62,974 nucleotides of DNA from contig JAJDDC010000049.1 in the NCBI GenBank assembly GCA_029260515.1, positions 1 through 62,974 of the forward strand, in the 5' to 3' direction. The notes below the pieces were generated by a model. The model saw only the letters and a program-made list of their open reading frames with translations, did no database searches and was not told where the DNA came from. Origin of the DNA: Phycisphaerales bacterium. GTDB lineage: Bacteria > Planctomycetota > Phycisphaerae > Phycisphaerales > UBA1924. Positions 1-62,974 of this stretch are shown one piece after another. A program made the translations under genes and the position numbers. Each line of letters begins with the position of its first letter. Positions within the stretch are counted from its first letter, which is position 1.

Positions 1-32
1 GACTTTAGTTCTGACTTGTGCTCTTCCTATCT
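1..32 (-). other. sequencing-adapter remnant at contig end
   Basis: Read on the minus strand, these 32 bases match the common Illumina TruSeq read-through adapter at 27 positions. All five mismatches are to A (four adapter C and one T). The tandem repeat begins immediately after. This is a contig-end artefact and should be trimmed. Confidence 0.85.
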
Positions 33-33
33 A

Positions 34-124
34 CGGTCGATGTCACGGTCGATGTCACGGTCGATGTCACGGTCGATGTCACGGTCGATGTCACGGTCGA
101 TGTCACGGTCGATGTCACGGTCGA
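34..124. repeat. 12-bp tandem repeat array, left end
   Basis: About 7.6 head-to-tail copies of cggtcgatgtca with no spacers and no visible unit variation. The same unit fills the right end of the window, so the two arrays are probably one array cut by the assembler. It lies between the 3' end of the minus-strand gene at 135-587 and, across the join, the leader of the minus-strand gene that starts at 62833. Iteron-like repeats of this kind can mark a replication or partition site; that is inference. Confidence 0.95.
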
Positions 125-134
125 AAGCGTGACA

Positions 135-587
135 TCACTCAATCCAACGCGGCTCGTCGTAGGATTCCGGACGTTCCCCGCGTCGCCACGCCTCGAGCGC
201 CAAAAGGAGCGACCCACCACAAGACTCGGCAGCGAGCTCGCGGAAAGCCTCAATCTCACGGCACTGCTCACTCGCGCTACTGGGGCCACTCGGCAAGGAA
301 CCGTACATCGCGTCACCGAAGAAGCTCGCGAGGAGAGACCAGGGGACCCACTCAACCTCGCGAGACCAATCGCCGTCACGACGCTCCGTCCTGGTTGCGA
401 GGCGCTCAAGGTCACGCCTGATGCAGTCCTCGTACCAGCTTCTTCGGTCCTCGACGCCGCCAACGGGATCCGCGATCTCTGAGCAGCGAAGCTCGAAATC
501 GTTGAGAAGGTCCGAGAGGTCTCTTTCCGCCCGATCTGGGTCGTAGAGTCCGTCGAGAAGTCCAGGGAGATAATCAGGGTCCGCCAT
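135..587 (-). CDS. hypothetical acidic protein (150 aa)
   Basis: Not recognised. A 150-residue acidic protein rich in Asp, Glu and Arg, with a Trp-rich middle (W-V-P-W near residue 80) and no signal peptide or membrane segment. I start it at the ATG at 587, preceded by a CTGGAG Shine-Dalgarno; an in-frame extension to 698 would swallow the ribosome site. A 20-bp block around that site (594-613) is repeated exactly in front of the gene starting at 62833, so the two genes seem to share a leader element. The stop lies just beside the tandem array. Confidence 0.7.
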   Translation of the reverse strand: MADPDYLPGLLDGLYDPDRAERDLSDLLNDFELRCSEIADPVGGVEDRRSWYEDCIRRDLERLATRTERRDGDWSREVEWVPWSLLASFFGDAMYGSLPSGPSSASEQCREIEAFRELAAESCGGSLLLALEAWRRGERPESYDEPRWIE

Positions 588-593
588 TGGTGA

Positions 594-613
594 TCTCCAG
601 ATTTTGAAAAAAT
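594..613 (-). promoter_or_regulatory. shared 20-bp leader element, copy 1
   Basis: The 20 bases at 594-613 are identical to 62839-62858. On the minus strand both copies read as a T-rich tract, CAAAAT and then the CTGGAG ribosome site, with an ATG a few bases on. An AT-rich stretch before a strong ribosome site may be a translation enhancer or the end of a phage promoter. Confidence 0.5.
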
Positions 614-633
614 AATTTAGAGGTGTGGAGGGG

Positions 634-1152
634 TCATTCGAGGGTCGCCGCGAGTCGCCGAGCCCAGGAAACATCAACCTCGGTAATCCCCGGCTCATCC
701 TGCAAGGGCATGAGCACCTTCGGTGCCTTCTCGGCGCCAGCAGCGAGCATTCCGCTGACGTCTGAACGCGTGAAAATCACCGCCACATCAGCGCGCAGTG
801 GGATCTCCTGCGCTCGACCGAAGATCCACGTCAAATTACGCGGCATGTGCCGACGAAGATGCTCGACGAAAACCCAAGACCACGCCGGGTCGGCCTCGAT
901 CGCGTAGACATGCTTGGCGATCTTCGCCATTGCGAGAGCAAGAAGACCAACCCCAGCGCCAATCTCTACGACGACCTTGCCGCGAATGTGCTCAGACAGC
1001 TCGCAAGAGCGCTTAAACGCCTCTGCAGCACGCGTAATCGTCAAAATGCCGGCAGACTCGACCCCGAGACGCCCAGCCCAGTCGATAATCTCCTGCTCGT
1101 GACCGCAAGAAGACTCGTAGACGCCCTCGATTGAATTATCTAAGTGTTTCAT
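634..1152 (-). CDS. class I SAM-dependent methyltransferase
   Basis: A 172-aa protein with a Rossmann-type methyltransferase core. Residues 60-70 carry motif I (V-E-I-G-A-G-V-G-L), which binds S-adenosylmethionine, and A-I-E-A-D-P at 84-89 is the acidic end of the second strand that holds the ribose. There is no NPPY or DPPY DNA-adenine motif and no target-recognition domain, so the substrate (protein, RNA or small molecule) cannot be told. The ATG at 1152 has no clear Shine-Dalgarno. It ends 46 bp before the start of the 135-587 gene, in the same minus-strand unit. Confidence 0.75.
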   Translation of the reverse strand: MKHLDNSIEGVYESSCGHEQEIIDWAGRLGVESAGILTITRAAEAFKRSCELSEHIRGKVVVEIGAGVGLLALAMAKIAKHVYAIEADPAWSWVFVEHLRRHMPRNLTWIFGRAQEIPLRADVAVIFTRSDVSGMLAAGAEKAPKVLMPLQDEPGITEVDVSWARRLAATLE

Positions 1153-1339
1153 TTGTAGTTATTTATGTGAATGTTGCGGCAACTGGTCTCAGGAAGGGCC
1201 AGAACCGGAAAATTTCTACAGCCAGGTGCAGAGGGCTGGCCGGAACCCCTACCGGGTCCGATTGGGTCCATCGCCTTTCCGAGCCCCCGGTTCCCGCCGA
1301 AAACGGCTCCCATGCACGCGGTACCTCGTCGTGCCGCAC

Positions 1340-3190
1340 TCATTCGCCGGCCTCGCGTCGCGCACGCAGGATATCGGCTGCCATCTCCTCAGCGAGCGTC
1401 GGCGCTTCGGGCTCGGCGTCTCCGTCATCTGGCGCGTCGCTGGAGGGCGATGGCTGCCCCGCCACGGCGAGCGGAGCGGCCGAGGTGGAATCGGGCGAGT
1501 CGGAGGGCGCGGAGAGTATCGGGCCGGCGAGAGCGCGCCCAGCGGAGCCCGAAGGCGGGGCGACATCGGAAGCATCAGGATTTTCGGCCGGGTGAATGGG
1601 ATGAGGGAAAACCGTCTCCCCTCCTTCCCCCTGACTCTCCGCCGAGCCCGCCTGTACATTCTGTGCATCCTCGCCGTGCACTGGGTGTACATCGTCCCCG
1701 CTCTCCTCCTCCGACTCATCACCCGTAGATTTTACGACTTCCTCGTGGTCGTAATCTTTACGACTCGCTTTCTCCTCTGGATACAGCCGCTCGCGAACGA
1801 CGTCCGGCAGGTTCTCCCGCGCGTGTTCCGGATAGTTCTCGGCCTTGCCGATGTCGTGAGGGTGCGCAACTCGCTGAAGCCAGTAGCTAACGAGTTTCGC
1901 GTCCTTGCGCCTCCGATACGACTTCCACCGCTCGATGGCGTCTTGTGCCGAAAGCCCCGCGTCGGCCCACATCTTGAGGATACGCGCAGTCTTCTCCGCG
2001 CCGAAACGCCACTGGGGACCTTGAAGCCACGCCATCGCGCGCTCTTCCTCCCTATCTTCTCCGCCCTCCCAGATCTCCGAGTGATCGACCGGCGGATAGC
2101 GCGAGACCCTACCGCTCGTCTTTTCGTCGCCGCTCTTCTCCCCATCCTTGGAGACGGAGTCGAAAACTTTGACAGCGCGTTCCGGTGATGTGTGGTCGTC
2201 GTCTCGATCTACCGGCGCGCTCTCGTCCGTCGTCTGTCCGATTGCGTCCACCCGATCGATCCCGCTGCCAGTCGTAGATATTACGACTTCCTCCGTTTCT
2301 TGTCCGCGTCCTCGCGCGTCGGATGACGTTAGACTTGGCTCAATCTTTGAATCTCCTGTCAAAGTGTCCGCTTCGCTCATTTGAGAGGGGAGAAGAGAAG
2401 ACGGAGATGGAGCGGAGTCGGCAACGCGATTTTCGCGTTGGTGACGCTGCGGAATCGCCTCTTCAGATGATGCCGCGCGGGCGCGCGCGCGAGAGCTTGT
2501 TTTTTTGGGTCGGCCCCCGCCCTTACCCCTTCGCCCACCCTTACTCCCTCCCTCGCTTTGTCTTATGTACCGCGCGATGCGGTCTATTCTGGCCGCTTCG
2601 AGCCAAGGAATAGTCCCAGCGATGGCCCCGCCCGTGGGACTTTTTTTTTCCTCGCTCCAGAGCCAATCGGCCAGCACGGTAGGACGATGTTCGGTACTGT
2701 TTTCGCCCGCCTGGGACTCTAACTCATCCCGTACATCCTTCGGCAGCAAGGCGTCCCGCAGACGATACCATGCCGTTTTGGATGTGCTCCCGCGGATCTC
2801 CCGCAAGTACCGCCATCGCGCGTCCCACGCGATCGACGCTACCCGCGCGACAAGCCGCTCCGCTTCGTCGCGCCCCCTCATCTTTCCGAGCGACGAGCAC
2901 CCCGCACGCGCCAACGTCGTCAGATCCAGCGGGACGAGAATCCCACCGAATTCCGCGGCGCGAAGCTTGCGCCACTTCACGACCCCGAGCCCCGCACAAT
3001 GCGCGATGACTCCCTCATCCGCCGGAACCGGCCCGTGATCCCAGAGCCAGCGAACGAGCCGCAACCAAGCCGCGATGCCCGCGTCCGACATTCCCAAGAC
3101 TTGATGCGCAAGACGCTCCGAGCTGATCGGAATCATCTCGCCCTGCGGCCGCTCGAATCCCGCAGCCGCATCATCCCGCGCCCTAGTCAT
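1340..3190 (-). CDS. putative replication-initiator-like protein (DUF1376/YdaU-like N-terminus)
   Basis: 616 aa. Residues 20-70 resemble the winged-helix N-terminus of phage YdaU/DUF1376 and replication-O-like proteins (a D-A-G-I-A-A-W-L-R-L-V-R-W pattern, then an acidic D-E-G-V-I-A turn). A basic Gly/Arg/Lys-rich linker near 210-240 is followed by a long Ser/Glu/Asp-rich, probably disordered region and a second folded block near 375-450 (W-L-Q-G-P-Q-W-R-F, R-I-L-K-M-W). It is the only candidate replication initiator in the window, which otherwise lacks polymerase, helicase and primase. The start at 3190 overlaps the regulator gene by 8 bp. The role is inferred from domain resemblance and position. 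Confidence 0.5.
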   Translation of the reverse strand: MTRARDDAAAGFERPQGEMIPISSERLAHQVLGMSDAGIAAWLRLVRWLWDHGPVPADEGVIAHCAGLGVVKWRKLRAAEFGGILVPLDLTTLARAGCSSLGKMRGRDEAERLVARVASIAWDARWRYLREIRGSTSKTAWYRLRDALLPKDVRDELESQAGENSTEHRPTVLADWLWSEEKKSPTGGAIAGTIPWLEAARIDRIARYIRQSEGGSKGGRRGKGGGRPKKTSSRARARAASSEEAIPQRHQRENRVADSAPSPSSLLPSQMSEADTLTGDSKIEPSLTSSDARGRGQETEEVVISTTGSGIDRVDAIGQTTDESAPVDRDDDHTSPERAVKVFDSVSKDGEKSGDEKTSGRVSRYPPVDHSEIWEGGEDREEERAMAWLQGPQWRFGAEKTARILKMWADAGLSAQDAIERWKSYRRRKDAKLVSYWLQRVAHPHDIGKAENYPEHARENLPDVVRERLYPEEKASRKDYDHEEVVKSTGDESEEESGDDVHPVHGEDAQNVQAGSAESQGEGGETVFPHPIHPAENPDASDVAPPSGSAGRALAGPILSAPSDSPDSTSAAPLAVAGQPSPSSDAPDDGDAEPEAPTLAEEMAADILRARREAGE

Positions 3191-3380
3191 CCACCGTCCC
3201 CGCCTCGACCAACGCCGCGCGCCGAGCGTCCTCCCGCCGCAAAAGCTCTAATCCGTCCTCAATCGCTCGCATGTACGACGCCCCCGTACGCTTTCGCCGA
3301 CGCTCCATCCACTTGCGCCACTTCCGTCGCGAAAGAATAACGTGCAGATTCCAATGATCATCTTTCGGTGTCCGAGCCAT
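3183..3380 (-). CDS. small ribbon-helix-helix-like regulator (65 aa)
   Basis: A short basic protein. An N-terminal strand (W-N-L-H-V-I-L-S) and two helices (R-K-W-R-K-W-M-E and S-Y-M-R-A-I-E-D-G-L-E-L-L) give the usual size and order of a CopG/Arc-type ribbon-helix-helix DNA-binding protein. ATG at 3380 sits 8 bases after AGGAA; an alternative ATG at 3389 overlaps that site. It is the first gene of the leftward unit and lies beside the divergent promoters and the three 10-bp repeats at 3401-3496, so autoregulation is likely. An in-frame extension to 3899 runs through the promoter region and is rejected. Confidence 0.6.
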   Translation of the reverse strand: MARTPKDDHWNLHVILSRRKWRKWMERRRKRTGASYMRAIEDGLELLRREDARRAALVEAGTVDD

Positions 3381-3400
3381 CTTTCTCATTCCTGGGCCTT

Positions 3401-3410
3401 TGTTGCTCTT
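3401..3410. promoter_or_regulatory. candidate operator copy (TGTTGCTCTT)
   Basis: One of three perfect copies of TGTTGCTCTT in the divergent intergenic region. It falls just downstream of the predicted start of the leftward transcript, where a bound repressor would block it. Confidence 0.5.
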
Positions 3411-3422
3411 TGTAACTCCCTG

Positions 3423-3451
3423 AAAATACACGCCTTCGGACTCTTTGTCAA
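3423..3451 (-). promoter_or_regulatory. sigma70-like promoter, leftward
   Basis: On the minus strand a perfect TTGACA (3451-3446), a 17-bp spacer and TATTTT (3428-3423). Transcription would begin near 3416 and read the regulator, the replication-like gene, the methyltransferase and the acidic gene. Confidence 0.7.
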
Positions 3452-3476
3452 AAGCGAGAAAAAGACTGTTTTTCTC

Positions 3477-3496
3477 TGTTGCTCTTTGTTGCTCTT
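3477..3496. promoter_or_regulatory. tandem candidate operator (two TGTTGCTCTT copies)
   Basis: Two back-to-back perfect copies of the same 10-mer (3477-3486 and 3487-3496). They overlap the -35 and spacer of the rightward promoter, a typical repression position. Confidence 0.55.
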
Positions 3497-3507
3497 GCCG
3501 ATATATT
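3479..3507 (+). promoter_or_regulatory. sigma70-like promoter, rightward
   Basis: TTGCTC (3479-3484), a 17-bp spacer and TATATT (3502-3507). It would start near 3514 and read the early rightward genes from 3552 on. Confidence 0.6.
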
Positions 3508-3551
3508 CTCTGTGCGGCCGACGCACGAACGACCATCACAGGAGCAAGACG

Positions 3552-3788
3552 ATGACATTGACCACTGAATACGTTTACGGGCCCACCGACGAGCCGCTCG
3601 CGCGAGCCATCGCGAAGCGCCTCAGCGAACGAAACTACCGGGTCGTCGCGACCGGAGCAGAGCATAGCCGCGACTGGTTCATCGATATCGCCCCCGCGAG
3701 TCAAGCCGCCCTTAGATCCGCTCGCGAAATGGCGCTTGCTGTCGCTGTGGGATGGCTCCACGCACGAAAGAACCTCGCGCGCGCCTGA
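3552..3788 (+). CDS. hypothetical early protein (78 aa)
   Basis: First gene of the rightward unit; not recognised. 78 aa, soluble, with a basic Ala/Arg-rich middle and no cysteines. I start it at ATG 3552 because it carries the ribosome module AGGAGCAAGACGATG that also precedes the genes at 4115, 4791 and 5423. The longer in-frame reading from 3342 crosses both promoters. A GC-rich UUCG hairpin follows the stop. Confidence 0.7.
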   Translation: MTLTTEYVYGPTDEPLARAIAKRLSERNYRVVATGAEHSRDWFIDIAPASQAALRSAREMALAVAVGWLHARKNLARA

Positions 3789-3806
3789 CACGACCCACAC
3801 AACCCG

Positions 3807-3822
3807 GGGCCCTTCGGGGCCC
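3807..3822 (+). terminator. UUCG tetraloop hairpin
   Basis: A 6-bp GGGCCC stem with a C(TTCG)G tetraloop between two small genes and no T run after it. More likely an mRNA-stabilising or processing hairpin than a full terminator. A near-copy lies at 4073-4089. Confidence 0.55.
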
Positions 3823-3841
3823 CACCACCAGAGGCAGAACG

Positions 3842-4030
3842 ATGACAAGTACCGAGAACCAGACACATACACACCGGATCTGCTGCGCAGCGCAAACATA
3901 CCTGGTGACTGAAATCGACGACGACCAGTACCGCGATGAAGAAGGCGACATTTGGACAGTCAGTGGCGACGCAGTCGTCAACCCAGACGGCGACGAGGTC
4001 GACGGCGCAACGATGGAAAAGATCGGCTGA
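3842..4030 (+). CDS. hypothetical acidic protein (62 aa)
   Basis: Small acidic protein with a Cys pair near the N-terminus (I-C-C-A-A) and a compact C-terminal half (G-D-I-W-T-V-S-G-D) that looks like a small beta fold. The site before ATG 3842 (GAGGCAGAACG) is a variant of the AGGAGCAAGACG module. It is flanked on both sides by UUCG hairpins. Function unknown. Confidence 0.65.
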   Translation: MTSTENQTHTHRICCAAQTYLVTEIDDDQYRDEEGDIWTVSGDAVVNPDGDEVDGATMEKIG

Positions 4031-4072
4031 TAGCATGCCGACCGAACTCGTCTCTTTCTGCTAACCACAACC

Positions 4073-4089
4073 GGGGCCCTTCGGGCCCC
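4073..4089 (+). terminator. GC-rich hairpin, near-copy of 3807-3822
   Basis: A 7-bp GGGGCCC/GGGCCCC stem with a TTC loop, no T run, directly before the ribosome module of the next gene. Probably an RNA stability or processing element. Confidence 0.5.
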
Positions 4090-4114
4090 ACTTCACCACC
4101 ACAGGAGCAAGACG

Positions 4115-4762
4115 ATGACAACCACGCGACATATCGCAGTAAAAGACCTTCCCGAGACCCTACGCGCCGCCCACGATTCGATGGGCTGCTACGAGCGCGA
4201 TGTATCGGTAACGACCGCGGACACGTTCTCCGCGTTCTCAGCGGGCGGAGACGGCATGCGAGCCATCGTTGTGCTCCTCGACATGGAGACCGGCAAGGCG
4301 GAGCACTTCTCCGGATCTTGGGGCGGCGCGAATCCGTGGTCCCCCGGCAACGCCATCGACCGCGACCAACGCGAGCAACCCATCCCCGTTAACGGCGCCG
4401 TCTTGCGAGGCTACCAAGGCGGACGCGCGAATCGCCGCGGAGTGTGGGGAGTTTCTATCGTCGTACGCCCGGACGCCATCGCGGCCCTTCTGCCGGCCCC
4501 CGACGGCGCGCCGCCACTTGATCCCGCAACACACGGCGTCCTTGACTGCTTCCCGCGCCTGAAAGCCTTCGCACGACGTGAGGAGGCCGCGCACTATTTC
4601 GGCGTCCACGGCGCCGACTACGATGCCGCGCTCGAAGTCCTCGCGGCGCGAGGTCTCGTCAAAATCAACAAAGCCGGAGCCGCGTCCATCACGACCGACG
4701 GCAAGAACTACCTCGCTTCCCACGGCACGCCCAAACCTACGCAAGTACGCCGCGTTTACTGA
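4115..4762 (+). CDS. hypothetical protein with winged-helix-like C-terminus (215 aa)
   Basis: Not recognised. The N-terminal 130 residues look like a beta-rich domain (A-I-V-V-L-L-D-M, F-S-G-S-W-G-G). The C-terminal 70 residues (E-E-A-A-H-Y-F-G, A-L-E-V-L-A-A-R-G-L-V-K-I, S-I-T-T-D-G-K) have the helix-turn-helix-wing rhythm seen in small transcription regulators, but this is weak. ATG 4115 has the full AGGAGCAAGACG module, so high early expression is likely. Confidence 0.65.
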   Translation: MTTTRHIAVKDLPETLRAAHDSMGCYERDVSVTTADTFSAFSAGGDGMRAIVVLLDMETGKAEHFSGSWGGANPWSPGNAIDRDQREQPIPVNGAVLRGYQGGRANRRGVWGVSIVVRPDAIAALLPAPDGAPPLDPATHGVLDCFPRLKAFARREEAAHYFGVHGADYDAALEVLAARGLVKINKAGAASITTDGKNYLASHGTPKPTQVRRVY

Positions 4763-4790
4763 CTCACACACAAACAACAGGAGCAAGACG

Positions 4791-5393
4791 ATGAAAGAGA
4801 ATCAGTACAACCGCGACCAGATCATCAAGATCTACCCCTACAAGGATGGGGAGACATCTCCGCTCTGTGGATTCTGCGCAAAGGAGCCAGATCGGGCCCC
4901 CCTTGTAGGTACGCCGATCGGCAACGCCGCATCGGATGTCCCGTGTTGCGGTTCGTTCTCTTGCCGCGGACCGACACCCATCTATGAAGCCGACATCATC
5001 GGCACGCGCGGAGAGGCGTTAGGCTTCATCCATCTCCTCTCGAAACTTGGCCACGATGGGCGGTTCTCTGTCGACGACGAAGGAGGCCTGGATAACTGTC
5101 GCGGCCGATGGTTCGTTCGGCACGGAGAATACGAGATGCCGCGGCGCGAGGAGTACCCCATCATCGCCGAAGCGTACAAATACGGGCTGATGTGCGGACT
5201 TGCCAAGAAGGACGACGACGCGCGCCGGCGGCCGGGGATCCGTCCTGACTCACTCGACACACACATTGATGCCATCCACAGCTTCATCGCCGTCGCGTCT
5301 TCTGGCGGAATCTCGGAAGCTCAGGCCCTTTCGAACGTCGCCCAAGTCGCGGACATGATCTCCGCGGAAAATGGAGTCCTCGAGATCATCTAA
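4791..5393 (+). CDS. hypothetical Cys-rich protein (200 aa)
   Basis: The N-terminal 60 residues hold two cysteine groups (C-G-F-C-A-K and P-C-C-G-S-F-S-C) that could bind zinc. The rest is mixed, with a Trp-Phe-Val strand and a helical C-terminus. Not recognised. The start at ATG 4791 is fixed by the AGGAGCAAGACG module; an in-frame upstream extension to 4578 would overlap the preceding gene out of frame. Confidence 0.65.
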   Translation: MKENQYNRDQIIKIYPYKDGETSPLCGFCAKEPDRAPLVGTPIGNAASDVPCCGSFSCRGPTPIYEADIIGTRGEALGFIHLLSKLGHDGRFSVDDEGGLDNCRGRWFVRHGEYEMPRREEYPIIAEAYKYGLMCGLAKKDDDARRRPGIRPDSLDTHIDAIHSFIAVASSGGISEAQALSNVAQVADMISAENGVLEII

Positions 5394-5422
5394 GAATCAC
5401 CCACTCATCCAGGAGCAAGACG

Positions 5423-5737
5423 ATGATTGAAGACAAAAGAACCGCAGCCGAAAAGAAAACCACCATCGGCTTTGTCGTCGCTATTGACGACTTTCTATCG
5501 GGATGGGGCCACGCCGAGCACGGGGTATCGTTCTACGTGTTGCCGTTTCGTTCAGATGGTGAGCGCATCCATCTGCGCGGCCGAGTTTCCGAACGCGAGG
5601 AGATGCGGATTCAGGCCGACAGGGGCCCGCGCTTCGTTCGCGGCCTCATATCCGAACATCGCCAGTGTGACCATTACAGCATCGCCAGCCCTTCCGACGC
5701 TCGATGGTTCTATCCGGAGGCGATCGATGTTACCTAA
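5423..5737 (+). CDS. hypothetical protein (104 aa)
   Basis: Mixed alpha/beta protein with a hydrophobic strand (I-G-F-V-V-A-I-D-D-F) and an aromatic C-terminus (A-R-W-F-Y-P-E). Fourth gene carrying the exact AGGAGCAAGACGATG start module. Its last 11 bp overlap the next gene. Function unknown. Confidence 0.65.
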   Translation: MIEDKRTAAEKKTTIGFVVAIDDFLSGWGHAEHGVSFYVLPFRSDGERIHLRGRVSEREEMRIQADRGPRFVRGLISEHRQCDHYSIASPSDARWFYPEAIDVT

Positions 5738-5936
5738 GAACGAGACCATCACGCGGCCCCCGGTAATCCCGACGCCCGACGAGCGCCCCTTGTGCGAAGT
5801 TTGCGGCAAACCTGCGGCACTCTTTCCCGCTTGCGTCCCCGGTGGCGTGGCGTGGCTCTGGGTCTTCTTTGGCCGGTATCACCCCGAATGCCACCGATTG
5901 CAGCTCAAGTACCGCCCGAACGGCGACGAGCGATGA
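5727..5936 (+). CDS. small putative zinc-binding protein (69 aa)
   Basis: C-E-V-C-G-K at residues 23-28 and H-P-E-C near 55 give a C-x2-C...H-x2-C set that would fit one zinc ion. It starts at ATG 5727, inside the end of the preceding gene, with CCGGAGG 6 bases upstream, and its TGA overlaps the next start (ATGA). One of many small Cys-rich proteins in this phage. Confidence 0.6.
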   Translation: MLPKNETITRPPVIPTPDERPLCEVCGKPAALFPACVPGGVAWLWVFFGRYHPECHRLQLKYRPNGDER

Positions 5937-6181
5937 ACATCCTGCGCAACGCGACCGGCAAGACCGGAGCAACCATCGCAACGCACTCACGCCCCGTCGG
6001 CGACACTTGCCCGCCGACGTGTCCATTTCTCGGCGCCGGCTGTTTCGCCGAGCGCGGACACTGCGCCACCGAATCCGTTAAGACGCACTGGCGCAAGAAC
6101 GCGCCGGATGACTACGGGCGATGGGCCGTGCTACTTCTCTCCGATCTTCTCGCGGCCTTTCCTCCGGAGGATGACAGATGA
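5933..6181 (+). CDS. GP88-like protein, N-terminal half (82 aa)
   Basis: Short protein with a dense cysteine motif (T-C-P-P-T-C-P-F-L-G-A-G-C-F-A-E-R-G-H-C, residues 23-42). This resembles the start of phage Gene-88-like proteins, which have C-P-x2-C followed by C-Y-A. The other signature of that family, R-I-H-V-G-G-D-F and a terminal C-P...C-x2-C-x2-C-W, is missing here but appears in the gene at 6420-6869. The start (ATG 5933) and stop both overlap their neighbours by ATGA, so the three genes are translationally coupled. I read it as one half of a split family member. Confidence 0.55.
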   Translation: MNILRNATGKTGATIATHSRPVGDTCPPTCPFLGAGCFAERGHCATESVKTHWRKNAPDDYGRWAVLLLSDLLAAFPPEDDR

Positions 6182-6423
6182 AATACGAAGAAGAGACAGA
6201 GCTTGTCGCTAAGGATATCGGGCCGCTTACCCCCAAGGGCGCGCAGGTCCATTTTGAGTCGGGCCATCTCGCTGGATATCTGATCCGGTTCGAACCGGCC
6301 CGCGACGGCAAGCCAGCGGTAGCGGAACTCTCCCGCCACTGGCCGAAGCCGGCGCACAGGCTGAAAGCAGCCGGGATGCACTGGATAACCACACAGGCAA
6401 TACGACCGGATGTCGAGCGATGA
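6178..6423 (+). CDS. hypothetical protein inserted between GP88-like halves (81 aa)
   Basis: Not recognised. Predicted small alpha/beta protein: an N-terminal acidic stretch, a strand-rich middle (G-Y-L-I-R-F-E-P) and a helical basic part ending at a Trp. ATGA overlaps at both ends couple it to the two GP88-like pieces. It may be an insertion into an ancestral gene or a domain swap. Confidence 0.6.
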   Translation: MKYEEETELVAKDIGPLTPKGAQVHFESGHLAGYLIRFEPARDGKPAVAELSRHWPKPAHRLKAAGMHWITTQAIRPDVER

Positions 6424-6869
6424 ACGCCACCATCAAAGCGCACCGCATCCACGTCGGCGGAGATTTCCTAAAGAAAACATCAGGGGGGCGGTTGACCCTG
6501 GACCGCCCTTACCTCGCCGCTCTACTTTGGAGCTACCGCGCCGCGCGTCGACTCGGCGCCCGCCCGGCGGGCTTTGGCTACTCGCACGTGTGGCGCGACC
6601 TGGCGCCGCATCTCAAGTACTTGCGCGCGGTCGGAATTGAGATCTACGCATCGGTCCACACGGCAGGAGAAGAGCACGACGCGCGCCAGCTCGGATTCCG
6701 CATCGCGTTCGTCTCTTCGTTCTCGAAGTCGACCATCCCGAACCGCGTGAAGACCTACCACGGCGATGCGCTCGTCTGTCCCGAGCAGACTGGCAAGCTC
6801 GAGACTTGCGGCGATTGTGGCTACTGTTGGAGCAAAAACGGCGGAGACGTCGCCTTTCTGCAATTCTGA
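6420..6869 (+). CDS. GP88-like protein, C-terminal half (149 aa)
   Basis: Starts with H-R-I-H-V-G-G-D-F-L (residues 8-17), close to the R-I-H-V-S-G-D-F signature of Gene-88-like proteins. It ends with C-P-E-Q-T-G-K...C-G-D-C-G-Y-C-W, their usual C-terminal cysteine knot. Between them lie W-S-Y-R-A-A-R and Y-S-H-V-W, also typical. The N-terminal C-P-x2-C part lies in a separate gene two ORFs upstream. Biochemical function of the family is unknown; the cysteines suggest a metal or iron-sulphur site. Confidence 0.6.
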   Translation: MNATIKAHRIHVGGDFLKKTSGGRLTLDRPYLAALLWSYRAARRLGARPAGFGYSHVWRDLAPHLKYLRAVGIEIYASVHTAGEEHDARQLGFRIAFVSSFSKSTIPNRVKTYHGDALVCPEQTGKLETCGDCGYCWSKNGGDVAFLQF

Positions 6870-6889
6870 GCACACAAAGGAGCAAAGCG

Positions 6890-7312
6890 ATGGACCTTGA
6901 AATTAGATTCTCTCTCGACTCCGACGCGTTCTACGATGACACCGGATACGAGGTCGCGCGAATCCTTGCCGACCTTGCGAAGCGCTTTGATGTCGCAGGC
7001 GGCATCCCGTCCGAAATTCTCGACGGCGATGCTATCGTCCGCGACGTTAACGGCAACACCATCGGATCGGTCCTGATGTCCGGTTACCGCGGCGCCCCGG
7101 ACTACGAAGACGCCAAGACGCTCGGATGGCTGCGAGCCAAGTCGATGGGCTTCTCGGAGCTCTTCGAACATGTCGCCGAAGACCTGGCGGAAACCTACCA
7201 GACGAACGCCGAGCGCTACGCCGAAGACATCAGGATGTACGGTACCGACCCGGACGAAGCAGCCGACGCCGCCGAGCGCGAGCGCGACTATCGAAAGGAA
7301 AACGAAGAATGA
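6890..7312 (+). CDS. hypothetical acidic protein (140 aa)
   Basis: Strongly acidic, largely helical protein (D-L-A-E-T-Y, A-A-D-A-A-E-R-E-R-D-Y near the C-terminus). ATG 6890 is preceded by AAAGGAGCAAAGCG, a variant of the local start module. Coupled to the next gene by ATGA. Not recognised. Confidence 0.65.
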   Translation: MDLEIRFSLDSDAFYDDTGYEVARILADLAKRFDVAGGIPSEILDGDAIVRDVNGNTIGSVLMSGYRGAPDYEDAKTLGWLRAKSMGFSELFEHVAEDLAETYQTNAERYAEDIRMYGTDPDEAADAAERERDYRKENEE

Positions 7313-7449
7313 CATGGAAAGAATTCAAGGCTGCCGTAGAGGCTCAAGGTCTCGGCGACGATACCGAGGTTAGATGGATCGATGTCGGCAGCGGTTCCGA
7401 CATCACGGTTGAGGTCGACGAAGATGGCGAGGCCACCATCTGCGGATAA
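7309..7449 (+). CDS. hypothetical small protein (46 aa)
   Basis: A 46-aa protein beginning M-T-W-K-E-F and ending in an acidic strand (I-T-V-E-V-D-E-D-G). It starts inside the previous stop (ATGA), and the extension to 7126 is out of frame with that gene. The pattern resembles short phage proteins of unknown function that pair with a larger partner. A strong hairpin follows. Confidence 0.55.
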   Translation: MTWKEFKAAVEAQGLGDDTEVRWIDVGSGSDITVEVDEDGEATICG

Positions 7450-7465
7450 CTCCCTGTCTCTCCAA

Positions 7466-7501
7466 ACTCCCCCGGCGTTTTACGCCCCGCGCCGGGGGAG
7501 T
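7466..7501. terminator. 12-bp perfect inverted repeat
   Basis: ACTCCCCCGGCG (7466-7477) pairs perfectly with 7490-7501 around a 12-nt loop. No long T run follows, so termination would be partial or factor-dependent. It separates the first block of early genes from the next. Confidence 0.65.
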
Positions 7502-7583
7502 CCTTACGATTGATCCCGCTGCCCCCTCGCTTGGTTGCTCCTGGGCTTGGGGGCGGCATTTTTCACACACACGGAGAACGACG

Positions 7584-7793
7584 ATGAAGAAGTACAGTTT
7601 GAGACGTTCCGGCTCTTCTCAGTTTGTGACGTCGATTAACTTGGAAACTCCGGAGGTTTACTGGGCCGAAGGATGGAACAATCCCGACGCTTTGACGCTC
7701 CCGGCGGAGACCATCGCTATCGCCGCCGCCGCGGTCATTCAGGAGATTGACGGCTCGCACTGCGAGGTCGAAGAGATGGAGGTCGGGCTATGA
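7584..7793 (+). CDS. hypothetical protein (69 aa)
   Basis: Small acidic protein; the middle (P-E-V-Y-W-A-E-G-W) is aromatic and the C-terminus helical. ATG 7584 follows CGGAGAACGACG. Its stop overlaps the next start by 4 bp. Not recognised. Confidence 0.6.
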   Translation: MKKYSLRRSGSSQFVTSINLETPEVYWAEGWNNPDALTLPAETIAIAAAAVIQEIDGSHCEVEEMEVGL

Positions 7794-8149
7794 GTTCGGA
7801 GACAATCGGACGCTCGACGATACGCGACATCAGCGAGGCCGCGATGGCCGCGGGTCTCAAGTGTCCCGTACTCATTACTCAATCCGCCTGGGACGTCGCC
7901 ATTGAGCCCGACACGACCGGCAAGGCACAGCGAGATGAACGCGTTCACTTTCTCACTTCGGCGCTCTTCCTCGAGGTCTGCCGGACCTTCATCGAGACGG
8001 AAAAGGAAAACCCAGACGAAGAGGCCGCCCTTCCGAGCCGGTTCGGTTTTCAGTTCAGAGGCATCGACCTTGCTGTCGTTGTCGGCGTAACGCCACAGAA
8101 TGACGGGCTTCGCATGCTCGTCGGGAACCCGGAGACGGACGATGATTGA
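7790..8149 (+). CDS. hypothetical protein (119 aa)
   Basis: Soluble protein with a central helix (V-H-F-L-T-S-A-L-F-L-E-V) and a C-terminal strand pair (I-D-L-A-V-V-V-G-V). This is like small phage proteins of the DUF6573 type, but I cannot confirm that. ATGA coupling upstream, 8-bp overlap downstream. Confidence 0.6.
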   Translation: MSSETIGRSTIRDISEAAMAAGLKCPVLITQSAWDVAIEPDTTGKAQRDERVHFLTSALFLEVCRTFIETEKENPDEEAALPSRFGFQFRGIDLAVVVGVTPQNDGLRMLVGNPETDDD

Positions 8150-8375
8150 GGACCCAAGAAACAACACGACACCCGCGACGCTTCGCGATGTTCTGGCTGC
8201 CGCCTGGCTACTGAGAAGCCACAAGGGCGGCTCCAAAAAGGCTTGGTCCATCGGCGCCTACGAGTATGCGGATGAGGTCCTCGAGTACATGATCGCCGCT
8301 CGCAATGCCAACGTCACGGTTAGCGATTTCAAGGTCACGACTTACGACGAAGAGGGCAACGCCGATGCCGAATGA
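8142..8375 (+). CDS. hypothetical protein (77 aa)
   Basis: Mostly helical (L-R-D-V-L-A-A-A-W-L-L, Y-A-D-E-V-L-E-Y-M) with an acidic tail. I prefer ATG 8142 over the in-frame 8100 because of the ACGGACG spacing and the short overlap with the upstream stop. Overlaps the next start by 11 bp. Not recognised. Confidence 0.55.
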   Translation: MIEDPRNNTTPATLRDVLAAAWLLRSHKGGSKKAWSIGAYEYADEVLEYMIAARNANVTVSDFKVTTYDEEGNADAE

Positions 8376-8493
8376 GAAGGTCGATGTCGTCGAGGCAGGG
8401 AGACGGTTAGCTATTGTCGTCTTCGGAGCGCTCGGGAGTTTCCTTTCGATTTTCATCGGGCTGGCTTTGGCCCGCACATTTATGGGGTTTTGA
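8365..8493 (+). CDS. small single-pass membrane protein (42 aa)
   Basis: 42 aa with one hydrophobic segment (residues 14-36, I-V-V-F-G-A-L-G...I-G-L-A-L-A) after a charged N-terminus. It overlaps the preceding gene by 11 bp and ends 1 bp before the nuclease gene. Function unknown. Confidence 0.5.
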   Translation: MPNEKVDVVEAGRRLAIVVFGALGSFLSIFIGLALARTFMGF

Positions 8494-8494
8494 T

Positions 8495-9826
8495 ATGACA
8501 CAGACAGCAGAAACCGCCGCGCCCGTCGAAGAGCGTGAGCGACCCGACTACGACCACCCGTTTCGGATGAGCTCGCTGCCGCGGCTGCGGTACTGTCCGG
8601 GGTCCTTCCATCTCGCGCAGGCCGCCGGCCCACGAGTAGACACGCAGAGTGATGCAGCGGCCGAGGGTACGCAACTGCACGAGGTCTGCGCCAGGCTCCT
8701 CGAGTGGGACGGAGATCAGCCGAGAGAGCTCTACGACATCGACGCGCTCACGAAGGAGGGCGAATCGCTCGACGGCTCGCAGTACTGGGCCGTGACTCAA
8801 TGCCTGACTTGGGTCGACGACGAGGTCGAGCGCGCGAACGAGAAGTACGGCGTCGACCTATTGCCGTACATGGTCGAGGATGAGACATCGATTTTCCGCG
8901 ACGGCTCGACGCAGCTTCTCTCCAGGGGCACGGTTGACTACGCACTGATCGGTCGAACGCACGACGGCAAGACCATCATCATGGTGGTCGACTGGAAGTT
9001 CGGCCGCTCGTCGCTCGACCCGCAGGCCGCCACCATGCAGTTGCTCGGTTACTCCCTCGGCCTCATGCAGGCGCTGTCCGTCGAGGATCGCGAGGCGTGT
9101 ACGGTACTCGCGTGGATCAATCAGCCACGATGTGACGGGCTGTTCTCCGGGGTCTTCACGGGCGCGCAGTACGACGAGATGCTAAAGGTCGTCGTCGACA
9201 CAGTCGAGGCCGCGCAAGCCGCCGACGCGGCAATCAACCCGTGCCTCGCCGCGTGCCGCTACTGCCCGGCTATCGGTCACTGCCAGGCGGCGCAGGAGAT
9301 CCACAAGATCATCCCCAAGACGGTCGACCCGGTCGTGCTGATGGACAACGCGGCGCTGGCGAAATGCAAGGAGGCGCACAAGATTGAACAGGTCGGCGCC
9401 GCTGCCCTCGACACGGTCATCAAGTCTCGAATGGCTTCGCGCGCGGTTATTCCCGGATGGAAGCCACAGCAACGAAAGGGAAAGACGGTATTTAGCGACA
9501 ACAAGCGAGCCGCGCATCTCCTCGGCGACAAGGTCGCGACCGTCGACATGCTTCGCACGGGCGGCATCAAGCTCGGCGACATTCCGCTGGAGATGTTTGT
9601 CGACAGCAAGGTGACGCTCACTTTTCCCTGGCTCTTGGAGCATTCGGATATTCCGGTCTCGAAAATCCGCGATATGTACGTCGCCGCTAAAACCTCGGAG
9701 GAGAACCCCGAGAAGACGACGAAGAAGCAAGCGCTCGCTGACTTCGAAAGCGACCTTGAAGAAGCACTCAGAACCAGCGCGCCGACAACGGCTATCGTGC
9801 GCGACAACACGACGAAGGCGGACTGA
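8495..9826 (+). CDS. PD-(D/E)XK nuclease, DUF2800/Cas4-RecB type
   Basis: 443 aa. Begins with the DUF2800 signature S-S-L-P-R-L-R-Y-C-P-G-S (26-37) and E-G-T-Q-L-H (58-62). The nuclease core is G-T-V-D-Y-A (D148), V-V-D-W-K-F-G (D166, K168) and a Q near 182. C250, C254, C257 and C263 form a cluster like the iron-sulphur cysteines of Cas4/AddB. Such nucleases resect DNA ends and are normally paired with an annealing protein; the next gene, overlapping by one base, is Bet/RecT. Together they make a two-component phage recombination system. The ATG at 8495 has only a weak ribosome site; coupling to the 42-aa gene is likely. Confidence 0.85.
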   Translation: MTQTAETAAPVEERERPDYDHPFRMSSLPRLRYCPGSFHLAQAAGPRVDTQSDAAAEGTQLHEVCARLLEWDGDQPRELYDIDALTKEGESLDGSQYWAVTQCLTWVDDEVERANEKYGVDLLPYMVEDETSIFRDGSTQLLSRGTVDYALIGRTHDGKTIIMVVDWKFGRSSLDPQAATMQLLGYSLGLMQALSVEDREACTVLAWINQPRCDGLFSGVFTGAQYDEMLKVVVDTVEAAQAADAAINPCLAACRYCPAIGHCQAAQEIHKIIPKTVDPVVLMDNAALAKCKEAHKIEQVGAAALDTVIKSRMASRAVIPGWKPQQRKGKTVFSDNKRAAHLLGDKVATVDMLRTGGIKLGDIPLEMFVDSKVTLTFPWLLEHSDIPVSKIRDMYVAAKTSEENPEKTTKKQALADFESDLEEALRTSAPTTAIVRDNTTKAD

Positions 9827-11097
9827 TGACCACGACAGAATTGACCCAAGCACCGGCGCCTTCCCTTGTCCGAGAGTTCGGCGAGAAGTACACGGTCGAC
9901 CCGAGGAAGGTTCTCGGGTTGCTCCGCGACACGGCCTTCAATCCCGGCAAGGACAAGCGAGGCGAGCCGAACCCGCCATTCACGGATAGCGAGGTCCAAG
10001 CCGCGCTGATCATCGCCAAGGCTCACGACCTGAATCCGTTCCTCAAGGAGATCTACCTCACTCGCACAAGGGGAAAGATCCTCACCATCGTTCCGATTGA
10101 CGGTTGGACGAACATTGCAAACCGCCACCCTCAGTACGACGGTTGCGAGTTCGAGGATATCGTCCACGAAAACATCGTCGTCGCGATCAAGTGCAAGGTC
10201 TACCGCAAGGACCGCAGCCACGCCACGGAGGTCACCGAGTACCTGAAAGAGTGTCACCGCGGAACGGGCCCGTGGAACGACTTCCCGGCGCGCATGCTGC
10301 GGCACAAGGCGTTCATTCAGGCTTGCCGGTACGCCTTCTCGCTCGGCGGCATTTACGACCCCGACGAAGCGGAGCGGATTGCGGATACTCAGATCGAAGC
10401 GCCGACCGCGATGACAATCGAAGGCTTGCCGAATCCTGGCGAGCGGGTGCTCCACGCGCCAGAGCTTGACGACGAGCCGAAGCTTAACAAGCTCACCCCG
10501 GAGGTCGTCGCAGAGTCGAGGCAACTCCTCGCCGACTCGAAGGCCGCAGTAGGGGAGAAGCCGGAGTCCATCGCCGACCTCGTCAAAGGCGCGGACCCTG
10601 GAGCCATCGCCCACACAACGCTAAGCGAAGAGGAACTCTCCGCCGCTTCCGCCAAGAAGCTCGCCGAAGAGAAGGAGGCGAGAGAGGCGCACAACAAGCG
10701 CCTTGACGAGCACCGCAAAAGCAGAGCTGATCGCGCAGCGAAAAGCCGAGCAGAGCAGGCCATGGCTACCGTGCCACCGGCTGGCGGCGGCGCGATGACA
10801 ACAGGCGCGAAGCCGGCAGAAGCCCCGGCCGCGAAACCCAAGCCCAAGAAGGCCGAGAACCCGACGATCCCAGCGATATTCCCCAAGCGCACGAAGAACC
10901 TCGAGGACATGCCTCGGGCCATGCTGGAGCTCTGGCTCGACAAGCTCGCGGAATGCTACAGGACGAACGGAAACGACCCAGTGGTGCGGTTGGCCGCTTT
11001 GTGCCCAAACGGCATCGGTTCACTCAGCGATAAGAACGCCGTCGCTATGGTCACCGTATTCGAGAGCGATGTGCGCAAGGTCGCGCTGCCGTTCTGA
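9826..11097 (+). CDS. bet: Bet/RecT-family single-strand annealing protein
   Basis: 423 aa. Residues 1-200 are a typical Bet domain: L-N-P-F-L-K-E-I-Y-L near 65-75, I-V-P-I-D-G-W, R-H-P-Q-Y-D-G, and the R-M-L-R-H-K-A-F-I-Q-A-C-R-Y helix near 165. It anneals complementary single strands made by the upstream nuclease. The C-terminal half is unusually long: a Lys/Glu/Ala-rich linker (220-320) and a folded tail (350-423) that may bind SSB or a partner. TGATG overlap with the nuclease gene ensures co-translation. Confidence 0.9.
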   Translation: MTTTELTQAPAPSLVREFGEKYTVDPRKVLGLLRDTAFNPGKDKRGEPNPPFTDSEVQAALIIAKAHDLNPFLKEIYLTRTRGKILTIVPIDGWTNIANRHPQYDGCEFEDIVHENIVVAIKCKVYRKDRSHATEVTEYLKECHRGTGPWNDFPARMLRHKAFIQACRYAFSLGGIYDPDEAERIADTQIEAPTAMTIEGLPNPGERVLHAPELDDEPKLNKLTPEVVAESRQLLADSKAAVGEKPESIADLVKGADPGAIAHTTLSEEELSAASAKKLAEEKEAREAHNKRLDEHRKSRADRAAKSRAEQAMATVPPAGGGAMTTGAKPAEAPAAKPKPKKAENPTIPAIFPKRTKNLEDMPRAMLELWLDKLAECYRTNGNDPVVRLAALCPNGIGSLSDKNAVAMVTVFESDVRKVALPF

Positions 11098-11105
11098 AAA
11101 AGGCC

Positions 11106-11134
11106 TTGACGAAACAACAAAGAGGAACAATGAT
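11106..11134 (+). promoter_or_regulatory. sigma70-like promoter of the Y RNA array
   Basis: TTGACG (11106-11111), 17-bp spacer, AATGAT (11129-11134). The expected start, 6-8 bases on, is 11141-11142, exactly the first base of the first Y RNA helix. Confidence 0.7.
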
Positions 11135-11141
11135 CTGGGCG

Positions 11142-11220
11142 CTGGTTGCGACGAGATGCTTTTCGGCGGTTATCTTCAATACGACAACCCGCCGAACGAT
11201 TACTTGCTCGCCTCGACTGG
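11142..11220 (+). ncRNA. Y RNA 1 (minimal, no tRNA-like module)
   Basis: Outer helix 11142-11155/11207-11220 (14 pairs, two mismatches). On its inner side lie ATGC (11156-11159) and CTTG (11203-11206), the junction found in all four RNAs. Inner helix CGGCGG/CCGCCG (11164-11169/11189-11194) closes a 19-nt loop that begins TTATCTT. The ends-paired layout with a conserved internal junction matches Y RNAs that bind Ro60 through the helix near their ends. No protein reading frame with a ribosome site lies here. Confidence 0.75.
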
Positions 11221-11231
11221 CCCCCACTCAT

Positions 11232-11373
11232 GGTGGAGTAGAGATGCCGAGATTGGTCGTTATCTATTTTTAATAGAGAGACCCTGGTTCGAATCCAGGC
11301 GCGAGTCGAAAGGCTCGCGTAGCTTAGTGGCAAAGCGCTTACTTCGACCGCTCACAACTTGCTCTTCTCTGCC
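11232..11373 (+). ncRNA. yrlA: Y RNA 2, YrlA type with permuted tRNA-like module
   Basis: Outer helix 11232-11243/11362-11373 (12 pairs, one U-U mismatch), junction ATGC...CTTG, inner helix GGTCG/CGACC (11255-11259/11345-11349) followed by TTATC. Inside is a tRNA core in permuted order. First comes the T arm CCTGG-TTCGAAT-CCAGG (11283-11299). Then an acceptor-like stem 11300-11307/11312-11319 is closed by a GAAA tetraloop. Then T8-A9 and the D arm GCTT-AGTGGCA-AAGC (11322-11336) follow. A small hairpin (11263-11277) precedes the T arm where a variable region would be; no clear anticodon-type stem. This is the topology of bacterial YrlA RNAs, which mimic tRNA. Confidence 0.9.
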
Positions 11374-11387
11374 TCCCTATAAGACTT

Positions 11388-11550
11388 GCAGTCGAGATGA
11401 ATCGTGGGCGTTACCATCCAAAAACCGGGGGTCGCAGGTTCGAGTCCTGCCCGAGAGGCCGAAGCGCGAGCTTGTGTAAGCCCTCTCGGTAGCTCAGTCG
11501 GTAGAGCACCGGTCAGTGTTGCCCTCGTACAACCTTGCTCGATTGCTTTT
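11388..11550 (+). ncRNA. yrlA: Y RNA 3, YrlA type with permuted tRNA-like module
   Basis: Outer helix GCAGTCGAG/CTCGATTGC (11388-11396/11538-11546) followed by TTTT, junction ATGA...CTTG, inner helix 11406-11414/11515-11524 region (GGGCG with TGCCC). tRNA core: anticodon-type stem ACCGG/CCGGT (11424-11428/11509-11513), variable GGGTC, T arm GCAGG-TTCGAGT-CCTGC (11434-11450). An 8-bp acceptor stem CCGAGAGG/CCTCTCGG (11451-11458/11482-11489) is closed by a 23-nt insert holding its own hairpin. Then T8-A9 and the D arm GCTC-AGTCGGTA-GAGC (11492-11507) follow. U8, A14, G15-C48, G18-G19, A21 and U54-U55-C56-A58 equivalents are all present, so a real tRNA-like elbow is expected. Confidence 0.92.
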
Positions 11551-11582
11551 GAAATCATCGTGCTCCACGATGTGTGTGTGTG

Positions 11583-11663
11583 AGGGCCAACCGGTATGCC
11601 CGTTGACGGTTATCTTTTGGTGATTTCCCCGTCGACTCCCTCACTTGACCGGCTGGCCCTTTT
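11583..11663 (+). ncRNA. Y RNA 4 (minimal, no tRNA-like module)
   Basis: Outer helix 11584-11595/11648-11659 (12 pairs, one A-C mismatch) followed by TTTT, junction ATGC...CTTG, inner helix GTTGACGG/CCGTCGAC (11602-11609/11629-11636) and a 19-nt loop starting TTATCTT. Its 3' strand CACTTGAC is the same as the 3' Ro60-binding strand of vertebrate Y RNAs as I remember them. It ends 33 bp before the Ro60 start codon, and the helix plus T run could also act as a terminator. Confidence 0.85.
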
Positions 11664-11695
11664 GATTCCCGCTGGCTCGACTTCAGGAGATCGAG

Positions 11696-13351
11696 ATGCA
11701 AGACCTCGGAAAGACCTTCAACCCCAAAGCCACCCCGCAGTCCAAGCCCATCCCCGGGCGCGAGGAAGATCAGTCCGTCAACAACGCCGGCGGCTACGTC
11801 TTCGAGGTGAGCGACTGGCAACGCCTCGAGCGCTTCCTCATCCTCGGCACCGAGGGCGGGACGTATTACTCGTCTGAGCCGGAGCTCACGTACGAGAACT
11901 CGGCGACACTCCTGCGATGCATCGCCAAGGACGAGCAAGAGGTTCTTCGAATCCTGCACTCATTCTCGGTCGAAGGGCGCACGCCACGGCAGAACGTTAC
12001 CCTCTTCTCGCTCGCGATGCTCGCCGCTCACGGTAGCAACGATGTCGGCTTTCGGAACACGATGGTTGCGAGCTTCCGGTCGGTCGTCCGCACCGGCTAC
12101 CAGCTCTTCATCTTCTGCAGGTACCTCAAGTCGCAGCGCGGGTTCAGTCGCTTCCACCGCCGACTCATCTCGCAGTGGTACACCGCGGCCGACCCGTCGT
12201 GGCTCGCCTACCAGATCGCCAAGTACCAGAGTCGAGAGGGCTGGAGCCACAAGGACGTCATCCTTCTGTCCCGCCCGAAGACCGAGAACCCGGTCATCAA
12301 CAAGCTCATCCGCTACGCCATCGGCAAGTGGGACGAGAAGTCTCCGCTGCCTGCGGTCCTCGCCGGCATGGAGTCGATCAAGCCGGAGGAGACGAAGCCT
12401 CTTCGGGTCGCCGCGGTCGTTCGGGAGAGCGGGCTGACGCACGAGATGGTCCCGAGTTACGCCAAGGCTTTTCCTGCTGTGTGGGAAGCGCTGGCGGACA
12501 AGATGCCGCTCGGCGCGTTGTTCCGCAACCTCGGCAACCTGTCGCACAAGGAGGTTCTGGCCCCGAGCAAGATCAAGCGCATTGCCGAAGTTGCCGGTCG
12601 ACTCAGTGACGAGGCCGCGATCAAGAAGGCTCGCGTTCACCCCGTCCAGGTACTCTCTGCAATCAAGGTCTACGGGCAGGGTCGCGGCGTGCGCGGGTCG
12701 CTGACCTGGGCGGTGGACGCCAAGATCTGCGGGGCGCTCGAAGACGCCTTCGACAAGTCGTTCAAGTCTATCGAGCCGACCGGGAAGCGGTTCCTCGTGG
12801 CGCTCGACGTCTCCGGCTCGATGTCTGCGCCAGTCGCAGGGTTGCCCGGTATCTCCTGCGCCGAAGGCTCCGCGGCGATGGCGCTGTCCTTCGTATACAC
12901 CGAGGAGAACGTCAGCGTTGTGTCCTTCTCTTGCGGCGGTCGGAGAGAGTACGGCTGGATGCACCGCAACGTCGCCAATCCGAACGACGGCCTCGAGCCC
13001 ATGCCGCTACATCGCAGGACCTCATTCACGCAAGCGATGGAAGAGGCCAGCCGGCGGAACTTCGGCGGAACGGACTGCGCGCTACCGATGCGCTACGCCA
13101 CGAAGCACGAGATCCCCGTTGACGTGTTCGTGGTTCTCACGGACTCCGAGACGTGGCACGGAACCATCCACCCATCACAGGCGCTCGAGGAGTACCGCAA
13201 CAAGTTCAACAAGAACGCCAAGCTCGTCGTGGTTGCGATGACGGCGAACAAGTTCTCGATTGCGGATCCGAAGGACCCCGGAATGCTCGATGTCGTTGGA
13301 TTCGATGCGAACGTGCCCAAAATAATCCAGAGCTTCGCGGCGAGCGAATGA
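11696..13351 (+). CDS. rsr: Ro60/Rsr ortholog (TROVE domain plus vWA)
   Basis: 551 aa, full length for the family. Residues 20-350 form the helical TROVE ring (Y-V-F-E-V-S-D-W-x3-E-R-F-L-I-L-G-T-E-G-G-T-Y-Y is the usual opening; T-R-x-N-V-T-L-F-like segments follow). Residues 360-551 are a von Willebrand A domain with an intact metal site: D371-x-S373-x-S375, T459 in G-G-T-D-C, D483 in L-T-D. Ro60 binds Y RNAs on the outer ring surface and single-stranded RNA ends in the central hole. In bacteria the Y RNA tethers Ro60 to polynucleotide phosphorylase and helps RNA decay or stress survival. ATG 11696 has AGGAG 7 bases upstream. The four Y RNAs lie directly in front on the same strand. Confidence 0.96.
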   Translation: MQDLGKTFNPKATPQSKPIPGREEDQSVNNAGGYVFEVSDWQRLERFLILGTEGGTYYSSEPELTYENSATLLRCIAKDEQEVLRILHSFSVEGRTPRQNVTLFSLAMLAAHGSNDVGFRNTMVASFRSVVRTGYQLFIFCRYLKSQRGFSRFHRRLISQWYTAADPSWLAYQIAKYQSREGWSHKDVILLSRPKTENPVINKLIRYAIGKWDEKSPLPAVLAGMESIKPEETKPLRVAAVVRESGLTHEMVPSYAKAFPAVWEALADKMPLGALFRNLGNLSHKEVLAPSKIKRIAEVAGRLSDEAAIKKARVHPVQVLSAIKVYGQGRGVRGSLTWAVDAKICGALEDAFDKSFKSIEPTGKRFLVALDVSGSMSAPVAGLPGISCAEGSAAMALSFVYTEENVSVVSFSCGGRREYGWMHRNVANPNDGLEPMPLHRRTSFTQAMEEASRRNFGGTDCALPMRYATKHEIPVDVFVVLTDSETWHGTIHPSQALEEYRNKFNKNAKLVVVAMTANKFSIADPKDPGMLDVVGFDANVPKIIQSFAASE

Positions 13352-13359
13352 GTTGACCG

Positions 13360-13668
13360 ATGACTGACGAGCCACTCGATGCCCAAGAGATCATCGACGA
13401 CCTGTCTCGGCGTTTGGAGCGCAGTGAGGACGAGAGAGCACGGCTGAAAGAAGCCGTCGATTCTTACTGTTCGTCGAACGCTGATCTTATCCACGCCAAC
13501 ATCGATTCGTTAAGGAACACGTACGAGGAAGGTCTTCTTCGGGCGAAGAGGTCCCTGGAAGTCGGCGCAACGATCTTCGCCCAATTGGAAATCGAAGCAG
13601 CTCTTTCCTTTCACCCGATGCACGCTGAGAGCTGGGGCGGCTGGCCGGAACAGGCGGCGAGCGAATGA
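13360..13668 (+). CDS. hypothetical coiled-coil protein (102 aa)
   Basis: Helical and acidic; residues 8-35 have heptad-like Leu spacing (D-D-L-S-R-R-L-E-R-S-E-D-E-R). The C-terminus (L-S-F-H-P-M-H-A-E-S-W-G-G) is aromatic. It starts 8 bp after the Ro60 stop and could be co-transcribed with it. Not recognised. Confidence 0.6.
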   Translation: MTDEPLDAQEIIDDLSRRLERSEDERARLKEAVDSYCSSNADLIHANIDSLRNTYEEGLLRAKRSLEVGATIFAQLEIEAALSFHPMHAESWGGWPEQAASE

Positions 13669-14123
13669 GCGAGAAGCGAAGAGCCAGTGAGTTCTACGTC
13701 CTTGTCCCTGGTGGCAAGCGCGTGCATCTCTCCGACCTCGAGAAGGGAGATATCGACAGCCTTGTCGACTTCACTCCGAGGGAGGGCTGGCTCTTCGCTC
13801 GCTCGCTCTCTCGTGTCGTGGAGAACCTTCTCGAAGAGCACTGTAGAGAGCGGATCGCGAATGCGAGCGAAGGTCTCGGGGAGGATTCGATTCCCGAGTT
13901 CGTCCTCGCCGACAAGCAGCTCCAGATCTACTTCCACAAGATCCAGCGGATAAGGGACGGATTCTGGGCTGACTTGCGTGGCTTCGGCCCGCAGCTTCGG
14001 CGAATCGCAGATGAGCTCGACGCGGTCGAGCCTGACGGATTGCTTGCAGAGGCTGCGATAAGGGCGGCGACCGCGGAGGTCGAGATGCGCCAGTTGATGA
14101 ACGGCGAAATCCCAGAAACCTAA
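13665..14123 (+). CDS. hypothetical protein (152 aa)
   Basis: Soluble, largely helical protein with a short N-terminal beta segment (E-F-Y-V-L-V-P-G-G-K-R-V). ATGA overlap with the preceding gene. No motif recognised. Confidence 0.6.
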   Translation: MSEKRRASEFYVLVPGGKRVHLSDLEKGDIDSLVDFTPREGWLFARSLSRVVENLLEEHCRERIANASEGLGEDSIPEFVLADKQLQIYFHKIQRIRDGFWADLRGFGPQLRRIADELDAVEPDGLLAEAAIRAATAEVEMRQLMNGEIPET

Positions 14124-14134
14124 ACGAGGGGCCA

Positions 14135-14356
14135 GTGACGCAGATAGACGAGAACCGGCAGGCGAAGATTGACGAACTCGTCGACCTTCTCACCGAGGCG
14201 TGCGACCTCTTGGCGGAGGCTTGCATCGAGTTGCCGCCGAAGTTGAGGTCTTGGTACGCCAAGCGCTACCGTAACGGTGGAATCCGACGCAGCGTCGCGA
14301 AGGCGGAGTTGCGCCGAGAGATAAGGGAGGCCGCCGATGCCGAAGCGAACCTCTAA
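14135..14356 (+). CDS. hypothetical basic helical protein (73 aa)
   Basis: Starts with GTG at 14135 behind GAGGGGCCA. Helical throughout, with a Leu-rich N-terminal half (E-L-V-D-L-L-T-E-A-C-D-L-L) and a basic Tyr-Arg-rich centre. Overlaps the next gene by 20 bp. Not recognised. Confidence 0.5.
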   Translation: MTQIDENRQAKIDELVDLLTEACDLLAEACIELPPKLRSWYAKRYRNGGIRRSVAKAELRREIREAADAEANL

Positions 14357-14726
14357 CTGGGACCTCGTCGCCGAGGCTATGAAGGCGGAATACAAGCACC
14401 TCTTGGAGTCTGGGTATTTCAAGCCCGAGAACATCGAAAGGCGTGAGCGCGAAGCCCGCGAAGCGGCGACCACGTGCTGGGTCTACCACCCGCACTACGA
14501 TGACCAAACGCACAGCGAGACGGCGGTTGTCTGCCGGGTAGAGCCGTCCGGCGGCAGGCCGTTGTGCTCGCACGCAGCCGGAAGCATCCCAATGAAGACC
14601 AGCGACTTCGAGTATCTCACGAAGGTAAAGATTTCAGGGCGCGAGTACTGGGGAATCAAATGCCCGCTCTTCGAGGTTAACCTTCGAGAACAGCGAGTTG
14701 TCGAAGCTGTGGAGCAGATAAAGTGA
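14337..14726 (+). CDS. hypothetical protein (129 aa)
   Basis: Helical basic N-terminus, then a mixed domain with scattered Cys (T-T-C-W-V-Y, V-V-C-R-V, P-L-C-S-H, K-C-P-L-F). The cysteines are not in a tight zinc pattern. ATG 14337 lies inside the previous gene. Not recognised. Confidence 0.6.
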   Translation: MPKRTSNWDLVAEAMKAEYKHLLESGYFKPENIERREREAREAATTCWVYHPHYDDQTHSETAVVCRVEPSGGRPLCSHAAGSIPMKTSDFEYLTKVKISGREYWGIKCPLFEVNLREQRVVEAVEQIK

Positions 14727-14755
14727 ACAACTCTCAACCCAACCAGGAGGCCACC

Positions 14756-15079
14756 ATGGCAGCCCAAGGATTCTTTTCCGAGCAGTGGAGTGACGAAAAC
14801 GACAACCCAGCCGGTGGCGTCACGAGTGGACGAGGTTTCACAATCTCGTGGCAAAACGGCCCACTCGGCCGCGGTAACGATCGAAAGGAACCGAACGGTG
14901 CGTTTGTCGAAGACGTGATTGCGGCTGCAAAAGATCGCCTTGAGTTTTATCAGCGCTCTAAGTTCGAGTGCGGGGCGAATGAAGCAGCCATCGAAGCCTT
15001 GAAGGCTGCAATCTGCTGCCTGCAAGACAGGACGAAAGACCGTGAAGATCGCGACGTCGAAGGCACACACGAGACATAG
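14756..15079 (+). CDS. Tad1/Acb2-type nucleotide-sponge candidate (107 aa)
   Basis: Carries the conserved phage pattern G-F-T-I-S-W-Q-N-G-P-L-G-R-G, then N-G-A-F-V-E-D-V-I, D-R-L-E-F-Y-Q, a Cys-x4-A helix (A-I-E-A-L-K-A-A-I) and the terminal R-T-K-D-R-x4-V-E-G-T-H. This is the layout of the Acb2/Tad1 hairpin family, whose studied members bind cyclic nucleotide signals and so block CBASS or Thoeris defence. I chose ATG 14756 because CAGGAGG lies 6 bases upstream; the GTG at 14723 adds 11 residues and also overlaps the previous stop. Ligand specificity cannot be read from sequence. Confidence 0.75.
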   Translation: MAAQGFFSEQWSDENDNPAGGVTSGRGFTISWQNGPLGRGNDRKEPNGAFVEDVIAAAKDRLEFYQRSKFECGANEAAIEALKAAICCLQDRTKDREDRDVEGTHET

Positions 15080-15090
15080 GAATAACGTGT

Positions 15091-15228
15091 AAGGTCGGCC
15101 CCGCATGAAAAAAGCACTACCCGCAAGAGCTGCCGAGTTCTTGCTGATAACCGGGGGACAAGGACCGAGCGCGGTGTGGCAGCAAGCACCTTTAACGCAG
15201 GACGTCCTGGGAGTGGTCCCGACCTTTT
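15091..15228 (+). ncRNA. unassigned structured RNA with complementary hairpin loops
   Basis: A 160-bp gap without a credible protein gene. Ends pair: AAGGTCGG/CCGACCTT (15091-15098/15219-15226), followed by a T run. Inside: CACT(A)CCC/GGGAGTG (15115-15122/15209-15215); hairpin A GCAAGA/TCTTGC (15123-15128/15139-15144) with a 10-nt loop; hairpin B GGTG/CACC (15173-15176/15187-15190) with a 10-nt loop; and a palindromic hairpin CAGG-ACGT-CCTG (15198-15209). Loop A has GCTGCC and loop B has GGCAGC, a perfect 6-bp kissing match within or between molecules. It fits no ribozyme or riboswitch consensus I know. Confidence 0.6.
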
Positions 15229-15243
15229 CAGTGAGATGGGTTT

Positions 15244-15474
15244 ATGAGCAAAGCAAAAGAACCCGCGATCATCTGCATCGCGATCCGCGTTTGCGAGCAG
15301 TGCATCCGTCGCGAGCCGGGGATGTGCCACATGCCTGGGTGTCTGTTCATTCGCTGGAAGCGTGACGAGTTGCCGTACTTTCTCGAGGCGGAAAATCTCC
15401 CAGGACAGGACCATGCAGTGCTCGACGAGGCGAAGGCGAAAGAGTGGGAGGAGATTACAGATGGGAATGGCTGA
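15244..15474 (+). CDS. small Cys-rich protein (76 aa)
   Basis: C-I-A-I-R-V-C-E-Q-C-I-R-R near residues 11-23 and C-H-M-P-G-C near 28-33 suggest a small zinc-binding knuckle, followed by an acidic helix. The ATG at 15244 has a weak ribosome site just after the structured RNA, which could control it. Overlaps the next gene by 14 bp. Confidence 0.55.
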   Translation: MSKAKEPAIICIAIRVCEQCIRREPGMCHMPGCLFIRWKRDELPYFLEAENLPGQDHAVLDEAKAKEWEEITDGNG

Positions 15475-15601
15475 GCCAGGAGCAATCTGCGAGCGCTGCT
15501 CGCGAGAGATCGAGATCGACGAAGTCAACCTGTGCGACGAGTGCGGCTACGATGGGATGTGTAACGACTGTTACGCGGAGCACGACTGCGATGAAGGATA
15601 G
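15461..15601 (+). CDS. small zinc-ribbon-like protein (46 aa)
   Basis: C-E-R-C, C-D-E-C-G and C-N-D-C-Y-A-E-H-D-C in 46 residues: three Cys-pair motifs able to bind one or two zinc ions. ATG 15461 follows GGGAGGAG by 8 bases. Overlaps both neighbours. Too small to assign. Confidence 0.6.
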   Translation: MGMAEPGAICERCSREIEIDEVNLCDECGYDGMCNDCYAEHDCDEG

Positions 15602-15872
15602 AGCGATAGGGCCAAACGTAAAGCGGCTGGTCGTCCACCGAATGTCGCAGCAAGCGGTCCCCGCTGGAGGGGGTCTCGCTGACGGTCTCAAGTTCTTGTC
15701 GGACCCGAAGGGAGTCTCTGACGCGGCGCGGACAGCTACGGAGTGGGTTGAAGAGGCAATCGTGTCTGTCCGCAACGCAATGGGCCGGAACCCGTGGCTT
15801 CACAGCTCGGACGAAGACATCGCGGCGGAGATCCTTCGGAGGCTTAAGAAGATTGAGGAGCAGATAAAGTGA
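15591..15872 (+). CDS. hypothetical helical protein (93 aa)
   Basis: Basic N-terminus, a Gly-rich turn (P-A-G-G-G-L-A-D-G), then helices ending in L-K-K-I-E-E-Q-I-K. The same E-x-I-K ending occurs in the 129-aa protein at 14337-14726, perhaps a shared coupling sequence. Not recognised. Confidence 0.55.
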   Translation: MKDRAIGPNVKRLVVHRMSQQAVPAGGGLADGLKFLSDPKGVSDAARTATEWVEEAIVSVRNAMGRNPWLHSSDEDIAAEILRRLKKIEEQIK

Positions 15873-16453
15873 GCGAAACAAAAGAACCCAGCACGCGTGT
15901 CCTCCGCGAAATTGAACGCAAACTGCGAGACCTCTCTCACCCGGCCGAGCGCCGAGAACTTACCGAGCTACTTATCGTCGCCTCGAAAATCCAAGCGCTC
16001 TACGAGCGCCTCGAGAAGCAGGGCCCGCAGAAGGACCCGAAAGGCGAACCGCCCCAGGTGAAGCTCTCCGAGATCCGCACCGAACGCGGCGAGTCGATTG
16101 TCGGCTGGCACTTCGTCGACATCGACTACGTCTGCCGGCTCTTCTACGAGGAGGACAGGCACAACGGCAAGGGCGGTTACGGCTTCGAATTCTACGCCGT
16201 CGGGTGGTGCGGTGGACGCCGAGGCACGGTCGAAGACGCGAGCCTATTCGATGACGACCCAGACGAAATCAACGTCGAGTGTCTCTGGCACGGCTCCGCT
16301 CGTTTCGACGGCGTGCGGCATCTCTACTGCGGTGACGAGCAGACCGACAACGAGGGCTATTTGTACTACCCGAGATTATCGCGCATCGCCGGAGTTCTCA
16401 CCGAGCTGGCGAAGCTCGAGAAGCGATTCTGTAACGACCCGCCGAAGGATTAG
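15869..16453 (+). CDS. hypothetical protein (194 aa)
   Basis: Helical charged N-terminal 60 residues followed by a beta-rich domain with many aromatic and acidic residues (W-H-F-V-D-I-D-Y-V-C-R-L-F-Y). GTG start at 15869 overlaps the preceding TGA. No catalytic motif seen. Confidence 0.6.
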   Translation: MSETKEPSTRVLREIERKLRDLSHPAERRELTELLIVASKIQALYERLEKQGPQKDPKGEPPQVKLSEIRTERGESIVGWHFVDIDYVCRLFYEEDRHNGKGGYGFEFYAVGWCGGRRGTVEDASLFDDDPDEINVECLWHGSARFDGVRHLYCGDEQTDNEGYLYYPRLSRIAGVLTELAKLEKRFCNDPPKD

Positions 16454-16455
16454 CC

Positions 16456-16839
16456 ATGAGCAGCGAAGAGCGACAAGACAAGCAGTCACGCCACGCCGAG
16501 TGGAACCGCAAGAACATGAAGGTCTTGCGCGCTTCGCCCTTGCACTGGCGCTCGACGAACAGCGGGGAGAATCTCTGCTTCCCGGCGGAGGGCAAGGTCG
16601 ACGTGCAGTTCTACCCGTCGACCGGGCGCTGGTACGTGCCGAGTGAGAATCGGACGTATCGCGGCATGGCGACCTCGTTCATCGTCTGGTACCGCAAGCG
16701 ACTCAAGAGGCTCGCTTCCGCTTCAGGAGGTTCATCGCCTTGCGAGTCTCCTCGGTCCCCAGCCACGACTGGAACTTCGTCGTGTGCAGAAGCCCGAGAA
16801 GTAGAGTCTGACGCACCACAGGGTTGTTCGTCGCCATGA
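16456..16839 (+). CDS. hypothetical protein, convergent overlap with virion gene (127 aa)
   Basis: The N-terminal 85 residues look like a real small domain (F-P-A-E-G-K-V-D-V-Q-F-Y-P-S-T-G-R-W-Y, then M-A-T-S-F-I-V-W-Y). The last 43 residues are Ser/Pro/Ala-rich and antisense to the end of the 1384-aa gene. The stop may have been lost and the reading frame extended into the opposite gene. Last gene of the rightward unit. Confidence 0.55.
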   Translation: MSSEERQDKQSRHAEWNRKNMKVLRASPLHWRSTNSGENLCFPAEGKVDVQFYPSTGRWYVPSENRTYRGMATSFIVWYRKRLKRLASASGGSSPCESPRSPATTGTSSCAEAREVESDAPQGCSSP

Positions 16840-19800
16840 CGGCAGCAGCGACCTTCGAGACCTCCTTCGGCGCGGTCGGGCTCTCGGCAATCTCCTTCAT
16901 CATCTTGTCCACGCCTTCGCGTCCGGCCTTCGTCGCGCTCTTGGCGTTGTAGCCGGCGAGCCGACGCGCCCAGCCGCGGAAGAAGCGCTCACCGAAGGAG
17001 GATCCCAGGCGCGCGGTCATGAACGAACCGACAGAGCCGAGGTTCGCCAGGCCGAGGAAGTGAGTGACCCCGACCCACTTCATCACCTTTCCCGCTGCGT
17101 AGCGCGAGCCGAGCATCTTTCCTGCGATGTGATCCAGCCACTGCCTCGGCAGTCCGATCTTCTTGCCGACAGCCTCGAGCACCTTCTGCGCGCTCGTCTC
17201 CGGCACGAAGTCGTCCTCGTCGAAGGGGAGCCTCTCCCCTGTCTTCTTCGATTTCGCGGGCTTCTTGCCCTTCGAGCTCTTCGCTTTCTTGAGGCCCTTC
17301 TCGACTTGCGGATTGCTGGCCGGCTTGCGCGTCGAGCTCCCTTTCGGGATCTCCGGCTCAGACTTCGGCTTGCCGCCGGTCTGCGGCAGCGGTTCGTGTT
17401 TCCCTGGTAGGCCGGTCGCGTCCGAGGGAGTGCGTGCGGGCGAAGTTCCTTCCGCCGGCGGCTCTCCGCCTCGGCGAATCGGTCGCGGAGTTTCCTTTGG
17501 AGGGGACCCCTTGGCTGCGTTGAGCTTTCGGGTTGCGCGCAGCGCTTGGCGTCCCGGAGATGCGGCGAGCCCGGCCGCTTCGCGGATCTCGTCGAAGAGC
17601 ATCGGGTTCTGCGCGTACCTACCGAGCGCTTCCTTCTGCTCGGTTAGGTCTTTGACTGCGCGACGAGCCGTTGCGATATCTGCGACCTCGATTCTGCCCT
17701 TCTTCTTCGCGCTCGCGAGACGCCGCTTCAGGGTTGACGGCTTCAGCTTGGGGTCTCCGACCCACTTGAGCGCGGCGAGCTCTCCACTGATACTCTTCAT
17801 GCGGCGCGCGACCTCCTTTGCGACCAGGCTCTCCTCTGCGACGAAGGCGTCAATCTCCGCACGCCCAGCGGTGTCGAAGAGGTCGCCCTGAACTTCGCCT
17901 CCCGCCTGCTTGGCGGCCGAGGCGCGAGCGCTCATTCCTGAAGCGACTGCGCCGAGATGTTCAGCCGACTCGTTGGGGTGCGTCTTGAGGCGACGGATCA
18001 GAGCACCTTGCGCGCCGGCGCTGTCCGTTCCACGAGCGATAGCGAGAACCTTGCGCTCAGTGATCGCTTCGTTGAGATAGGCGACCCAAAGGTCCTCCTT
18101 CGCTCGGGTCGCGAGCATGTGCGCGTCCTTCGCTCGGTCCTTCGCCAGCCATCCCTCCGCTTTGAGGGCGCGCTCGTCCATACCAGCGTTACGGAAGAAG
18201 CGCGCGAAGTCTGCGACGCTGCCGCTATCGCCCTTGATATTCTGCCGAGCGCCAAAGACTATCGCGTCCTGCTTCGTCCAGCCGTCCGCCTCGTCGATGA
18301 TTTGCGCTCGAATGCTCTTCGCTCCCTTGCTCTTGGCGAACGCGAGGCGGTGGTGTCCGTCTGCGACCCAAAGCTGCCCGGACTTGTCGCGCCAGAAGGT
18401 CGAGACGCCCTGGTCCCCGGCGTCCCACTCACCTTTGAGCGCACGCTTGGTGGTGACGCCGAACTCGTCGACCTTGCCGCGAAACTGGAATGCCTTGACG
18501 TCAGCCTTTGCGGCGGACGGAACGACCTCGGTCGTATAGATCTTGCGTGACTTGCCCTGATGCTTCGTGACACCCTCGGCGAAATTCCCAACGGTTCCGG
18601 CACGAGCGGCCTTGCCGGCTGCCGATGGAGCTCGGGCTGCAGTCGCCGTCGCTGCTTTCGTCGCAGGTGCTGGCGCCGGCGCTGATGGGATTTCCTTCGC
18701 GGCTTTCGTTGCGCCGACCGATGCCATTTCCGGCTTCGAGGCCGCCTTCTTCGGCTTAACCTTCGGCTTGACGCCGGGGATCCCAGTTTTCGGCAGAGCG
18801 AGGTCGTCGGGGAAGTTGAGCAGCCCGCGCTTGCTCGCCGGACGCGCCGGCAAAGCTGCCATCGCATCGACGAACTCGCCGCCCTGCATGATCTCGAACT
18901 TTTTCAGGCGGTCGATTCTGAATGAGCCGGGGCTGCGCTTGCCGACGTCCCAGTACTGGAGCTGCCCGGCTTGCTGCATGCTGTACCCTTTGCCCCCCTC
19001 GCTCGGGAGGCCCTGCGGCACAGGTTGGCCCCCGTAACCTTTCGCGCCCTTCGCTGCGAGCGGCTGCCTGACCGAAGCGTCAGGGAATAGACGACTCTCG
19101 CCAAGCATGACATCGACCAGCTCTCGCTTCGCGTGCTTCTTCGGCAGCCGGCTTGCCTTCTGGATCACATCGTCCGACACGTGCCAGTCACGAGCAAGCT
19201 CCACGACATCCGGAAGGCCCTTGCTCTCGACTACTCTTCGGTTCGCGCGCAGCCACTCGCCTCGTGAAGCCATCGGGGCGGCCTTCGCCGTGCGGACGAC
19301 CGTCTGCCCTGCCTCGTTCACGAAGGTCACGCGGAAGAGGTCTTGCTCTCCGATTGAGAGGATTGCCTCGAGAGCATTCACTCTGTCTGGGTGCTTGCTG
19401 GCGATGATCCGCTCATCGGGGATCCCAAGCTTCTCTCTCAGCTTGTGGATTGCCGCGAAGCGTCGAATCTGCGGCATCGCCGAAAGGATGTCTCCGATTG
19501 GGCGGGTTGCTCCGTCCTTCACGTCGACCATATTGCGCGACAGGATCTCGTCGTCGACCGGGATTCGTGGCCAAGCCTTCCCCTTCGCTGACGTCCCCGC
19601 GGGTTCGCCGAGAATCGTAGTCTCCGCCGGGCGTGCGCCTACCGGGCCCGTGTCCGCCGGAGTCTCGAGCGGCTTCGCCGGCCTCGGCGCGTCAATTGGA
19701 AGGTCGTCCGCGGCTCGCGCCACCGGAGCGCCAGGGACGTTGTGTGGCCCACCGACAGCCCGGCCAGATGGCAGCACGGCGCCAGGAGAGCCGACCGCAG

Positions 19801-20857
19801 GGTCTGCCGCGATAGCGCTGGGAGGTGGTGCCGCATCGTCCGCGATCCGAACACCAATCTCGGCTGCCTGCTCACGGCTGAGGCCGATGGACGCAGCCTC
19901 GGCAGGAGTCAGCGTATCCGTGGCTCTCTTCGCCATGTCAATCGGACGCACTTGCGCCCCGGCCCGCGTCGCTCCTTCGAGCGCCTCCTTCCCGGCTGCT
20001 CGCGCACCGTAAGCGCTGAGGAAGGGTTTCCCGAGGGCGCTACGGATCACTCCACCACCAAGGCCAGCCCCAAGCTCAAAGGTCGAACCGAGGATGCCCT
20101 CGGTCGCGACTCGCTGCCCTACCTCGCCGAGCGTTGGCTCGTAGCCGGCGAGCTTCGCGACACCCTGCTTGAGAACTTCGGCGGCTGCCCCGCCCGCGCC
20201 GCTACCAGCAACGGTGCCCCCGAAAGCGCCTACGGGACCGCCAGCAGCGAAGCCGAGCGTCCCACCTACGACTCCACCAGCGATGTCGCCAGCAACATTG
20301 ACGACGTCGCCAGCAGCGTCAGCGAAATCCATCATCGTGAAGCTCGACTCGTCTACGACGCGCCACGGGTCATCGCGTCCGCGACGAATGGCGAAATTGA
20401 AACCGCCCATTGGGTAGGTCTCCCAGCCTTGAGACTGGAGCTCGCGCTGCATTGTCTCCGGAGTCGCGGCGAGCGACATCATCCCCATACGACTCGAGTT
20501 CGAAAGCTCCGGGTGCTGCTCGTCGACTGGGCGGAGGGGGGAGTCTCCGGCCTTTCCGTACATGGCAACGTCGAGATGGGAAACCGGCTCAGTGGGTTGG
20601 TACTCGTCAAAAGTCATGCCCCCAGGCTTAGTTGAGCCTCCGGTCGGGCTTGGTTCTTGATAGCTATCAAACGTGATACCGCCTGTCGGGGCCTGCGCCG
20701 ATGGTGCTGGCGGGCTCGGCGCGACCTCGGCCTTGACGGGGAACGAGGGGCCACGTGTTCCGGCGGCAGACGGGAGATCTCTCGGCTGAAGCTTCGCACG
20801 AGCCTGCAAGGTCGCGGGCACTTGCTGTGCGAGGAGGTTATCAAAGGCGCTTGGCAT
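16703..20857 (-). CDS. large internal/ejection protein with ParB-like domain (1384 aa)
   Basis: Residues 30-100 repeat a short motif (G-G-I-T-F-D-S-Y and G-G-M-T-F-D-E-Y). Near 190-260 a Gly/Ala-rich hydrophobic stretch could cross or enter a membrane. Around 820-950 a ParB/DdrB-like nuclease-fold block (V-A-D-G-H-H-R-L-A-F-A and I-x-A-Q-I-I-D) is followed by helical repeats. A Lys/Pro-rich linker and a basic C-terminus end the protein. Very long multidomain proteins at the end of a podovirus virion operon are usually carried in the capsid and injected with DNA. The start is taken at ATG 20857, one base past the upstream TGA; the in-frame extension to 21043 is antisense-like Ser/Arg sequence. 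Confidence 0.65.
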   Translation of the reverse strand: MPSAFDNLLAQQVPATLQARAKLQPRDLPSAAGTRGPSFPVKAEVAPSPPAPSAQAPTGGITFDSYQEPSPTGGSTKPGGMTFDEYQPTEPVSHLDVAMYGKAGDSPLRPVDEQHPELSNSSRMGMMSLAATPETMQRELQSQGWETYPMGGFNFAIRRGRDDPWRVVDESSFTMMDFADAAGDVVNVAGDIAGGVVGGTLGFAAGGPVGAFGGTVAGSGAGGAAAEVLKQGVAKLAGYEPTLGEVGQRVATEGILGSTFELGAGLGGGVIRSALGKPFLSAYGARAAGKEALEGATRAGAQVRPIDMAKRATDTLTPAEAASIGLSREQAAEIGVRIADDAAPPPSAIAADPAVGSPGAVLPSGRAVGGPHNVPGAPVARAADDLPIDAPRPAKPLETPADTGPVGARPAETTILGEPAGTSAKGKAWPRIPVDDEILSRNMVDVKDGATRPIGDILSAMPQIRRFAAIHKLREKLGIPDERIIASKHPDRVNALEAILSIGEQDLFRVTFVNEAGQTVVRTAKAAPMASRGEWLRANRRVVESKGLPDVVELARDWHVSDDVIQKASRLPKKHAKRELVDVMLGESRLFPDASVRQPLAAKGAKGYGGQPVPQGLPSEGGKGYSMQQAGQLQYWDVGKRSPGSFRIDRLKKFEIMQGGEFVDAMAALPARPASKRGLLNFPDDLALPKTGIPGVKPKVKPKKAASKPEMASVGATKAAKEIPSAPAPAPATKAATATAARAPSAAGKAARAGTVGNFAEGVTKHQGKSRKIYTTEVVPSAAKADVKAFQFRGKVDEFGVTTKRALKGEWDAGDQGVSTFWRDKSGQLWVADGHHRLAFAKSKGAKSIRAQIIDEADGWTKQDAIVFGARQNIKGDSGSVADFARFFRNAGMDERALKAEGWLAKDRAKDAHMLATRAKEDLWVAYLNEAITERKVLAIARGTDSAGAQGALIRRLKTHPNESAEHLGAVASGMSARASAAKQAGGEVQGDLFDTAGRAEIDAFVAEESLVAKEVARRMKSISGELAALKWVGDPKLKPSTLKRRLASAKKKGRIEVADIATARRAVKDLTEQKEALGRYAQNPMLFDEIREAAGLAASPGRQALRATRKLNAAKGSPPKETPRPIRRGGEPPAEGTSPARTPSDATGLPGKHEPLPQTGGKPKSEPEIPKGSSTRKPASNPQVEKGLKKAKSSKGKKPAKSKKTGERLPFDEDDFVPETSAQKVLEAVGKKIGLPRQWLDHIAGKMLGSRYAAGKVMKWVGVTHFLGLANLGSVGSFMTARLGSSFGERFFRGWARRLAGYNAKSATKAGREGVDKMMKEIAESPTAPKEVSKVAAAVMATNNPVVRQTLLLGLLHTTKFQSWLGTEETRKAMNLLKRKRAS

Positions 20858-20858
20858 C

Positions 20859-22838
20859 TCAGTACTCGTACGTGCCGGTTCCGTTCGCGACCATCTCGTC
20901 TGCGAGTTTTCGCGGGACCTTCTTCTTTTGCGTCGGGTCTGCCGTCGAACTAACGATAACCGTGTCCCTCTTGTCGAACTGCGCCAACGGGTACTCGGTG
21001 TCGTACGTGGCGGGGTTGTAGAGGCCGAGCTTCTCCCTGCCATTCTCGAGAACCGCCTGCCGCATCTCGAGAAGGATCTTGCGGAAGGCCTCGTTGCTAT
21101 TCTTCATCTGTTGGATTCCGCCGCCGATCCGCTTCGCTTCGTCTTTCGACATCTGCTTGCCGGTCATCTGGAAGATGTAGGCGACGAGAGCGCGGTAGTT
21201 CTTCGCGACGAAGTCCGCCTCTTTCGCGTTGGTGAATCCGAGCTCGTGCATGAACTGCATCCAGCGCCCAGCGGCCCACCCGGTATTGATTCCGTGTTCG
21301 ACCTTTGCAGAGAGGACGCCCTCAAGCTGCCGGGCGGTCGCAAGCGCGCCGGTCATCTCCTCCAGCACCTTCGGCGGCAGTGCGTCATTACCGGCTGCTG
21401 ATAGCTTCCCTTGGAGTTCCCTGAGGGCCAGTTCGAAATCGTCGGAGCGCTTGAACTCAGACTGCTGGAACTTCGCAACAGCGAGTTCGTAAGCCTTCCC
21501 GGCATCGCCACGACCCGCCGCGAACTTGTCAGCGCCAAGCTTCGCAGCACGCTCGTCACCACGCACCTTCAACAGCATGTTGATCTCGTCCGGCGTCGCA
21601 CCGTCAGGAATGCCCTCGACCCCGGCGCGACGAAGAAGCTCGGACATGCGCGTGCCTTTGTCCTCCGAGTCCATCTTCGCGAGCTCGTTGCGAATGCCCG
21701 TGGCTTCGCCGAAGAGCTTGCGCGGCGGTCGGTTCGTGAGTATCTCGGCGGCCGAGGTGAGGTTCATGTTGCCGAGGCCTTCGGAGACCTCCCTGCCGAT
21801 CTCGAGCCACTTGCGCTTGTCGGCGCGCTCGTCCTTTTCCTTGCGAACCTCCTGCGCCGCGTGGTCCTTGTCGAATTTCGACATCGCGTCGGTCGCGAGA
21901 CTGGAGTCGGCGCCCTCTCCAACCCCAACCTGATTCCATCTCGGATCTCGCTGCGGCGTCATGCGCGCGGCGAGAGTTCCTTCCGCTGACGTCGCCGCCT
22001 CAGTCATCGGCCCCTCGAACTCTCCGCCGGTCACGACGGGGCCAGAACCGGAGACGCTGCTCTCATCCTTGCCTCTGCTCGCGATGACGCCGGCAACGCG
22101 AGCCTTCATCTCATCGTTCGCTACTGGAGCCTCGGTGGCGACGGGGGGAGTTGGGCGCTGACCACTTCTAAGTGCCTCCCGATACGCACGCTGCGCTTCG
22201 TTCGGGGAATCATAACCTTCGCCCCTCCAGGCCTCCTTGATAGAGCCCCCGATGTCGGGCCATCCTCTCGGCTGCGGACGGTTGGCGTAGTCTTGGTCAT
22301 CCATTGCGTCGGTAGACCAAAGTCGAGGCCTGGAGGTTCTTTGGTTCGCTCGCAATCCGAGGGGGCTCGGCCCAGTATCTCCTGGCGGAGAGGCATATCC
22401 GTACGGCCCATCCTCGCCAGCCCACGGAGAGTCCGGCACTTTACCACGGCGAATCCGCTTGCCGCGTTCCGTTGCCTTGAGACCTTCGGGGACTCCGCTT
22501 CGAGGGACGTTGTAGAGACCAAAGGGCGCGCCGCGCTGCTCCATCGACAGCGCTTGAACGTCGGACATACCTCGCTCGTCGAACGTCGGCGGCCGTGGCC
22601 CGTAAACCTCCGGAGCGTGTTGCGCTTCGATTGGGCTCATCTGGCTGCCCGCCTGCGGGACCGCCGCCCCTGGTGGCGACACCCCAATGCCAGACCTCGC
22701 AGCAAGGCCAGAGACCGCTGCCGAGTTGTCGGGCTGCGCTTGCGGGGCGAGGTCGCCAGGGAAGGGGACTCCGCCGCCAAAGCTGCGAAGCTTCTCTTCG
22801 ACCTTCTCGAGCAAGAGCTGTCGCTGTTGATCTTGCAT
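20859..22838 (-). CDS. putative internal virion protein (659 aa)
   Basis: The N-terminal 300 residues are Pro/Gly/Arg-rich and probably disordered. The C-terminal 350 are helical and charged (E-V-R-K-E-K-D-E-R-A-D-K-R, then long Ala/Leu/Glu helices), ending in a Lys-rich tail. Adjacent, one-base-spaced genes on both sides are also large helical proteins, so an ejection or core role is likely. No enzyme motif found. Confidence 0.55.
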   Translation of the reverse strand: MQDQQRQLLLEKVEEKLRSFGGGVPFPGDLAPQAQPDNSAAVSGLAARSGIGVSPPGAAVPQAGSQMSPIEAQHAPEVYGPRPPTFDERGMSDVQALSMEQRGAPFGLYNVPRSGVPEGLKATERGKRIRRGKVPDSPWAGEDGPYGYASPPGDTGPSPLGLRANQRTSRPRLWSTDAMDDQDYANRPQPRGWPDIGGSIKEAWRGEGYDSPNEAQRAYREALRSGQRPTPPVATEAPVANDEMKARVAGVIASRGKDESSVSGSGPVVTGGEFEGPMTEAATSAEGTLAARMTPQRDPRWNQVGVGEGADSSLATDAMSKFDKDHAAQEVRKEKDERADKRKWLEIGREVSEGLGNMNLTSAAEILTNRPPRKLFGEATGIRNELAKMDSEDKGTRMSELLRRAGVEGIPDGATPDEINMLLKVRGDERAAKLGADKFAAGRGDAGKAYELAVAKFQQSEFKRSDDFELALRELQGKLSAAGNDALPPKVLEEMTGALATARQLEGVLSAKVEHGINTGWAAGRWMQFMHELGFTNAKEADFVAKNYRALVAYIFQMTGKQMSKDEAKRIGGGIQQMKNSNEAFRKILLEMRQAVLENGREKLGLYNPATYDTEYPLAQFDKRDTVIVSSTADPTQKKKVPRKLADEMVANGTGTYEY

Positions 22839-23803
22839 CAGATAAGCCCCCCCGCGACACCGCCGGCCGCTTGCCCGACGCCCTGGCCGATCGCCTGGAT
22901 GTTCTGTTGCTGCGCGGCGTCCTGGGCAAGCTCGGCATTCGCTCTCGCCATCATGGCGTTCGACTGACCCCCGAGCTTCGTTACTTCGTTCCCGAACTTC
23001 TGCTGACGCAGTCGGTTCTGCCGCTCCAGGTTGGCACGCGCGGCCTCGTATGTCGACATCGTGTTCGTGTCGGCGACTCGCTGCCGTGTCCCGACGTTGT
23101 AAGCATTCGCCCTCGCGCGAGCGTCCGCAGCGTAACGCGCCGCGTTCGTCTGGTAGCCCATGAGTTGCTCGTTGAATCGGTTCGTCGCGCTTGTGCGCGC
23201 ACGAGAGAGGCCGATGTCTTGGCCGCGGATCTGCCCGCCCATGCCAGCCGACGTGAGGATGGCGTTCTCCCTTCGACCGAGAGCGGTAGCGGTCAAGTCC
23301 TTGCCCATTCGCGCCGCGAGCTCTCCGGTTCCCTGCCCCGCGAGCAAGCGGCTGCGAAGCTCCTCGCCGGCGCCCATGCGGCCACGCTCACGAAGGTCTC
23401 TTGCGACAGCGCCCTGGCTTCGGTTGAAGCCCTGCTGGACAGCGCCCTGCGCACGGTCAGCGGCAAGGCGGTCAGCGAGCGGCAGGCCGTCGCGACTGAT
23501 CTCCTGCATCTGCTTGAGGCTTTGCGTCTGCGCGCGACGCATCAGCGGGGAGTCTTCTGGCAGCGCTGCGCCGTCAGCAAGGACCGCGTCGTAAACTTCC
23601 GGAGCAATCTCCCCGACCATCTGGAGCTGCGGCGCAGTAAGCGTCCGCATGTCGAACTCCGGGTCTTTGAGCTGCTGCCAGAGACGCACGACGGCGTCGT
23701 ACTCACCGGGGAGGTCGCCGGCAGTGAGGAGGCCAATCGCGCCGCCGATGGCACCACCGATTCCACCCCCAATCCCGCCACCAGCTCCTGCTCCGATAGG
23801 CAT
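22838..23803 (-). CDS. putative internal virion protein with Gly-rich N-terminus (321 aa)
   Basis: Residues 3-25 are almost pure Gly/Ala/Ile, a membrane-active type of segment. The rest is Ala/Arg/Gln-rich helix with repeated N-R-x-Q and A-R-A patterns. This composition is common in podovirus injection proteins. ATGA overlap with the next gene. Confidence 0.55.
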   Translation of the reverse strand: MPIGAGAGGGIGGGIGGAIGGAIGLLTAGDLPGEYDAVVRLWQQLKDPEFDMRTLTAPQLQMVGEIAPEVYDAVLADGAALPEDSPLMRRAQTQSLKQMQEISRDGLPLADRLAADRAQGAVQQGFNRSQGAVARDLRERGRMGAGEELRSRLLAGQGTGELAARMGKDLTATALGRRENAILTSAGMGGQIRGQDIGLSRARTSATNRFNEQLMGYQTNAARYAADARARANAYNVGTRQRVADTNTMSTYEAARANLERQNRLRQQKFGNEVTKLGGQSNAMMARANAELAQDAAQQQNIQAIGQGVGQAAGGVAGGLI

Positions 23804-23813
23804 CCGTTACTCC

Positions 23814-25538
23814 TTATCCGAAAAATAAAGCCGACGTCTTGGCGCCCGCCGAGCTATCGCCGAGAAGTCCGCCGAGGTCTCCGATACCACCAATCTTAGC
23901 CCACTTCGCCTTCGAGCGAGCCTTCTTGTATTTGCTTCGAGCTCGACGAGCGAGGGAGAGCCACTGCCTCTTGTTGTTGCTAAGGCTCGCCTTCTGGTTC
24001 TCCAGTGTGAGTATTTCGTTTTCGAGGAAGGCTTCAACGTCCGCAGAAATACGGGCCGCCCGAAACCCTTCCCCTGACGCTTCGATCCTGTCGAGAGACC
24101 CGACGATCTCGTTGATGCGATTGTAGATTCGCCGCTGGTCCTCCGTCGAGACGTTGCCGCGTGACGGCTGCGTTCCTGGGTCAAAGCTGGCGTATCCGCG
24201 TACGTCCGGGAGCTGTATCTTGCTGCCGAACTGAGATGGATTGTAAGTGTCGAACTCGCCCTCAGCGCCCGGGGAGAACAGCGCGTCGAGCTCCCGCTGC
24301 CTCTCGACCGCACGCTTGCGGATCACTTCTCGGTCCTGCGGCGACACACCTGGGTTGTCTTCGTCCCACTGCGGGTCGAGCTGGTTGATTCTCGAGCGTC
24401 CGTGTCGTCCGAGGTGCGGCGTCAGGAGGGGAACGTCGGCGATGTCTCCGTACTTCGCCATGATCTCCGCGCGAACCCTTTCGCTCTCCGCAAGACCGAC
24501 TTGCGCCTCGGTCTGCAAGCGAGTCGGGTCAAACGTCAGGCCCCCCTCCGCAACGCCATCAAGTGCGGAAAGGGAGCCCGACTCCAGGAGATCTCGATAT
24601 GCCGACTCGATACTCGCCTGCGACGCCGCCCTCTCAGCAACCTGCGCGTCGAGGTCACCAGCCAGCCCCGCACGCTGCGCGTTGAGGTAGTCCGTCGCCG
24701 CCTGTGAGATAGCTCGCTCTTCGGTGCCACGCTGGGCGGCAAAGGTGGAAGCTGCCAGGCCCTCGCGCTCGGCGAGAGAACGCAAGCGTCCGACCTCGCT
24801 CTCGCCGGCGGCGCGACGCTGCTGGAATTCAGTGGAGCCAAGGAGGCGCCGCGACTCAGCGGAAGCCTCGCCGGGAGTGAGCCCGGGGATTGCCTGCTGC
24901 AGTAGCGACTTGATTCCGCCGCCCGTGCGCAAGGCCGCAGCGCGATCCTGGAGCCCTCCGAGCTTGTGGTAGGCCTCGGCGAGCGCCTGCTCGTCCACGC
25001 CTGATGGCCCCGAGTAGGCCGCACCGACAAGCCCGCGCGCATCGTTGATCGCCGCGACCTGGCTCTCTGGGTCCTGAAAACTGCCGAGGGCACCGGACAG
25101 AACCATCTCTCCGTCAACACCCTCGAAGGTCCGGCTGGCCCCGGCAGAGTTGTAGAAGTCATCAATTCCCTTGGTGAGCGATGCGCCCGTCGAAGAGAGC
25201 CCTGTCGTCAGCGGACTCAGCAGGCGGTCCTCGATGCTGCCTTGGTTTGAGCGTCCACCGACACCAGGAGTCTGCGCCGCGCTCGCCGCTGCCGCGCCTG
25301 AGTTGGCCGGCGCGCTTGAGGCGCTCGAAGCGCTCGAAGCGCTCGAAGCAGCAGCCGGGCTCGACGATGCTCCGCCGCCGCCAGAAAGGGGGATCTCGCC
25401 ACCCTGCTGTTGCGCCCCCAGCGGCAAGTCGCTACCAGGCGCCGGCGCGGCGACTGGAGCTTCAGCGCCAACGCCAAGGAGGTTGTCGCGCTCTTGGTCA
25501 AACGTCGGAGCGTTATCTGAGACGTATACTCCAGCCAT
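23814..25538 (-). CDS. putative internal virion protein (574 aa)
   Basis: An acidic start, a Ser/Ala low-complexity segment (residues 60-90, three near-identical A-S-S repeats) and a long helical body with regular Ala/Gln/Glu, plus a Lys/Arg-rich end. Fourth member of the set of large helical proteins in this part of the virion block. Tail-needle or ejection protein are the alternatives. Confidence 0.5.
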   Translation of the reverse strand: MAGVYVSDNAPTFDQERDNLLGVGAEAPVAAPAPGSDLPLGAQQQGGEIPLSGGGGASSSPAAASSASSASSASSAPANSGAAAASAAQTPGVGGRSNQGSIEDRLLSPLTTGLSSTGASLTKGIDDFYNSAGASRTFEGVDGEMVLSGALGSFQDPESQVAAINDARGLVGAAYSGPSGVDEQALAEAYHKLGGLQDRAAALRTGGGIKSLLQQAIPGLTPGEASAESRRLLGSTEFQQRRAAGESEVGRLRSLAEREGLAASTFAAQRGTEERAISQAATDYLNAQRAGLAGDLDAQVAERAASQASIESAYRDLLESGSLSALDGVAEGGLTFDPTRLQTEAQVGLAESERVRAEIMAKYGDIADVPLLTPHLGRHGRSRINQLDPQWDEDNPGVSPQDREVIRKRAVERQRELDALFSPGAEGEFDTYNPSQFGSKIQLPDVRGYASFDPGTQPSRGNVSTEDQRRIYNRINEIVGSLDRIEASGEGFRAARISADVEAFLENEILTLENQKASLSNNKRQWLSLARRARSKYKKARSKAKWAKIGGIGDLGGLLGDSSAGAKTSALFFG

Positions 25539-25539
25539 C

Positions 25540-25944
25540 TTACGACGAAGGCCCTCTGATTCTTATCTTGACGTTCACGACACCCGAAGGTGCCGGCGCC
25601 GGCCACACAGCGCGCACGCTCACCTTATTCTCGCCTGGAACTGAAAAGTCGAACCGCGGAGTCACCGGCTGATTGTCAGCGCCGAGAAAGTCACTACTGA
25701 TGAAGCTGACCTCTTCGGGGATTCCCCGCACCTCCTCCGCAGAAATGTCGACGAAGACGCTGTCACGCATCTCAACCACGCGCTCGACCGCGTTGAAATT
25801 GTCGGCGAAGGAGATGTCCCCCTGCATGGCTTCGGTGAGCACCTGAGTTTGCTTAACGAGCGCGTCAATCAGACGCCAGTACTTTTCCTCGATGTCTGGG
25901 TGCTGCGCTTTCGTCGGTGGTGAGAAACTTTCGATTCTTGGCAT
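25540..25944 (-). CDS. hypothetical virion-associated protein (134 aa)
   Basis: Helical N-terminal half (D-I-E-E-K-Y-W-R-L-I-D-A-L-V-K) and a beta-strand C-terminal half (V-S-V-R-A-V-W-P and V-V-N-V-K-I-R-I-R). It lies between the nozzle-like gene and the internal proteins, overlapping the former by one base. Possibly a tail adaptor. Confidence 0.55.
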   Translation of the reverse strand: MPRIESFSPPTKAQHPDIEEKYWRLIDALVKQTQVLTEAMQGDISFADNFNAVERVVEMRDSVFVDISAEEVRGIPEEVSFISSDFLGADNQPVTPRFDFSVPGENKVSVRAVWPAPAPSGVVNVKIRIRGPSS

Positions 25945-28796
25945 TAGTCAGGCGTCCTCACAAGTCGACTCGAGAGCTTGCGACCGAAGAACGCAGTCGA
26001 GAGAATGGAGAACTTTTCCTTCGCGGCACGGTGCCGATACATCAGCGTAATCCGCTGGCAGCGCTGGTGCTGCCGAGGAACAGGAGTAACGATCGGCGTG
26101 GCGCTTTTGTAGGTCGCCCCCCAAGGCTGCTCGCCCCACCCGAATTGGCCCCATCCCGAAGTGCTCTCCAGCTCGATAACGTCAACCCACTCAGGCACGG
26201 GAACAACGTCGGAGGAGAAGCCGAGTTCGTGGGAGAACGCGGAGTCCTTCTCTATCGTCACTGCAGCGTAGGTGAAGTGCTTCTTCACCTCTGTCATCTT
26301 TGCGTCTTCGGGAGCCCACGTCACCTGGCAGTCGATCGGTATCGACACGTTCGCAGCGAAGCTCGTGACGGACGACGTCCCACTGGAGACCTTCAGCCCT
26401 TGCAGGGCGAGGATATCAAAGAAGCCCCCGACGACGGACGCGCTCGAGGCCGGCAGGAAGCCCGACAGGTCTCGGTCGAGCTCTACGTGATACGTGTCGC
26501 TTCCGAGGCTTGTCACGTTGAAGCAGCGGGCTTCGCTCGTGAGGTACTTAAACAGGAACCCCTTGCGCAGGGTCGCTCCAGTGTAAGTGTACGTGACATT
26601 GAGAAAGCTGACCGTGTCTCCGGCAGCGTTCGTCGACGTGGTCGAGGAGTTCACGGTGATCGCGATGTCCTCGTCCTGGTAGTCGCTATTCCCGAGGGCT
26701 GATGGGTCGTTGCGCTGCTGGAGAACGTACTTGTCTTCGGAGTGTCCGAGGTAGAGTTTCTCGTCCTCGAAGAGAACAGCCCCGCAGGCAACCTTCTTCT
26801 TCCAGCTTGTCCATTCCTTCGTCAGGTAGTTGTAGACCCAAGCCACACGAGGGGCTTCGTTCGAGGCGACCTCTTTAGCCCACAGGATATAGAGGTGCTG
26901 CTTCTCGTGGCCGACTGCGAATGAGTCTTCGAAGTCGACGAGGTCTTCGATGTCCCCCTCGATCGGCCAGCTCAGCAATGCCGTGCCCTGCTCGTCGATA
27001 CGGAGGACCCCCTGCGTAGAGAGGCAGAACACGCCGTTGTTCAGCTTCACGGCGCAGTCCCCGTTCTTGATTCGAACGGTCGGGTCAAGCTGCTTAGTGA
27101 CGAAGGAGTTCTCGCCCTCTCCGCTGAGGCGCCAGACGCCCTCCTCCTTCAGGATGATAAGTGAGTCTCGCGTCGAGCGGATAGCGATGATCGGGGAATC
27201 GTCAGAGCCAATCTCTTCGAAGTTGCCCAGGGGAACCGCATCGGGCTTCTCGAACTTCGACTTGTACAGGCCGTTGATCTTCTGGCTGTCACTCGATGGG
27301 ACCGAGTTGCCCGACGTCGGCAGTTGCTGCTCAAAGCTGTCGCCGACGTCAGTGTCGCTCGCGAGCATGTAGAATTTGCCCGTCTCGAAGTTGCGAGCGC
27401 GGACGAGTACGCGACCCGGGGGGTCCGTGTCGAGCGACGAATAGTGAGCGTAGAAGTTCGCGTCCGTCGTATGCCGATTGATGACCCGCACAAAACTCCT
27501 CATCGTCTCGGCGATATTCTGCGAGGTGGTGAGCTCTGCGGTGCTGAGCAAGAACTTGCGGTTCGGGATGTCCTCCGCGGCGGCGAACTCATAGTCGATC
27601 GCTGTGCCGCCGCCGATGCGAATCGATATCTTGTCGCCGTTGGAGATGTCGGTCAGCGAGTCGAGCTGGATTTCGATGAAGTGCGGCTGCTTGCAGTTGA
27701 CGTAGAAGACGTGCCCCTTGTAAAGGGCGACGTCAACCGACAGCGGAGGCCGAGAGTTCTCCCGGTCGATCGTGTCGAGGCTTGGGTTCGTGTAGAGCGA
27801 GTCGCCGAGGAAGGCTTGGTCGACCTCGTCGGTGTAGTCGACCGTCTTGGCTGTGACTTGCGCCGCGGTCAGCTTCCTCTTCGTGACAAGGGAATGCTCG
27901 TCGCCCGTGACGTTACCCGAAGCGCCGGACAGGTTCGTCCGGTAGATCTCGTAAGACTCGTCAGCCAGGGCCTCGGCGGGGACTGTGAAGGTCAAATCCA
28001 CAGAGAGGGCCCTACCGATGCTCGCATCGTTCTCTGGTGTTACTGGAGTTCCCGTGAGGGTGAAGGTGTAGGTGTCGACATCAACAACAGTGATCGTCGC
28101 CTTCGTTCCGTTGTAGGCGGTCTCCGTCGCCCCTGTGACTTCGATCGTGTCGCCCGTCATGTAGCCGTGCGCGGTGTGTGTCACCGTCGCAGTCGAGGCT
28201 CCGTCGTGGGCGATAGTGACAGAGGTCACGGGGTTCGTTACCGTCTTTTTGTAGGACGGCGCGCCGCGTATCTCTCGGTCATTCTCGTCCTTGCGCATCC
28301 ACACAATGCGGTAGCCGACTTGATTGTCCGGCGTAAACCAGTCGCCGCCGGTCCCTGACAGCGTGGCTTCTGTGTCAAGCCCAGCCACGTGGCCGGCGCG
28401 AACGGGGTCGTTCGTCAGTGCGTCGTTCGCGTAGACGCCTCTCTCGGTAGTGAAGAAAAGACTCCGACGCGCTTCCACACTACGGATCTTGCTGACCCCG
28501 GGCGGCGCGTTAAAATTCCCAGCCCAAGCGATGAAAGTTCCGAGCGCGTCGGAGTCGTACTTCAGCTCGTCGCCGTCGTGGACGATCAGGCGATCCTTGA
28601 AGTCGAGGAGCGCCCTCGCTCCAACTGTGAGCTCGTCGCCGTAACGATCGAGCCCGAGGCGGGGCTCCAGAACTCCAGGACGAGACACCACACAGTTCAC
28701 CGCCTGGACAAGGCCACCTTCCGGAACCCCCGAGGTCGGGCTGTAGTGAGTGTAGAGTCCTTTGACCCGCCGTTGCGGGACGAGAGCTGGAGGCAT
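25944..28796 (-). CDS. putative tail nozzle / beta-propeller protein (950 aa)
   Basis: Opens with G-L-Y-T-H-Y-S-P-T-S-G-V-P-E-G-G-L and repeats blade-like strands (F-K-D-R-L-I-V-H-D-G, L-F-F-T-T-E-R-G-V-Y, V-W-R-L-S-G-E-G, G-V-F-C-L-S-T-Q-G-V). This matches the beta-propeller nozzle proteins of short-tailed phages (T7 gp12, P22 gp10 type). A fibronectin-like insert lies near 210-320. Its partner, the adaptor at 28796-29770, is directly upstream with an ATGA overlap. Confidence 0.7.
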   Translation of the reverse strand: MPPALVPQRRVKGLYTHYSPTSGVPEGGLVQAVNCVVSRPGVLEPRLGLDRYGDELTVGARALLDFKDRLIVHDGDELKYDSDALGTFIAWAGNFNAPPGVSKIRSVEARRSLFFTTERGVYANDALTNDPVRAGHVAGLDTEATLSGTGGDWFTPDNQVGYRIVWMRKDENDREIRGAPSYKKTVTNPVTSVTIAHDGASTATVTHTAHGYMTGDTIEVTGATETAYNGTKATITVVDVDTYTFTLTGTPVTPENDASIGRALSVDLTFTVPAEALADESYEIYRTNLSGASGNVTGDEHSLVTKRKLTAAQVTAKTVDYTDEVDQAFLGDSLYTNPSLDTIDRENSRPPLSVDVALYKGHVFYVNCKQPHFIEIQLDSLTDISNGDKISIRIGGGTAIDYEFAAAEDIPNRKFLLSTAELTTSQNIAETMRSFVRVINRHTTDANFYAHYSSLDTDPPGRVLVRARNFETGKFYMLASDTDVGDSFEQQLPTSGNSVPSSDSQKINGLYKSKFEKPDAVPLGNFEEIGSDDSPIIAIRSTRDSLIILKEEGVWRLSGEGENSFVTKQLDPTVRIKNGDCAVKLNNGVFCLSTQGVLRIDEQGTALLSWPIEGDIEDLVDFEDSFAVGHEKQHLYILWAKEVASNEAPRVAWVYNYLTKEWTSWKKKVACGAVLFEDEKLYLGHSEDKYVLQQRNDPSALGNSDYQDEDIAITVNSSTTSTNAAGDTVSFLNVTYTYTGATLRKGFLFKYLTSEARCFNVTSLGSDTYHVELDRDLSGFLPASSASVVGGFFDILALQGLKVSSGTSSVTSFAANVSIPIDCQVTWAPEDAKMTEVKKHFTYAAVTIEKDSAFSHELGFSSDVVPVPEWVDVIELESTSGWGQFGWGEQPWGATYKSATPIVTPVPRQHQRCQRITLMYRHRAAKEKFSILSTAFFGRKLSSRLVRTPD

Positions 28797-29770
28797 CAGC
28801 GAATCCTTCCGTGGGCGTCGAGAAACCTTCCTCCGCGAATAAATCGAGGCTTAACCTCGACGCGATGTTCCATATTCCCCAGCGCGCCGCGAGAGCGCTG
28901 ATCCCTGCGGCCGTAGAGCATAAGGTTCAGGCGATCCCTTTTCGGCTTCGAGGATTCAATGTCGCCGTCGTCCTCAAGGATCACACAAGCAGCCCCGAGC
29001 GCAGCGGCGGGGTGGAGCTCCTTCGGGATGCCCGGCAACCCGGCCTCCCCAGCGAGGCAGATGTAGTCACCGGCAGCAAGGGCGATGTCGCCTTGCACGG
29101 AACCGTCAATGACCGAGCTGAAGGTGATCGTCGTCCCTGAGACCACTGAGACCGATCGGTCCCACACCTTCACTTCGGCTCCAGAGTTCGGGGAGTGAGC
29201 GTCGAAGGTGTCGGTTATCGTCCAGGCTGTCGGCGCTTCCGCCGTTAGCGTTACGCTCGTCGTCGAATCGACAGACTCGATGATTCTCACCGCGGTCGAC
29301 AGGACCAGCTCTCCGGGCGAGAAGTAGAACGGGATGTGAAGGATCTCGTCGGGGCTTCCGCCAATAGGCGGCCAGAGGACGACCTCGTTGCCCTCCAGGT
29401 AGAAGCCCGATGGGCTGTTCGACGCGTCGGCCGAGCCGTAGCGCTCGTCGATGTCTCCGTCCGGAATGTGCGTCAACACGCGCACAACATTCCCGTCAGA
29501 GTCGACGAGGCGAATGTCTCGCGCCTTCTGGTACATCGCTCGAGCCGGGATGCGGTAGCGCGAAGTGCTCGCGACCAGCGTCGTCGCCGGGGTGCGGACG
29601 AAGTAGTTCTCCTGTGTCTCCATCACCGCCGGGTAGAGTTCGGCCAAGAGAAACTCGTTGATCCGATTCAGGATGTCCTGGTCCTCGCTGCCGGTCGACC
29701 CGGTATTCGGGATCCTGGCTTCGTCTCGGACCTTGGCGATGAGCTCTTCAGCAGTGAACTTGCGCGGCAT
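28796..29770 (-). CDS. putative head-tail/nozzle adaptor (324 aa)
   Basis: Helical N-terminus (A-E-E-L-I-A-K-V-R-D-E-A-R), a strand-rich centre with an inserted beta domain (T-T-S-V-T-L-T-A-E-A), and a basic C-terminal helix (R-D-R-L-N-L-M-L-Y-G-R-R). This is the general layout of T7 gp11 or P22 gp4-type tail tube proteins. I start at ATG 29770, which overlaps the upstream TAA (TAATG); the extension to 29803 is not needed. Confidence 0.6.
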   Translation of the reverse strand: MPRKFTAEELIAKVRDEARIPNTGSTGSEDQDILNRINEFLLAELYPAVMETQENYFVRTPATTLVASTSRYRIPARAMYQKARDIRLVDSDGNVVRVLTHIPDGDIDERYGSADASNSPSGFYLEGNEVVLWPPIGGSPDEILHIPFYFSPGELVLSTAVRIIESVDSTTSVTLTAEAPTAWTITDTFDAHSPNSGAEVKVWDRSVSVVSGTTITFSSVIDGSVQGDIALAAGDYICLAGEAGLPGIPKELHPAAALGAACVILEDDGDIESSKPKRDRLNLMLYGRRDQRSRGALGNMEHRVEVKPRFIRGGRFLDAHGRIR

Positions 29771-32232
29771 TAGTTGTCTGCTTTCGGGCCAATCATCAGC
29801 CACTCGGCAGCCGATGCGTCGTAGATGAACTGGATCACTTCCTCGGGGTCGTTCATCGTCACCGAGGCGTTACTGATCGTCTGAATGTTCCCAGAGCCAA
29901 CGGAGACGTCTCGGATCGTGACATCCTGCGTCACCAGCTCCTGGCGAAGCGTCAGGATCATCCCATCCACGCCGCCATTGATCGTATCAAGCTCGTCCGT
30001 GGCCGCGTTCCCCTCGGTGTCCATGACGTGAAAGTTCGTCGTCACGGTCAAGACCCCGGTCGCGATCACGATAGACGTGGATGTGTCGCCGGCGCTAAGA
30101 CTCCCCGTGACATCAACGTCTCCGGTGATGGTCGCGTTCGTCCCGACCGTGAGCGCCGCATCCACGACCACGCTGTCTTGCGTTCCCCAGACGTTCGCAC
30201 CATCTCGGTGCCACTCGACATAGTCAGTACTCCCGACGCGGAGATATCCGGCGGCGGCCGACGTCGTTACGTTGCCTGTGTGGTCGGCTCCCGGTCCGTA
30301 CGCAACCCAGCCTGACGAGGTTGTCGTGCCGGTCTCTTTCAGGTATAGCGTCGTCCCGGTCGCGCCCGTGTCGCGCATGTAGAGCGAGCCCTCGGGGGCT
30401 GCGACGGTCGTCTCCGGACTTACGTCTCCCGAGTAGATGCGAGCACCCTCAACCGTAGCAACCGTAGAGAAGTGGTCCGTGTAGTCGACGCCGTCGATCA
30501 GGACCTTGTCGGCGATTGTCGTGAAGCTGTAGTTCCCGACCGCGCCCATGTCCAGGAAGACGTTATTGTCACAGAGAACCCGATCGACGAGGTTCAGAGT
30601 GATCGCACTTCCGGCCGAGAAGTTGCCAACGTCCTCGATGTGATTGTCGCGAACGATGACATCGATGTCGCGGGTCGCCCCGTCGCTGATGACCAGAGCT
30701 CGCTCGTCCGCCGTGTCGACAGTGTTCCCGATGTACTCAAGCGAAGACTGTGCCGTGGAATCCTGAATCCTAACGACCGGATTCGTATCGTGCGTCAGGC
30801 CTCGCATCACGTTCTGGTTGACGCGGATCGTCCCGTCAAAGTAGCGAACGAGGACGGCGGAGCCGGTTCCGTTGATCTGGTTCCCGATGATGTCGATGTC
30901 GGTGAACAGGTTGCTCGAGTCTGCGACACAGTAGATCCCGTAGTCGAACCCACCGGCAGTGGTGAAGCCTTCGATCGTGTTCCCGATGATCTGGAACCTG
31001 TCTTTTACGGCGTTTGTCGAGCGGTTCTCGATATTGATAACACCGTCTACGGTCGTAGGGAAGTTCGTCGACACCTCGTTGCGCAGGATGTTGTGGAGGA
31101 TTTTTATGTTGTTCGACTTCTGAACGCGGATCCCCTCGCCAGCCAAGTCCTCGATCAAGTTGTTCTGGATGGTCGAGTCGTCGCCGTTTTGGTAAATGTG
31201 GATACACGCCGAGAAGTTCCCGTGAGTCGACTGCTCGGTCCCGAGTCCGATCAGGTGGTTCGACTCGATCAGGCAGCGCTGCGGCGTACCGTCTGCCGCG
31301 CTCACCAATATCCCGCCGGGGTTGTCTCCCGCCACGCCAGGGTCCGTCGACTCGATTCGGTTGTGGTGGACCCAGAGCAGCGAGTTCGACGCCACGCTCT
31401 TAGTAACGTGAATCGCCAGGGTTTCCCCGTTGGCGGTCGCGTCGTGCTTCGCCATGTCCTTGAAGAGGCACTGCGTGATCTCCGCTCGCGTACCGATCTC
31501 GCGAAGCTGAATCGCAGCCTCTTGCGTCCCCGTGAAGGTGACGCGCTCGCAGCGGAACTCCAGAACGTCGAGCTCTATCGCTGGGAGGTCCACGTCTGCG
31601 ACGTTGGCTCGATTTCCATCAATCGTCAGGTCGGAGATGAAAAAGCGATTCACATTGTCGTCCGCCCCGGTATCACCCGCGCCGATCTGCTTTATCATCG
31701 CAGTCGTCGAGCTGCCGAGGTGGCGCAGGGTGGTGACCCCCTCGCCGGCACCCACGAAGGTGTAGTCCCCGTTCGCCAGCGGCGTCATGTCCGAGAGGTC
31801 GAAAACGCCAGGGGGGATGTAAATCAGCCCTGCGCCATCCGCCGCAGCCATCGCCGTCTCGAAAGCTGCCGTGTCGTCGGTTGCGTCGTCCGCGATAGCT
31901 CCGTAAGCGGCGGCCGTCACATCAATGACTGCGATACCAGAGCCAGTGACGAACGACAGCGCCGCGGAACCGTCGGTCTGGAGGAACTGGCCCGTCGTGC
32001 CATCCGTCGCCGGCATGGAGAAGGTGACGTCCCCCGACAGCGATGCCGGCGCCCGCAGGGCGATGTAGTTGGCCCCGTTGGCCCGAGACTCGATGAAGCG
32101 GATCTCTCCGCGATCATGAAGCCTGTAGATCGTGCCGGCGAAAGCCAGCGGAATAGAGAAGACCAAGCTCCACACGACAAGAGCGAAGGAGATCTCGAAG
32201 AACCTCCCGATCCGTTCTTTCAGGCGTCTCAA
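29770..32232 (-). CDS. right-handed beta-helix tail spike with N-terminal signal-like segment (820 aa)
   Basis: Residues 13-32 are a hydrophobic stretch after a basic start (R-R-L-K-E-R), as in a signal peptide. A pectate-lyase-like motif follows (A-A-Y-G-A-I-A-D-D-A-T-D-D-T-A-A-F, then Y-I-P-P-G-V-F). Many Asn-rich coils come next (I-Q-N-N-L-I-E-D, I-I-G-N-T-I-E-G). The C-terminus (600-820) is a beta-rich fibre-like domain ending in L-M-I-G-P. Probably a polysaccharide-binding or cleaving spike. The start is TTG, overlapping the upstream TGA (TTGA). Confidence 0.75.
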   Translation of the reverse strand: MRRLKERIGRFFEISFALVVWSLVFSIPLAFAGTIYRLHDRGEIRFIESRANGANYIALRAPASLSGDVTFSMPATDGTTGQFLQTDGSAALSFVTGSGIAVIDVTAAAYGAIADDATDDTAAFETAMAAADGAGLIYIPPGVFDLSDMTPLANGDYTFVGAGEGVTTLRHLGSSTTAMIKQIGAGDTGADDNVNRFFISDLTIDGNRANVADVDLPAIELDVLEFRCERVTFTGTQEAAIQLREIGTRAEITQCLFKDMAKHDATANGETLAIHVTKSVASNSLLWVHHNRIESTDPGVAGDNPGGILVSAADGTPQRCLIESNHLIGLGTEQSTHGNFSACIHIYQNGDDSTIQNNLIEDLAGEGIRVQKSNNIKILHNILRNEVSTNFPTTVDGVINIENRSTNAVKDRFQIIGNTIEGFTTAGGFDYGIYCVADSSNLFTDIDIIGNQINGTGSAVLVRYFDGTIRVNQNVMRGLTHDTNPVVRIQDSTAQSSLEYIGNTVDTADERALVISDGATRDIDVIVRDNHIEDVGNFSAGSAITLNLVDRVLCDNNVFLDMGAVGNYSFTTIADKVLIDGVDYTDHFSTVATVEGARIYSGDVSPETTVAAPEGSLYMRDTGATGTTLYLKETGTTTSSGWVAYGPGADHTGNVTTSAAAGYLRVGSTDYVEWHRDGANVWGTQDSVVVDAALTVGTNATITGDVDVTGSLSAGDTSTSIVIATGVLTVTTNFHVMDTEGNAATDELDTINGGVDGMILTLRQELVTQDVTIRDVSVGSGNIQTISNASVTMNDPEEVIQFIYDASAAEWLMIGPKADN

Positions 32233-32444
32233 GTCTTAACTCCTCCCTTTGTGATCGTCCGCAGGACGACGTGGACGACCGCGACCACCGCCGCGAGGTT
32301 CGAAATGAGGATGGGGTCGGACAGGAGCTGCCCGTCGAGCACCATCGAGTTCGCGCCGAAGAAGCCAGCGCTGAGGGCGCCGAGCCAAACCGTTTTGGAC
32401 TTCGAGAAGTGCTTGGTCTCCGGAGTCTTGACGTCTTCTGCCAT
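32229..32444 (-). CDS. small membrane protein, holin candidate (71 aa)
   Basis: Two hydrophobic segments (residues 18-34 and 43-62) separated by a polar turn, with charged ends (N-terminal K-T-P-E-T-K, C-terminal T-K-G-G-V-K-T). Size and layout fit a class II holin, but it lies beside the spike gene rather than a lysis enzyme, so other membrane roles are possible. Confidence 0.5.
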   Translation of the reverse strand: MAEDVKTPETKHFSKSKTVWLGALSAGFFGANSMVLDGQLLSDPILISNLAAVVAVVHVVLRTITKGGVKT

Positions 32445-32899
32445 CAGAAATTCCTTTTGTCTTCAAGCCACAACGATCGCGTCGACTCCCAGAAAAGAGT
32501 CATCACAGCGCCGTCAAAGAAGGTCGCCGCGCCGTTGAGCTTCGTGTTGTCGCTCGCTCCGATGATTTCAACCGTGTTCGTATCGTCTGTTCCCTCGAGA
32601 ACGAGGAGTTGGCCGTTCGTCGATCCGTTCGCAATCGCCGTGGTGGCGCTCAGCGTGACGGCAGCGCTCGTTCCCGCGATTCTGTGCCTCGGCTTCGTCG
32701 GAGTCAGGGTCCCACCCGCCGCGAAGGTCGTTGTCGCCGAGTCGAGAACCATGAAAGGGACGTCGCTCACCAACGTCGCCAGGCCGTTAAGAGCTTTCGC
32801 CATATCCTCGAGAAGGGACGTAACCTCTGGCCCCCAGCCGTCCTCGCCGACGACAGGTATCGTTCTGTCCGTTCCGAAGAGTGCCTGAGTGATGCTCAT
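32444..32899 (-). CDS. hypothetical virion-associated protein (151 aa)
   Basis: Helical start, then a beta domain with V-T-L-S-A-T-T-A-I-A and Q-L-L-V-L-E-G-T-D, ending L-W-L-E-D-K-R-N-F. This C-terminal pattern is found in tail-fibre and spike accessory domains. One-base overlap with the next gene. Confidence 0.5.
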   Translation of the reverse strand: MSITQALFGTDRTIPVVGEDGWGPEVTSLLEDMAKALNGLATLVSDVPFMVLDSATTTFAAGGTLTPTKPRHRIAGTSAAVTLSATTAIANGSTNGQLLVLEGTDDTNTVEIIGASDNTKLNGAATFFDGAVMTLFWESTRSLWLEDKRNF

Positions 32900-32902
32900 C
32901 GA

Positions 32903-33358
32903 TCACCTCGCTTGGAGCCATACGTTGCAGATCGAGGTTCCATCGGTGGCGACAGCCGCCGCCATGCGAAGGCCGATCTTGCAAAGTCCGATCTGAGTGA
33001 ATTCGTCGATCAGGACGTTCAGCGTTCCCTGGGAGACGGGGACGCAGGCCACCGTCTCGTGTTCCCCCCAACGGAACATGGCGTCCACACTTGACGTGAC
33101 GACGACGGCCGCAGAGATGTCCTGCTCGACACCGACCGCAATGGGATCGTTGTTCCCGTCCCTCATGTACTTCTGGACGAAAATATCGACAGAGCCGGCT
33201 GTTGTTGTTCCCGTCTCATCGACCTTGAAGTGAAGGCAGAACTCCGTGTATCCCGCCAGGTCGATGAACTCGGACATCGTCTCGACCGTAATTAAGATGG
33301 GGTCGAGGTCGAGCTGCGAGAAGAGCTTCACCTCCAACGGATGACGCGGGTCTGACAT
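32903..33358 (-). CDS. hypothetical virion protein, beta-rich (151 aa)
   Basis: Strand-rich protein with E-F-C-L-H-F-K-V-D-E-T-G-T-T-T-A-G-S-V-D. The next gene (33430-33918) has the matching I-x-I-N-V-N-T-N-E-T-G-T-S-T-A-G-E-V-D and a shared L-C-K-I-G / F-C-K-I-G-F near the C-terminus. The two look like paralogues, perhaps decoration proteins. Confidence 0.5.
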   Translation of the reverse strand: MSDPRHPLEVKLFSQLDLDPILITVETMSEFIDLAGYTEFCLHFKVDETGTTTAGSVDIFVQKYMRDGNNDPIAVGVEQDISAAVVVTSSVDAMFRWGEHETVACVPVSQGTLNVLIDEFTQIGLCKIGLRMAAAVATDGTSICNVWLQAR

Positions 33359-33384
33359 CTCTAATACTCCAGGGTGATTTAGTT

Positions 33385-33413
33385 AGTCGGGACGAGACCG
33401 CCCCGCCCCGACT
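33385..33413 (-). terminator. weak hairpin
   Basis: AGTCGGG/CCCGACT 7-bp stem with a 15-nt GC-rich loop between the two paralogous genes; no clear T run. Possible mRNA end or attenuator. Confidence 0.35.
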
Positions 33414-33429
33414 GGTGGTTGGTGTCAGA

Positions 33430-33918
33430 CTACGTCGCGTCTCCGACTCGCTTCACGACAGCGGTAACCGTTCCCGTGTAGCCGGTTGCTCCAGCCTCGT
33501 CCGTGATGACGTCGAAGCCGATCTTGCAGAAACCGGCAGCGAAGATGCCCTGCGCCGCAACGCCGACAACAGGATTTCCGGTCGTCGCCTCCCTGATCTC
33601 GGGGGCGAGGCCGAGCTGAGCCGCGAAGAGGTAGTCCGCGTCACCATCGAGCAGGTCGATCTCCTCGATCAGTTGGATCGTGTGGAGCAGATTCTGGCCG
33701 TTGACGTCGTACAGTTCGCAAACCAAGTCAACCTCTCCCGCTGTCGAGGTCCCGGTCTCGTTCGTGTTGACGTTGATCGAGATCGATACGAGGTCGCGAA
33801 AGTCCAAGACCCCGCTCATAATCTTCCCCGTACCCGGGGCGAGGAGGTTGTCGGCAGTCGCAAGCCCAAGCTGGGCGCCAGTGTACGTGTCTACTCTGTG
33901 AGTCGTTGGTCGAGACAT
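33430..33918 (-). CDS. hypothetical virion protein, paralogue of 32903-33358 (162 aa)
   Basis: Beta-rich, with the shared N-E-T-G-T-S-T-A-G-E-V-D motif and C-terminal F-C-K-I-G-F. The ATG at 33918 has GGAAAAAGGAAAT upstream. Probable minor capsid or decoration protein by position between capsid and spike genes. Confidence 0.5.
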   Translation of the reverse strand: MSRPTTHRVDTYTGAQLGLATADNLLAPGTGKIMSGVLDFRDLVSISINVNTNETGTSTAGEVDLVCELYDVNGQNLLHTIQLIEEIDLLDGDADYLFAAQLGLAPEIREATTGNPVVGVAAQGIFAAGFCKIGFDVITDEAGATGYTGTVTAVVKRVGDAT

Positions 33919-34006
33919 TTTCTATTTCCTTTTTCCGGGTTGGGGGTGCTGGGTTTTCGGGCTGTTGTTGAGGGCCGTTTGATTTTCAAGAGACGCGACG
34001 CAAGGA

Positions 34007-34723
34007 TCAGTCCGTATCCACCTCCGTGATCGGGCTGGCAGTAGTTGACGCTGTGTAGGTCTGCGTGAGGATCGGGGTCCCGGCGTCCGTGTCGTCGTAG
34101 ACTTCCAGGTTTCCGGTGACGCTGTTGAGCTTGACTCGGTTGACGAGCTTCGAGATACCGGCGAGTAGGTTGCGAGAGCCGGCGGCGACCGAGTCCCCAA
34201 AGCTGCTCGCTCGGACCGTCGTGATGTTTCGTCGCAAAAGGATGTCCGTGAGCTTCTCGGCCGCTGCCGCGGAGAGGGACGCTGCAGCGATGACATCCGT
34301 GTTGATCGTACCGACCGTCACCGCATCGGTTACCGCTGTAACCGTGGGGATTACCGCCCCGGTGTGAGTCGCTGAGGCGAGCGTCACCGTGTCGCTGCCG
34401 GCGGTGAACGTAGAGACGTCGTCGATGTCCACTCCATAGGTGCGGATAACGATCAGCGTGTCCTGCGAGCTGGCGGCGGTGAACTTGATCGCGATGTAGT
34501 CGTGGTTCATCTCCGCTGCGGTCAGCGAGATTTCGTAGTACCCAGTCGACGCGATCTCCGCGGCGGTGTCGGCGATGGCAAGGGCAGTCCACGCGCCAGC
34601 GCCGTCCTTGTAGTAACCGTCGTCGGCCGGGGACTCCCCGGTCTTGAAGTTAGCCGGCGTCGTCGAGTCCACCATCGCGAAGACGATCTCGATGGCTTCG
34701 TTCTTTTTCAGATGGATCTGCAT
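34007..34723 (-). CDS. putative tail/fibre protein (238 aa)
   Basis: Shares the D-G-Y-Y...G-Y-Y-E-I-S-L-T-A-A-E-M pattern with the 618-aa protein at 34955-36811 (D-G-Y-Y-N-L-T-L-T-A-A-Q-L), so they have a related N-terminal domain. The C-terminal part has an L-L-x-R-N-I-T-T helix-strand motif and a beta tail. Likely a fibre or collar component. Confidence 0.5.
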   Translation of the reverse strand: MQIHLKKNEAIEIVFAMVDSTTPANFKTGESPADDGYYKDGAGAWTALAIADTAAEIASTGYYEISLTAAEMNHDYIAIKFTAASSQDTLIVIRTYGVDIDDVSTFTAGSDTVTLASATHTGAVIPTVTAVTDAVTVGTINTDVIAAASLSAAAAEKLTDILLRRNITTVRASSFGDSVAAGSRNLLAGISKLVNRVKLNSVTGNLEVYDDTDAGTPILTQTYTASTTASPITEVDTD

Positions 34724-34724
34724 C

Positions 34725-34955
34725 TCAGATCATTCCTCTCGAGCACCCGGTCCACATGCCGGGGGCGTACTTGTGGCGGAATTCGTCCTGATTGATACCG
34801 GGGGGCTCGTCCATCGCGATGCCTGAGTAGCAGCCAACGAGGTGCTGTCGGTCGTCGTCGTTTACCGTTCCGTCGCGCTCGAAGAGCATCATGCTCGCGC
34901 CTGGAATGGTGAGGTTCAGCATGCTGAAGCGTTTCTCGGCGGTGTCTACAGCCAT
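34725..34955 (-). CDS. conserved small phage protein (76 aa)
   Basis: M-A-V-D-T-A-E-K-R-F-S-M-L-N-L and R-D-G-T-V-N-D-D-D-R-Q follow a pattern I have seen in short proteins beside fibre genes of marine and soil phages. No function known. Fits tightly between its neighbours (1-bp overlap, 1-bp gap). Confidence 0.5.
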   Translation of the reverse strand: MAVDTAEKRFSMLNLTIPGASMMLFERDGTVNDDDRQHLVGCYSGIAMDEPPGINQDEFRHKYAPGMWTGCSRGMI

Positions 34956-36811
34956 TACGAGAACTCTCCTCGTGTCGCGGTTGTCCCGTCGTCCGACACC
35001 GTTGAAGCGCCCACGTCCGCCGTGTCCGCGTCGTTACGAACCGTCAGCGTTGTCGCTGTCTGTGTCACCTTGTTTCGTGCCAGTGTCGCGAGCCACGCGA
35101 TCTTGGCGACGAGAGTTGCCGTTGCCGCAGGCACCGCCGAAGACTCGGCGTAGGTGTCCGTGTTGAGCGCCGCGACCGCCTCCGTCTTGACCTCTGCCTT
35201 CATGGCCGTGGACATTCCGCCAAGGTCTGTGAGTCCCGCTCCGGCAACGCCGATGACCGAGGTGTCTACGAGCGTTGCGGCGGTGTCGACCTTTACGGCC
35301 GCGATATCAGCGGAGATGTCAGCGCCAACCGGCGCTCCAATTCTCGCGAAGCTGTCCCCAGTCTGGGCCGTGTGCCCGGTGAGCGTCGTGACCGTCGCGC
35401 ATGTCGTGACCGTGCCGACCGTCGTGGCGCTAAGGCCAACAGTCGAGGACGGGTTCTCGACGTTCGCCCAGTCAACGCCCGGTCGACCAGCAGCGGTGAT
35501 CGCGAGAGTGCGCGTCGGGACCGAAGCCTTCAGCGAGCGATCTGCGAGAATGTCGATCGTGTCGCCGATCGCCATAGTGAAGACAGCGGGGTCCACAAGG
35601 AGCGTCACCGTCTTCGTCGACCCGGTGTAAGCGCTGACGATCCCGACGCACTTCTGCACTGCCGTCGAAGCGTCTGTGACGACCACGACACAGCCGAGAT
35701 AGGCGCTGTCGTCCGCCGAGCCGGCGGTGAGCGTAAAGCTTGTCTGGCTTGCGAGTGTGGCAATCGTCGTGTTCTGCATGAGAATCGACGACTCGGCCGA
35801 GGTCCACGCAGTATCACCTCGATCGCGGATGGCTTGGAGAGACTCGGTCGTGTTGACGAAGTCATCCCAGTCCGCAGTCGCGCTCGCGGAGACGAGCTTC
35901 GCAATAATCGAGTCGTCTGTGACGTCCGCTCCAACGACAGCCGCCGAGACCAAGTGGTCAAGACCGATGTCCGTAAGTGCCGTGTCGACCTCTGTGTTGA
36001 CCTGGGCAGTCGAGATGTCGTTGAGGGCGGCAACCGTAGCCTCCAGCGCCACCTTGTCACCGACAGCCTGAAGTGAATCCGTGGTGTTGGCGAAATCATC
36101 CCAGTCAGCAGTCGCCGAAGCTGAAACCAATTTGGCGATAACTGAATTGTCAACAACGTCCGTTCCGATGACTGCCGCTGACAAGAGGTGGTCGAGACCG
36201 ATACTCACCAGCGAAGCGTCTGCCTCGACTTGAACTTCCGCCTTCATTGCGGTCGACATGCCACCAAGGTCGGTCAGGCTGGCCCCTGCAGCCCCAATGC
36301 GCGCGAACGAATCACCCGTTTGAGCGGTGTGTCCGGTGAGCGTCGTGCAAGTCCCGATTGTCGAGTTCGCCTTGGCGTAACCCGTTCCGTCGTAGTCGAG
36401 CTCACAGTTGTCCGCTGCCGTAGCATCGCCAGAGATCTGAATCGTGTCGACTTGGAGATGGTCGGTTGCAGCGACAGCGTAAAGCGAATCGTAGACGTTC
36501 GCATTGACGACCATGAACAGCGCCTTCAGCGGGAGGCAGAGACTGTCGTCGTTGATGATGACGACGAGCATACCCTCGGTGTCGAGCTGCGCGGCAGTGA
36601 GCGTCAGATTGTAGTAACCGTCTGCCGACGTGATCGCGGCAAAAGTATTGCCGCTGATGTCCGTCACCGCTGCGGCGTCATGTTTTATGATCTCCGCTTC
36701 GTCGGCCGAAGAGACCGCCAAGGTCGTCACGGGGGTGAACCCGTCACCGACAGCCACCACGGGCCCAATCACCACCTTGACCAGAGTGTCAGCTTTGAGT
36801 ACCAGGGCCAT
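34955..36811 (-). CDS. putative tail-fibre protein with internal repeats (618 aa)
   Basis: N-terminal beta domain ending in N-A-N-V-Y-D-S-L-Y, then repeated helical segments. The block I-A-K-L-V-S-A-S-A-T-A-D-W-D-D-F occurs twice, L-T-D-L-G-G-M-S-T-A-M-K-A-E-V twice, and S-I/D-I-G-L-D-H-L twice. The C-terminus (T-L-T-V-R-N-D-A-D-T-A-D-V-G) is a beta tail common to phage fibres. Repeat number may vary between relatives. Confidence 0.6.
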   Translation of the reverse strand: MALVLKADTLVKVVIGPVVAVGDGFTPVTTLAVSSADEAEIIKHDAAAVTDISGNTFAAITSADGYYNLTLTAAQLDTEGMLVVIINDDSLCLPLKALFMVVNANVYDSLYAVAATDHLQVDTIQISGDATAADNCELDYDGTGYAKANSTIGTCTTLTGHTAQTGDSFARIGAAGASLTDLGGMSTAMKAEVQVEADASLVSIGLDHLLSAAVIGTDVVDNSVIAKLVSASATADWDDFANTTDSLQAVGDKVALEATVAALNDISTAQVNTEVDTALTDIGLDHLVSAAVVGADVTDDSIIAKLVSASATADWDDFVNTTESLQAIRDRGDTAWTSAESSILMQNTTIATLASQTSFTLTAGSADDSAYLGCVVVVTDASTAVQKCVGIVSAYTGSTKTVTLLVDPAVFTMAIGDTIDILADRSLKASVPTRTLAITAAGRPGVDWANVENPSSTVGLSATTVGTVTTCATVTTLTGHTAQTGDSFARIGAPVGADISADIAAVKVDTAATLVDTSVIGVAGAGLTDLGGMSTAMKAEVKTEAVAALNTDTYAESSAVPAATATLVAKIAWLATLARNKVTQTATTLTVRNDADTADVGASTVSDDGTTATRGEFS

Positions 36812-37552
36812 CTAAACCGCCAAGCTGTGATTGTAGTGGTAAGCCGCTATCGGAATAGAAAGGCCGCCGCCGCCACCGGCAGGGCTGATCGAAGGCGACC
36901 ATCCCGAACACGGTGAGTAGAACGGCTGCACGCCTGCGGCCCAGCCACTGTCACCCGAAGGCGTCAGGGCGTTGCCGCCGACAAGGTCAATCTCAACCCC
37001 GCTGCCGCTATTCCCCATACACTCGCAGTAGTACTGAAGGGCGTCGGGGCGAATCAACAGCGGCGAGAAGCCGGCACCGAACTCAGCGATGTTGTCGTCA
37101 GACAACTCGATGTTCCACGCAGCAATGTGCTCAAGTCGCCCGTCAAAGTCGTTTCCAAGCGCGGGCCACTGCGCGACAGCAAACTGATTGAGCGTCGGTA
37201 TCGAGACCGTATGAGACACGGGAGCGGTGTTTGTCCCGTCAATCCACAGGGAAATCTCGCTGCTCGTTATCGTAACGATGATCGGTACCCAGGCGTTGAT
37301 CGTCCAACCAACCTCACTGTCGGATGTCCCGGTCCAATTGTCGTTGAAGTTGACATCCCCATCCCCACTGCCCTGAGAGACCACGTAGATGTTGTTTCCA
37401 GCATTGCCGCTGTCGTCGATCGTCCATATCGTCTGACTTCCTGTCTCGGTTGTACGATAGGCCCAACACGCAATCGTCAGTGGTAGCGTTGTTACCGGCG
37501 CGAAAGAGCCTGAGAGATATGTCGGTGTCGTTGACTCGAAGACGCGAGACAT
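36812..37552 (-). CDS. LamG/concanavalin-like lectin-domain protein (246 aa)
   Basis: Residues 1-170 have the jelly-roll pattern F-E-S-T-T...P-L-T-I-A-C-W-A-Y, V-P-I-I-V-T-I-T-S-S-E-I-S-L-W-I-D-G-T and F-D-G-R-L-E-H-I-A-A-W. This is typical of laminin-G/concanavalin-like sugar-binding domains. A 50-aa Gly/Ser/Pro tail follows. Probably a virion protein that touches surface glycans. Confidence 0.7.
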   Translation of the reverse strand: MSRVFESTTPTYLSGSFAPVTTLPLTIACWAYRTTETGSQTIWTIDDSGNAGNNIYVVSQGSGDGDVNFNDNWTGTSDSEVGWTINAWVPIIVTITSSEISLWIDGTNTAPVSHTVSIPTLNQFAVAQWPALGNDFDGRLEHIAAWNIELSDDNIAEFGAGFSPLLIRPDALQYYCECMGNSGSGVEIDLVGGNALTPSGDSGWAAGVQPFYSPCSGWSPSISPAGGGGGLSIPIAAYHYNHSLAV

Positions 37553-37553
37553 C

Positions 37554-38060
37554 TTATGTCTCCCTCATCTCTACGCGCAGGATTCGGAGGACAGCAGCCA
37601 TATTGTCGGATGCATTGTCGGCGTCCCGAGTGATCTTGTAGCGGAACATATCACCGGCGACGACGCTGTCCATCTGCGCGCCAGAGGTGTGGGCGATCGT
37701 CGGCTCGACAACCCTATCCGTGGCTGAGGGCGCTGCGTCGGTAACAGACTGAGCCGCGGCGAAGCTGTCGCTCGTGAGCACCTGAGTGTCGATCGGCGTG
37801 CGCTCGAAGAAACCATCCAAGATAAAGTTGTTCGTGGCTATCGGCGCAGAGCACCAAAAGTGCATCGTCACGCCACCTCCGGCGTAATTCTGCGGCATGA
37901 CGCCGGGGAGTATGGCGCTCTGATCTACCGACGCGGAGAACTCAAGGCATGGGTGCGGCGTCGTCGTGTTGATCGTCGTTCGAATTGCAGCCGCTGTAGC
38001 AGAAGCCGGGGAGTCTGCGTTCTTGGGTTCCCAGACGTAGAGCGTGTCGCCGGATGCCAT
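37554..38060 (-). CDS. hypothetical virion protein (168 aa)
   Basis: Begins M-A-S-G-D-T-L-Y-V-W-E-P and has a beta-rich body (V-T-M-H-F-W-C-S-A, I-L-D-G-F-F-E-R) ending in R-I-L-R-V-E-M. This start pattern recurs in decoration or fibre-base proteins next to capsid genes. Function inferred from position only. Confidence 0.5.
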   Translation of the reverse strand: MASGDTLYVWEPKNADSPASATAAAIRTTINTTTPHPCLEFSASVDQSAILPGVMPQNYAGGGVTMHFWCSAPIATNNFILDGFFERTPIDTQVLTSDSFAAAQSVTDAAPSATDRVVEPTIAHTSGAQMDSVVAGDMFRYKITRDADNASDNMAAVLRILRVEMRET

Positions 38061-38061
38061 T

Positions 38062-38304
38062 TTAGGTCTCCACTCTGAAGCGACGTGCGACGACAGCCAT
38101 CAACATCTTGGCTTTTTGCTTCGCCGTTAGAGACCCGCGAGCCGGCTGTGGAATCGCCGCGTTAATCGCTGCTGCATTGTTGCTGACCCAGTCGTCTATA
38201 GCGTCGACTGCGGCTCGGAGTTGCGGCTTGGTGATCTCGACTGGATCTGTTTTCATCCACTCGGCCCAAATAGCCCATCGGTCTGCGTCTGGTAATGCTG
38301 GCAT
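38062..38304 (-). CDS. conserved small phage protein near capsid gene (80 aa)
   Basis: R-W-A-I-W-A-E-W-M, L-R-A-A-V-D-A-I-D-D-W-V and L-T-A-K-Q-K-A-K-M-L-M-A-V-V-A-R-R follow a conserved pattern of short helical proteins encoded beside phage capsid genes. ATG 38304 follows GGGAAGTG; a GTG one codon upstream is the alternative start. Confidence 0.6.
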   Translation of the reverse strand: MPALPDADRWAIWAEWMKTDPVEITKPQLRAAVDAIDDWVSNNAAAINAAIPQPARGSLTAKQKAKMLMAVVARRFRVET

Positions 38305-38332
38305 CACTTCCCGGCCCGTTGCCCTGGCGAGT

Positions 38333-38375
38333 AAAAAAGCTGGCCCGACACCCTGGGGCGAAGCGTCGGGCCAGC
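38333..38375 (-). terminator. rho-independent terminator after the capsid gene
   Basis: On the minus strand an 11-bp perfect stem (38375-38365 with 38349-38339), a 15-nt loop and TTTTTT. It would cut most capsid transcripts here and lower expression of the tail and internal genes beyond. Confidence 0.9.
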
Positions 38376-38383
38376 GCGATGGA

Positions 38384-39655
38384 CTACGTCGCGATGTTCG
38401 TCAGGAGGACGGACTTGCCGGGAGCCTTCGTGAACAGCGCGTGGTTCACGTAGGCCCGGAGCTCGTAACCAGCGACGTCATCCAAATGACGGAAGAACTC
38501 GTCGCCTCGGTCAGGCAGCTTGAAGGTCAAGTCCGTAGCGCCGATACGTTTGTACAGGCGCGGCGACAACATGAAGCCGAAGCCGTTGCGGCAGTAGATC
38601 GATGGCTTGATCGTGATCGTGCCGTTCTGCGAGTAGAACTGAATCCCGCTCGCCCCGACGTCAGCGCGGCTCGAGCCGGGCTGCTTGTCGTAGTGAACTC
38701 GGTTCACCTCGGTGTCGATCAGGTCGCCCCACACCTCGGGAGAGATGTAGAGACAGAGATCTTCGTCGAGACCCTTTCCCGTAGCGAGGGCGATGGCTTC
38801 GTTGACCTTCGAGAAAGTCAAAGCGCCGTTCACCGCGAAGTTCGTCGGCTGCCAGAGCGAATAACTCGCCTTGGTGATGCCGTACAGCGAGGTCGTGGCG
38901 GAGTCGAGGATCTCGTAGAGGCCGGCAAAGACGTTGTGCGCAGTCCCTGTCAGGTCGTACTGCTCGTCGAAGAAGATAAGGTCGCCATCGGCAATCGCGG
39001 CGGTTTCACCACAAGCGATCACGACCTGTCGAGCGTCCATGTCGACGCTCGTTACCGAGGCGATAGATGGGGCTGCGTGGTGGCGATCCGCCAGAGCGCT
39101 CGTGAAGACGTCAATGACGGCGGTTTCCATTCCCGCCCAAATACCAGGGGCCCACTGAGCCTTCGTGAACGTGACCGTCGAGTTGTTGCCGCTATTGACG
39201 ATCGTCGCGCCCGAGCAGTCGGCGATTCCCTTCTGCCCCCAGAAGTAATCGATCTCCATGCGCTTGCGGCACGACTGGTACATATTCTCGACGACGACGT
39301 CGAGCGCTCGGCGGAAGGCCCGCTTGCCGCCACTCGAGGCGCGGGCTGCCGTCTCGTAGTCAATCTGCGACTTGAGGAGCATCTGCGTGCCGACGAGAGT
39401 CGCATCCTTGGTCGCGCCAGCGACGGCGTCCACGAGGCTGAAGGCACCTCCGGCCGCAGCCTTGTACGTCACACCATGCTCGTGCTGGAGTAACACCGGC
39501 TGGTGGTAAGAGTTACCGGGCATCTGGTCTCGCGACACGAACTTTACGTCGCGCGTGAGCTTGATACCGCGGGGGAGGAGATTCTCCAGAGTATCCGCGT
39601 AGATCTCTTTGAAGTTACCACTGAGAGTGGTGACTGTATTTGGAGCATCGGCCAT
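38384..39655 (-). CDS. major capsid protein
   Basis: 423 aa, with the helical N-terminal arm (F-K-E-I-Y-A-D-T-L-E-N-L-L-P), a long spine helix (R-A-L-D-V-V-V-E-N-M-Y-Q-S) and a C-terminal beta-rich body with Y-E-L-R-A-Y-V-N-H-A-L-F near its end, as in HK97-fold coat proteins. It follows scaffold and portal in the standard order and is backed by a strong terminator, as the most abundant product usually is. Fold-level evidence only. Confidence 0.8.
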   Translation of the reverse strand: MADAPNTVTTLSGNFKEIYADTLENLLPRGIKLTRDVKFVSRDQMPGNSYHQPVLLQHEHGVTYKAAAGGAFSLVDAVAGATKDATLVGTQMLLKSQIDYETAARASSGGKRAFRRALDVVVENMYQSCRKRMEIDYFWGQKGIADCSGATIVNSGNNSTVTFTKAQWAPGIWAGMETAVIDVFTSALADRHHAAPSIASVTSVDMDARQVVIACGETAAIADGDLIFFDEQYDLTGTAHNVFAGLYEILDSATTSLYGITKASYSLWQPTNFAVNGALTFSKVNEAIALATGKGLDEDLCLYISPEVWGDLIDTEVNRVHYDKQPGSSRADVGASGIQFYSQNGTITIKPSIYCRNGFGFMLSPRLYKRIGATDLTFKLPDRGDEFFRHLDDVAGYELRAYVNHALFTKAPGKSVLLTNIAT

Positions 39656-39720
39656 GAAAGTGCCACCTGTTCGGGGGTTCGGTTAGACGGTGATCGCCGT
39701 TCCCCAAAGAGGGGCGGCGC

Positions 39721-40980
39721 CTACTCGTCTCCGTCGTTGAAGAAATCCTCGTAGTTTGGTGGTCCTACTCTGGATCCTTCGCGGTCCCGACGCCTCGGAT
39801 CAGGGGTGGCCTCCGGCGTCCCTCTGGTGGAGCCTCGCCGGTTCGTCCCTGAGCGGTTGGTGGCCTTCTTCCGCTTGCGGAGCTTCTCTATATTTTTCTT
39901 TTTGACCGCCGCCGCCAGTTCGGGATTCACCTCGGCGAGCTGTTCAGGGGTCATTCCTGCGACACTTCGCTGGAGTAGCTCCCTTTGCTCGACGACGACT
40001 TCCTGCAAAACTGCGCCGGCGATGCGGTCATCGATATCGTGCCCCTGAGAAATCAGAGTTACAAGCCTATTTGCCAAGGCCTCGCTGATAGGGCCGTCGT
40101 GAGGATGCCCCCCGGCGTCAAGCGCGGTGTCCATCGCCTTGACCGCGGCGGCGTCTCGACTGCGAGCCAGCCGCTCCGCCCGCTCCTGCGCATTTGCCGC
40201 TTCCTTGCGGTCGTAGTCCGCTTTGTAACGCTCCTGCTCCTCTTCGAGCTCGGCGATTCTTCGCTGGTCCGGAGTCATCTGCTCGCGCTCCAATTGCTTT
40301 GCAACGCGCTCCGCGATGACCTCGTCGAGCATCTCTTCCGCCTTCAGTCGGTCGCCCGTGACGGCCGTCGCCCAAAAGTCCACGAGGTTGTCAAGGACGG
40401 CGTCCTTGTTCGCAAGCTTCTGAAGAACGCCCTTCGCACCCTGCTCCTTTTCTGCGGCAGCTTCAAAGCGCTGGTCTGCCGCGGCGCCCTTTTGAAATCC
40501 GACGACGAGCTGGTCATAGGTTACTGTTCCGCTCTCGCCATTTACTGTTACTTCGTGCAGGGATTGAGGGTGTCGTGCGTTGGTCTCTGGGCTGTCCTCC
40601 TCTTCGCTCTCGTCTTCTTCGGAAGCGTCATCTAATTCCTCTCCATCGCCCTCTTCCTCTTCTTCGGCCTCATCCTCGCCCTCTTCCTCCTCCTCTTCTT
40701 CGACCTCCCCATCCTCTCCTTCTTCTTCGTCAGTCCCATCGGGATCCTCGGCGGGCTCCTTCTCTGCTCCCTCTCCTGTAGGGCCTTCGTGTGCAACGTC
40801 GTCATCGATGGACTCAGCAGAGGGAGGAACACCGTACGGCGGGTCATCATCACCCTCTTCGTAGCCCTGGTCCTCATTGAAGAAGTCATCGCTCGCGGAC
40901 CCCTTCCCCTCTTGCTCATCATCGGCGTCAAAGATGGCGGTCTCGTTAACCGGCGCAGGCGTGGCGTTTTCTTTTGCCAT
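39721..40980 (-). CDS. scaffolding protein
   Basis: 419 aa. Residues 15-135 are extremely acidic (long Glu/Asp runs). The centre (180-330) is coiled-coil (Q-L-E-R-E-Q-M-T-P-D-Q-R-R-I-A-E-L-E-E-E). The C-terminus is Lys/Arg-rich and ends with an acidic tip. This acid-coil-basic order between portal and capsid genes is typical of scaffolds, where the basic end contacts the coat. Confidence 0.8.
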   Translation of the reverse strand: MAKENATPAPVNETAIFDADDEQEGKGSASDDFFNEDQGYEEGDDDPPYGVPPSAESIDDDVAHEGPTGEGAEKEPAEDPDGTDEEEGEDGEVEEEEEEEGEDEAEEEEEGDGEELDDASEEDESEEEDSPETNARHPQSLHEVTVNGESGTVTYDQLVVGFQKGAAADQRFEAAAEKEQGAKGVLQKLANKDAVLDNLVDFWATAVTGDRLKAEEMLDEVIAERVAKQLEREQMTPDQRRIAELEEEQERYKADYDRKEAANAQERAERLARSRDAAAVKAMDTALDAGGHPHDGPISEALANRLVTLISQGHDIDDRIAGAVLQEVVVEQRELLQRSVAGMTPEQLAEVNPELAAAVKKKNIEKLRKRKKATNRSGTNRRGSTRGTPEATPDPRRRDREGSRVGPPNYEDFFNDGDE

Positions 40981-41003
40981 GTCGATCGAACTCCTGGTTT
41001 TTT

Positions 41004-43121
41004 CTATACGGCTGCTGGTGCAGTGGCTTCCTGTGGCGCGAACGCGACTCCCTGTGGATTCCCGGGGTCGCTCGCTGGCGCTTGGGTTCCCGGCGGAGTC
41101 GGCGACTCACCGCCAGCCCCACCCCCTGGCGGCGGACCTTCTGGGCCCGCTGGCGGCATGAGCGGAGGATTGGGAACTTGGTACCCGAGGGCGATCTGAA
41201 TCCTCGCCCCCATGACGTCGTCGAGCAGTTTTATGTGCGTGAGGATGTGCGCGAGAACGGCAGAGGCTACCCCTTGGTCCTGCCGAGTCTCAACCTTGTT
41301 CAAAAGCGCTGCGTGCTCGCGAATATGCAGCGCGTGGTTGTCGATCATTAGAGCCTCGACCGGGCCGTTCGGAGCTCCCGCTCTGAGGTGTTTGTTCTCA
41401 TCTGAAATCGTGTCGAGCTGCGCTTGGTCGCTACGGGTGAGCGCCTTGAGTTGCCCGGTGTTAAGAACTCGGAGATACTCCTCTGGCGTTCGGACAAAGC
41501 CGTGAGCGAGAAGGTTGTCGGCGATGGCAAGCTTGCCGGCGATAGTCTTCGACAGCGCGTTGCCTGCTCGGACCCGAACCCCGGTTATATTCTCGATCAT
41601 CGACCGCTTGAAGCTTTCGACGTAAGCGGCCTCGTCCTCGCCAACCACACGAACAAGGCGTTCATCATCCTCTCCCATGAAGATGACGAGGTGGCGCAAG
41701 AGGTAGGTCCCCACCTCTTCGATGGCGGCGTAGTAGCTGCGCAGCAAAAAGTCCTGCGCTTGAATCGCCTTCGAGTCCATGACTTTGAGGGACTCGCCGG
41801 TTCGCATGTTCGCTTCCGGCTGACCCCGAGCGACAGAGTTGACGCCCGACGTCATCTCCATCACCTCGGAAAGCTTCTGTATGAAAACGAAAAACTCGTT
41901 CGGAGTCTTAGCGAAGTTGACGCCCTGCGGCGCGATCTGCCCGCCCTCGATGATGAGGACACCGTCACCCATGAGGTTTTCGTTGAGGTCGGATCCGGGC
42001 GGAACCCATATCGCCTGGATTCCCGCTGCCGAGTGATTCGTAAGAATCGTCGACATCTCCGAGTTGAGCGCCTCTTGGGGACCCTGGAGGTCGTTCGCAC
42101 TCGAATACCCGAAGCTCGTAAGCGGGATCTCCGATGGGACGATACGGAACAGCGGCAGCCTCTCGTAGTTGCAATCACTCGGCGGCCCCAATTCAACACC
42201 GTCACCGCAGTACCTGAAGTCGGCCCCCCCAGGGCAGCCGGGGGAGTCAAGGTGGACGAAGTGGTACACAGGGACGAGGTCGGTCTCTGACCTCTCGTCA
42301 AAACCAAACATCCCGTACCCGACCTGAGTCCTCCCTCGAGCGTCATCGCCAGCAAGGAATGGCATGTTGCGGATCCGCTCAGCGTCCTCTTCGTTCTCCA
42401 CCTGGGTGGCAACGTCGAAACGGTTCTCGAAGGTGCGAACGATGCACCACTGAATATCCTCGAAATCCTGGACCGAGTAGTCCCAAACAACGTCGTACAG
42501 CGATGGATTCGAGAGCCGGTAGTCGCCCTCGTGCATTACGTCAGTGACGTAGTCCTCTATGCCCTCGTCGTAGATCGGCATTCCGCCCTCGTCGAGGACT
42601 TGCTCCTCATCGACAAGCCTCCCCGCGGTCCCGTCCCATGGAGCCCAGAGAAAGCCCATCTGAAGGACAAGTCCGTGAGTAACGGCGCGACGCAGCTTTT
42701 TGTCGAGCTTCCCCTCAACGAGATAGTCCTCGACGATGGCGTCGCCGAGCTGCGCGTTCTTCATGGAGTCCGCATCAGCCCGAGAAGCCTCCGTGTCGAA
42801 CGCCGGCCGATTCTGCGTCACGAGGTTGTCGACATGCATCAGTAACTCTCGGAAGTGGTTCACCCCGATCATCTTCATGTCGCCACGGCCAATCGACTTG
42901 ATTGCCGTCGAGCCCGCGCCTCGATCCCCGCCAGTGAAGATGCCGTTGAAGTAGTCCCAGTTTCTCGATGAGTTCTGCCAGTAGTTGCTCGTGTCCATGC
43001 GGTCGGCGAAGTCGACAAACTTCGACTCGCAGTGAGCCGCGAGCTTGTCGCCTTTCTTCTCGGTGGCCCAATACCTCCCGCCGAGTTCTCTCGTTTCTCC
43101 TGTTCCTGTGTACTCTGCCAT
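41004..43121 (-). CDS. portal protein
   Basis: 705 aa. The N-terminal half has W-D-Y-F-N-G-I-F and V-D-N-L-V-T-Q-N-R-P (clip/wing region). The middle has I-P-L-T-S-F-G-Y-S-S-A-N-D-L-Q-G-P-Q-E-A-L-N, typical of podovirus portals. A Pro/Gly-rich tail ends it. The start at ATG 43121 is preferred to the longer reading from 43163, which overlaps the terminase gene more. Confidence 0.85.
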   Translation of the reverse strand: MAEYTGTGETRELGGRYWATEKKGDKLAAHCESKFVDFADRMDTSNYWQNSSRNWDYFNGIFTGGDRGAGSTAIKSIGRGDMKMIGVNHFRELLMHVDNLVTQNRPAFDTEASRADADSMKNAQLGDAIVEDYLVEGKLDKKLRRAVTHGLVLQMGFLWAPWDGTAGRLVDEEQVLDEGGMPIYDEGIEDYVTDVMHEGDYRLSNPSLYDVVWDYSVQDFEDIQWCIVRTFENRFDVATQVENEEDAERIRNMPFLAGDDARGRTQVGYGMFGFDERSETDLVPVYHFVHLDSPGCPGGADFRYCGDGVELGPPSDCNYERLPLFRIVPSEIPLTSFGYSSANDLQGPQEALNSEMSTILTNHSAAGIQAIWVPPGSDLNENLMGDGVLIIEGGQIAPQGVNFAKTPNEFFVFIQKLSEVMEMTSGVNSVARGQPEANMRTGESLKVMDSKAIQAQDFLLRSYYAAIEEVGTYLLRHLVIFMGEDDERLVRVVGEDEAAYVESFKRSMIENITGVRVRAGNALSKTIAGKLAIADNLLAHGFVRTPEEYLRVLNTGQLKALTRSDQAQLDTISDENKHLRAGAPNGPVEALMIDNHALHIREHAALLNKVETRQDQGVASAVLAHILTHIKLLDDVMGARIQIALGYQVPNPPLMPPAGPEGPPPGGGAGGESPTPPGTQAPASDPGNPQGVAFAPQEATAPAAV

Positions 43122-43125
43122 TTTT

Positions 43126-44640
43126 CTATCCCTTCCCAAAAACCCGGTTGAGCAAGCCACCAAACTCCACCGGACTTGAAGACTCCTCTTTATTCTCTTC
43201 GACAGATAGTTGGAACGTCGTGTCTGGATCTCTGAGCGCGTCAGGGAACGGGTTGCGATCCCTCCGCGTCATTCTGCTGAGATAGTTCAACGCGGCAATG
43301 CCATCAAGGTGCCCGAGGGTATCGGAGCGAGCCCACTTGGTTCGAGCCTCGTTCATGACTCCGTTGTCGAGCTGGTAAATAAGCTGAACGCAACTCGGGT
43401 CGATGATGATCCCTCCGCGCTGAATTTCCGTTCGAAGCCTATTTAGGGCTGTGTCCTTGTCGTATTTCTCAGCAGGGTAAACCGTGAGGCCGTGATCTTT
43501 TTTGAAGTCGATCAGTTGCTGCAAGGGAGCGTCGGCAAAGCGACGTATTTCCGTCTGCCTCGGCCACAATTCCTCCTGCACCTCCTCGAGCATCGCGACG
43601 ATCTCGCCTGAGGACATGTACTGACCCCACACCTCGCGCTTCACAATGAGCTTGCGCTCACAGAAATCCCAATAAGCGAAAAGTGCGTGCGTGTAATCCT
43701 TCGCCCCGGAGTCGAAGCAGATATCGCGCAGGAAGTAACGGGGGTCGCTCCAGCTCCTTATGCTCTTCTCTCGAACCTTCTGCCACTCCGGGATGACCAT
43801 TCGCGAGGTGTCGGTTATATGGGCGCACTCCATCTCACGCCGCCAGCCGACCGAGTCCTTACTGCCAACCTCCGACAAGACGACGGCCTTGTCCTCGTGG
43901 GAGCAGTCACGATTGGCGGATGCCGGCATGAAAAAGTAGCGCCCCGCTTTTTGCGCTCGCGGGATGTACTTGGTGATGAAGGGGTGGTCCATCGACGGGG
44001 GCGGCGTCGAGATCATCGCGAAGAGGGGATCCTTGCGACGAATGAATTGATGGACGAGGACCTCGCCGATCAGATACTCCAGGCGCTTCATCTGCCCGGC
44101 CTCGTCAAGGACGATGGCGTCCGAGGCCTCGCCACGCGTCGCGTCCGGGTCTTCGTTCGTCCCGTAGCACGCAATCACCGACTCGGGGATCACCCCGCCG
44201 TCCTTGAGCTCAGGGTTTCGAAATGTCCAGGTGAGCCCTGACTTGTGCGGCTTGAGATGCGGCGGGCAGTCGCGGAGGATTCGCGGGAGGTTCGAGCGAA
44301 CGATCTTCCCGCACTGCTTCTCCGTGGGCGCGAAGTACTTCGTGAGCTGCCAGGGGCGCGAGAGGCAGCGCATGACGAGGATGTTCAGCCAGAGGTAGGA
44401 CTTCCCGAAGCGTCGGTGCGTCTCGCCGACAAAGGGCAGTGGCGACGGGGCGTCCTTGTGGACTCGGCTGATGAAGTCCGCCAGCTTTGTCTGTCCGTAT
44501 GGGCGGAACTGGTAGAAGAGATCTCCGGAGTCCCACATGCTCGCGATGACAGCCGCCCGCACTTGCGGGTCCTGCATGTACTTCCGGAGCTTCCCCGGAG
44601 TGTCAACGGTCGTGATGTTGGCGGAGTTCGTTCCTGACAA
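43126..44640 (-). CDS. terL: terminase large subunit
   Basis: 504 aa. Walker A variant G-E-T-H-R-R-F-G-K-S (72-81), Walker B I-V-L-D-E (176-180), the C-motif region I-S-T-P-P (near 212) and nuclease-domain acids (D-I-C-F-D-S-G-A near 310 and D-A-P near 375). It packages DNA through the portal and cuts the concatemer. The first codon is TTG at 44640, 38 bp inside the small-subunit gene; no ATG lies near, so the start is less certain. Confidence 0.93.
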   Translation of the reverse strand: MSGTNSANITTVDTPGKLRKYMQDPQVRAAVIASMWDSGDLFYQFRPYGQTKLADFISRVHKDAPSPLPFVGETHRRFGKSYLWLNILVMRCLSRPWQLTKYFAPTEKQCGKIVRSNLPRILRDCPPHLKPHKSGLTWTFRNPELKDGGVIPESVIACYGTNEDPDATRGEASDAIVLDEAGQMKRLEYLIGEVLVHQFIRRKDPLFAMISTPPPSMDHPFITKYIPRAQKAGRYFFMPASANRDCSHEDKAVVLSEVGSKDSVGWRREMECAHITDTSRMVIPEWQKVREKSIRSWSDPRYFLRDICFDSGAKDYTHALFAYWDFCERKLIVKREVWGQYMSSGEIVAMLEEVQEELWPRQTEIRRFADAPLQQLIDFKKDHGLTVYPAEKYDKDTALNRLRTEIQRGGIIIDPSCVQLIYQLDNGVMNEARTKWARSDTLGHLDGIAALNYLSRMTRRDRNPFPDALRDPDTTFQLSVEENKEESSSPVEFGGLLNRVFGKG

Positions 44641-45064
44641 TCTTCTTGGCCTCGGCAGTGTTCAGGATGACCTGAACGGCTACTGCCGGGACTGCTGGAC
44701 CCTCGCCCGTCGCTGGAACGTTCACGTTCTTAGCGTGGTGATCGAGGAGGATCTTCGAAGAGGCAAGAATCGCGGCGGGGTCTTCATTGTTCGTAAGCTG
44801 GTCTTCGAGAGCGGCGACAGCCTTAACCCCGGCACGGGCGAGACTACTCTCCACGGCTTGCATCGTACACTGCCTCGCGAGCCTGAGCTTCGCTTCATTC
44901 TCGGGGTTCGCCAGGATGTCGACGACCTCGAACGCCTTCATCTCGAGATTCGCTGCGATCTCAGCGGGCGGAAGTCCCGCAGCGCCCATGCCGAGAACTT
45001 GGTCGACCTTGCCCTCGTAGACCTTCTGGACCGCTAGTAGTTCGGGGCCTCCGACGTCTTCCAT
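44603..45064 (-). CDS. terminase small subunit (putative)
   Basis: 153 aa. V-L-G-M-G-A-A-G-L-P-P-A-E-I-A-A-N-L (residues 24-41) is an HTH-like segment and the rest is helical, ending basic (K-K-I-V-R-N-E-L-R). Position directly before terL, overlapping it by 38 bp, supports a DNA-recognition role. Start at ATG 45064, one base past the upstream TAG. Confidence 0.7.
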   Translation of the reverse strand: MEDVGGPELLAVQKVYEGKVDQVLGMGAAGLPPAEIAANLEMKAFEVVDILANPENEAKLRLARQCTMQAVESSLARAGVKAVAALEDQLTNNEDPAAILASSKILLDHHAKNVNVPATGEGPAVPAVAVQVILNTAEAKKIVRNELRQHHDR

Positions 45065-45065
45065 G

Positions 45066-45290
45066 CTACGCGTCCCTACCGCCCAACGCTCGCCCCAGCC
45101 TGTCAGGATGGGATCCGACGCCCTTCGCCAAGTCGAGACCCTTCTTCTCTGCGGACTCGAGACGCTCGAGGATCTCGACAAGGGCAGAGCAAAGGGGGAC
45201 CTTTTCTTCCGAAGACCCGACGCCCCTAAACGCAATCTCCTGCTTGAGGACGTCGATCGACTCGATGCACTTCTTGATCGTTTCTTGCAT
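45066..45290 (-). CDS. hypothetical helical protein (74 aa)
   Basis: Helical and charged with Leu heptads (C-I-E-S-I-D-V-L-K-Q-E-I, V-E-I-L-E-R-L). Sits just upstream of the terminase pair and could be part of its complex. Not recognised. Confidence 0.55.
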   Translation of the reverse strand: MQETIKKCIESIDVLKQEIAFRGVGSSEEKVPLCSALVEILERLESAEKKGLDLAKGVGSHPDRLGRALGGRDA

Positions 45291-45294
45291 GGCT

Positions 45295-45720
45295 TTAACT
45301 GTACGACGACCGATCCGTCAGCTCGTGGACACGCTCAAGCCTCTCCTTCTCCTCCGCGTCTTCGTCGCGATATTTCTCCGCGACGGACGTCGGGACCTTC
45401 ACCTCAGACTTCATAATGTCCGAAAGGAAGTCCGCGAGAGTGGTGAGCACTCCGACCTCTCCTCGGTCTTCTCGGCGATCGGCGAGAACCTGCAAGGATA
45501 GCGTCGCGGGCGCTCGTCCATCGACGACAACGAAGATCGAAGGGTGAATGCGATGTTCGGTGTCGGGGTGGATGCTGATCTTTATCGACGTCTGCCCCCC
45601 GAGGAGGGCCTCCATGAGATGTTTCAACTCTTTCGGATCAAGGCTGATCGAGCGGCGCTTCGACTCTGCCTTGTCAGCCTCGCTCTGTTTCGCCGTAACG
45701 TTTGGGCTATTTCTCGGCAT
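45295..45720 (-). CDS. hypothetical protein (141 aa)
   Basis: Basic N-terminus with a helix (P-K-E-L-K-H-L-M-E-A-L-L), a central strand block (S-I-K-I-S-I-H-P, S-I-F-V-V-V-D-G) and an acidic helical C-terminus. Overlaps its upstream neighbour by 14 bp. Not recognised. Confidence 0.55.
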   Translation of the reverse strand: MPRNSPNVTAKQSEADKAESKRRSISLDPKELKHLMEALLGGQTSIKISIHPDTEHRIHPSIFVVVDGRAPATLSLQVLADRREDRGEVGVLTTLADFLSDIMKSEVKVPTSVAEKYRDEDAEEKERLERVHELTDRSSYS

Positions 45721-46195
45721 CGTCGTCCTCTCCTGGGTTCAATTGGCCGCCACTAACTCGCAGCGGGCTGAGGTCTGAGAAAAAGTCTTCGTCCTCTCGG
45801 CTCAGGAAGAAGTCGTCAGAGCTCCGAAGTTCTTCCTTCTCCTCTTTTTTCGGCTTTATGCGCCTGAGGACAGAGGTCATCCAGCAAGCCACTGATAGAG
45901 TAATGCGCGAAAGCGGGACTGTCGAGCGCAGCACAAAGAGGAGGCCGCGCCACTTGGTCCCCCGAACGAACTCGACAACGCCGATCTTCGTCATCTCGCA
46001 CCCGGCCCTGCTGTGGCTCGCTGTGGCCGAGAGGTGGGGGAACGGCATCCACTCCCGGGTCTTTGGGTAGTAGAGACAGAACTCGCCTCGCCTCTGATAG
46101 TAGGACCGCCAAACGCCGATAAAGCATTCGGAGTCGTAGAGAAGCGAGGACTGATTTCCTTCGGCGGGACGGCGAACTGCGAAGTACAGGCTCAT
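45707..46195 (-). CDS. hypothetical protein (162 aa)
   Basis: Aromatic-rich N-terminal half (Y-Y-Q-R-R-G-E-F-C-L-Y-Y), a hydrophobic stretch near 85-105, and an acidic C-terminus (S-S-D-D-F-F-L-S-R-E-D-E). Possible weak membrane association. First gene of the terminase-side transcription unit, after a terminator. Confidence 0.55.
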   Translation of the reverse strand: MSLYFAVRRPAEGNQSSLLYDSECFIGVWRSYYQRRGEFCLYYPKTREWMPFPHLSATASHSRAGCEMTKIGVVEFVRGTKWRGLLFVLRSTVPLSRITLSVACWMTSVLRRIKPKKEEKEELRSSDDFFLSREDEDFFSDLSPLRVSGGQLNPGEDDDAEK

Positions 46196-46219
46196 ACTTC
46201 CTACAACAACCTTTTCACT

Positions 46220-46229
46220 GCTTGCAAGC
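46220..46229. promoter_or_regulatory. palindrome GCTTGCAAGC, site A
   Basis: A perfect 10-bp palindrome just past the terminator, in front of the gene starting at 46195. Identical to 49496-49505; near-copies lie at 50351-50363 and 59852-59863. Candidate operator or phage promoter element. Confidence 0.4.
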
Positions 46230-46233
46230 CAGC

Positions 46234-46272
46234 AAAAAAAGCCCCCGAGAGCGCTGATCGCCTTCGAGGGCT
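46234..46272 (-). terminator. rho-independent terminator
   Basis: Minus strand: GCCCTCGA (46272-46265) pairs with TCGGGGGC (46248-46241), followed by seven T. It ends the unit carrying the DUF1064 nuclease and separates it from the terminase unit. Confidence 0.85.
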
Positions 46273-46308
46273 CGAAACTGAGAGGCTCCCTGGACTCTCG
46301 TCTCCCAC

Positions 46309-46767
46309 CTAAACCACTTCAACTTTTATTCCGTACCTCTCGCGCATCTGGCGGATCTTCTGCCTCGAAAGTTGGGTCTCGCCGGCGTAGCCCTTTACGT
46401 CTACGACACGGATCGTGCCGTCGAGATCCTCGATGACGAAGTCTGCGATGTACTTGCAGCCCTCGAGCTGGAACGGAACCTGGAACTTGAAGTCCGCGAT
46501 TTCTCCGCGGTCCTTCATCTTCTGAACCTTCGCGTAGTAGTCCGCTTCCTTTTTCGACCCGCAGTGAAGCCCAACCCCCTTACAGCTTCGGCAGACTTTC
46601 TCAGCGTTGCGCTCTTTGTCTGTCTTGCGGCGCGGCTTCTTCGTCTTCTCGTCGATCGGACCGGGGAGGACTTTCCAGCGGAAGAGGCACTTGGGGCAAA
46701 TCCACATAGGATTCGCGCGCCACTTCGTGTGCCGCTCGCCCTGTCGAGTCAGCCGCGGCATCCTCAT
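46309..46767 (-). CDS. DUF1064-type PD-(D/E)XK nuclease with zinc ribbon (152 aa)
   Basis: A zinc ribbon near the N-terminus (C-P-K-C-L-F and C-R-S-C-K-G-V-G-L-H-C) is followed by S-K-K-E-A-D-Y-Y (E = first acidic residue), I-A-D-F-K-F-Q, Y-I-A-D-F-V-I and V-V-D-V-K-G (D-x-K core). This order fits DUF1064, a Holliday-junction-resolvase-like family common in phages. The zinc ribbon insert is less usual. Confidence 0.75.
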   Translation of the reverse strand: MRMPRLTRQGERHTKWRANPMWICPKCLFRWKVLPGPIDEKTKKPRRKTDKERNAEKVCRSCKGVGLHCGSKKEADYYAKVQKMKDRGEIADFKFQVPFQLEGCKYIADFVIEDLDGTIRVVDVKGYAGETQLSRQKIRQMRERYGIKVEVV

Positions 46768-47243
46768 GCGCCCGCTGCCTTGCGCGCGGCGCGCTTCGCT
46801 TCAATTCTCGCGGAGAGCTCAAGCATCTTCGCTTCGTTCGACTCCTTCTTTACCGCGCTCGCCCTCCCCGCTCTCGCCTTCTTCTCCCTGGCGTTCGCTA
46901 TCACGTGCGCCATTGGGTCTGCGAATCGCTCCTCCGCAGAAATCGACGAGAGATACTTCTGGAAGCTCGAAGTTTCCGTAGGCTTCGAGGAAGACCTCGT
47001 TGAGCGTTCTGCGGCAACCCTGCGGCGCTTCGCCACTGCGTTTCGACATGACTTGTTCACGTCCTCCGGATTCGGCAGTGTGTTCTTAGACTCCCAGCGA
47101 AGATCCTCGAGAGCCTCGCGCACAACGGCCTCGTCGAAGCCTTTCATTGAGCGGTCGAATAAAACTCGCATGGATTGAGTCACTTTGTATCCCGGCCACA
47201 GGCTCGCCAAAAAGTCGACGAGCTGTCCTCTGCTCTCCCTCAT
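46764..47243 (-). CDS. hypothetical protein, possible replisome accessory (159 aa)
   Basis: The N-terminal 70 residues (L-A-S-L-W-P-G-Y, V-V-R-E-A-L-E-D-L-R-W-E-S-K-N-T-L-P-N-P-E-D-V) resemble the small helical domain of phage helicase-loader-type proteins. The rest is basic and Lys/Arg/Ala-rich. The similarity is weak and I give no firm function. ATGA overlap with the nuclease gene. Confidence 0.45.
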   Translation of the reverse strand: MRESRGQLVDFLASLWPGYKVTQSMRVLFDRSMKGFDEAVVREALEDLRWESKNTLPNPEDVNKSCRNAVAKRRRVAAERSTRSSSKPTETSSFQKYLSSISAEERFADPMAHVIANAREKKARAGRASAVKKESNEAKMLELSARIEAKRAARKAAGA

Positions 47244-47283
47244 CTTCCATCCCTCTGCACTCCTCTGCTAAAACAGACCAAGG

Positions 47284-47306
47284 GGGGCGGCGCTCTCAAC
47301 CGCCCC
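47284..47306 (-). terminator. GC-rich hairpin
   Basis: GGGGCGG/CCGCCCC stem with a 9-nt loop downstream of the gene ending at 47321; a T-rich stretch follows about ten bases on. Moderate terminator candidate. Confidence 0.5.
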
Positions 47307-47320
47307 TCTATTCCAAGGGC

Positions 47321-47617
47321 TCACCAACGGCGAACCAGCCTCTCCCTCCAGAACGATTGCTCGCCCTGAAACTCCCCTGCCTCCCGAAGGCACTTTTGTG
47401 CCGCAGTCTCCCCCTTGGCCTCTGAATCCCTCCAACGAATCTCTTCCTCTTTGCTCGAAAGCTTCACTCCGCATGGCAAGCAGATCGTCTGCCCCCTCCA
47501 GCGAAGTCGCTCATCCGAGAAATCGATATCGTCATTGCAGACCGGGCAAATCGGAAGCTCTGCCTTCGGCACTGCGATGACGGGGGCCTTGCGCGTGACG
47601 TGCTCAGTGTGCGGCAT
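47321..47617 (-). CDS. small zinc-finger protein (98 aa)
   Basis: C-P-V-C-N (C-x2-C) and C-L-P-C (C-x2-C) some 22 residues apart make a zinc knuckle in the N-terminal half; the C-terminus is charged helix. Starts at ATG 47617 with GGGGGAG upstream and overlaps the previous gene by 14 bp. Possibly a DksA-like or HNH-lacking zinc protein; not assigned. Confidence 0.55.
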   Translation of the reverse strand: MPHTEHVTRKAPVIAVPKAELPICPVCNDDIDFSDERLRWRGQTICLPCGVKLSSKEEEIRWRDSEAKGETAAQKCLREAGEFQGEQSFWRERLVRRW

Positions 47618-47843
47618 CCGAAGCTCCCCCTGCTGCACGAGTCTCCCGCAGCTCTCGGATGGTCTCGAGGCCACCCTGAAGATTGCCGATGAACTTTACG
47701 AGCGACTCTTCATCGAACGATAAGAAGGCGACCGACGAGTCGAAGTTCATCACAAAGCGCTCGCCGCCAGGAGCAGGGCTGACTCCGTAGAGTATCGCCA
47801 CTGCTCCGCCTGGCTGTCCTGTCTTTTTGTTTTCCTCGAACAC
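47604..47843 (-). CDS. hypothetical protein (79 aa)
   Basis: Begins with GTG at 47843 behind GAGGAGG. Two strand segments (A-V-A-I-L-Y-G-V, V-A-F-L-S-F-D) and a C-terminal helix. Not recognised. Confidence 0.5.
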   Translation of the reverse strand: MFEENKKTGQPGGAVAILYGVSPAPGGERFVMNFDSSVAFLSFDEESLVKFIGNLQGGLETIRELRETRAAGGASDAAH

Positions 47844-47918
47844 GCCGCCTCCTCAGTGCGGTGACTTCTTACCTCTGTCGCGAGGGCCATCCAGGATAGG
47901 GGCGCGCTACCGCAGAGG

Positions 47919-48089
47919 TCAAGCCCCGCGCCTTTTCAGGTAAGCCACGAGCGCCTTTTCAACGATATCGGTAAGCGCTGTGTCACCGCTTGTGCGAAAT
48001 TTCTCCAGACGGCGGCTCAAATCCATCGTGATGTAGGTCGATATCGCCACCTTGTACGCCCTCTCAGGCGGTCTTTTTGCTGCGGCCAT
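47919..48089 (-). CDS. small ribbon-helix-helix protein (56 aa)
   Basis: Reads M-A-A-A-K-R-P-P-E-R-A-Y-K-V, then a strand (I-S-T-Y-I-T-M-D), helix (L-S-R-R-L-E-K-F-R) and second helix (T-D-I-V-E-K-A-L-V-A-Y-L-K-R-R). This is a standard ribbon-helix-helix DNA-binding layout. The second regulator of this type in the window; likely target unknown. Confidence 0.65.
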   Translation of the reverse strand: MAAAKRPPERAYKVAISTYITMDLSRRLEKFRTSGDTALTDIVEKALVAYLKRRGA

Positions 48090-48157
48090 TTACTTGCGCC
48101 TTCCGAGGCTTCGACTGTAAAATCCCGAACGCCGGGCCTCGATGAGGCGCAGCGGGA

Positions 48158-48814
48158 TCATTCATTCCCGCGCTTGGGCGGCAAATCCCGAGCGCGGGTT
48201 TTTCCTGCCTTCTCCGCTTGGCGCTCGGCCTTCCACGGGATTGGCCTGGCGTACGACGCGTCAACGCCAACCACCGTGAAGGTGTCGGCGAAAGTCTCTA
48301 CGAGGTGTCCGAGCGGTATTCCGTAGACGTAGAGCACCGATGGGTACGGCGGGGCTTTTCCGATGTTGCCCCACTCGTCGATAAACTCAATCTTCCCAAG
48401 CCACACCTCCGCCGTCAGGTTCGCGGAGGAGTAGACCTCCATGCGCTGCGGCATCTCAAGGCGGTTCGCCGGCAGGAGCAGGAACCCGAAGGCTCCGCGG
48501 TCAACGGCGCTCAAGCACTTGCGAATCCAGTCGTAAGTCGGGGCGGGGTCACCCCTCTTCTGCCCTGGCCGTGAGTACGGCGGGTTGCAAAAGAACGACC
48601 GCTTCCCCCAGTCCATCGAGAGCCCGTCGTCATCCTTCGTGTAGAAGGTCTCCGCGCCGACCGGGTTGTCGCTCGTCGTGCAAGGGTCCAACTCGATGTC
48701 GACATCCCTCCTCCACGCAATCGCACTACAAACTTCTCGCACCGGCCCGAGAACAAGCTCCGGCGTAAACCACTCGTTCGAGCGGCCCGTTTTCTCTGGA
48801 ACCGCCGAGGTCAA
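48158..48814 (-). CDS. dam: phage DNA N6-adenine methyltransferase
   Basis: 218 aa with W-F-T-P (15-18), the first acidic strand I-E-L-D-P-C (40-45), the catalytic F-C-N-P-P-Y (75-80) and the downstream F-L-L-L-P-A-N-R and I-E-F-I-D-E-W-G strands of the phage Dam family. It would methylate adenine in phage DNA, probably against host restriction. The start is TTG at 48814, overlapping the upstream TGA (TTGA) behind GAGGAGG. Confidence 0.9.
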   Translation of the reverse strand: MTSAVPEKTGRSNEWFTPELVLGPVREVCSAIAWRRDVDIELDPCTTSDNPVGAETFYTKDDDGLSMDWGKRSFFCNPPYSRPGQKRGDPAPTYDWIRKCLSAVDRGAFGFLLLPANRLEMPQRMEVYSSANLTAEVWLGKIEFIDEWGNIGKAPPYPSVLYVYGIPLGHLVETFADTFTVVGVDASYARPIPWKAERQAEKAGKTRARDLPPKRGNE

Positions 48815-49158
48815 GACTCGCCCTCCTCGGCGTGAGACTCATCACCCCCGGCTACTGGGTCCTCCGGAGCTTGCGGCGTGAGTTCCTCCCGCATCACGAA
48901 GTCGTAAGCCCTCGCCTTGAAGATGTCGATCGCGGCGGAGAGGTGCTCAAGAGCCATCTTCGCCTGCCCGTTACCCACTTCGTTGGCGATCTCGGGACGC
49001 AGGGGTATTTGCGACATCGCAGCCAAGAGTATCGATCGCGACTGGCCGAGTGCGGAGATAAACGATGCGGCGTTCACGAAGTGCCCGGCGGCGGGGCTCA
49101 TTTCCGGGTCGGGCCCGTCTTCTGGTAGAGCAGTAACGACTGGTGGCTCGCTGCTCAT
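48811..49158 (-). CDS. hypothetical protein (115 aa)
   Basis: Helical and acidic; central helices (F-I-S-A-L-G-Q-S-R-S-I-L-L-A-A-M, L-E-H-L-S-A-A-I-D-I-F-K). Starts at ATG 49158, overlapping the upstream stop. Not recognised. Confidence 0.55.
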   Translation of the reverse strand: MSSEPPVVTALPEDGPDPEMSPAAGHFVNAASFISALGQSRSILLAAMSQIPLRPEIANEVGNGQAKMALEHLSAAIDIFKARAYDFVMREELTPQAPEDPVAGGDESHAEEGES

Positions 49159-49343
49159 TTCGCGACCTCCGCAAGCTGTCCGAGTGCGTGCCTCGTTCGG
49201 CGATACCACGCCCGCTTCTCTTTAGCACTAAGCGAGTAGTAGCGTCTCTTCATCAGGTCTCTCAGGTTTGTCGACACCCTCCCGCCCCTGCGGTTCGAGG
49301 CTGCGACTATCTTGCCGATGATCTTCGCGGCGCGGCCATTCAT
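49155..49343 (-). CDS. small basic protein (62 aa)
   Basis: Very basic and helical (R-A-A-K-I-I-G-K, L-M-K-R-R-Y-Y-S-L-S-A-K-E-K-R-A-W-Y-R-R-T-R-H). ATG 49343 has CAGGAGACACGCCA upstream. May bind nucleic acid. Confidence 0.55.
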   Translation of the reverse strand: MNGRAAKIIGKIVAASNRRGGRVSTNLRDLMKRRYYSLSAKEKRAWYRRTRHALGQLAEVAK

Positions 49344-49361
49344 TGGCGTGTCTCCTGGCAG

Positions 49362-49397
49362 AAAAAAAGGGCGACCGGGTGAGGAGCCAGGTCGCCC
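49362..49397 (-). terminator. rho-independent terminator
   Basis: Minus strand: GGGCGACC/GGTCGCCC (49397-49390 with 49376-49369), then seven T. It lies directly in front of the 62-aa gene, leaving little room for its promoter, so that gene may be read through at low level. Confidence 0.85.
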
Positions 49398-49495
49398 GAA
49401 GGGGTCTTGGTTGCCAACGCCGCAGCGTCGACCAGAGGAAGAGAGTGAGCTTGAGTTGTTCTCTTTGTTGCGAAGAGCTTAACATTGCCAGCCAT

Positions 49496-49505
49496 GCTTG
49501 CAAGC
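49496..49505. promoter_or_regulatory. palindrome GCTTGCAAGC, site B
   Basis: Second perfect copy of the palindrome at 46220-46229, again beside a terminator and in front of a leftward gene group. Confidence 0.4.
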
Positions 49506-49513
49506 CTTGAGAG

Positions 49514-49552
49514 AAAAAAGCCCGGGAGACGGAGACGGATCGCCCCCCAGGC
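49514..49552 (-). terminator. rho-independent terminator
   Basis: Minus strand: GCCTGGG (49552-49546) pairs with CCCGGGC (49526-49520), followed by TTTTTT. It ends the gene at 49582-49869. Confidence 0.8.
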
Positions 49553-49581
49553 AAGTTGCCGCTAAACAAGTGGACGCTCGC

Positions 49582-49869
49582 TTAACAGATAAACTCTTCA
49601 GGAATTTCGTGATCCGCGTCCCACGAAAAAACCTCCCGCCCCTCTTCATCTTTCCTGTCTTCGCGCAAGTAAAAGTGGAGGGCGAAGCGACCCTCTGCTC
49701 CCGGCTCAGCCAGGCAAGCCGTCATGCAGGCAAGGTCTTCGTTTATAATCTGCACCTCGCAGTCAACCGTGGCTGCGATTTCCTGTATCACGCCAACCCC
49801 GTCGCCCGCCATCTTCAAGAAAAGACCGTCTACCGGCCCGCCCAAGAACGCCACCCTGAGTGTCTGCAT
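49582..49869 (-). CDS. hypothetical protein (95 aa)
   Basis: Alpha/beta protein starting with R-V-A-F-L-G-G-P-V-D-G-L-F-L, with two Cys near 37 and 48-52 and an acidic C-terminus. The G-G-P-x-D-G start is like short phage proteins of unknown role (compare the G-G-P-F-A-G-S in the 59892-60170 protein). Confidence 0.55.
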   Translation of the reverse strand: MQTLRVAFLGGPVDGLFLKMAGDGVGVIQEIAATVDCEVQIINEDLACMTACLAEPGAEGRFALHFYLREDRKDEEGREVFSWDADHEIPEEFIC

Positions 49870-49872
49870 CTC

Positions 49873-50118
49873 TCACGATAAACCCCTACTCAGCGCCCAC
49901 GCTTGAAAGCCTTGGTGATGCCTGCAGCCACCGAGGGTCGCCGCAGGCGGATACTGCCCCCTTATGTTGGCTCCACCCGGAATCGGAATCAATAGAAGTT
50001 GCGGCGGGTCGTAGTGGCACTCCCCAACGTCCGCCCCACCCTGCAAGGGGCTCGTCTCCCAGAAGTGCTGACACGTCGCACACCTTGGCCGGCCCTGCTC
50101 TTTATTGGCTGACTCCAC
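49873..50118 (-). CDS. small Cys-rich phage protein (81 aa)
   Basis: C-A-T-C-Q-H-F near the N-terminus, G-E-C-H-Y-D-P-P-Q in the middle and C-R-H-H-Q-G-F at the end: the usual pattern of a common short phage zinc-binding protein. The start is GTG at 50118 behind AGGCGGAG; the extension to 50175 runs through the ribosome site. A related protein is at 61819-62148. Confidence 0.6.
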   Translation of the reverse strand: MESANKEQGRPRCATCQHFWETSPLQGGADVGECHYDPPQLLLIPIPGGANIRGQYPPAATLGGCRHHQGFQAWALSRGLS

Positions 50119-50305
50119 TTCTCTCCGCCTCCTTCGCGATCTCTTCGAGACACTTCTCGCAGCCACACAACTCAACCGACCGCCGACGCGCAGTTGGGTT
50201 GATGACCTGTCTCCCGCAGTACGTCGAGAGAACAGCCTTGTCTCCTTGGCCTACAGCACGGCAGGCGTGGAACACCACACTGCCCTTCGTTTTGTTTCGG
50301 CTCAT
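50102..50305 (-). CDS. small Cys-rich protein (67 aa)
   Basis: C-G-R-Q, C-G-C-E-K-C-L-E-E and an upstream H-A-C-R suggest a metal site. I start at ATG 50305 with GAGGGACGAG upstream; ATG 50323 adds six residues. Overlaps the next gene by 17 bp. Confidence 0.5.
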   Translation of the reverse strand: MSRNKTKGSVVFHACRAVGQGDKAVLSTYCGRQVINPTARRRSVELCGCEKCLEEIAKEAERSGVSQ

Positions 50306-50362
50306 GAAGTACTCGTCCCTCATGCCAGGAGACTACGCGAGGCAGGAAATGAATGCAAGCAA

Positions 50363-50842
50363 TTACCCTTCGGTGGATTCTTCGCCTTCTTTTCGGCGCT
50401 TGCGATTCACTCGCATCTGGTTCAGCACGACCCCGCCGAGGGCGGTTATGAATCCGGTGTTCATCCACGGGAAGTCGTCGGCGCTCTCATGCGCTTCTCT
50501 GAGGTGCGCGATATCCGCCTTGGAAAGGCCTTGGTCGTTCAGGAACCGAGGCATGTCCTTCTCGACGAGCGTGACAGCGTCCGCCTGCGCCCGGTCGATT
50601 CGCGCGCTGGTCGAAGCGACGAGCTCCTTCAATAGCTTGAAGTTCGCCTCGAAGAGATTCGCGAGGTTTCCCAGCGCGACAGCCCTGTCTGCGTTTGCCT
50701 TCTCGAGGACGTCGCTCTCCGTGTCCTTGCGGAAGTCGGCGAGTTGGCGGGCGACCTCGATTCTCGCTGCCGCCGACAAAAACATCGAGCAGCCAGGAAG
50801 GAGGGCGAGGGACAGAGCGGCGATGAGTAGCGTTTTCTTCAA
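50363..50842 (-). CDS. predicted lipoprotein with C-terminal hydrophobic segment (159 aa)
   Basis: Signal peptide (M-K-K-T-L-L-I-A-A-L-S-L-A-L) ending in lipobox L-P-G-C (Cys18), a long helical body, then a hydrophobic segment near 129-143 (T-G-F-I-T-A-L-G-G-V-V-L) and a basic tail. A lipid-anchored start plus a C-terminal membrane helix is the layout of a single-protein spanin, which fuses inner and outer membranes at lysis; the helix is short, so this is tentative. TTG start overlapping the upstream TGA. Confidence 0.55.
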   Translation of the reverse strand: MKKTLLIAALSLALLPGCSMFLSAAARIEVARQLADFRKDTESDVLEKANADRAVALGNLANLFEANFKLLKELVASTSARIDRAQADAVTLVEKDMPRFLNDQGLSKADIAHLREAHESADDFPWMNTGFITALGGVVLNQMRVNRKRRKEGEESTEG

Positions 50843-51408
50843 AGTGAGATCCTCAAGCCTACGAGAAAAGCGAGTTGCCCCGAGAGGTCGATGCGCTCTC
50901 CGGGGTCGACGACAACCATCTGACAGTGGATCTCCTCGTAGCGCGGGTTTTCCTTCAGCTCGATGTCGCGGTAAAGAGCTCGGCCCTCGACGAAGACCGC
51001 GAGAGGGCAGCCGAGAAAATCACCAAGGTAGAACTCGGCGCCAGCCCGCGCGTCCCACCCGAGGCCCACCTCCTCAGCCTCGAGCCCCGTTGCGTGGATC
51101 ACGGACGGTCCAGAGCCGATGTAGACACTAAGGAATTCGACCGACCCGAATCGGCGGCGGACGAGCAGCATCGGCGTGACTGTCGTCTCCATAACGCCGT
51201 CGTCGAGGAACGCTGTCGTCGCGTCGAGTGCAAAGCCGGGGTCGACGCTATCGGTCGACAGGTACGTGCCGGCGCGGAGGTTTGTTACCTCGATACCGTC
51301 TGACACGGCGCCGACCGATTTCGAGATGTAGCGGTCGTATCCGTTACAGCTCAGCAGCACGCAGAGCGCGCCAATAACCAACAGAAGAATGATCCGCGAG
51401 TAGCTCAC
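50839..51408 (-). CDS. predicted outer-membrane-type lipoprotein (189 aa)
   Basis: GTG start; signal peptide (I-I-L-L-L-V-I-G-A-L) and lipobox L-L-S-C (Cys21). The body has alternating hydrophobic strands (V-E-F-L-S-V-Y-I-G-S-G-P, L-G-W-D-A-R-A-G-A-E-F-Y-L-G) and ends in L-A-F-L-V-G-L-R-I-S-L, like a small beta-barrel. Could alter the host surface to exclude other phages. Overlaps the lipase gene by 65 bp. Confidence 0.5.
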   Translation of the reverse strand: MSYSRIILLLVIGALCVLLSCNGYDRYISKSVGAVSDGIEVTNLRAGTYLSTDSVDPGFALDATTAFLDDGVMETTVTPMLLVRRRFGSVEFLSVYIGSGPSVIHATGLEAEEVGLGWDARAGAEFYLGDFLGCPLAVFVEGRALYRDIELKENPRYEEIHCQMVVVDPGERIDLSGQLAFLVGLRISL

Positions 51409-52057
51409 GAGCTCTCTTTCCTCTCCACATATCCTTCATGCGGTCGAACTTCTCGAACCACCACCCTGGATTGAAAACGACGCGCCCGTCCGCCGCGATA
51501 TACGTCTGCGGGTGAGCATGCCAAAAATTTATCTTAGGCGTTCTCGGGATGGCGTCGTTCTGCTTCACATATCGCCTCGTCTCGCGAACGCCGTGATTGA
51601 AAATCCCAGCGAAGCGAAGGTTGCCAACTCTCGGCCCGCCGAAGGTGACACAGTGCTCCGCTGAAAGCTCGAGAGCCGCAAGCTGCGCGACCGCGCCGCC
51701 GAGGGAGTGCCCAGTGACGATCAGTCGCTCCGTGGTCTTGACTTCTTTGGCCACGAGTTCGCGGATCTTGCTGTAGTGAGCAAGAAATCCTGCGTGGACG
51801 CGCGCCTTCTTGTAGGGCTCGAGGTGAACCTTCCAAGCTTTCATGTCGCGAAGGAAATCCGTAGCGCTCGACGTACCGCGAAACGCCACGACAACCGTGT
51901 CGCCGTATTCGTAGACGACCGCCTCGGCGTCTTCGTTGGCGATCTCCGCTCGGACGACGAAGTCGCTCGACTCGAACTCCTCGAGAAGCTCGGCGTCGTA
52001 GGGCGCCCCGTAGGACATGGTCGACAGCATCGCGAGCTGGGAATCTGAGACCTTCAT
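51344..52057 (-). CDS. class 3 lipase
   Basis: 237 aa alpha/beta hydrolase. Nucleophile elbow T-G-H-S-L-G-G (Ser118), T-F-G-G-P-R-V-G-N (138-146), Asp168 in Q-N-D-A-I-P and His223 in A-D-H-S-S-V-G-Y-W complete the triad; F-R-G-T (59-62) is the oxyanion segment. No signal peptide. Such enzymes cleave acylglycerols or phospholipids. In the absence of a recognisable endolysin it may act in lysis, or it may digest host lipid stores. It has its own promoter. Confidence 0.88.
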   Translation of the reverse strand: MKVSDSQLAMLSTMSYGAPYDAELLEEFESSDFVVRAEIANEDAEAVVYEYGDTVVVAFRGTSSATDFLRDMKAWKVHLEPYKKARVHAGFLAHYSKIRELVAKEVKTTERLIVTGHSLGGAVAQLAALELSAEHCVTFGGPRVGNLRFAGIFNHGVRETRRYVKQNDAIPRTPKINFWHAHPQTYIAADGRVVFNPGWWFEKFDRMKDMWRGKRARELLADHSSVGYWRALRAAEL

Positions 52058-52100
52058 CGAAAGCCCTCCGCTTCGTGAGGCCCCAGCCTACAGCACGACG

Positions 52101-52131
52101 ATTGTAGCACCCGAAGCGGTCAGTCCGTCAA
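52101..52131 (-). promoter_or_regulatory. extended -10 promoter of the lipase gene
   Basis: Minus strand: TTGACG (52131-52126), 19-bp spacer, then TGC-TACAAT (-10 at 52106-52101 with the TG extension). Start near 52094, 37 bp before the lipase ATG. Confidence 0.6.
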
Positions 52132-52174
52132 GGTCGGCGATTCAGCGACTTCGTCCATCGCTGTGTAACCCTCA

Positions 52175-52471
52175 TCAAACGCGCTCAACGTAGCCCGTTC
52201 CCTTGCAATTGTAGCAAACGCACTCGTCGCGACCCGAGCCAATGTCGCGGACAGAGTGCAGCACTACGATCGACCGAGAGCGGTACTTCGTCCTCGATAT
52301 CGCACCCTTCTCGCAAAGATTCGCGATGTGCTGAAGGCTCGTGACTTTCGTCACCCCCCGAGCCACCGATATCTCCTCGAGCGTCGGGGGGAACCCATTC
52401 GCGCCAATGAACCTCTCAATGAAACGCATAATCTCGAGCTCTGTTGGGGTGAATTCTATCGTCTTTCCCAT
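52175..52471 (-). CDS. LexA-like HTH protein with C-terminal zinc motif (98 aa)
   Basis: Residues 5-70 match the LexA DNA-binding domain (F-T-P-T-E-L-E-I-M-R-F-I, G-F-P-P-T-L-E-E-I, L-Q-H-I-A-N-L-C-E-K-G). There is no LexA protease domain. Instead the last 20 residues carry C-V-C-Y-N-C-K-G-T-G-Y-V, like one DnaJ-type zinc repeat. Likely a transcription regulator that senses metal or redox, or dimerises through zinc. Confidence 0.75.
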   Translation of the reverse strand: MGKTIEFTPTELEIMRFIERFIGANGFPPTLEEISVARGVTKVTSLQHIANLCEKGAISRTKYRSRSIVVLHSVRDIGSGRDECVCYNCKGTGYVERV

Positions 52472-52539
52472 GAGCGGGCCCTCCCTTCTGATTCTGCGAC
52501 CTCGAAACGCGCCTTCAGGTCAATCTCCGCCCCAAGCAT
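52456..52539 (-). CDS. 27-aa leader ORF before the LexA-like gene
   Basis: ATG 52539 with a very good GAAGGAG site; 27 residues (M-L-G-A-E-I-D-L-K-A-R), ending in TAG 16 bp inside the LexA-like gene. It may couple or tune translation of the regulator. Confidence 0.45.
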   Translation of the reverse strand: MLGAEIDLKARFEVAESEGRARSWERR

Positions 52540-52570
52540 GCTGTCTCCTTCTTGTTCTCTGTGATACGCT

Positions 52571-52602
52571 TTTCGTGTTTTCTTTCCGGTCCTCCGAACC
52601 GG
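52571..52602. terminator. short inverted repeat in divergent region
   Basis: CCGGT-cctccga-ACCGG in the 170-bp gap between the leftward leader ORF and the rightward membrane genes. Could be an operator or a weak hairpin. No clear promoter was found in this gap. Confidence 0.3.
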
Positions 52603-52709
52603 GGCGGGTGCTCTACGGGGCGCTCAGTTTTTGGAATTTATTGTGGAACAAAACGAACCCTCAGACCCACGAAGAGGTAGGAGCATGACACACAGAGGAG
52701 ACCTTTATC

Positions 52710-52955
52710 GTGGAACTTTGGGTATCGATATTCGCGTTAATAATGTCGGCGGGGCTCGGTGGGTCCTCGCTGCTCATCACCGTACTGGGAAATCGTAAAG
52801 CTGCCCGAAAAACCGAGGTTGAGGAGTTGCGGGATCGACTCAAGGAGTGCGAACGGAAATGTCAGGAATGCACACAAGCCAGGGAGCGGGAGGGACGAGA
52901 GAAGCTGGACCTTTTGCTGGAGATTCGCGAACTAAAAAAAGCTGGCGACGACTGA
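52710..52955 (+). CDS. small membrane protein with coiled coil, spanin-like (81 aa)
   Basis: GTG start with AGAGGAG upstream. One N-terminal membrane segment (residues 4-26), then a charged coiled coil with Cys spaced C-E-R-K-C-Q-E-C. Layout resembles an inner-membrane spanin or holin-associated protein. Its 3' end is 8 bp before the next rightward gene. Confidence 0.5.
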   Translation: MELWVSIFALIMSAGLGGSSLLITVLGNRKAARKTEVEELRDRLKECERKCQECTQAREREGREKLDLLLEIRELKKAGDD

Positions 52956-52963
52956 CGTGGTGG

Positions 52964-53206
52964 ATGCTCGGCGAACCTCGATTAGGCCACTTGGTCGCGA
53001 TGACCTGCGTCGTCCTCATGGCGTTCTCTGGTGTCACACTAGTGGTCGCTGAGCGCATTGCAGACCACCGTATCGAGGGACACGCCGCCACCGCACACAA
53101 GTCTGCGTTCACCCGCGACGAAGCTATCCAGGTCCACCTCGAGATCCGCGAGGAGTTGCGAGCCATACGCAACGAATTGGCCCGGTGGCGTCAAGAGAAC
53201 GAGTAG
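52964..53206 (+). CDS. small membrane protein (80 aa)
   Basis: One membrane segment (residues 9-29, V-A-M-T-C-V-V-L-M-A-F-S-G-V) and a helical charged C-terminus (E-I-R-E-E-L-R-A-I-R-N-E-L). No strong ribosome site; likely translated with the preceding gene. The two rightward genes form a small island between leftward genes and may belong to lysis. Confidence 0.45.
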   Translation: MLGEPRLGHLVAMTCVVLMAFSGVTLVVAERIADHRIEGHAATAHKSAFTRDEAIQVHLEIREELRAIRNELARWRQENE

Positions 53207-53207
53207 C

Positions 53208-54722
53208 TCACACGACCAGCGTGAAGCCCGCGCGCAGCCGCTCGTTGATCGCGGGTGCGGTCACGTTGTCGTCCCAAGCACCCATACGATTCTCCCTCGC
53301 CCAATTAATCTGTAAATCGGTGACAGACTGGCTCGCATCGACGTAGTCCGCGTCGTCGCGCTCGTCGTGGAAATCCGTCACCGCTGCGTCGTGGCCCTGG
53401 AAATCCATGCGCGGCACCTTCGGATCACCGAACTCGTCGTGAGTGTAAGTCGCGTAACGGTGCGCGATCGTATCGTGAATGAAGATGTCTCGGTAGTTGT
53501 CCTCAGAGAGCTGAATCAGCGCCGAGGTCTCCCATGTGTCCATCATCTGCCGGTCAACGAACAGCAGCCCCGACGATTGGAAGTCCTCGACGTTGCCGAG
53601 ATAGATGCCGATCGCTTGGTTCGCACCAGGCGGCGGCGAGAACCCGAGCTGGCTGAATGTGCAGCGTGAGACTCGCGGCGAGACGAAACGAAACTGCGGC
53701 CTGACACCGGCTGGGTCCTCACCGTCGATTGAGTAGCCGTTGCCGTCAGCGTACGAGATGCAGTTGTCGATGATGAGCCCGACAGCACCCTCGTGATCTG
53801 ACCTGGCCTTGATGCCGAAATTGCAATTGTAGCTCGTGATGCAGCCACGGAAGATCGTGTTCTCGCAATGGACATACATGCCTTGGACACGCAGCGCGGG
53901 CGCGAGATCGTTGCGGTCCTGGACGAGCGGATGCCAGCCGTTGCCGTGGATCACGCACTCGGAGAATTCGATGCCGTCGATGCCGTGGAAGAATCCACCG
54001 CCGGCTTCGTCGTCCAGCTTGTAGGCGTGGACGAACTGGCAGCGGTGGAAAGTCCAGTCGGCCGATCCAGACGCTGCCATAGCCGCTGGTCCGCTTTCGC
54101 AGAACTGAAATCTAACGTCTTCCATGCGGAAGCCCACGATGCCGCCACCAAGGCAGGAGAATGGCTGAGTTGCGCCACCCGGATCCGGTACAGCATACGT
54201 CGTTGGATCCCGATGTGTCTGAGTAAAGTCGAGTGATTGGAAGGCGACATTAGAAACCCCTGGATTGTTGCACGCGATGAAGCAACCGGGCAGCAACGGG
54301 CGCGGCTCGTCGAGTGGACCGTAGGCACGCACCACGATGTCGTTAACCCAGTTGTCTCCGGCCATGATCTCCTCGCCACGCCACTCACCACTACGACGGA
54401 CCATCATGATGTCGCCCGGTACGAGCAGCGAGCGAGCACGCGAGAAGGTGCGGACACCGTTCGACTCGGTTAGCCCATCTGCCGTGTCGTCACCGTCAGG
54501 ACGCAGGTAGATGTACTTGCTCCCGGCCTGAATCGTGTAGTCCGTGAAGCCGTCGATGTTGTCCGCTGGCTCAGCGGGGATCGGCTCGGGACCGGGCGGT
54601 GGTGGGTCAACGGGGCCTTCCAGCAATGAGAGTCGATCGTTGAGCGCAGCAATGTCTACCTCGTTCAATTCAACCTTGCTGAGAAGGTCGTTGTGTTCGT
54701 CTCTACTCGGCACATCAGGCAT
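53208..54722 (-). CDS. second beta-helix tail spike (504 aa)
   Basis: N-terminal coiled coil (L-N-E-V-D-I-A-A-L-N-D-R-L-S-L-L), a Pro-rich hinge (near 38-50), then right-handed beta-helix coils (W-T-F-H-R-C-Q-F, I-E-F-S-E-C-V-I-H-G-N-G, N-T-I-F-R-G-C-I). No signal-like start, unlike the 820-aa spike. Probably a polysaccharide depolymerase or adhesin that widens host range. Confidence 0.7.
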   Translation of the reverse strand: MPDVPSRDEHNDLLSKVELNEVDIAALNDRLSLLEGPVDPPPPGPEPIPAEPADNIDGFTDYTIQAGSKYIYLRPDGDDTADGLTESNGVRTFSRARSLLVPGDIMMVRRSGEWRGEEIMAGDNWVNDIVVRAYGPLDEPRPLLPGCFIACNNPGVSNVAFQSLDFTQTHRDPTTYAVPDPGGATQPFSCLGGGIVGFRMEDVRFQFCESGPAAMAASGSADWTFHRCQFVHAYKLDDEAGGGFFHGIDGIEFSECVIHGNGWHPLVQDRNDLAPALRVQGMYVHCENTIFRGCITSYNCNFGIKARSDHEGAVGLIIDNCISYADGNGYSIDGEDPAGVRPQFRFVSPRVSRCTFSQLGFSPPPGANQAIGIYLGNVEDFQSSGLLFVDRQMMDTWETSALIQLSEDNYRDIFIHDTIAHRYATYTHDEFGDPKVPRMDFQGHDAAVTDFHDERDDADYVDASQSVTDLQINWARENRMGAWDDNVTAPAINERLRAGFTLVV

Positions 54723-54726
54723 GGGC

Positions 54727-54903
54727 TTATTCCTCTTCCTTTTCTGTTTCTTCTTCCGTCACCGCGCCCCGGCGCAGCGCAGCCTCGAGCCGGTCAGCCG
54801 CTGCCTCGGTGCGGCACTGCCACGGCATGGTTTGGTTCTCGAAGGTGAGTAGTATCGCGGTGCGCTGGCGGCGGATGGTGACACGTTGGTCTTGCTCTTT
54901 CAT
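54727..54903 (-). CDS. hypothetical protein (58 aa)
   Basis: Short protein with a strand-like centre (A-I-L-L-T-F-E-N-Q) and an acidic C-terminus. ATG 54903 overlaps the stop of the 36-aa membrane gene (ATGA). Not recognised. Confidence 0.5.
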   Translation of the reverse strand: MKEQDQRVTIRRQRTAILLTFENQTMPWQCRTEAAADRLEAALRRGAVTEEETEKEEE

Positions 54904-55010
54904 GTCAGCACTAACCTCCAGACGATAATAGTCCCAGCCACCGCGCAGGCTGCGAGGCAGATCATCAAGACACACAGTAAGTATGTGGCGCAGTCTTCTA
55001 AGCTCATCAT
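54900..55010 (-). CDS. 36-aa membrane protein
   Basis: M-M-S-L-E-D-C-A-T-Y then one hydrophobic helix (C-V-L-M-I-C-L-A-A-C-A-V-A-G-T-I-I-V). CTGGAGGAG precedes ATG 55010, which overlaps the previous TGA (TGATG); its own stop overlaps the next ATG. The exact linking overlaps support a real gene. Confidence 0.6.
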   Translation of the reverse strand: MMSLEDCATYLLCVLMICLAACAVAGTIIVWRLVLT

Positions 55011-55318
55011 CACTCCTCCAGCGCGGCGCGTGCTTGCTTGGCTACTTCAGCAGCACCCCACCGGCCTTCTACTATCCACTCGAGCGCACCATCCAGCCGC
55101 GCCACGCGGGCTTGGAGCTTGGCGATAGTCTTCAGCCCTGACCGCGCGCCGGGGACGACCGCAACGGTGCGCGAGTGGAGCGCATCCTTCACCTCCGCCG
55201 CGATGACGTCGAGGCGTTCCATCATCTCATCCCAGAGGTCGCCTTCATCGCAGTGAAAGCCCATCTCGATGATGTCGATCACTTCCTTCAAGCGCTCGTG
55301 CAAGGGCTTGTCAGTCAC
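55010..55318 (-). CDS. hypothetical helical protein (102 aa)
   Basis: GTG start at 55318 overlapping the upstream TGA (GTGA). Helical, with L-K-E-V-I-D-I-I-E-M and a C-terminal A-K-L-Q-A-R-V-A-R-L-D. Not recognised. Confidence 0.55.
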   Translation of the reverse strand: MTDKPLHERLKEVIDIIEMGFHCDEGDLWDEMMERLDVIAAEVKDALHSRTVAVVPGARSGLKTIAKLQARVARLDGALEWIVEGRWGAAEVAKQARAALEE

Positions 55319-56172
55319 GACACCACTCGGCACACGTCGGCCAGCGTACGCACAGTGCGGACCGGCTCGCGCTCCTCGCGGCCGATTTCACAAAGCTCCA
55401 GGATGAGCGGGACTATTAAATGCTCGGCAGCGTAGGCAGCAGCGCGGGCAGCGTCGGCAGCAGCGTAGGCAGCGTCGGCAACAGCGCGGGCAGCGTCGGC
55501 AGCAGCGTAGGCAGCGCGGGCATCGTAGGCAGCAGCGCGGGCAGCGTCGGCAGCAGCGTCGGCAGCGCGGGCATCGCGGGCAGCGTAGGCAGTGTCGGCA
55601 GCAGCGTCGGCAGCGCGGGCATCGCGGGCAGCGTAGGCAGTGTCGGCAGCAGCGTCGGCAGCGCGGGCATCGCGGGCAGCGTAGGCAGCAGCGTCGGCAG
55701 CGCGGGCATCGCGGGCAGCGCTGGCGGCAGCTCGGACAGCAGCGTTGGCAGCAGCGTTGGCAGCAGCGTAATCTTCCGGCCCATTAATCGTCAGCGACTC
55801 CAACGACTCAGCCTCGGTCGTCAACCCAACCGACCGCAACGCGGCGGGAACCCACACGGTGACAGCGACACGCACGATCACGACCAATCGGCGATTCGTC
55901 CACTCTATCCCCTGATTCGTTCCGTACGGTTCCATCAGGATCGGAGCGATGACCCGCTCGCGATCGGCGTCACTCGGCAATGAATCATTAACTCTGATGC
56001 ACAGTTCACGGATCACGGGGTCAACGCACTCGGCCTTGCCTGTCCATCGCTCGTTGCCGCTCATGTGGTTGAGTGCAGACATCCAGCACGCGCCCTTTCC
56101 GGGTGCGCCTTCGCCTTTTACCAGTCGTGGGAACTCAGGGATGTTCATGTCGATCTCCTTGGGTTTAGTCAT
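55315..56172 (-). CDS. hypothetical protein with expanded Ala-rich repeats (285 aa)
   Basis: The N-terminal 130 residues (E-C-V-D-P-V-I-R-E-L-C-I-R-V-N-D) follow a conserved phage pattern of unknown role. From about 135 to 255 the protein is Ala/Asp/Arg repeats. In DNA a 48-bp unit, coding for the 16-residue D-A-A-A-D-T-A-Y-A-A-R-D-A-R-A-A, occurs about two and a half times in tandem with further partial copies. Start taken at ATG 56172 (GAGGAGGGACG); ATG 56148 behind AAGGAG is also good. Confidence 0.65.
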   Translation of the reverse strand: MTKPKEIDMNIPEFPRLVKGEGAPGKGACWMSALNHMSGNERWTGKAECVDPVIRELCIRVNDSLPSDADRERVIAPILMEPYGTNQGIEWTNRRLVVIVRVAVTVWVPAALRSVGLTTEAESLESLTINGPEDYAAANAAANAAVRAAASAARDARAADAAAYAARDARAADAAADTAYAARDARAADAAADTAYAARDARAADAAADAARAAAYDARAAYAAADAARAVADAAYAAADAARAAAYAAEHLIVPLILELCEIGREEREPVRTVRTLADVCRVVS

Positions 56173-56357
56173 CGTCCCTCCTCAGTAAACAGCCACGGTC
56201 GAGCCTGCTCCATCGTCACGGCCTCCTGGTAGCCGCAATTCGAACAGCGCCAGCACATGTTCTTCGTCGGGTCGGGCTCTTTTGCGATCGGCTTCAGCAG
56301 GTATGAGATCATCGGTCCATCTCCACACCACGGGCACTTGATTCGTCGGTCAGTCAT
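56169..56357 (-). CDS. zinc-ribbon protein (62 aa)
   Basis: C-P-W-C-G-D-G and C-W-R-C-S-N-C-G-Y give a four-cysteine zinc ribbon 25 residues apart. ATG 56357 overlaps the upstream stop by 8 bp. Common type of small phage protein. Confidence 0.6.
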   Translation of the reverse strand: MTDRRIKCPWCGDGPMISYLLKPIAKEPDPTKNMCWRCSNCGYQEAVTMEQARPWLFTEEGR

Positions 56358-56703
56358 CGTCGTAAACTCCCAGTGCTTTCGCAGCTGCGCGGGCGACGGC
56401 GAGCGGCACCCTGTTGGTCTCGCCCCCAACGAAAGCATCGTGGGACACGTAGTCGGGTTCGCCGTTGTTCATGAAGAGCGCACACTCTGCGCTGTCCTCG
56501 TGGATCTGGATATCACAAGTCCAGCCGATTCGTCCGAGCGCCTCAATCAGAGCCAAGCAGGCGTTGCCGTCGGTGCAGAATCGGCGAAATGAAATGGTGC
56601 TTGACCACAACCCACCGACTGAGTATCGGCAATCTCTGGTCTCCCACGTCGGATCCGGCTCCAGCGCCGTCGCGAGTGCCAGCTCGAGTTCGGTGTTAGT
56701 CAT
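56350..56703 (-). CDS. hypothetical protein (117 aa)
   Basis: Compact alpha/beta protein with W-S-S-T-I-S-F-R-R-F and a C-terminal helix (A-V-A-R-A-A-A-K-A-L-G-V). The C-terminal pattern (R-V-P-L-A-V-A-R-A...) is like the end of the 59050-59472 protein, so they may be distant paralogues. Confidence 0.55.
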   Translation of the reverse strand: MTNTELELALATALEPDPTWETRDCRYSVGGLWSSTISFRRFCTDGNACLALIEALGRIGWTCDIQIHEDSAECALFMNNGEPDYVSHDAFVGGETNRVPLAVARAAAKALGVYDDD

Positions 56704-57034
56704 CGTCGCCTCCCTCCGCCTTGTCCTTCGCCCGAGTCAGACTCGCGATCCCGGCATGGAGCACCTGTTGTGATTTCGCGCACGGCTCGGTGTCGGCGTA
56801 ATACTGGAGCAGAGGCAGAGCTTCCTTGCACGCTGCTAAGAGCTCCGGCGCGGCTGCGATGAGTGCTTGTGAGACTGGAATGCGTAGTGCGTAGTACCCA
56901 TCGTCGCGATGCACCCACTCGCCGATGCTGATGGACGCGCCAGCTTCGTTCTCTGCGTCAACGAACCGCCCGCACGTATGCCCCGGTGGACCGTCGAAAA
57001 CAATGTCAACGTGCCCCTGCGTAGGTTCACTCAT
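56696..57034 (-). CDS. hypothetical protein (112 aa)
   Basis: N-terminal strand region (H-V-D-I-V-F-D-G-P-P-G-H), then Y-Y-A-L-R-I-P and the helix L-I-A-A-A-P-E-L-L-A-A-C-K-E-A-L-P-L-L. The I-A-A-A-P-E-L segment recurs in the 61302-61547 protein and is common in short phage proteins. Starts at ATG 57034, overlapping the previous gene. Confidence 0.6.
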   Translation of the reverse strand: MSEPTQGHVDIVFDGPPGHTCGRFVDAENEAGASISIGEWVHRDDGYYALRIPVSQALIAAAPELLAACKEALPLLQYYADTEPCAKSQQVLHAGIASLTRAKDKAEGGDDD

Positions 57035-57335
57035 CGTCGCCCCCTCCCCGCTCGGCTTTGGCGATGGCTTCGCGTCCCTGGCACGTAGCACAAGGTCGTT
57101 TTTCCGGGGTGCAGACACAGTGCGCAAAGAAGTCGACCATCGCCTGGCACGCTGCGAGCAGGTCGTCGTAGGCCTCGAGATTCCTCCGCATGTCTTCGGC
57201 TTCCGTGTCTACCGTGAAGTTGAGGACCGGCCCTGTGTCAGTCTGGGTCGTAGTCACAACTGGCGGCAAGCAATCGCAGCGAGCTACCCAACCGGCGTGT
57301 ATCGTCCTGCATCGTGGGCATTCCCAAGGTTCCAT
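57027..57335 (-). CDS. hypothetical Cys-rich protein (102 aa)
   Basis: C-P-R-C and C-D-C-L near the N-terminus and C-V-C...C-A-T-C near the C-terminus, separated by a helix. ATG 57335 overlaps the upstream TGA (TGATG). Possible zinc binding. Confidence 0.55.
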   Translation of the reverse strand: MEPWECPRCRTIHAGWVARCDCLPPVVTTTQTDTGPVLNFTVDTEAEDMRRNLEAYDDLLAACQAMVDFFAHCVCTPEKRPCATCQGREAIAKAERGGGDDE

Positions 57336-57622
57336 CACGAGTCCCCTCCCGCGTCGAGTTCGGCGAGGAGCTTGCCGGCTTTATCGTAGGCCGCTGCCCA
57401 GCACTCTCCGTACGTGACCTTGCGCTCTTTCAGGTAGACAAGATCCCGCAGCGCAGCCGCCAGGCGGTCGCGTTGGTCACGGTAGGTGATTACCGACTCC
57501 ATCGATTCAACCAGGTTTTCGTAGTGCTCGTCTCGCTCCTCTTCGGTGGATCGGAGTTTAGCCTGGATGGTGTCGTACCCGTGCTGTGTTACGTTCGCCT
57601 GTCGTTGTCCTGGGTCTCTCAT
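57335..57622 (-). CDS. coiled-coil protein of a local paralogue family (95 aa)
   Basis: Begins with a helical charged region (E-E-E-R-D-E-H-Y-E-N) and carries D-Q-R-D-R-L-A-A-A-L-R followed by Y-G-E-C-W-A-A-A and L-L-A-E-L-D-A. The same R-L-A-A-A-L-R and L-L-A-E-L-D-A motifs occur in the 57906-58343 protein, and parts in 57619-57909, so these three adjacent genes look like tandem duplicates. Confidence 0.6.
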   Translation of the reverse strand: MRDPGQRQANVTQHGYDTIQAKLRSTEEERDEHYENLVESMESVITYRDQRDRLAAALRDLVYLKERKVTYGECWAAAYDKAGKLLAELDAGGDS

Positions 57623-57909
57623 GACTCCTCTCCCTGCGCGTCGTCGGCAGACTCGGCGTCGAGTTCGGCGAGGACTGTGTCAACAGCATCCCAGCACTCG
57701 CGCCACAAAGAACCCATCGTGTCACCGCTCTGGTACAAGGAGCGCAGGCCTCGCATGATACCGGCCAGGCGGGTGACAAGGTCTTGCCTGGCAGCGATCA
57801 GATGCACGAGATCCGCGTTCTCCCTGGCGATGTCGTCTCGTTCGATCTCGACGGCGGCGAGCTGGGCGCGGAGGTCCGAAACTATCTGTGCGAAATAGTC
57901 GGTAGTCAT
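57619..57909 (-). CDS. coiled-coil protein, paralogue family (96 aa)
   Basis: Helical (L-R-A-Q-L-A-A-V-E-I-E-R-D-D-I-A-R), then W-R-E-C-W-D-A-V-D-T-V-L-A-E-L-D-A. Shares Q-L-A-A-V-E-x-E-R-D and the A-E-L-D-A ending with its neighbours. ATGA coupling on both sides. Confidence 0.6.
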   Translation of the reverse strand: MTTDYFAQIVSDLRAQLAAVEIERDDIARENADLVHLIAARQDLVTRLAGIMRGLRSLYQSGDTMGSLWRECWDAVDTVLAELDAESADDAQGEES

Positions 57910-58343
57910 GCCTTCCCTCCATGCGCGTCGAGTTCGGCGAGGAGCTTTTCGGCTTCGCCATACGCAGCTACCGTGTCCATGGCCATAGACATCGGGTCAA
58001 GTTCTTTGAGCAACACCCGCAGCGCAGCCGCCAGGCGGTCGCGTTGGTCGGTAGCCTCGCACCACTGATTCCACGCAGACAGCCGTCCCGCTCCCGTTAG
58101 CTGGGTATGCAACAATCCGTACCGCGCCTCGGTCGCGTCCCGCTCCTTCTCGACGGCGGCGAGCTGGGCGTCTGCATCCCGCAATGCTGCGGCACGCTGT
58201 ACGCATCCATCTCTCCACTCGTCCCGCTCTTTCGTGACGACGGCGAGCTGGGCGACAACCTCATCATGCTCGCGTTGACCCACGTTGGCTTGCTGCTGGT
58301 TCCCTGGGTCTCGTTGGGCGGCTTCGTCTTCTGGGTCCATCAT
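57906..58343 (-). CDS. coiled-coil protein, paralogue family (145 aa)
   Basis: Longest of the three: two Q-L-A-x-V-x-K-E-R-D coils, then D-Q-R-D-R-L-A-A-A-L-R and E-K-L-L-A-E-L-D-A. The doubled coil suggests an internal duplication. Function unknown. Confidence 0.6.
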   Translation of the reverse strand: MMDPEDEAAQRDPGNQQQANVGQREHDEVVAQLAVVTKERDEWRDGCVQRAAALRDADAQLAAVEKERDATEARYGLLHTQLTGAGRLSAWNQWCEATDQRDRLAAALRVLLKELDPMSMAMDTVAAYGEAEKLLAELDAHGGKA

Positions 58344-58352
58344 GATTCAACC

Positions 58353-58583
58353 TCAAAATATCGGCACATCGTCAATCACCTCGTGAACTTTCCGCAGCGC
58401 CTCGGACGCTCGATCCCGTACCGATTGATCCCACTCGGTCCACTGCGTATTGACGTGCCGGCCATCGAATAGCTGGCAGGAGTCAACGAGCACGCCACGG
58501 ATTTCTTCGAGCAGTATCAAGACCTTGCCCTCACGCACCACTGCGTCGTCGAGTGCTTGGCGTAGTTTGATTTCTTCGGTCAC
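58353..58583 (-). CDS. hypothetical protein (76 aa)
   Basis: GTG start at 58583 overlapping the XF1762-family stop (GTGA). Helical with a short strand (K-V-L-I-L-L-E-E-I). The extension to 58682 is antisense-like and not used. Confidence 0.5.
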   Translation of the reverse strand: MTEEIKLRQALDDAVVREGKVLILLEEIRGVLVDSCQLFDGRHVNTQWTEWDQSVRDRASEALRKVHEVIDDVPIF

Positions 58584-59047
58584 GCCTCCTCCCCCGCGCT
58601 GTCTGCGGCGTCGGTCTTCTCCCATCGGAACTTTCCTTGCGTCGGGTGCTTGTCCACTCGCGGCCGATCTTCTCGCGACCACGAGCCGCCCTTGGTTTCA
58701 GCGGTGACCTTCCAGCCAGCACCGCGCAAGCTCGCGCCACCCTCCTCGGGAAGCGTGTACGTCACCATGCGCCGATACCCCATCGCTCGCGCAGCTCGCC
58801 ACGCCGCAGCGTAGAGAGTGGAGCAGGCGTTCCGCGTGCCGTCCGTGCAGCATCGCAGAACTTCAGCGGTCCAGCCGTTGTCGAGAATCCGTGAGAGCGG
58901 ACGCCCGACGATGACCACGCCAATGACGTCACCGCCAACCGCACAGCCGATGGAAAACTTATGCCCTCGCACGGCACCGTGGTGCCGATGGTTCCGCTCC
59001 ACAAATCGATTCGCCTCTCTGAGAGTCATGGGCACTATCTCCAGCAT
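58580..59047 (-). CDS. XF1762-family protein (155 aa)
   Basis: L-R-E-A-N-R-F-V-E-R-N-H-R-H-H, G-H-K-F-S-I-G, I-V-G-R-P-L-S-R, E-V-L-R-C-C-T-D-G-T-R-N-A-C-S and Y-T-L-P-E-E-G-G-A-S-L-R follow this phage/prophage family closely. The fold is thought to be acetyltransferase-like; substrate unknown. Starts at ATG 59047 just after the upstream TAG; the extension to 59377 is antisense-like. Confidence 0.8.
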   Translation of the reverse strand: MLEIVPMTLREANRFVERNHRHHGAVRGHKFSIGCAVGGDVIGVVIVGRPLSRILDNGWTAEVLRCCTDGTRNACSTLYAAAWRAARAMGYRRMVTYTLPEEGGASLRGAGWKVTAETKGGSWSREDRPRVDKHPTQGKFRWEKTDAADSAGEEA

Positions 59048-59049
59048 AT

Positions 59050-59472
59050 CTACGCGCTGTCTGCGGCGTCGGTTGTGTCGATTTTGAGGGCCTTGGCGAC
59101 AGCGAGTACGACAGTGGTCATAAATCCATTGCTGGAGTTTTCGCCTACGCGGTGCTCGTTGACATTCCACGGCGAGAAGACCACTCGATAGACACCCCTT
59201 GCAACGCACTCTGGCTTCTCCCAGACTCGAATAACGTGCAGTGCATGAGTCGGCTCCATCGCTGCAAGCAGATCCATACAAGCCGCCGGATCGTCGAAGA
59301 AGTCGCGGGGCTGTGTTGACTCGCCGAAGTCTGTCCACCACGTCCTTTGGTCGCTGACGTAGCCACCTGTGGGGCATTTGTGCCAGCAGTCGAGATCGTC
59401 CTGCTCGAATTCCAGCGGCTCCAGCCGCTCCGCGATCTCGCGGCAGATGCGGCGCTTGGTTTCGGTGTTCAT
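59050..59472 (-). CDS. hypothetical protein (140 aa)
   Basis: Helical start (I-C-R-E-I-A-E-R-L-E-P), W-H-K-C and W-W-T-D-F aromatic patches, and a C-terminal helix. Its final T-D-A-A-D-S-A is shared with the XF1762-family protein through a 21-bp direct repeat (59053-59073 and 58595-58615). Not recognised. Confidence 0.55.
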   Translation of the reverse strand: MNTETKRRICREIAERLEPLEFEQDDLDCWHKCPTGGYVSDQRTWWTDFGESTQPRDFFDDPAACMDLLAAMEPTHALHVIRVWEKPECVARGVYRVVFSPWNVNEHRVGENSSNGFMTTVVLAVAKALKIDTTDAADSA

Positions 59473-59473
59473 G

Positions 59474-59767
59474 TCAGATGAAAACCGTGAGTGGTTGACC
59501 GGACGTCTTCGCCAGCTCTTTGGCGTGGTAAATCAAGAGAGCTGCGAGATCGGCGGCTTGCTGTGCGTCCATTCCGATCCACGCTGTAGGCTTGCCAAAG
59601 TCGACGATCACCTTCTTTCCTTGGACGGCGACAGCCATCTTGATTTCGCCCTCGTCGTCCTCGGTGAGTTTGCCTTGCGGGAACTTGTCGGTGCCTCCGA
59701 GTTGACCTTGAAGTTCTCGAAGCGCGTCCTCCTGCCACTTGAAGTTTTCCTGACCGTGATGAGCCAT
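59474..59767 (-). CDS. hypothetical protein (97 aa)
   Basis: Alpha/beta protein with K-V-I-V-D-F-G-K-P and a helix A-A-D-L-A-A-L-L-I-Y-H-A-K. ATG 59767 with AAGGA upstream; the 124-bp gap before it holds a -10 candidate and a palindrome. Confidence 0.6.
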   Translation of the reverse strand: MAHHGQENFKWQEDALRELQGQLGGTDKFPQGKLTEDDEGEIKMAVAVQGKKVIVDFGKPTAWIGMDAQQAADLAALLIYHAKELAKTSGQPLTVFI

Positions 59768-59844
59768 CCTTCTATCTCCTTGTCCTACACTTCTGCTTCA
59801 GCCGCACCATTGCGTCGCCGTCGATAAGCCGCATAGACCAGCCA

Positions 59845-59863
59845 GTATAATTGCTTGCATGCA
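59845..59863 (-). promoter_or_regulatory. -10 candidate with palindrome-like site D
   Basis: Minus strand: ATGCAAGCAAT runs directly into TATACT (59850-59845). No good -35 is visible. The same ATGCAAGCAAT lies at 50354-50364 (site C, plus strand) and the core matches sites A and B, so this may be an activator or repressor site at a promoter for the 59767 gene. Confidence 0.4.
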
Positions 59864-59891
59864 CTGTTGGTAGGTTAAAGTTCAGGTTCTT

Positions 59892-60170
59892 TCATTCTCT
59901 CTTCTCCTTGAGCGCGGCGACCTCTGCTTCGAGCTCTTTGATCTTCTGATTCTCCAGCCCGACAATTTTCGCAGCCTCGTCAACGCCGCTCACCATGTTA
60001 AAGAGAGCGAAAACGCTCGCGCCATCCTTTGGGCGTTCGTAGATGTACTGCGTCGTGCCGTAGTGAACGACAACCTTGCCGACCTTGTCGTCGACACCTT
60101 TCATTTTGCTCCCCGCGAAGGGTCCGCCGATCAGAAACATCGCCATGTCGCTGTCGTCCTTTATTTTCAC
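59892..60170 (-). CDS. hypothetical protein (92 aa)
   Basis: GTG start overlapping the upstream TGA. M-F-L-I-G-G-P-F-A-G-S-K, V-V-V-H-Y-G, and a coiled-coil end (K-E-L-E-A-E-V-A-A-L-K-E). Not recognised. Confidence 0.55.
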   Translation of the reverse strand: MKIKDDSDMAMFLIGGPFAGSKMKGVDDKVGKVVVHYGTTQYIYERPKDGASVFALFNMVSGVDEAAKIVGLENQKIKELEAEVAALKEKRE

Positions 60171-60286
60171 TTCCTCTTTTTGTCCGCCAGGGAACTCAGG
60201 AGCCTCATCCGTATCGCAACGTGAATCGCGTCACGCACGGCGTCCTCAGGTGCGATTTTTCCGATCAGGTCCTGTGAATCACTCAT
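60167..60286 (-). CDS. 39-aa hypothetical protein
   Basis: M-S-D-S-Q-D-L then two short helices ending in L-A-D-K-K-R-K. CAGGAGACCATC precedes the ATG; it overlaps the exonuclease stop (ATGA) and the next start (GTGA), which supports a real gene. Confidence 0.5.
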   Translation of the reverse strand: MSDSQDLIGKIAPEDAVRDAIHVAIRMRLLSSLADKKRK

Positions 60287-60894
60287 GATGGTCTCCTGAA
60301 GATGTTGAGCGAGGACTGTAGCTCCTTTGCTATCTGGACGTTCGCGCGAACGTCTACGAGCGCATCGTGCGCTCCATCGATACAAATCCCGAGGTGCTCA
60401 CACAGGGTGGCGAGCTTCATGTCTTTTGGCTGCAGGTTTTTGCCCAGACCGAAGAAAAACCACTGCGCGAGCTGGCAGGTATCCAGGACTCGGAAGTACC
60501 CGGGCAGGAACTCGTCGGCGTCACGGAAGAACTTCTGAATGAACGGCCCGTCGAAACTCGCGGCGTTGTGCCCGGCCATGCGTGCGACGTAATACGGGCG
60601 ACCTCGCTTACTGATGAGCTCCACCGTGGCGTGTCGCGAGAGGAACTGAGAGAATCTCGCGCGAGCGACGGCAGGCTCGACAGCCTCAGTCTTCCAAGCC
60701 TCGGGCTCAAACGAATTCACCTCCAAGGCCTCTGGGCTGCATTCCTTGACGTCGAAGTGAATCTTCACTTCGAACTGCTCGATCTCCTGGAATGTCAGGG
60801 TGTCGACCGCGATGGCGGCGATCTGGATGATTGGGTGTTTGCCGAGCTCGACGCCACCCGTCTCGAGGTCGAAAAAAACCGTCTTGTCAGTCAT
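60283..60894 (-). CDS. DnaQ-like 3'-5' exonuclease (203 aa)
   Basis: DEDDh family: motif I F-F-D-L-E-T (D9, E11), motif II G-H-N-A-A-S-F-D near 111-118, motif III A-H-D-A-L-V-D-V (H then D five residues on) near 178-184. It would trim single-stranded DNA or RNA ends. ATG 60894 has AAAAGGAG upstream. In this phage it could work with the recombination pair or, speculatively, with the Ro60 particle. Confidence 0.85.
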   Translation of the reverse strand: MTDKTVFFDLETGGVELGKHPIIQIAAIAVDTLTFQEIEQFEVKIHFDVKECSPEALEVNSFEPEAWKTEAVEPAVARARFSQFLSRHATVELISKRGRPYYVARMAGHNAASFDGPFIQKFFRDADEFLPGYFRVLDTCQLAQWFFFGLGKNLQPKDMKLATLCEHLGICIDGAHDALVDVRANVQIAKELQSSLNIFRRPS

Positions 60895-60975
60895 CGGCCT
60901 TCTCCTTTTGTCTCGGAGTGAAGTCGAAAGGTTACGAAGTGCGCTTGGGCGGCCCATTTCGGGGAGACTGTCATT

Positions 60976-61242
60976 TCAGTTCCTTTCGTAGACGTGAAGG
61001 ACGAAGCTGCCGCTGTCAAGGAGCACGGTGCCGACATGGTGGAGGCCATCGGCGTCGAACTTCTCGCCGGTCATGACGGCGACGAATTCTCGTGGCGCGG
61101 TATCCGCGCTCGGGTCGACCTCGACCCATATCCAAGCTTTGCCGAACTGCTCGGCGACGTGAAGCACCTTGGCGCCTGACTCCAAGAAAAGAGAAAACGA
61201 TCCGTTTCGCGGGACTGGGTACTTGAAGACGGCTCTCTTCAT
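60976..61242 (-). CDS. DUF7352-like small protein (88 aa)
   Basis: F-K-Y-P-V-P-x-N-G-S-F-S-L, G-A-K-V-L-H-V-A-E-Q, W-I-W-V-E-V-D-P and G-S-F-V-L-H-V-Y-E follow a conserved short phage beta-sheet family. ATG 61242 behind CAGGAG is preferred; the ATG at 61305 overlaps the previous stop and would add 21 residues. Confidence 0.65.
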   Translation of the reverse strand: MKRAVFKYPVPRNGSFSLFLESGAKVLHVAEQFGKAWIWVEVDPSADTAPREFVAVMTGEKFDADGLHHVGTVLLDSGSFVLHVYERN

Positions 61243-61301
61243 TGCGAGTCTCCTGTTGATGGTTTTTCGAGCTGGCGGCGGAGCGCCGAGTAGTCCAAGA
61301 A

Positions 61302-61547
61302 TCATGACGTCACCTCGGCTTTCGCAATGGCGGCACGGGCCTTCTCAATTGAGGCCTCGAAGCACTCACCCTGGGTCACTCCGGCATCTCTGAGATAGAC
61401 CAGATCTTTCAGTGTGCGGTAAAGCTCCGGAGCCGCCGCAATCAGGGCTGCGTGCTGCGGTGTCACGTCAGTACAGACAGGCTCTCCTGTTTCGGCGTCG
61501 CGAATCGACACGATGTCGTCGTCGTAGGCTTCCCAGTGCTCACTCAT
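61302..61547 (-). CDS. hypothetical protein (81 aa)
   Basis: Contains A-L-I-A-A-A-P-E-L and L-K-D-L-V-Y-L-R-D-A-G-V-T-Q-G-E-C-F-E-A. It matches both the 56696-57034 protein (I-A-A-A-P-E-L) and the paralogue family at 57335 (L-V-Y-L-K-E-R-K-V-T-Y-G-E-C-W), so it looks like a link between them. Confidence 0.6.
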   Translation of the reverse strand: MSEHWEAYDDDIVSIRDAETGEPVCTDVTPQHAALIAAAPELYRTLKDLVYLRDAGVTQGECFEASIEKARAAIAKAEVTS

Positions 61548-61657
61548 CGCCCGCCTCCCGCCCCCAAGTCGTTGATATCGGCTATGAGCCTGCTGATGAG
61601 GACCCCCAGGATAACAGCCACCAGCACAATAAGGGTGGTTCCCTGATCTTCAGTCAT
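61544..61657 (-). CDS. 37-aa membrane protein
   Basis: M-T-E-D-Q-G-T-T then one hydrophobic helix (L-I-V-L-V-A-V-I-L-G-V-L-I), ending G-A-G-G-G-R. ATG 61657; its TGA overlaps the next ATG and its start overlaps the previous gene. Confidence 0.55.
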   Translation of the reverse strand: MTEDQGTTLIVLVAVILGVLISRLIADINDLGAGGGR

Positions 61658-61826
61658 CCTTCGCCTCCAGCTTCGCGACCTTGTCCTGCAACTCCTCCAC
61701 ATCTGCGCGAAGAGTCGTCACTTGGCGCTCCAGTTCAACCAAGAAGTCGACCACTTCGGATTTCAGCCCCGGCGAGATACAGCCACGCAGGATGATCTCT
61801 TTTAACTCTTGCCCAGAATCACTCAT
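61650..61826 (-). CDS. coiled-coil protein (58 aa)
   Basis: M-S-D-S-G-Q-E-L start, then a clear C-terminal coiled coil (L-R-A-D-V-E-E-L-Q-D-K-V-A-K-L-E). The ATG lies inside the previous stop region. Confidence 0.5.
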   Translation of the reverse strand: MSDSGQELKEIILRGCISPGLKSEVVDFLVELERQVTTLRADVEELQDKVAKLEAKDD

Positions 61827-62148
61827 CGCCCGCCTCCAGCTTCTTGAGCCGCTCGTGGATGGCGCGAGTGGCACGGATCAGATTGAACGTGGTCTCGGAA
61901 TGCACCACGTACCCGGCGTCGTGCTCCATAACTTTCGCGTCGTAGCTGCCACTGGCGTTCGTCTTCAGCACGTCGTAGACGGGGTTCTCGCACTCGGTGC
62001 GGGGCTCCTCCTTGGGCTGGTAGAAAGTATCCTGGGTCTCTGTGCCGCACAGTTGCGCTCGGCCAGTCGAGAGGCCCAGTCGTTCGCAAGTCCCCATCAC
62101 AATCCCGTCGTGGTCCCAGAACCGACACGTACTGCACTGCTTATTCAT
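61819..62148 (-). CDS. Cys-rich phage protein (109 aa)
   Basis: C-S-T-C-R-F-W-D, G-T-C-E-R-L-G-L and a later Cys give the same N-terminal zinc-type pattern as the 49873-50118 protein. The C-terminal half is separate, helical. ATG 62148 overlaps the TAA of the upstream gene (TAATG). Confidence 0.65.
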   Translation of the reverse strand: MNKQCSTCRFWDHDGIVMGTCERLGLSTGRAQLCGTETQDTFYQPKEEPRTECENPVYDVLKTNASGSYDAKVMEHDAGYVVHSETTFNLIRATRAIHERLKKLEAGDE

Positions 62149-62348
62149 TAACACTTCCGTCTTTCGTTGAGGGTGATGAAGATCAACCCGATGAGGAAGA
62201 CGAGAACCCCGAGGCACACAGAGCCCCAAAAGGGCGCCGTTACCCACCACCACGACCAGTCGATGACGTCGCAGAGCTTCAGGACGACGAGGGTAATTCC
62301 GAGGAGTCCGAAGACTCCGACGCCGCTCAAGCTGTTGGACTCGGACAT
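62148..62348 (-). CDS. small phage membrane protein (66 aa)
   Basis: Two membrane segments around V-I-D-W-S-W-W-W-V-T-A-P; this pattern is common in short early phage membrane proteins. Ends in E-R-R-K-C. Function unknown. Confidence 0.65.
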   Translation of the reverse strand: MSESNSLSGVGVFGLLGITLVVLKLCDVIDWSWWWVTAPFWGSVCLGVLVFLIGLIFITLNERRKC

Positions 62349-62569
62349 CAGAATTTACCTTCCAGCGCGATCGCGGCGTTCGCATCCATAACGCATTCAC
62401 GAAGCTTGCGCAGAACTGTTGAGCGATCGGCGCACTCAGGGACTTCAGCGAGCAGGAGGCGGGCGAAGATTCTCGCTTCATGGCGGATCGCTGCGTACTT
62501 TTCGATCTGCGCATCGTCGGGTGCGTGGTAGCTGAAGATCTCGTTGACGTTCTCGGTTGTGATTCGCAT
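62348..62569 (-). CDS. Acb2-like nucleotide-sponge candidate (73 aa)
   Basis: F-S-Y-H-A-P-x-x-x-Q near the N-terminus, Y-A-A-I-R-x-x-A-R, P-E-C-A-D-R-S and L-R-E-C-V-M-D-A-N-A-A-I-A-L follow the two-helix pattern of the Acb2/Tad1 hairpin family, in the short form. Studied Acb2 proteins form hexamers that soak up cyclic di- and trinucleotides and block CBASS. ATG 62569 behind CAGGAG. It is the second family member here after 14756-15079. Confidence 0.7.
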   Translation of the reverse strand: MRITTENVNEIFSYHAPDDAQIEKYAAIRHEARIFARLLLAEVPECADRSTVLRKLRECVMDANAAIALEGKF

Positions 62570-62629
62570 GGCGGTCTCCTGGTTGGGGAAGCGGAAGGAA
62601 CGATCAGAAATTCTGAGGCTGGGGAAAAA

Positions 62630-62833
62630 TCAGAAAGAGGTCTTGTCTTTGCGGTCCGGTCGAATGTGCGGGATCCGCTCCCAACCGACGACGGGCTCGT
62701 AACTCGCGCTCTTGCCGTTGGAACACTGCGGGACCGCGAGCTCGAGAAACGCGGGGTTTCGGCAGTTCGGGCACTCGCCGGGGTAGTAACGACGAAGGTC
62801 GCGGGCTTCTTTGGTCTCGGGGGCGTCTTTCAT
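62630..62833 (-). CDS. small Cys-rich protein (67 aa)
   Basis: C-P-N-C-R-N-P and a single later Cys; basic C-terminus. ATG 62833 with CTGGAG upstream. The in-frame upstream reading into the tandem array (T-S-T-V repeats) is an artefact of the 12-bp unit. Confidence 0.6.
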   Translation of the reverse strand: MKDAPETKEARDLRRYYPGECPNCRNPAFLELAVPQCSNGKSASYEPVVGWERIPHIRPDRKDKTSF

Positions 62834-62838
62834 GGGAT

Positions 62839-62858
62839 TCTCCAGATTTTGAAAAAAT
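62839..62858 (-). promoter_or_regulatory. shared 20-bp leader element, copy 2
   Basis: Identical to 594-613. Here it lies directly between the tandem array and the gene starting at 62833, so the array sits immediately upstream of the leader on the transcript strand. Confidence 0.5.
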
Positions 62859-62974
62859 GTCACGGTCGATGTCACGGTCGATGTCACGGTCGATGTCACG
62901 GTCGATGTCACGGTCGATGTCACGGTCGATGTCACGGTCGATGTCACGGTCGATGTCACGGTCGATGTCACGGT
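62858..62974. repeat. 12-bp tandem repeat array, right end
   Basis: About 9.75 copies of the same unit as at 34-124, running off the window. Read with the left array, it indicates a circular map or permuted linear molecule closed through this repeat; total copy number is unknown. Confidence 0.95.

Follow-up and report, generated by a model that had tools for sequence, protein, structure and literature searches.

The closest described systems pair a Ro60 (Rsr) protein with Y RNAs. The tRNA-like domain of the bacterial Y RNA YrlA binds PNPase (PMC8394870), and Ro60, Y RNA and PNPase together form the RYPER particle, with the Y RNA as the tether between the two proteins (PMC8394870, PMC7790460). 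Published work likewise identifies a bulged C9 as the primary Ro60 site and His187 as essential for the contact (PMC4030889), and reports that H187S Ro60 loses Y RNA (PMC11277228). Phage Y RNAs are already in print, an example being Listeria phage CKA15, for which the published report describes three highly transcribed regions that its authors propose to be Y RNAs (PMC12282133). Here we describe a phage locus that shares with known ones a Ro60 beside Y RNAs and an array of at least four units, and that is unusual in its recognition.

The locus comes from a Phycisphaerales bacterium (GCA_029260515.1, contig JAJDDC010000049.1), and the whole stretch of 62,974 nt analysed is referred to as the window. 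The contig is phage and carries four RNA units (11141-11663) immediately 5' of a full-length Ro60 gene (11696-13351). Upstream of the array and on the same plus strand, domain matches identified genes for a phage exonuclease (DUF2800/PDDEXK, 8414-9826) and a RecT/Bet-like annealing protein (9826-11097). A predicted sigma-70-like promoter (TTGACG, 17 nt, AATGAT; 11106-11134, plus strand) lies just 5' of the first unit, the single match near the array against 0.2 expected from shuffling; no terminator-like site was found between 10900 and 12000, where 1.3 were expected. Our results agree with the initial annotation in placing four RNAs of one architecture, with shared helices and motifs and two units of each kind, before a full-length Ro60/Rsr gene. 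They do not bear out its early operon, the array being a plus-strand block between RecT and Ro60 with one promoter match. Its suggestion that the phage replaces a host particle is unsupported, because no second Ro60 was found in the assembly (94% complete) and none in the two same-genus genomes searched (one just 60% complete).

Every unit follows the order outer helix, ATGM, inner helix, GTTAYC, inner helix', [AC]CTTG, outer helix', and all lie on the plus strand. Y1 (11141-11219; ATGC at 11156, GTTATC at 11169, ACTTG ending at 11206) and Y4 (11581-11663; ATGC at 11596, GTTATC at 11609, CACTTG ending at 11647) are hairpin-type Y RNA-like units, and Y2 (11233-11375) and Y3 (11386-11548) are tRNA-type, YrlA-like units. 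We searched both strands of the whole window with R2, a covariance model built from 36 units of relatives with the window excluded, and recovered Y2 at 11236-11369 (80.2 bits, E 1.1e-16), Y3 at 11389-11545 (79.8 bits, E 1.4e-16) and Y4 at 16.8 bits (E 0.056). The hairpin model R1 gave Y1 19.0 bits (E 0.0036 in 2.8 kb, 0.08 over the whole window) and the inner part of Y4 14.9 bits (E 0.026 in 2.8 kb, 0.58 over the whole window). A minus-strand stretch reached 19.1 bits with R1 in the whole-window search; Y1, the weakest unit, is thus inseparable from noise by model alone and rests on array position, motifs and fold (z-score -2.66), with an outer helix that the helix search placed in a slightly shifted register. 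Y4 is supported by its fold (z-score -4.33, with 0 of 200 shuffles equally stable), and z-scores were -2.20 for Y2 and -1.44 for Y3 cut to 150 nt. GTTAYC by itself is not specific (35 matches on both strands of the window, 21 expected), and cross-pairing of outer arms did not separate Y1-Y3, which have CGAG/CTC in common. A descriptor combining ATG...TTG with the outer helix matched four times in the 0.6-kb array, eight times elsewhere on the plus strand, five times on the minus strand and 1-9 times per shuffled whole window (20 shuffles).

Within Y2 and Y3 lies a tRNA-like module in circularly permuted order, T arm, acceptor hairpin and D arm, as in bacterial YrlA; the initial annotation had not remarked on it. 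From sequence and the R2 alignment, the Y2 module comprises a T arm (CCTGG TTCGAAT CCAGG, 11283-11299), a GAAA-closed acceptor-like hairpin (11300-11319) and a D arm (GCTTAGTGGCAAAGC, 11322-11336), and that of Y3 a T arm (11434-11450), an acceptor-like helix with a long loop (11451-11489) and a D arm (GCTCAGTCGGTAGAGC, 11492-11507), all on the plus strand. Searched as a pattern in 185 loci, with the window entered a single time, the module turned up on the Ro60 strand of 69 and on the opposite strand of none. The 69 include some genuine tRNAs nearby, and the set was not thinned of near-identical loci.

The initial annotation had proposed a covariance search with bacterial Y RNA models and a search for compensatory changes in relatives. 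The model built from relatives detected Y2 and Y3 (E ~1e-16), whereas nothing in the window reached an Rfam gathering score: with YrlA (RF02553, gathering score 69), Y3 scored 39.6 bits (E 6.8e-7) and Y2 28.4 bits (E 0.0012), and with YrlB (RF02565, gathering threshold 97), Y1 scored 17.4 bits (E 3.2) and Y4 had no match. Rfam YrlA was also below its threshold in all nine phage Ro60 loci searched (best per locus 26.7-46.8 bits). In a wider sense Y2 and Y3 count as YrlA-type, since each lies beside Ro60 and has its permuted tRNA module enclosed by an outer and an inner helix. Compensatory changes were present in relatives, in 16 of 18 pairs of hairpin-type units (41 sequences, the A2 alignment, from 45 picked) and 27 of 31 pairs of tRNA-type units (36 sequences, A3, from 40); these counts lean towards structure in the selected helices because units were chosen by helix score, the tRNA-type additionally by T-arm and D-arm pattern. 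The acceptor helix of tRNA-type relatives, which was not a selection criterion, was 97.1% paired with both-side changes in 6/6 pairs.

Ro60 relatives are encoded in 357 phage records. At E 0.01 the searches of 98 viral and phage loci (681 kb) listed 209 matches for R2 and 131 for R1, the training units of both models among them, and every one fell on the Ro60 strand. An ATG...[TC]TG descriptor gave no signal over the reverse strand at other loci because the relatives' junction differs; the descriptor that worked on relatives was GTTAYC with two helices. By the same measure as for the window, at least four two-helix units are present at 22 of the 165 other Ro60 loci scanned (score 28; the scan reached at most 1.2 kb upstream and took loci with no less than 1 kb), a count that includes chance matches and near-identical loci such as L028 and L106; at score 30, 6 of 59 other-strand motif sites and 50 of 367 shuffled ones pass. 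Mycobacterium prophage prophiGD43A-5 (L008) has six such units and viral contig L029 eleven non-overlapping model matches upstream of Ro60. Unit number is therefore ruled out as a novelty, contrary to the initial annotation, which had taken a single array of four to be new.

The Ro60 gene encodes 551 amino acids with TROVE (206 bits, cut-off 27.7) and vWA_Ro60 (118.8 bits, cut-off 23) domains, matches Deinococcus radiodurans Rsr (2nvo, E 2e-99) and Xenopus Ro60 (1yvp, E 8e-98) over nearly its full length, and retains the D-S-S...T...D metal site (D371, S373, S375, T459, D483), as had been reported. Of 7,886 protein matches, the 120 best listed contained no relative above 48% identity. The window protein has F150, S151, L190 and R193 at positions that are W, G, R and H in most relatives, which places Phe at the Trp144 position, Leu at the Arg184 position and Arg aligned with His187. 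Among the clade's 177 Ro60s, a set not thinned of near-identical members, 161 have H at position 193 and 12 have K, and S, G and R occur once each, the R being that of the window; the remaining protein has A, from a locus that fails to align there. A second Ro60 with R193, here with A190, is P0067 (44% identity; common descent with the window protein is possible), whose locus was not found in the viral contigs searched.

The RNA is altered on its side of the same contact. Most relatives' units share a CCGR junction, and its bulged C is replaced by AUGM in all four window units, so that the locus departs from the canonical contact in both His187 and the bulged C. This joint absence had been overlooked in the initial annotation. 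Among 136 loci, loss of the bulged C accompanied 5/5 Ro60s with positions 150 and 193 both changed, 3/14 with one changed and 5/117 with neither, the bulged nucleotide being hard to read in several non-C rows of the last group. Three double-changed loci chosen before their RNAs were inspected mostly agree: L113 has U in place of C (one unit), L239 has U in three of four units (two near-copies) and retains C in the fourth, and L146 has U in a weak match of uncertain register. Hairpin units carry U in L290 (3/3), L021 (2/2) and L131 (1/1), and C is retained with Ro60s that have W/K (six loci), W/R (one) or W/T (one). AUG does not require Arg, because a distant Rsr clade (L182, L183, L184, L187), treated as counter-evidence and omitted from the counts, combines an AUGC junction with His.

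These loci came in four batches, first the window together with 47 of the 98 viral and phage loci L002-L099, then 88/88, 63/63 and 57/76, with near-duplicates and contigs sampled earlier set aside. Each needed an R2 match (E 1e-9 in the first two batches, 1e-7 in the last two) and aligned K176 and R180, which dropped 2 of 84 from the first set; this left a first set of 82, not thinned by identity, and a new set of 54, each <90% identical to any earlier Ro60. Fisher tests, which ignore relatedness, gave p 0.0008, rising to 0.017 once the window and L008 were removed; p was 0.007 for the new set and 3.6e-6 for both residues. The association was first spotted on part of the data later used to measure it, and the idea of a role for residue 150 arose on the same 136 loci, leaving only L113, L146 and L239 out of sample. 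Neither tree-corrected result was significant: both residues together gave four independent pairs (3.8 in the same direction, 0.0 opposite, median p 0.125), and His alone seven (4.4 and 4.1 in the same direction, 0.0 opposite, p 0.125).

As contact residues and junction bases are both altered, the pair likely has its own mode of mutual recognition; judged from these sequences, it is probable that protein and RNA changed in step and constitute a private pair. We give roughly even credence to an account in which the four units act as adaptors between the phage Ro60 and host enzymes and in which the contact of protein and RNA is rewired (Phe, Leu and Arg at the Trp144, Arg184 and His187 positions; AUGM in the RNAs). 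If transcribed and processed, the units are predicted to use their end helices to attach to the Ro60 ring and could serve as interchangeable links to host RNA-processing enzymes, likely PNPase, with a possible effect on infection. The PNPase tether is drawn by analogy with RYPER and rests on precedent, because no window protein searched matched the PNPase family. More tentatively, and with less than even confidence, we propose a residue code at positions 144 and 187, in which W/H reads C and R or F with K reads U; the phage would have rewritten both lock and key (F, L and R with AUGM), yielding a private particle with four exchangeable adaptors that would ignore host and rival-phage Y RNAs. 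Among Ro60 loci of phages and bacteria, many carry several units that resemble Y RNAs and attach swappable modules to one conserved handle; a single ring may accordingly work with several adaptors. The joint change at the His187 position and the bulged C is a natural experiment on Y RNA recognition by Ro60, and native pairs with differing junctions can be tested crosswise without any design.

A reading of the array as debris of tRNAs or as coding sequence, in place of Y RNA, is already contradicted and scarcely credible: cmscan joins the Y2 D arm and Y3 T arm into a split tRNA at a sub-threshold 22.1 bits (E 0.11) and short ORFs overlap the array, but ARAGORN found no tRNA gene in the window, R2 matches at full length (E 1e-16) and Pfam matched none of five ORFs that overlap the array or its edges. 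A decoy role, with Ro60-held tRNA-like modules baiting tRNA-cleaving host defence nucleases, sparing phage and host tRNAs and gaining dose with unit number, is unlikely in our judgement, if the strongest of these alternatives. T, acceptor and D arms in two of the four units would suit it, as would the several phage Ro60 loci located among tRNA genes and the proposal in PMC7790460 that YrlA could be a competitive inhibitor of an anticodon nuclease. Two units nonetheless lack the module, and no tRNA gene was found in this window. Such nucleases usually cut in the anticodon loop, which the modules lack, the Ro60 helices occupying its place.

Slightly less probable again is a role in RNA maturation or storage, in which Y RNAs gate a Ro60 ring that handles misfolded rRNA or phage RNA and the modules are regulators rather than tethers. 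A Deinococcus Y RNA is reported to sequester Rsr from 23S rRNA maturation (PMC4030889), but two effector types and tRNA mimicry would be left unexplained. We consider drift improbable, below either of these roles: the deviation of R193, L190, F150 and S151 from strongly conserved residues could mean that Ro60, with Arg at the His187 position, no longer binds Y RNA and that array and contact site are decaying. In all four units, however, the helices are still paired and both GTTAYC and the shared ATGM...CTTG junction persist, the Ro60 is intact with its full metal site, P0067 shares R193 (possibly by descent), and double-changed Ro60s elsewhere mostly have U junctions.

Among known systems, bacterial YrlA with Rsr, as in the Salmonella and Deinococcus RYPER, shares with the window the outer Ro60 helix, an AUGC...ACUUG junction (Rfam consensus), the permuted T-acceptor-D module and a gene beside Ro60. 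It differs in that the window units score below the Rfam YrlA gathering score and carry GTTAYC, absent from six Rsr-clade units examined, and in that the window Ro60 belongs to another clade, none of the window proteins searched matching RtcB. YrlB is a short hairpin Y RNA beside YrlA, as Y1 and Y4 are here, with the poor model matches given above. The vertebrate system shares the Ro60 domains and has the bulged C and His187 that the window lacks; the conserved GGUCCGA given in PMC11277228 agrees with the junction of the relatives. Listeria phage CKA15 (PMC12282133, 2025) is by description alike in having more than one non-coding RNA 5' of a gene resembling Rsr, and differs in that its RNAs come with expression data. 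Gordonia phage Cashline, whose Ro60 is of the W/H type, and Mycobacterium prophiGD43A-5 share the Ro60 clade (~40% identity), GTTAYC and tandem units 5' of Ro60, and are set apart by their [GGGC][CGRA] or [GAGC][AGGA] junctions, where the window has AUGM.

Four RNA units with Y RNA architecture, Y1–Y4 (11141-11663, + strand), lie within the 598 bases that separate the end of RecT (11097) from the start of Ro60 (11696-13351), with RecT and exonuclease genes upstream of the array. The contig belongs to a 3.83 Mb assembly, and window proteins match, some of them weakly, phage terminase, portal, head and baseplate families. All four units share one order: outer helix, ATGM, inner helix, GTTAYC, effector stretch, returning inner strand, [AC]CTTG and returning outer strand. 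The effector of Y1 and Y4 is a short hairpin; that of Y2 and Y3 comprises a T arm, then an acceptor-like helix, then a D arm, and is a tRNA opened at the anticodon. Bacterial Y RNA has the same arrangement, and its superposition on tRNA in circularly permuted form has been published (PMC11472068). The initial annotation of a Ro60 gene with four RNA units is confirmed as an observation and largely right as an identification.

Elsewhere in the window, a 12-base tandem repeat (TGTCACGGTCGA in one register) occupies both contig ends (33-136 and 62862-62965) and may be a sign that the phage genome is circular or terminally redundant, and a 26-base leader carrying a ribosome-site-like AGGAG ahead of ATG is repeated at 3532, 4095, 4771 and 5403 (+ strand). 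The minus strand encodes a Mom-like DNA modification protein (58580-59377; PHROG 1384, E 2.9e-39), a class 3 lipase domain (51344-52057), an RNase T-type exonuclease domain (60283-60957) and an ORF (55315-56172) containing dense GC-rich repeats of 9 and 12 bases (55433-55762).

Rfam YrlA matched Y3 (39.6 bits, E 6.8e-7) and Y2 (28.4 bits, E 0.0012), and Rfam YrlB gave only noise-level matches in the window. Because the YrlA scores lay under the gathering threshold, we gathered Ro60 neighbourhoods of relatives from phages (18 annotated records), viral contigs and genomes. When GTTAYC sites were scored for the two helices, 268/379 upstream of Ro60 reached at least 30, against a background of 6/59 on the other strand, 17/121 inside Ro60 genes and 50/367 in shuffled flanks. 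Compensatory changes were present in 16 of 18 pairs among 41 aligned hairpin units and in 27 of 31 pairs among 36 aligned tRNA-type units, the window being excluded from both. Since these units were selected by helix score, the acceptor helix, which played no part in the selection, gives the fair covariation test; in the tRNA-type alignment it is 97.1% paired, with double changes in 6/6 pairs. Searched against the whole window, the model from the 36 tRNA-type units gave E 1e-16 for both Y2 and Y3, and E 0.056 for Y4; Y1 was weak by covariance model. Y4 folds far better than its own shuffles (z -4.33), Y1 and Y2 moderately better and Y3 weakly so.

In relatives' units, ...GGGC typically closes the outer helix, CGRA comes next and ACUU-GCCC lies on the opposite side. 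This class accounts for 254/268 units by a loose pattern, and CG directly follows the helix in 110/132 model-aligned tRNA-type units. By our reading of the pairing, the first C of CGRA would correspond to the bulged C9, described as the primary Ro60 site (PMC4030889). The window's junction reads ...GAG-AUGM...CUUG-CUC in Y1–Y3 and ...GGU-AUGC...CUUG-ACC in Y4. Vertebrate Y RNAs share a conserved GGUCCGA (PMC11277228), which the junction of the window's relatives matches. The window's own junction resembles instead that of a distant Rsr clade, even though the units retain their own clade's GTTAYC. A distant Rsr of 23-29% identity, encoded close to an AUGC-type YrlA, occurs in some host relatives (L180, L182-L184, L187) and was absent from the two same-genus genomes searched.

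The protein has diverged as well. The window Ro60 lies within the same clade as its relatives (36-48% identity among the matches listed) and, in a quick tree with many forks open, branches near the clade base with L002 and P0067, a Ro60 of 44% identity. By alignment, its R193, L190 and F150 correspond to His187, Arg184 and Trp144. Position 193 is His in 161/177 Ro60s; in the 119 nearest proteins among the matches listed it is His in 110, Lys in 8 and Arg in one, P0067, which besides has Ala at 190.

Across loci, the bulged C was lost at 5/11 without this His vs 3/71 with it in a first set of 82 (3/9 vs 3/71 after removal of the two loci from which the idea arose), and at 3/6 vs 2/48 in a new set of 54, in which two of the three C-lost loci without His are relatives of the Mycobacterium prophage prophiGD43A-5. 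Counted by residues changed among positions 150 and 193, the C was lost at 5/5 loci with two, 3/14 with one and 5/117 with none. Ro60s with R/K or F/K at these positions pair with U (4/4 loci), W/K with C (6/6), W/G with A (2/2, related to each other), and W/S with C at one locus and A at one. Three further double-changed Ro60s were chosen before inspection of their RNAs: U is present at L113, in 3/4 units of L239 and, from a weak match, at L146. In tree tests the informative pairs run in the same direction but are too few for significance. Overall, co-change of Ro60 residues and junction base is well suggested but not proven.

YrlA binds Ro60 through its outer helix and PNPase through its tRNA-like domain, directing the enzyme to structured RNA (PMC8394870, PMC7790460). 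By this precedent, the outer helices of Y1–Y4 would probably bind the phage Ro60, and the tRNA-like domains of Y2 and Y3 would probably bind PNPase. With its two tRNA-like and two hairpin units, the array would supply a single Ro60 with a set of exchangeable adaptors, and the changed contact would keep the particle private. The main rival reading makes the units a decoy against tRNA-cutting defences. Replacement of a host particle, also proposed initially, was not borne out: neither the host assembly nor the two searched genomes of the same genus yielded another Ro60, so a particle with exchangeable adaptors would add a new function. Such a particle need not be essential, to judge from L2 mycobacteriophages, some of which are described as lacking a region with a Ro-like gene (PMC12714340).

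With 357 records in the phage collection, Ro60 is itself common among phages, and the four-unit array, at first considered new, is not rare among other Ro60 loci. Where 1 kb or more of upstream sequence was available, we scanned up to 1.2 kb at score 28, keeping chance hits and near-identical loci, and counted at least four units in 2/18 phage records, 14/67 viral contigs, 6/75 genomes and 0/5 distant relatives. The same count gave six in prophiGD43A-5 (L008), and eleven non-overlapping model matches lie 5' of Ro60 on viral contig L029.

Y RNAs at two loci were mistaken for tRNA genes in deposited annotation: a tRNA-Thr (L008:2247-2325) and a tRNA-Asn (L010:1338-1404), where the model gives YrlA-type Y RNAs at L008:2253-2384 and L010:1336-1467. 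Ro60 heads large tRNA and tmRNA gene clusters with YrlA-type matches inside them in Gordonia phages GMA2, Sixama and Forza (L006, L007, L018), and a Pistol ribozyme over gathering score sits amid the tRNA genes of GMA2 (L006:5491-5547). Two phage Y RNAs (L003:2837-2964, E 0.015; L004:2745-2879, E 0.11) weakly match, under gathering score, nematode ceN72-3_ceN74-2 (RF01656), which we take to be stem-bulge, Y-like RNAs.

Y RNAs have been found in mycobacteriophages, according to PMC12282133 citing Chen et al. 2014; the authors of PMC12282133 also propose Y RNAs for three regions of high transcription close to an Rsr homologue in a Listeria phage. Ro60 with a Y RNA array is thus of a known kind; what appears to be new here, from comparison of protein and RNA sequences, is a putatively rewired contact between the two, which yields a directly testable question.
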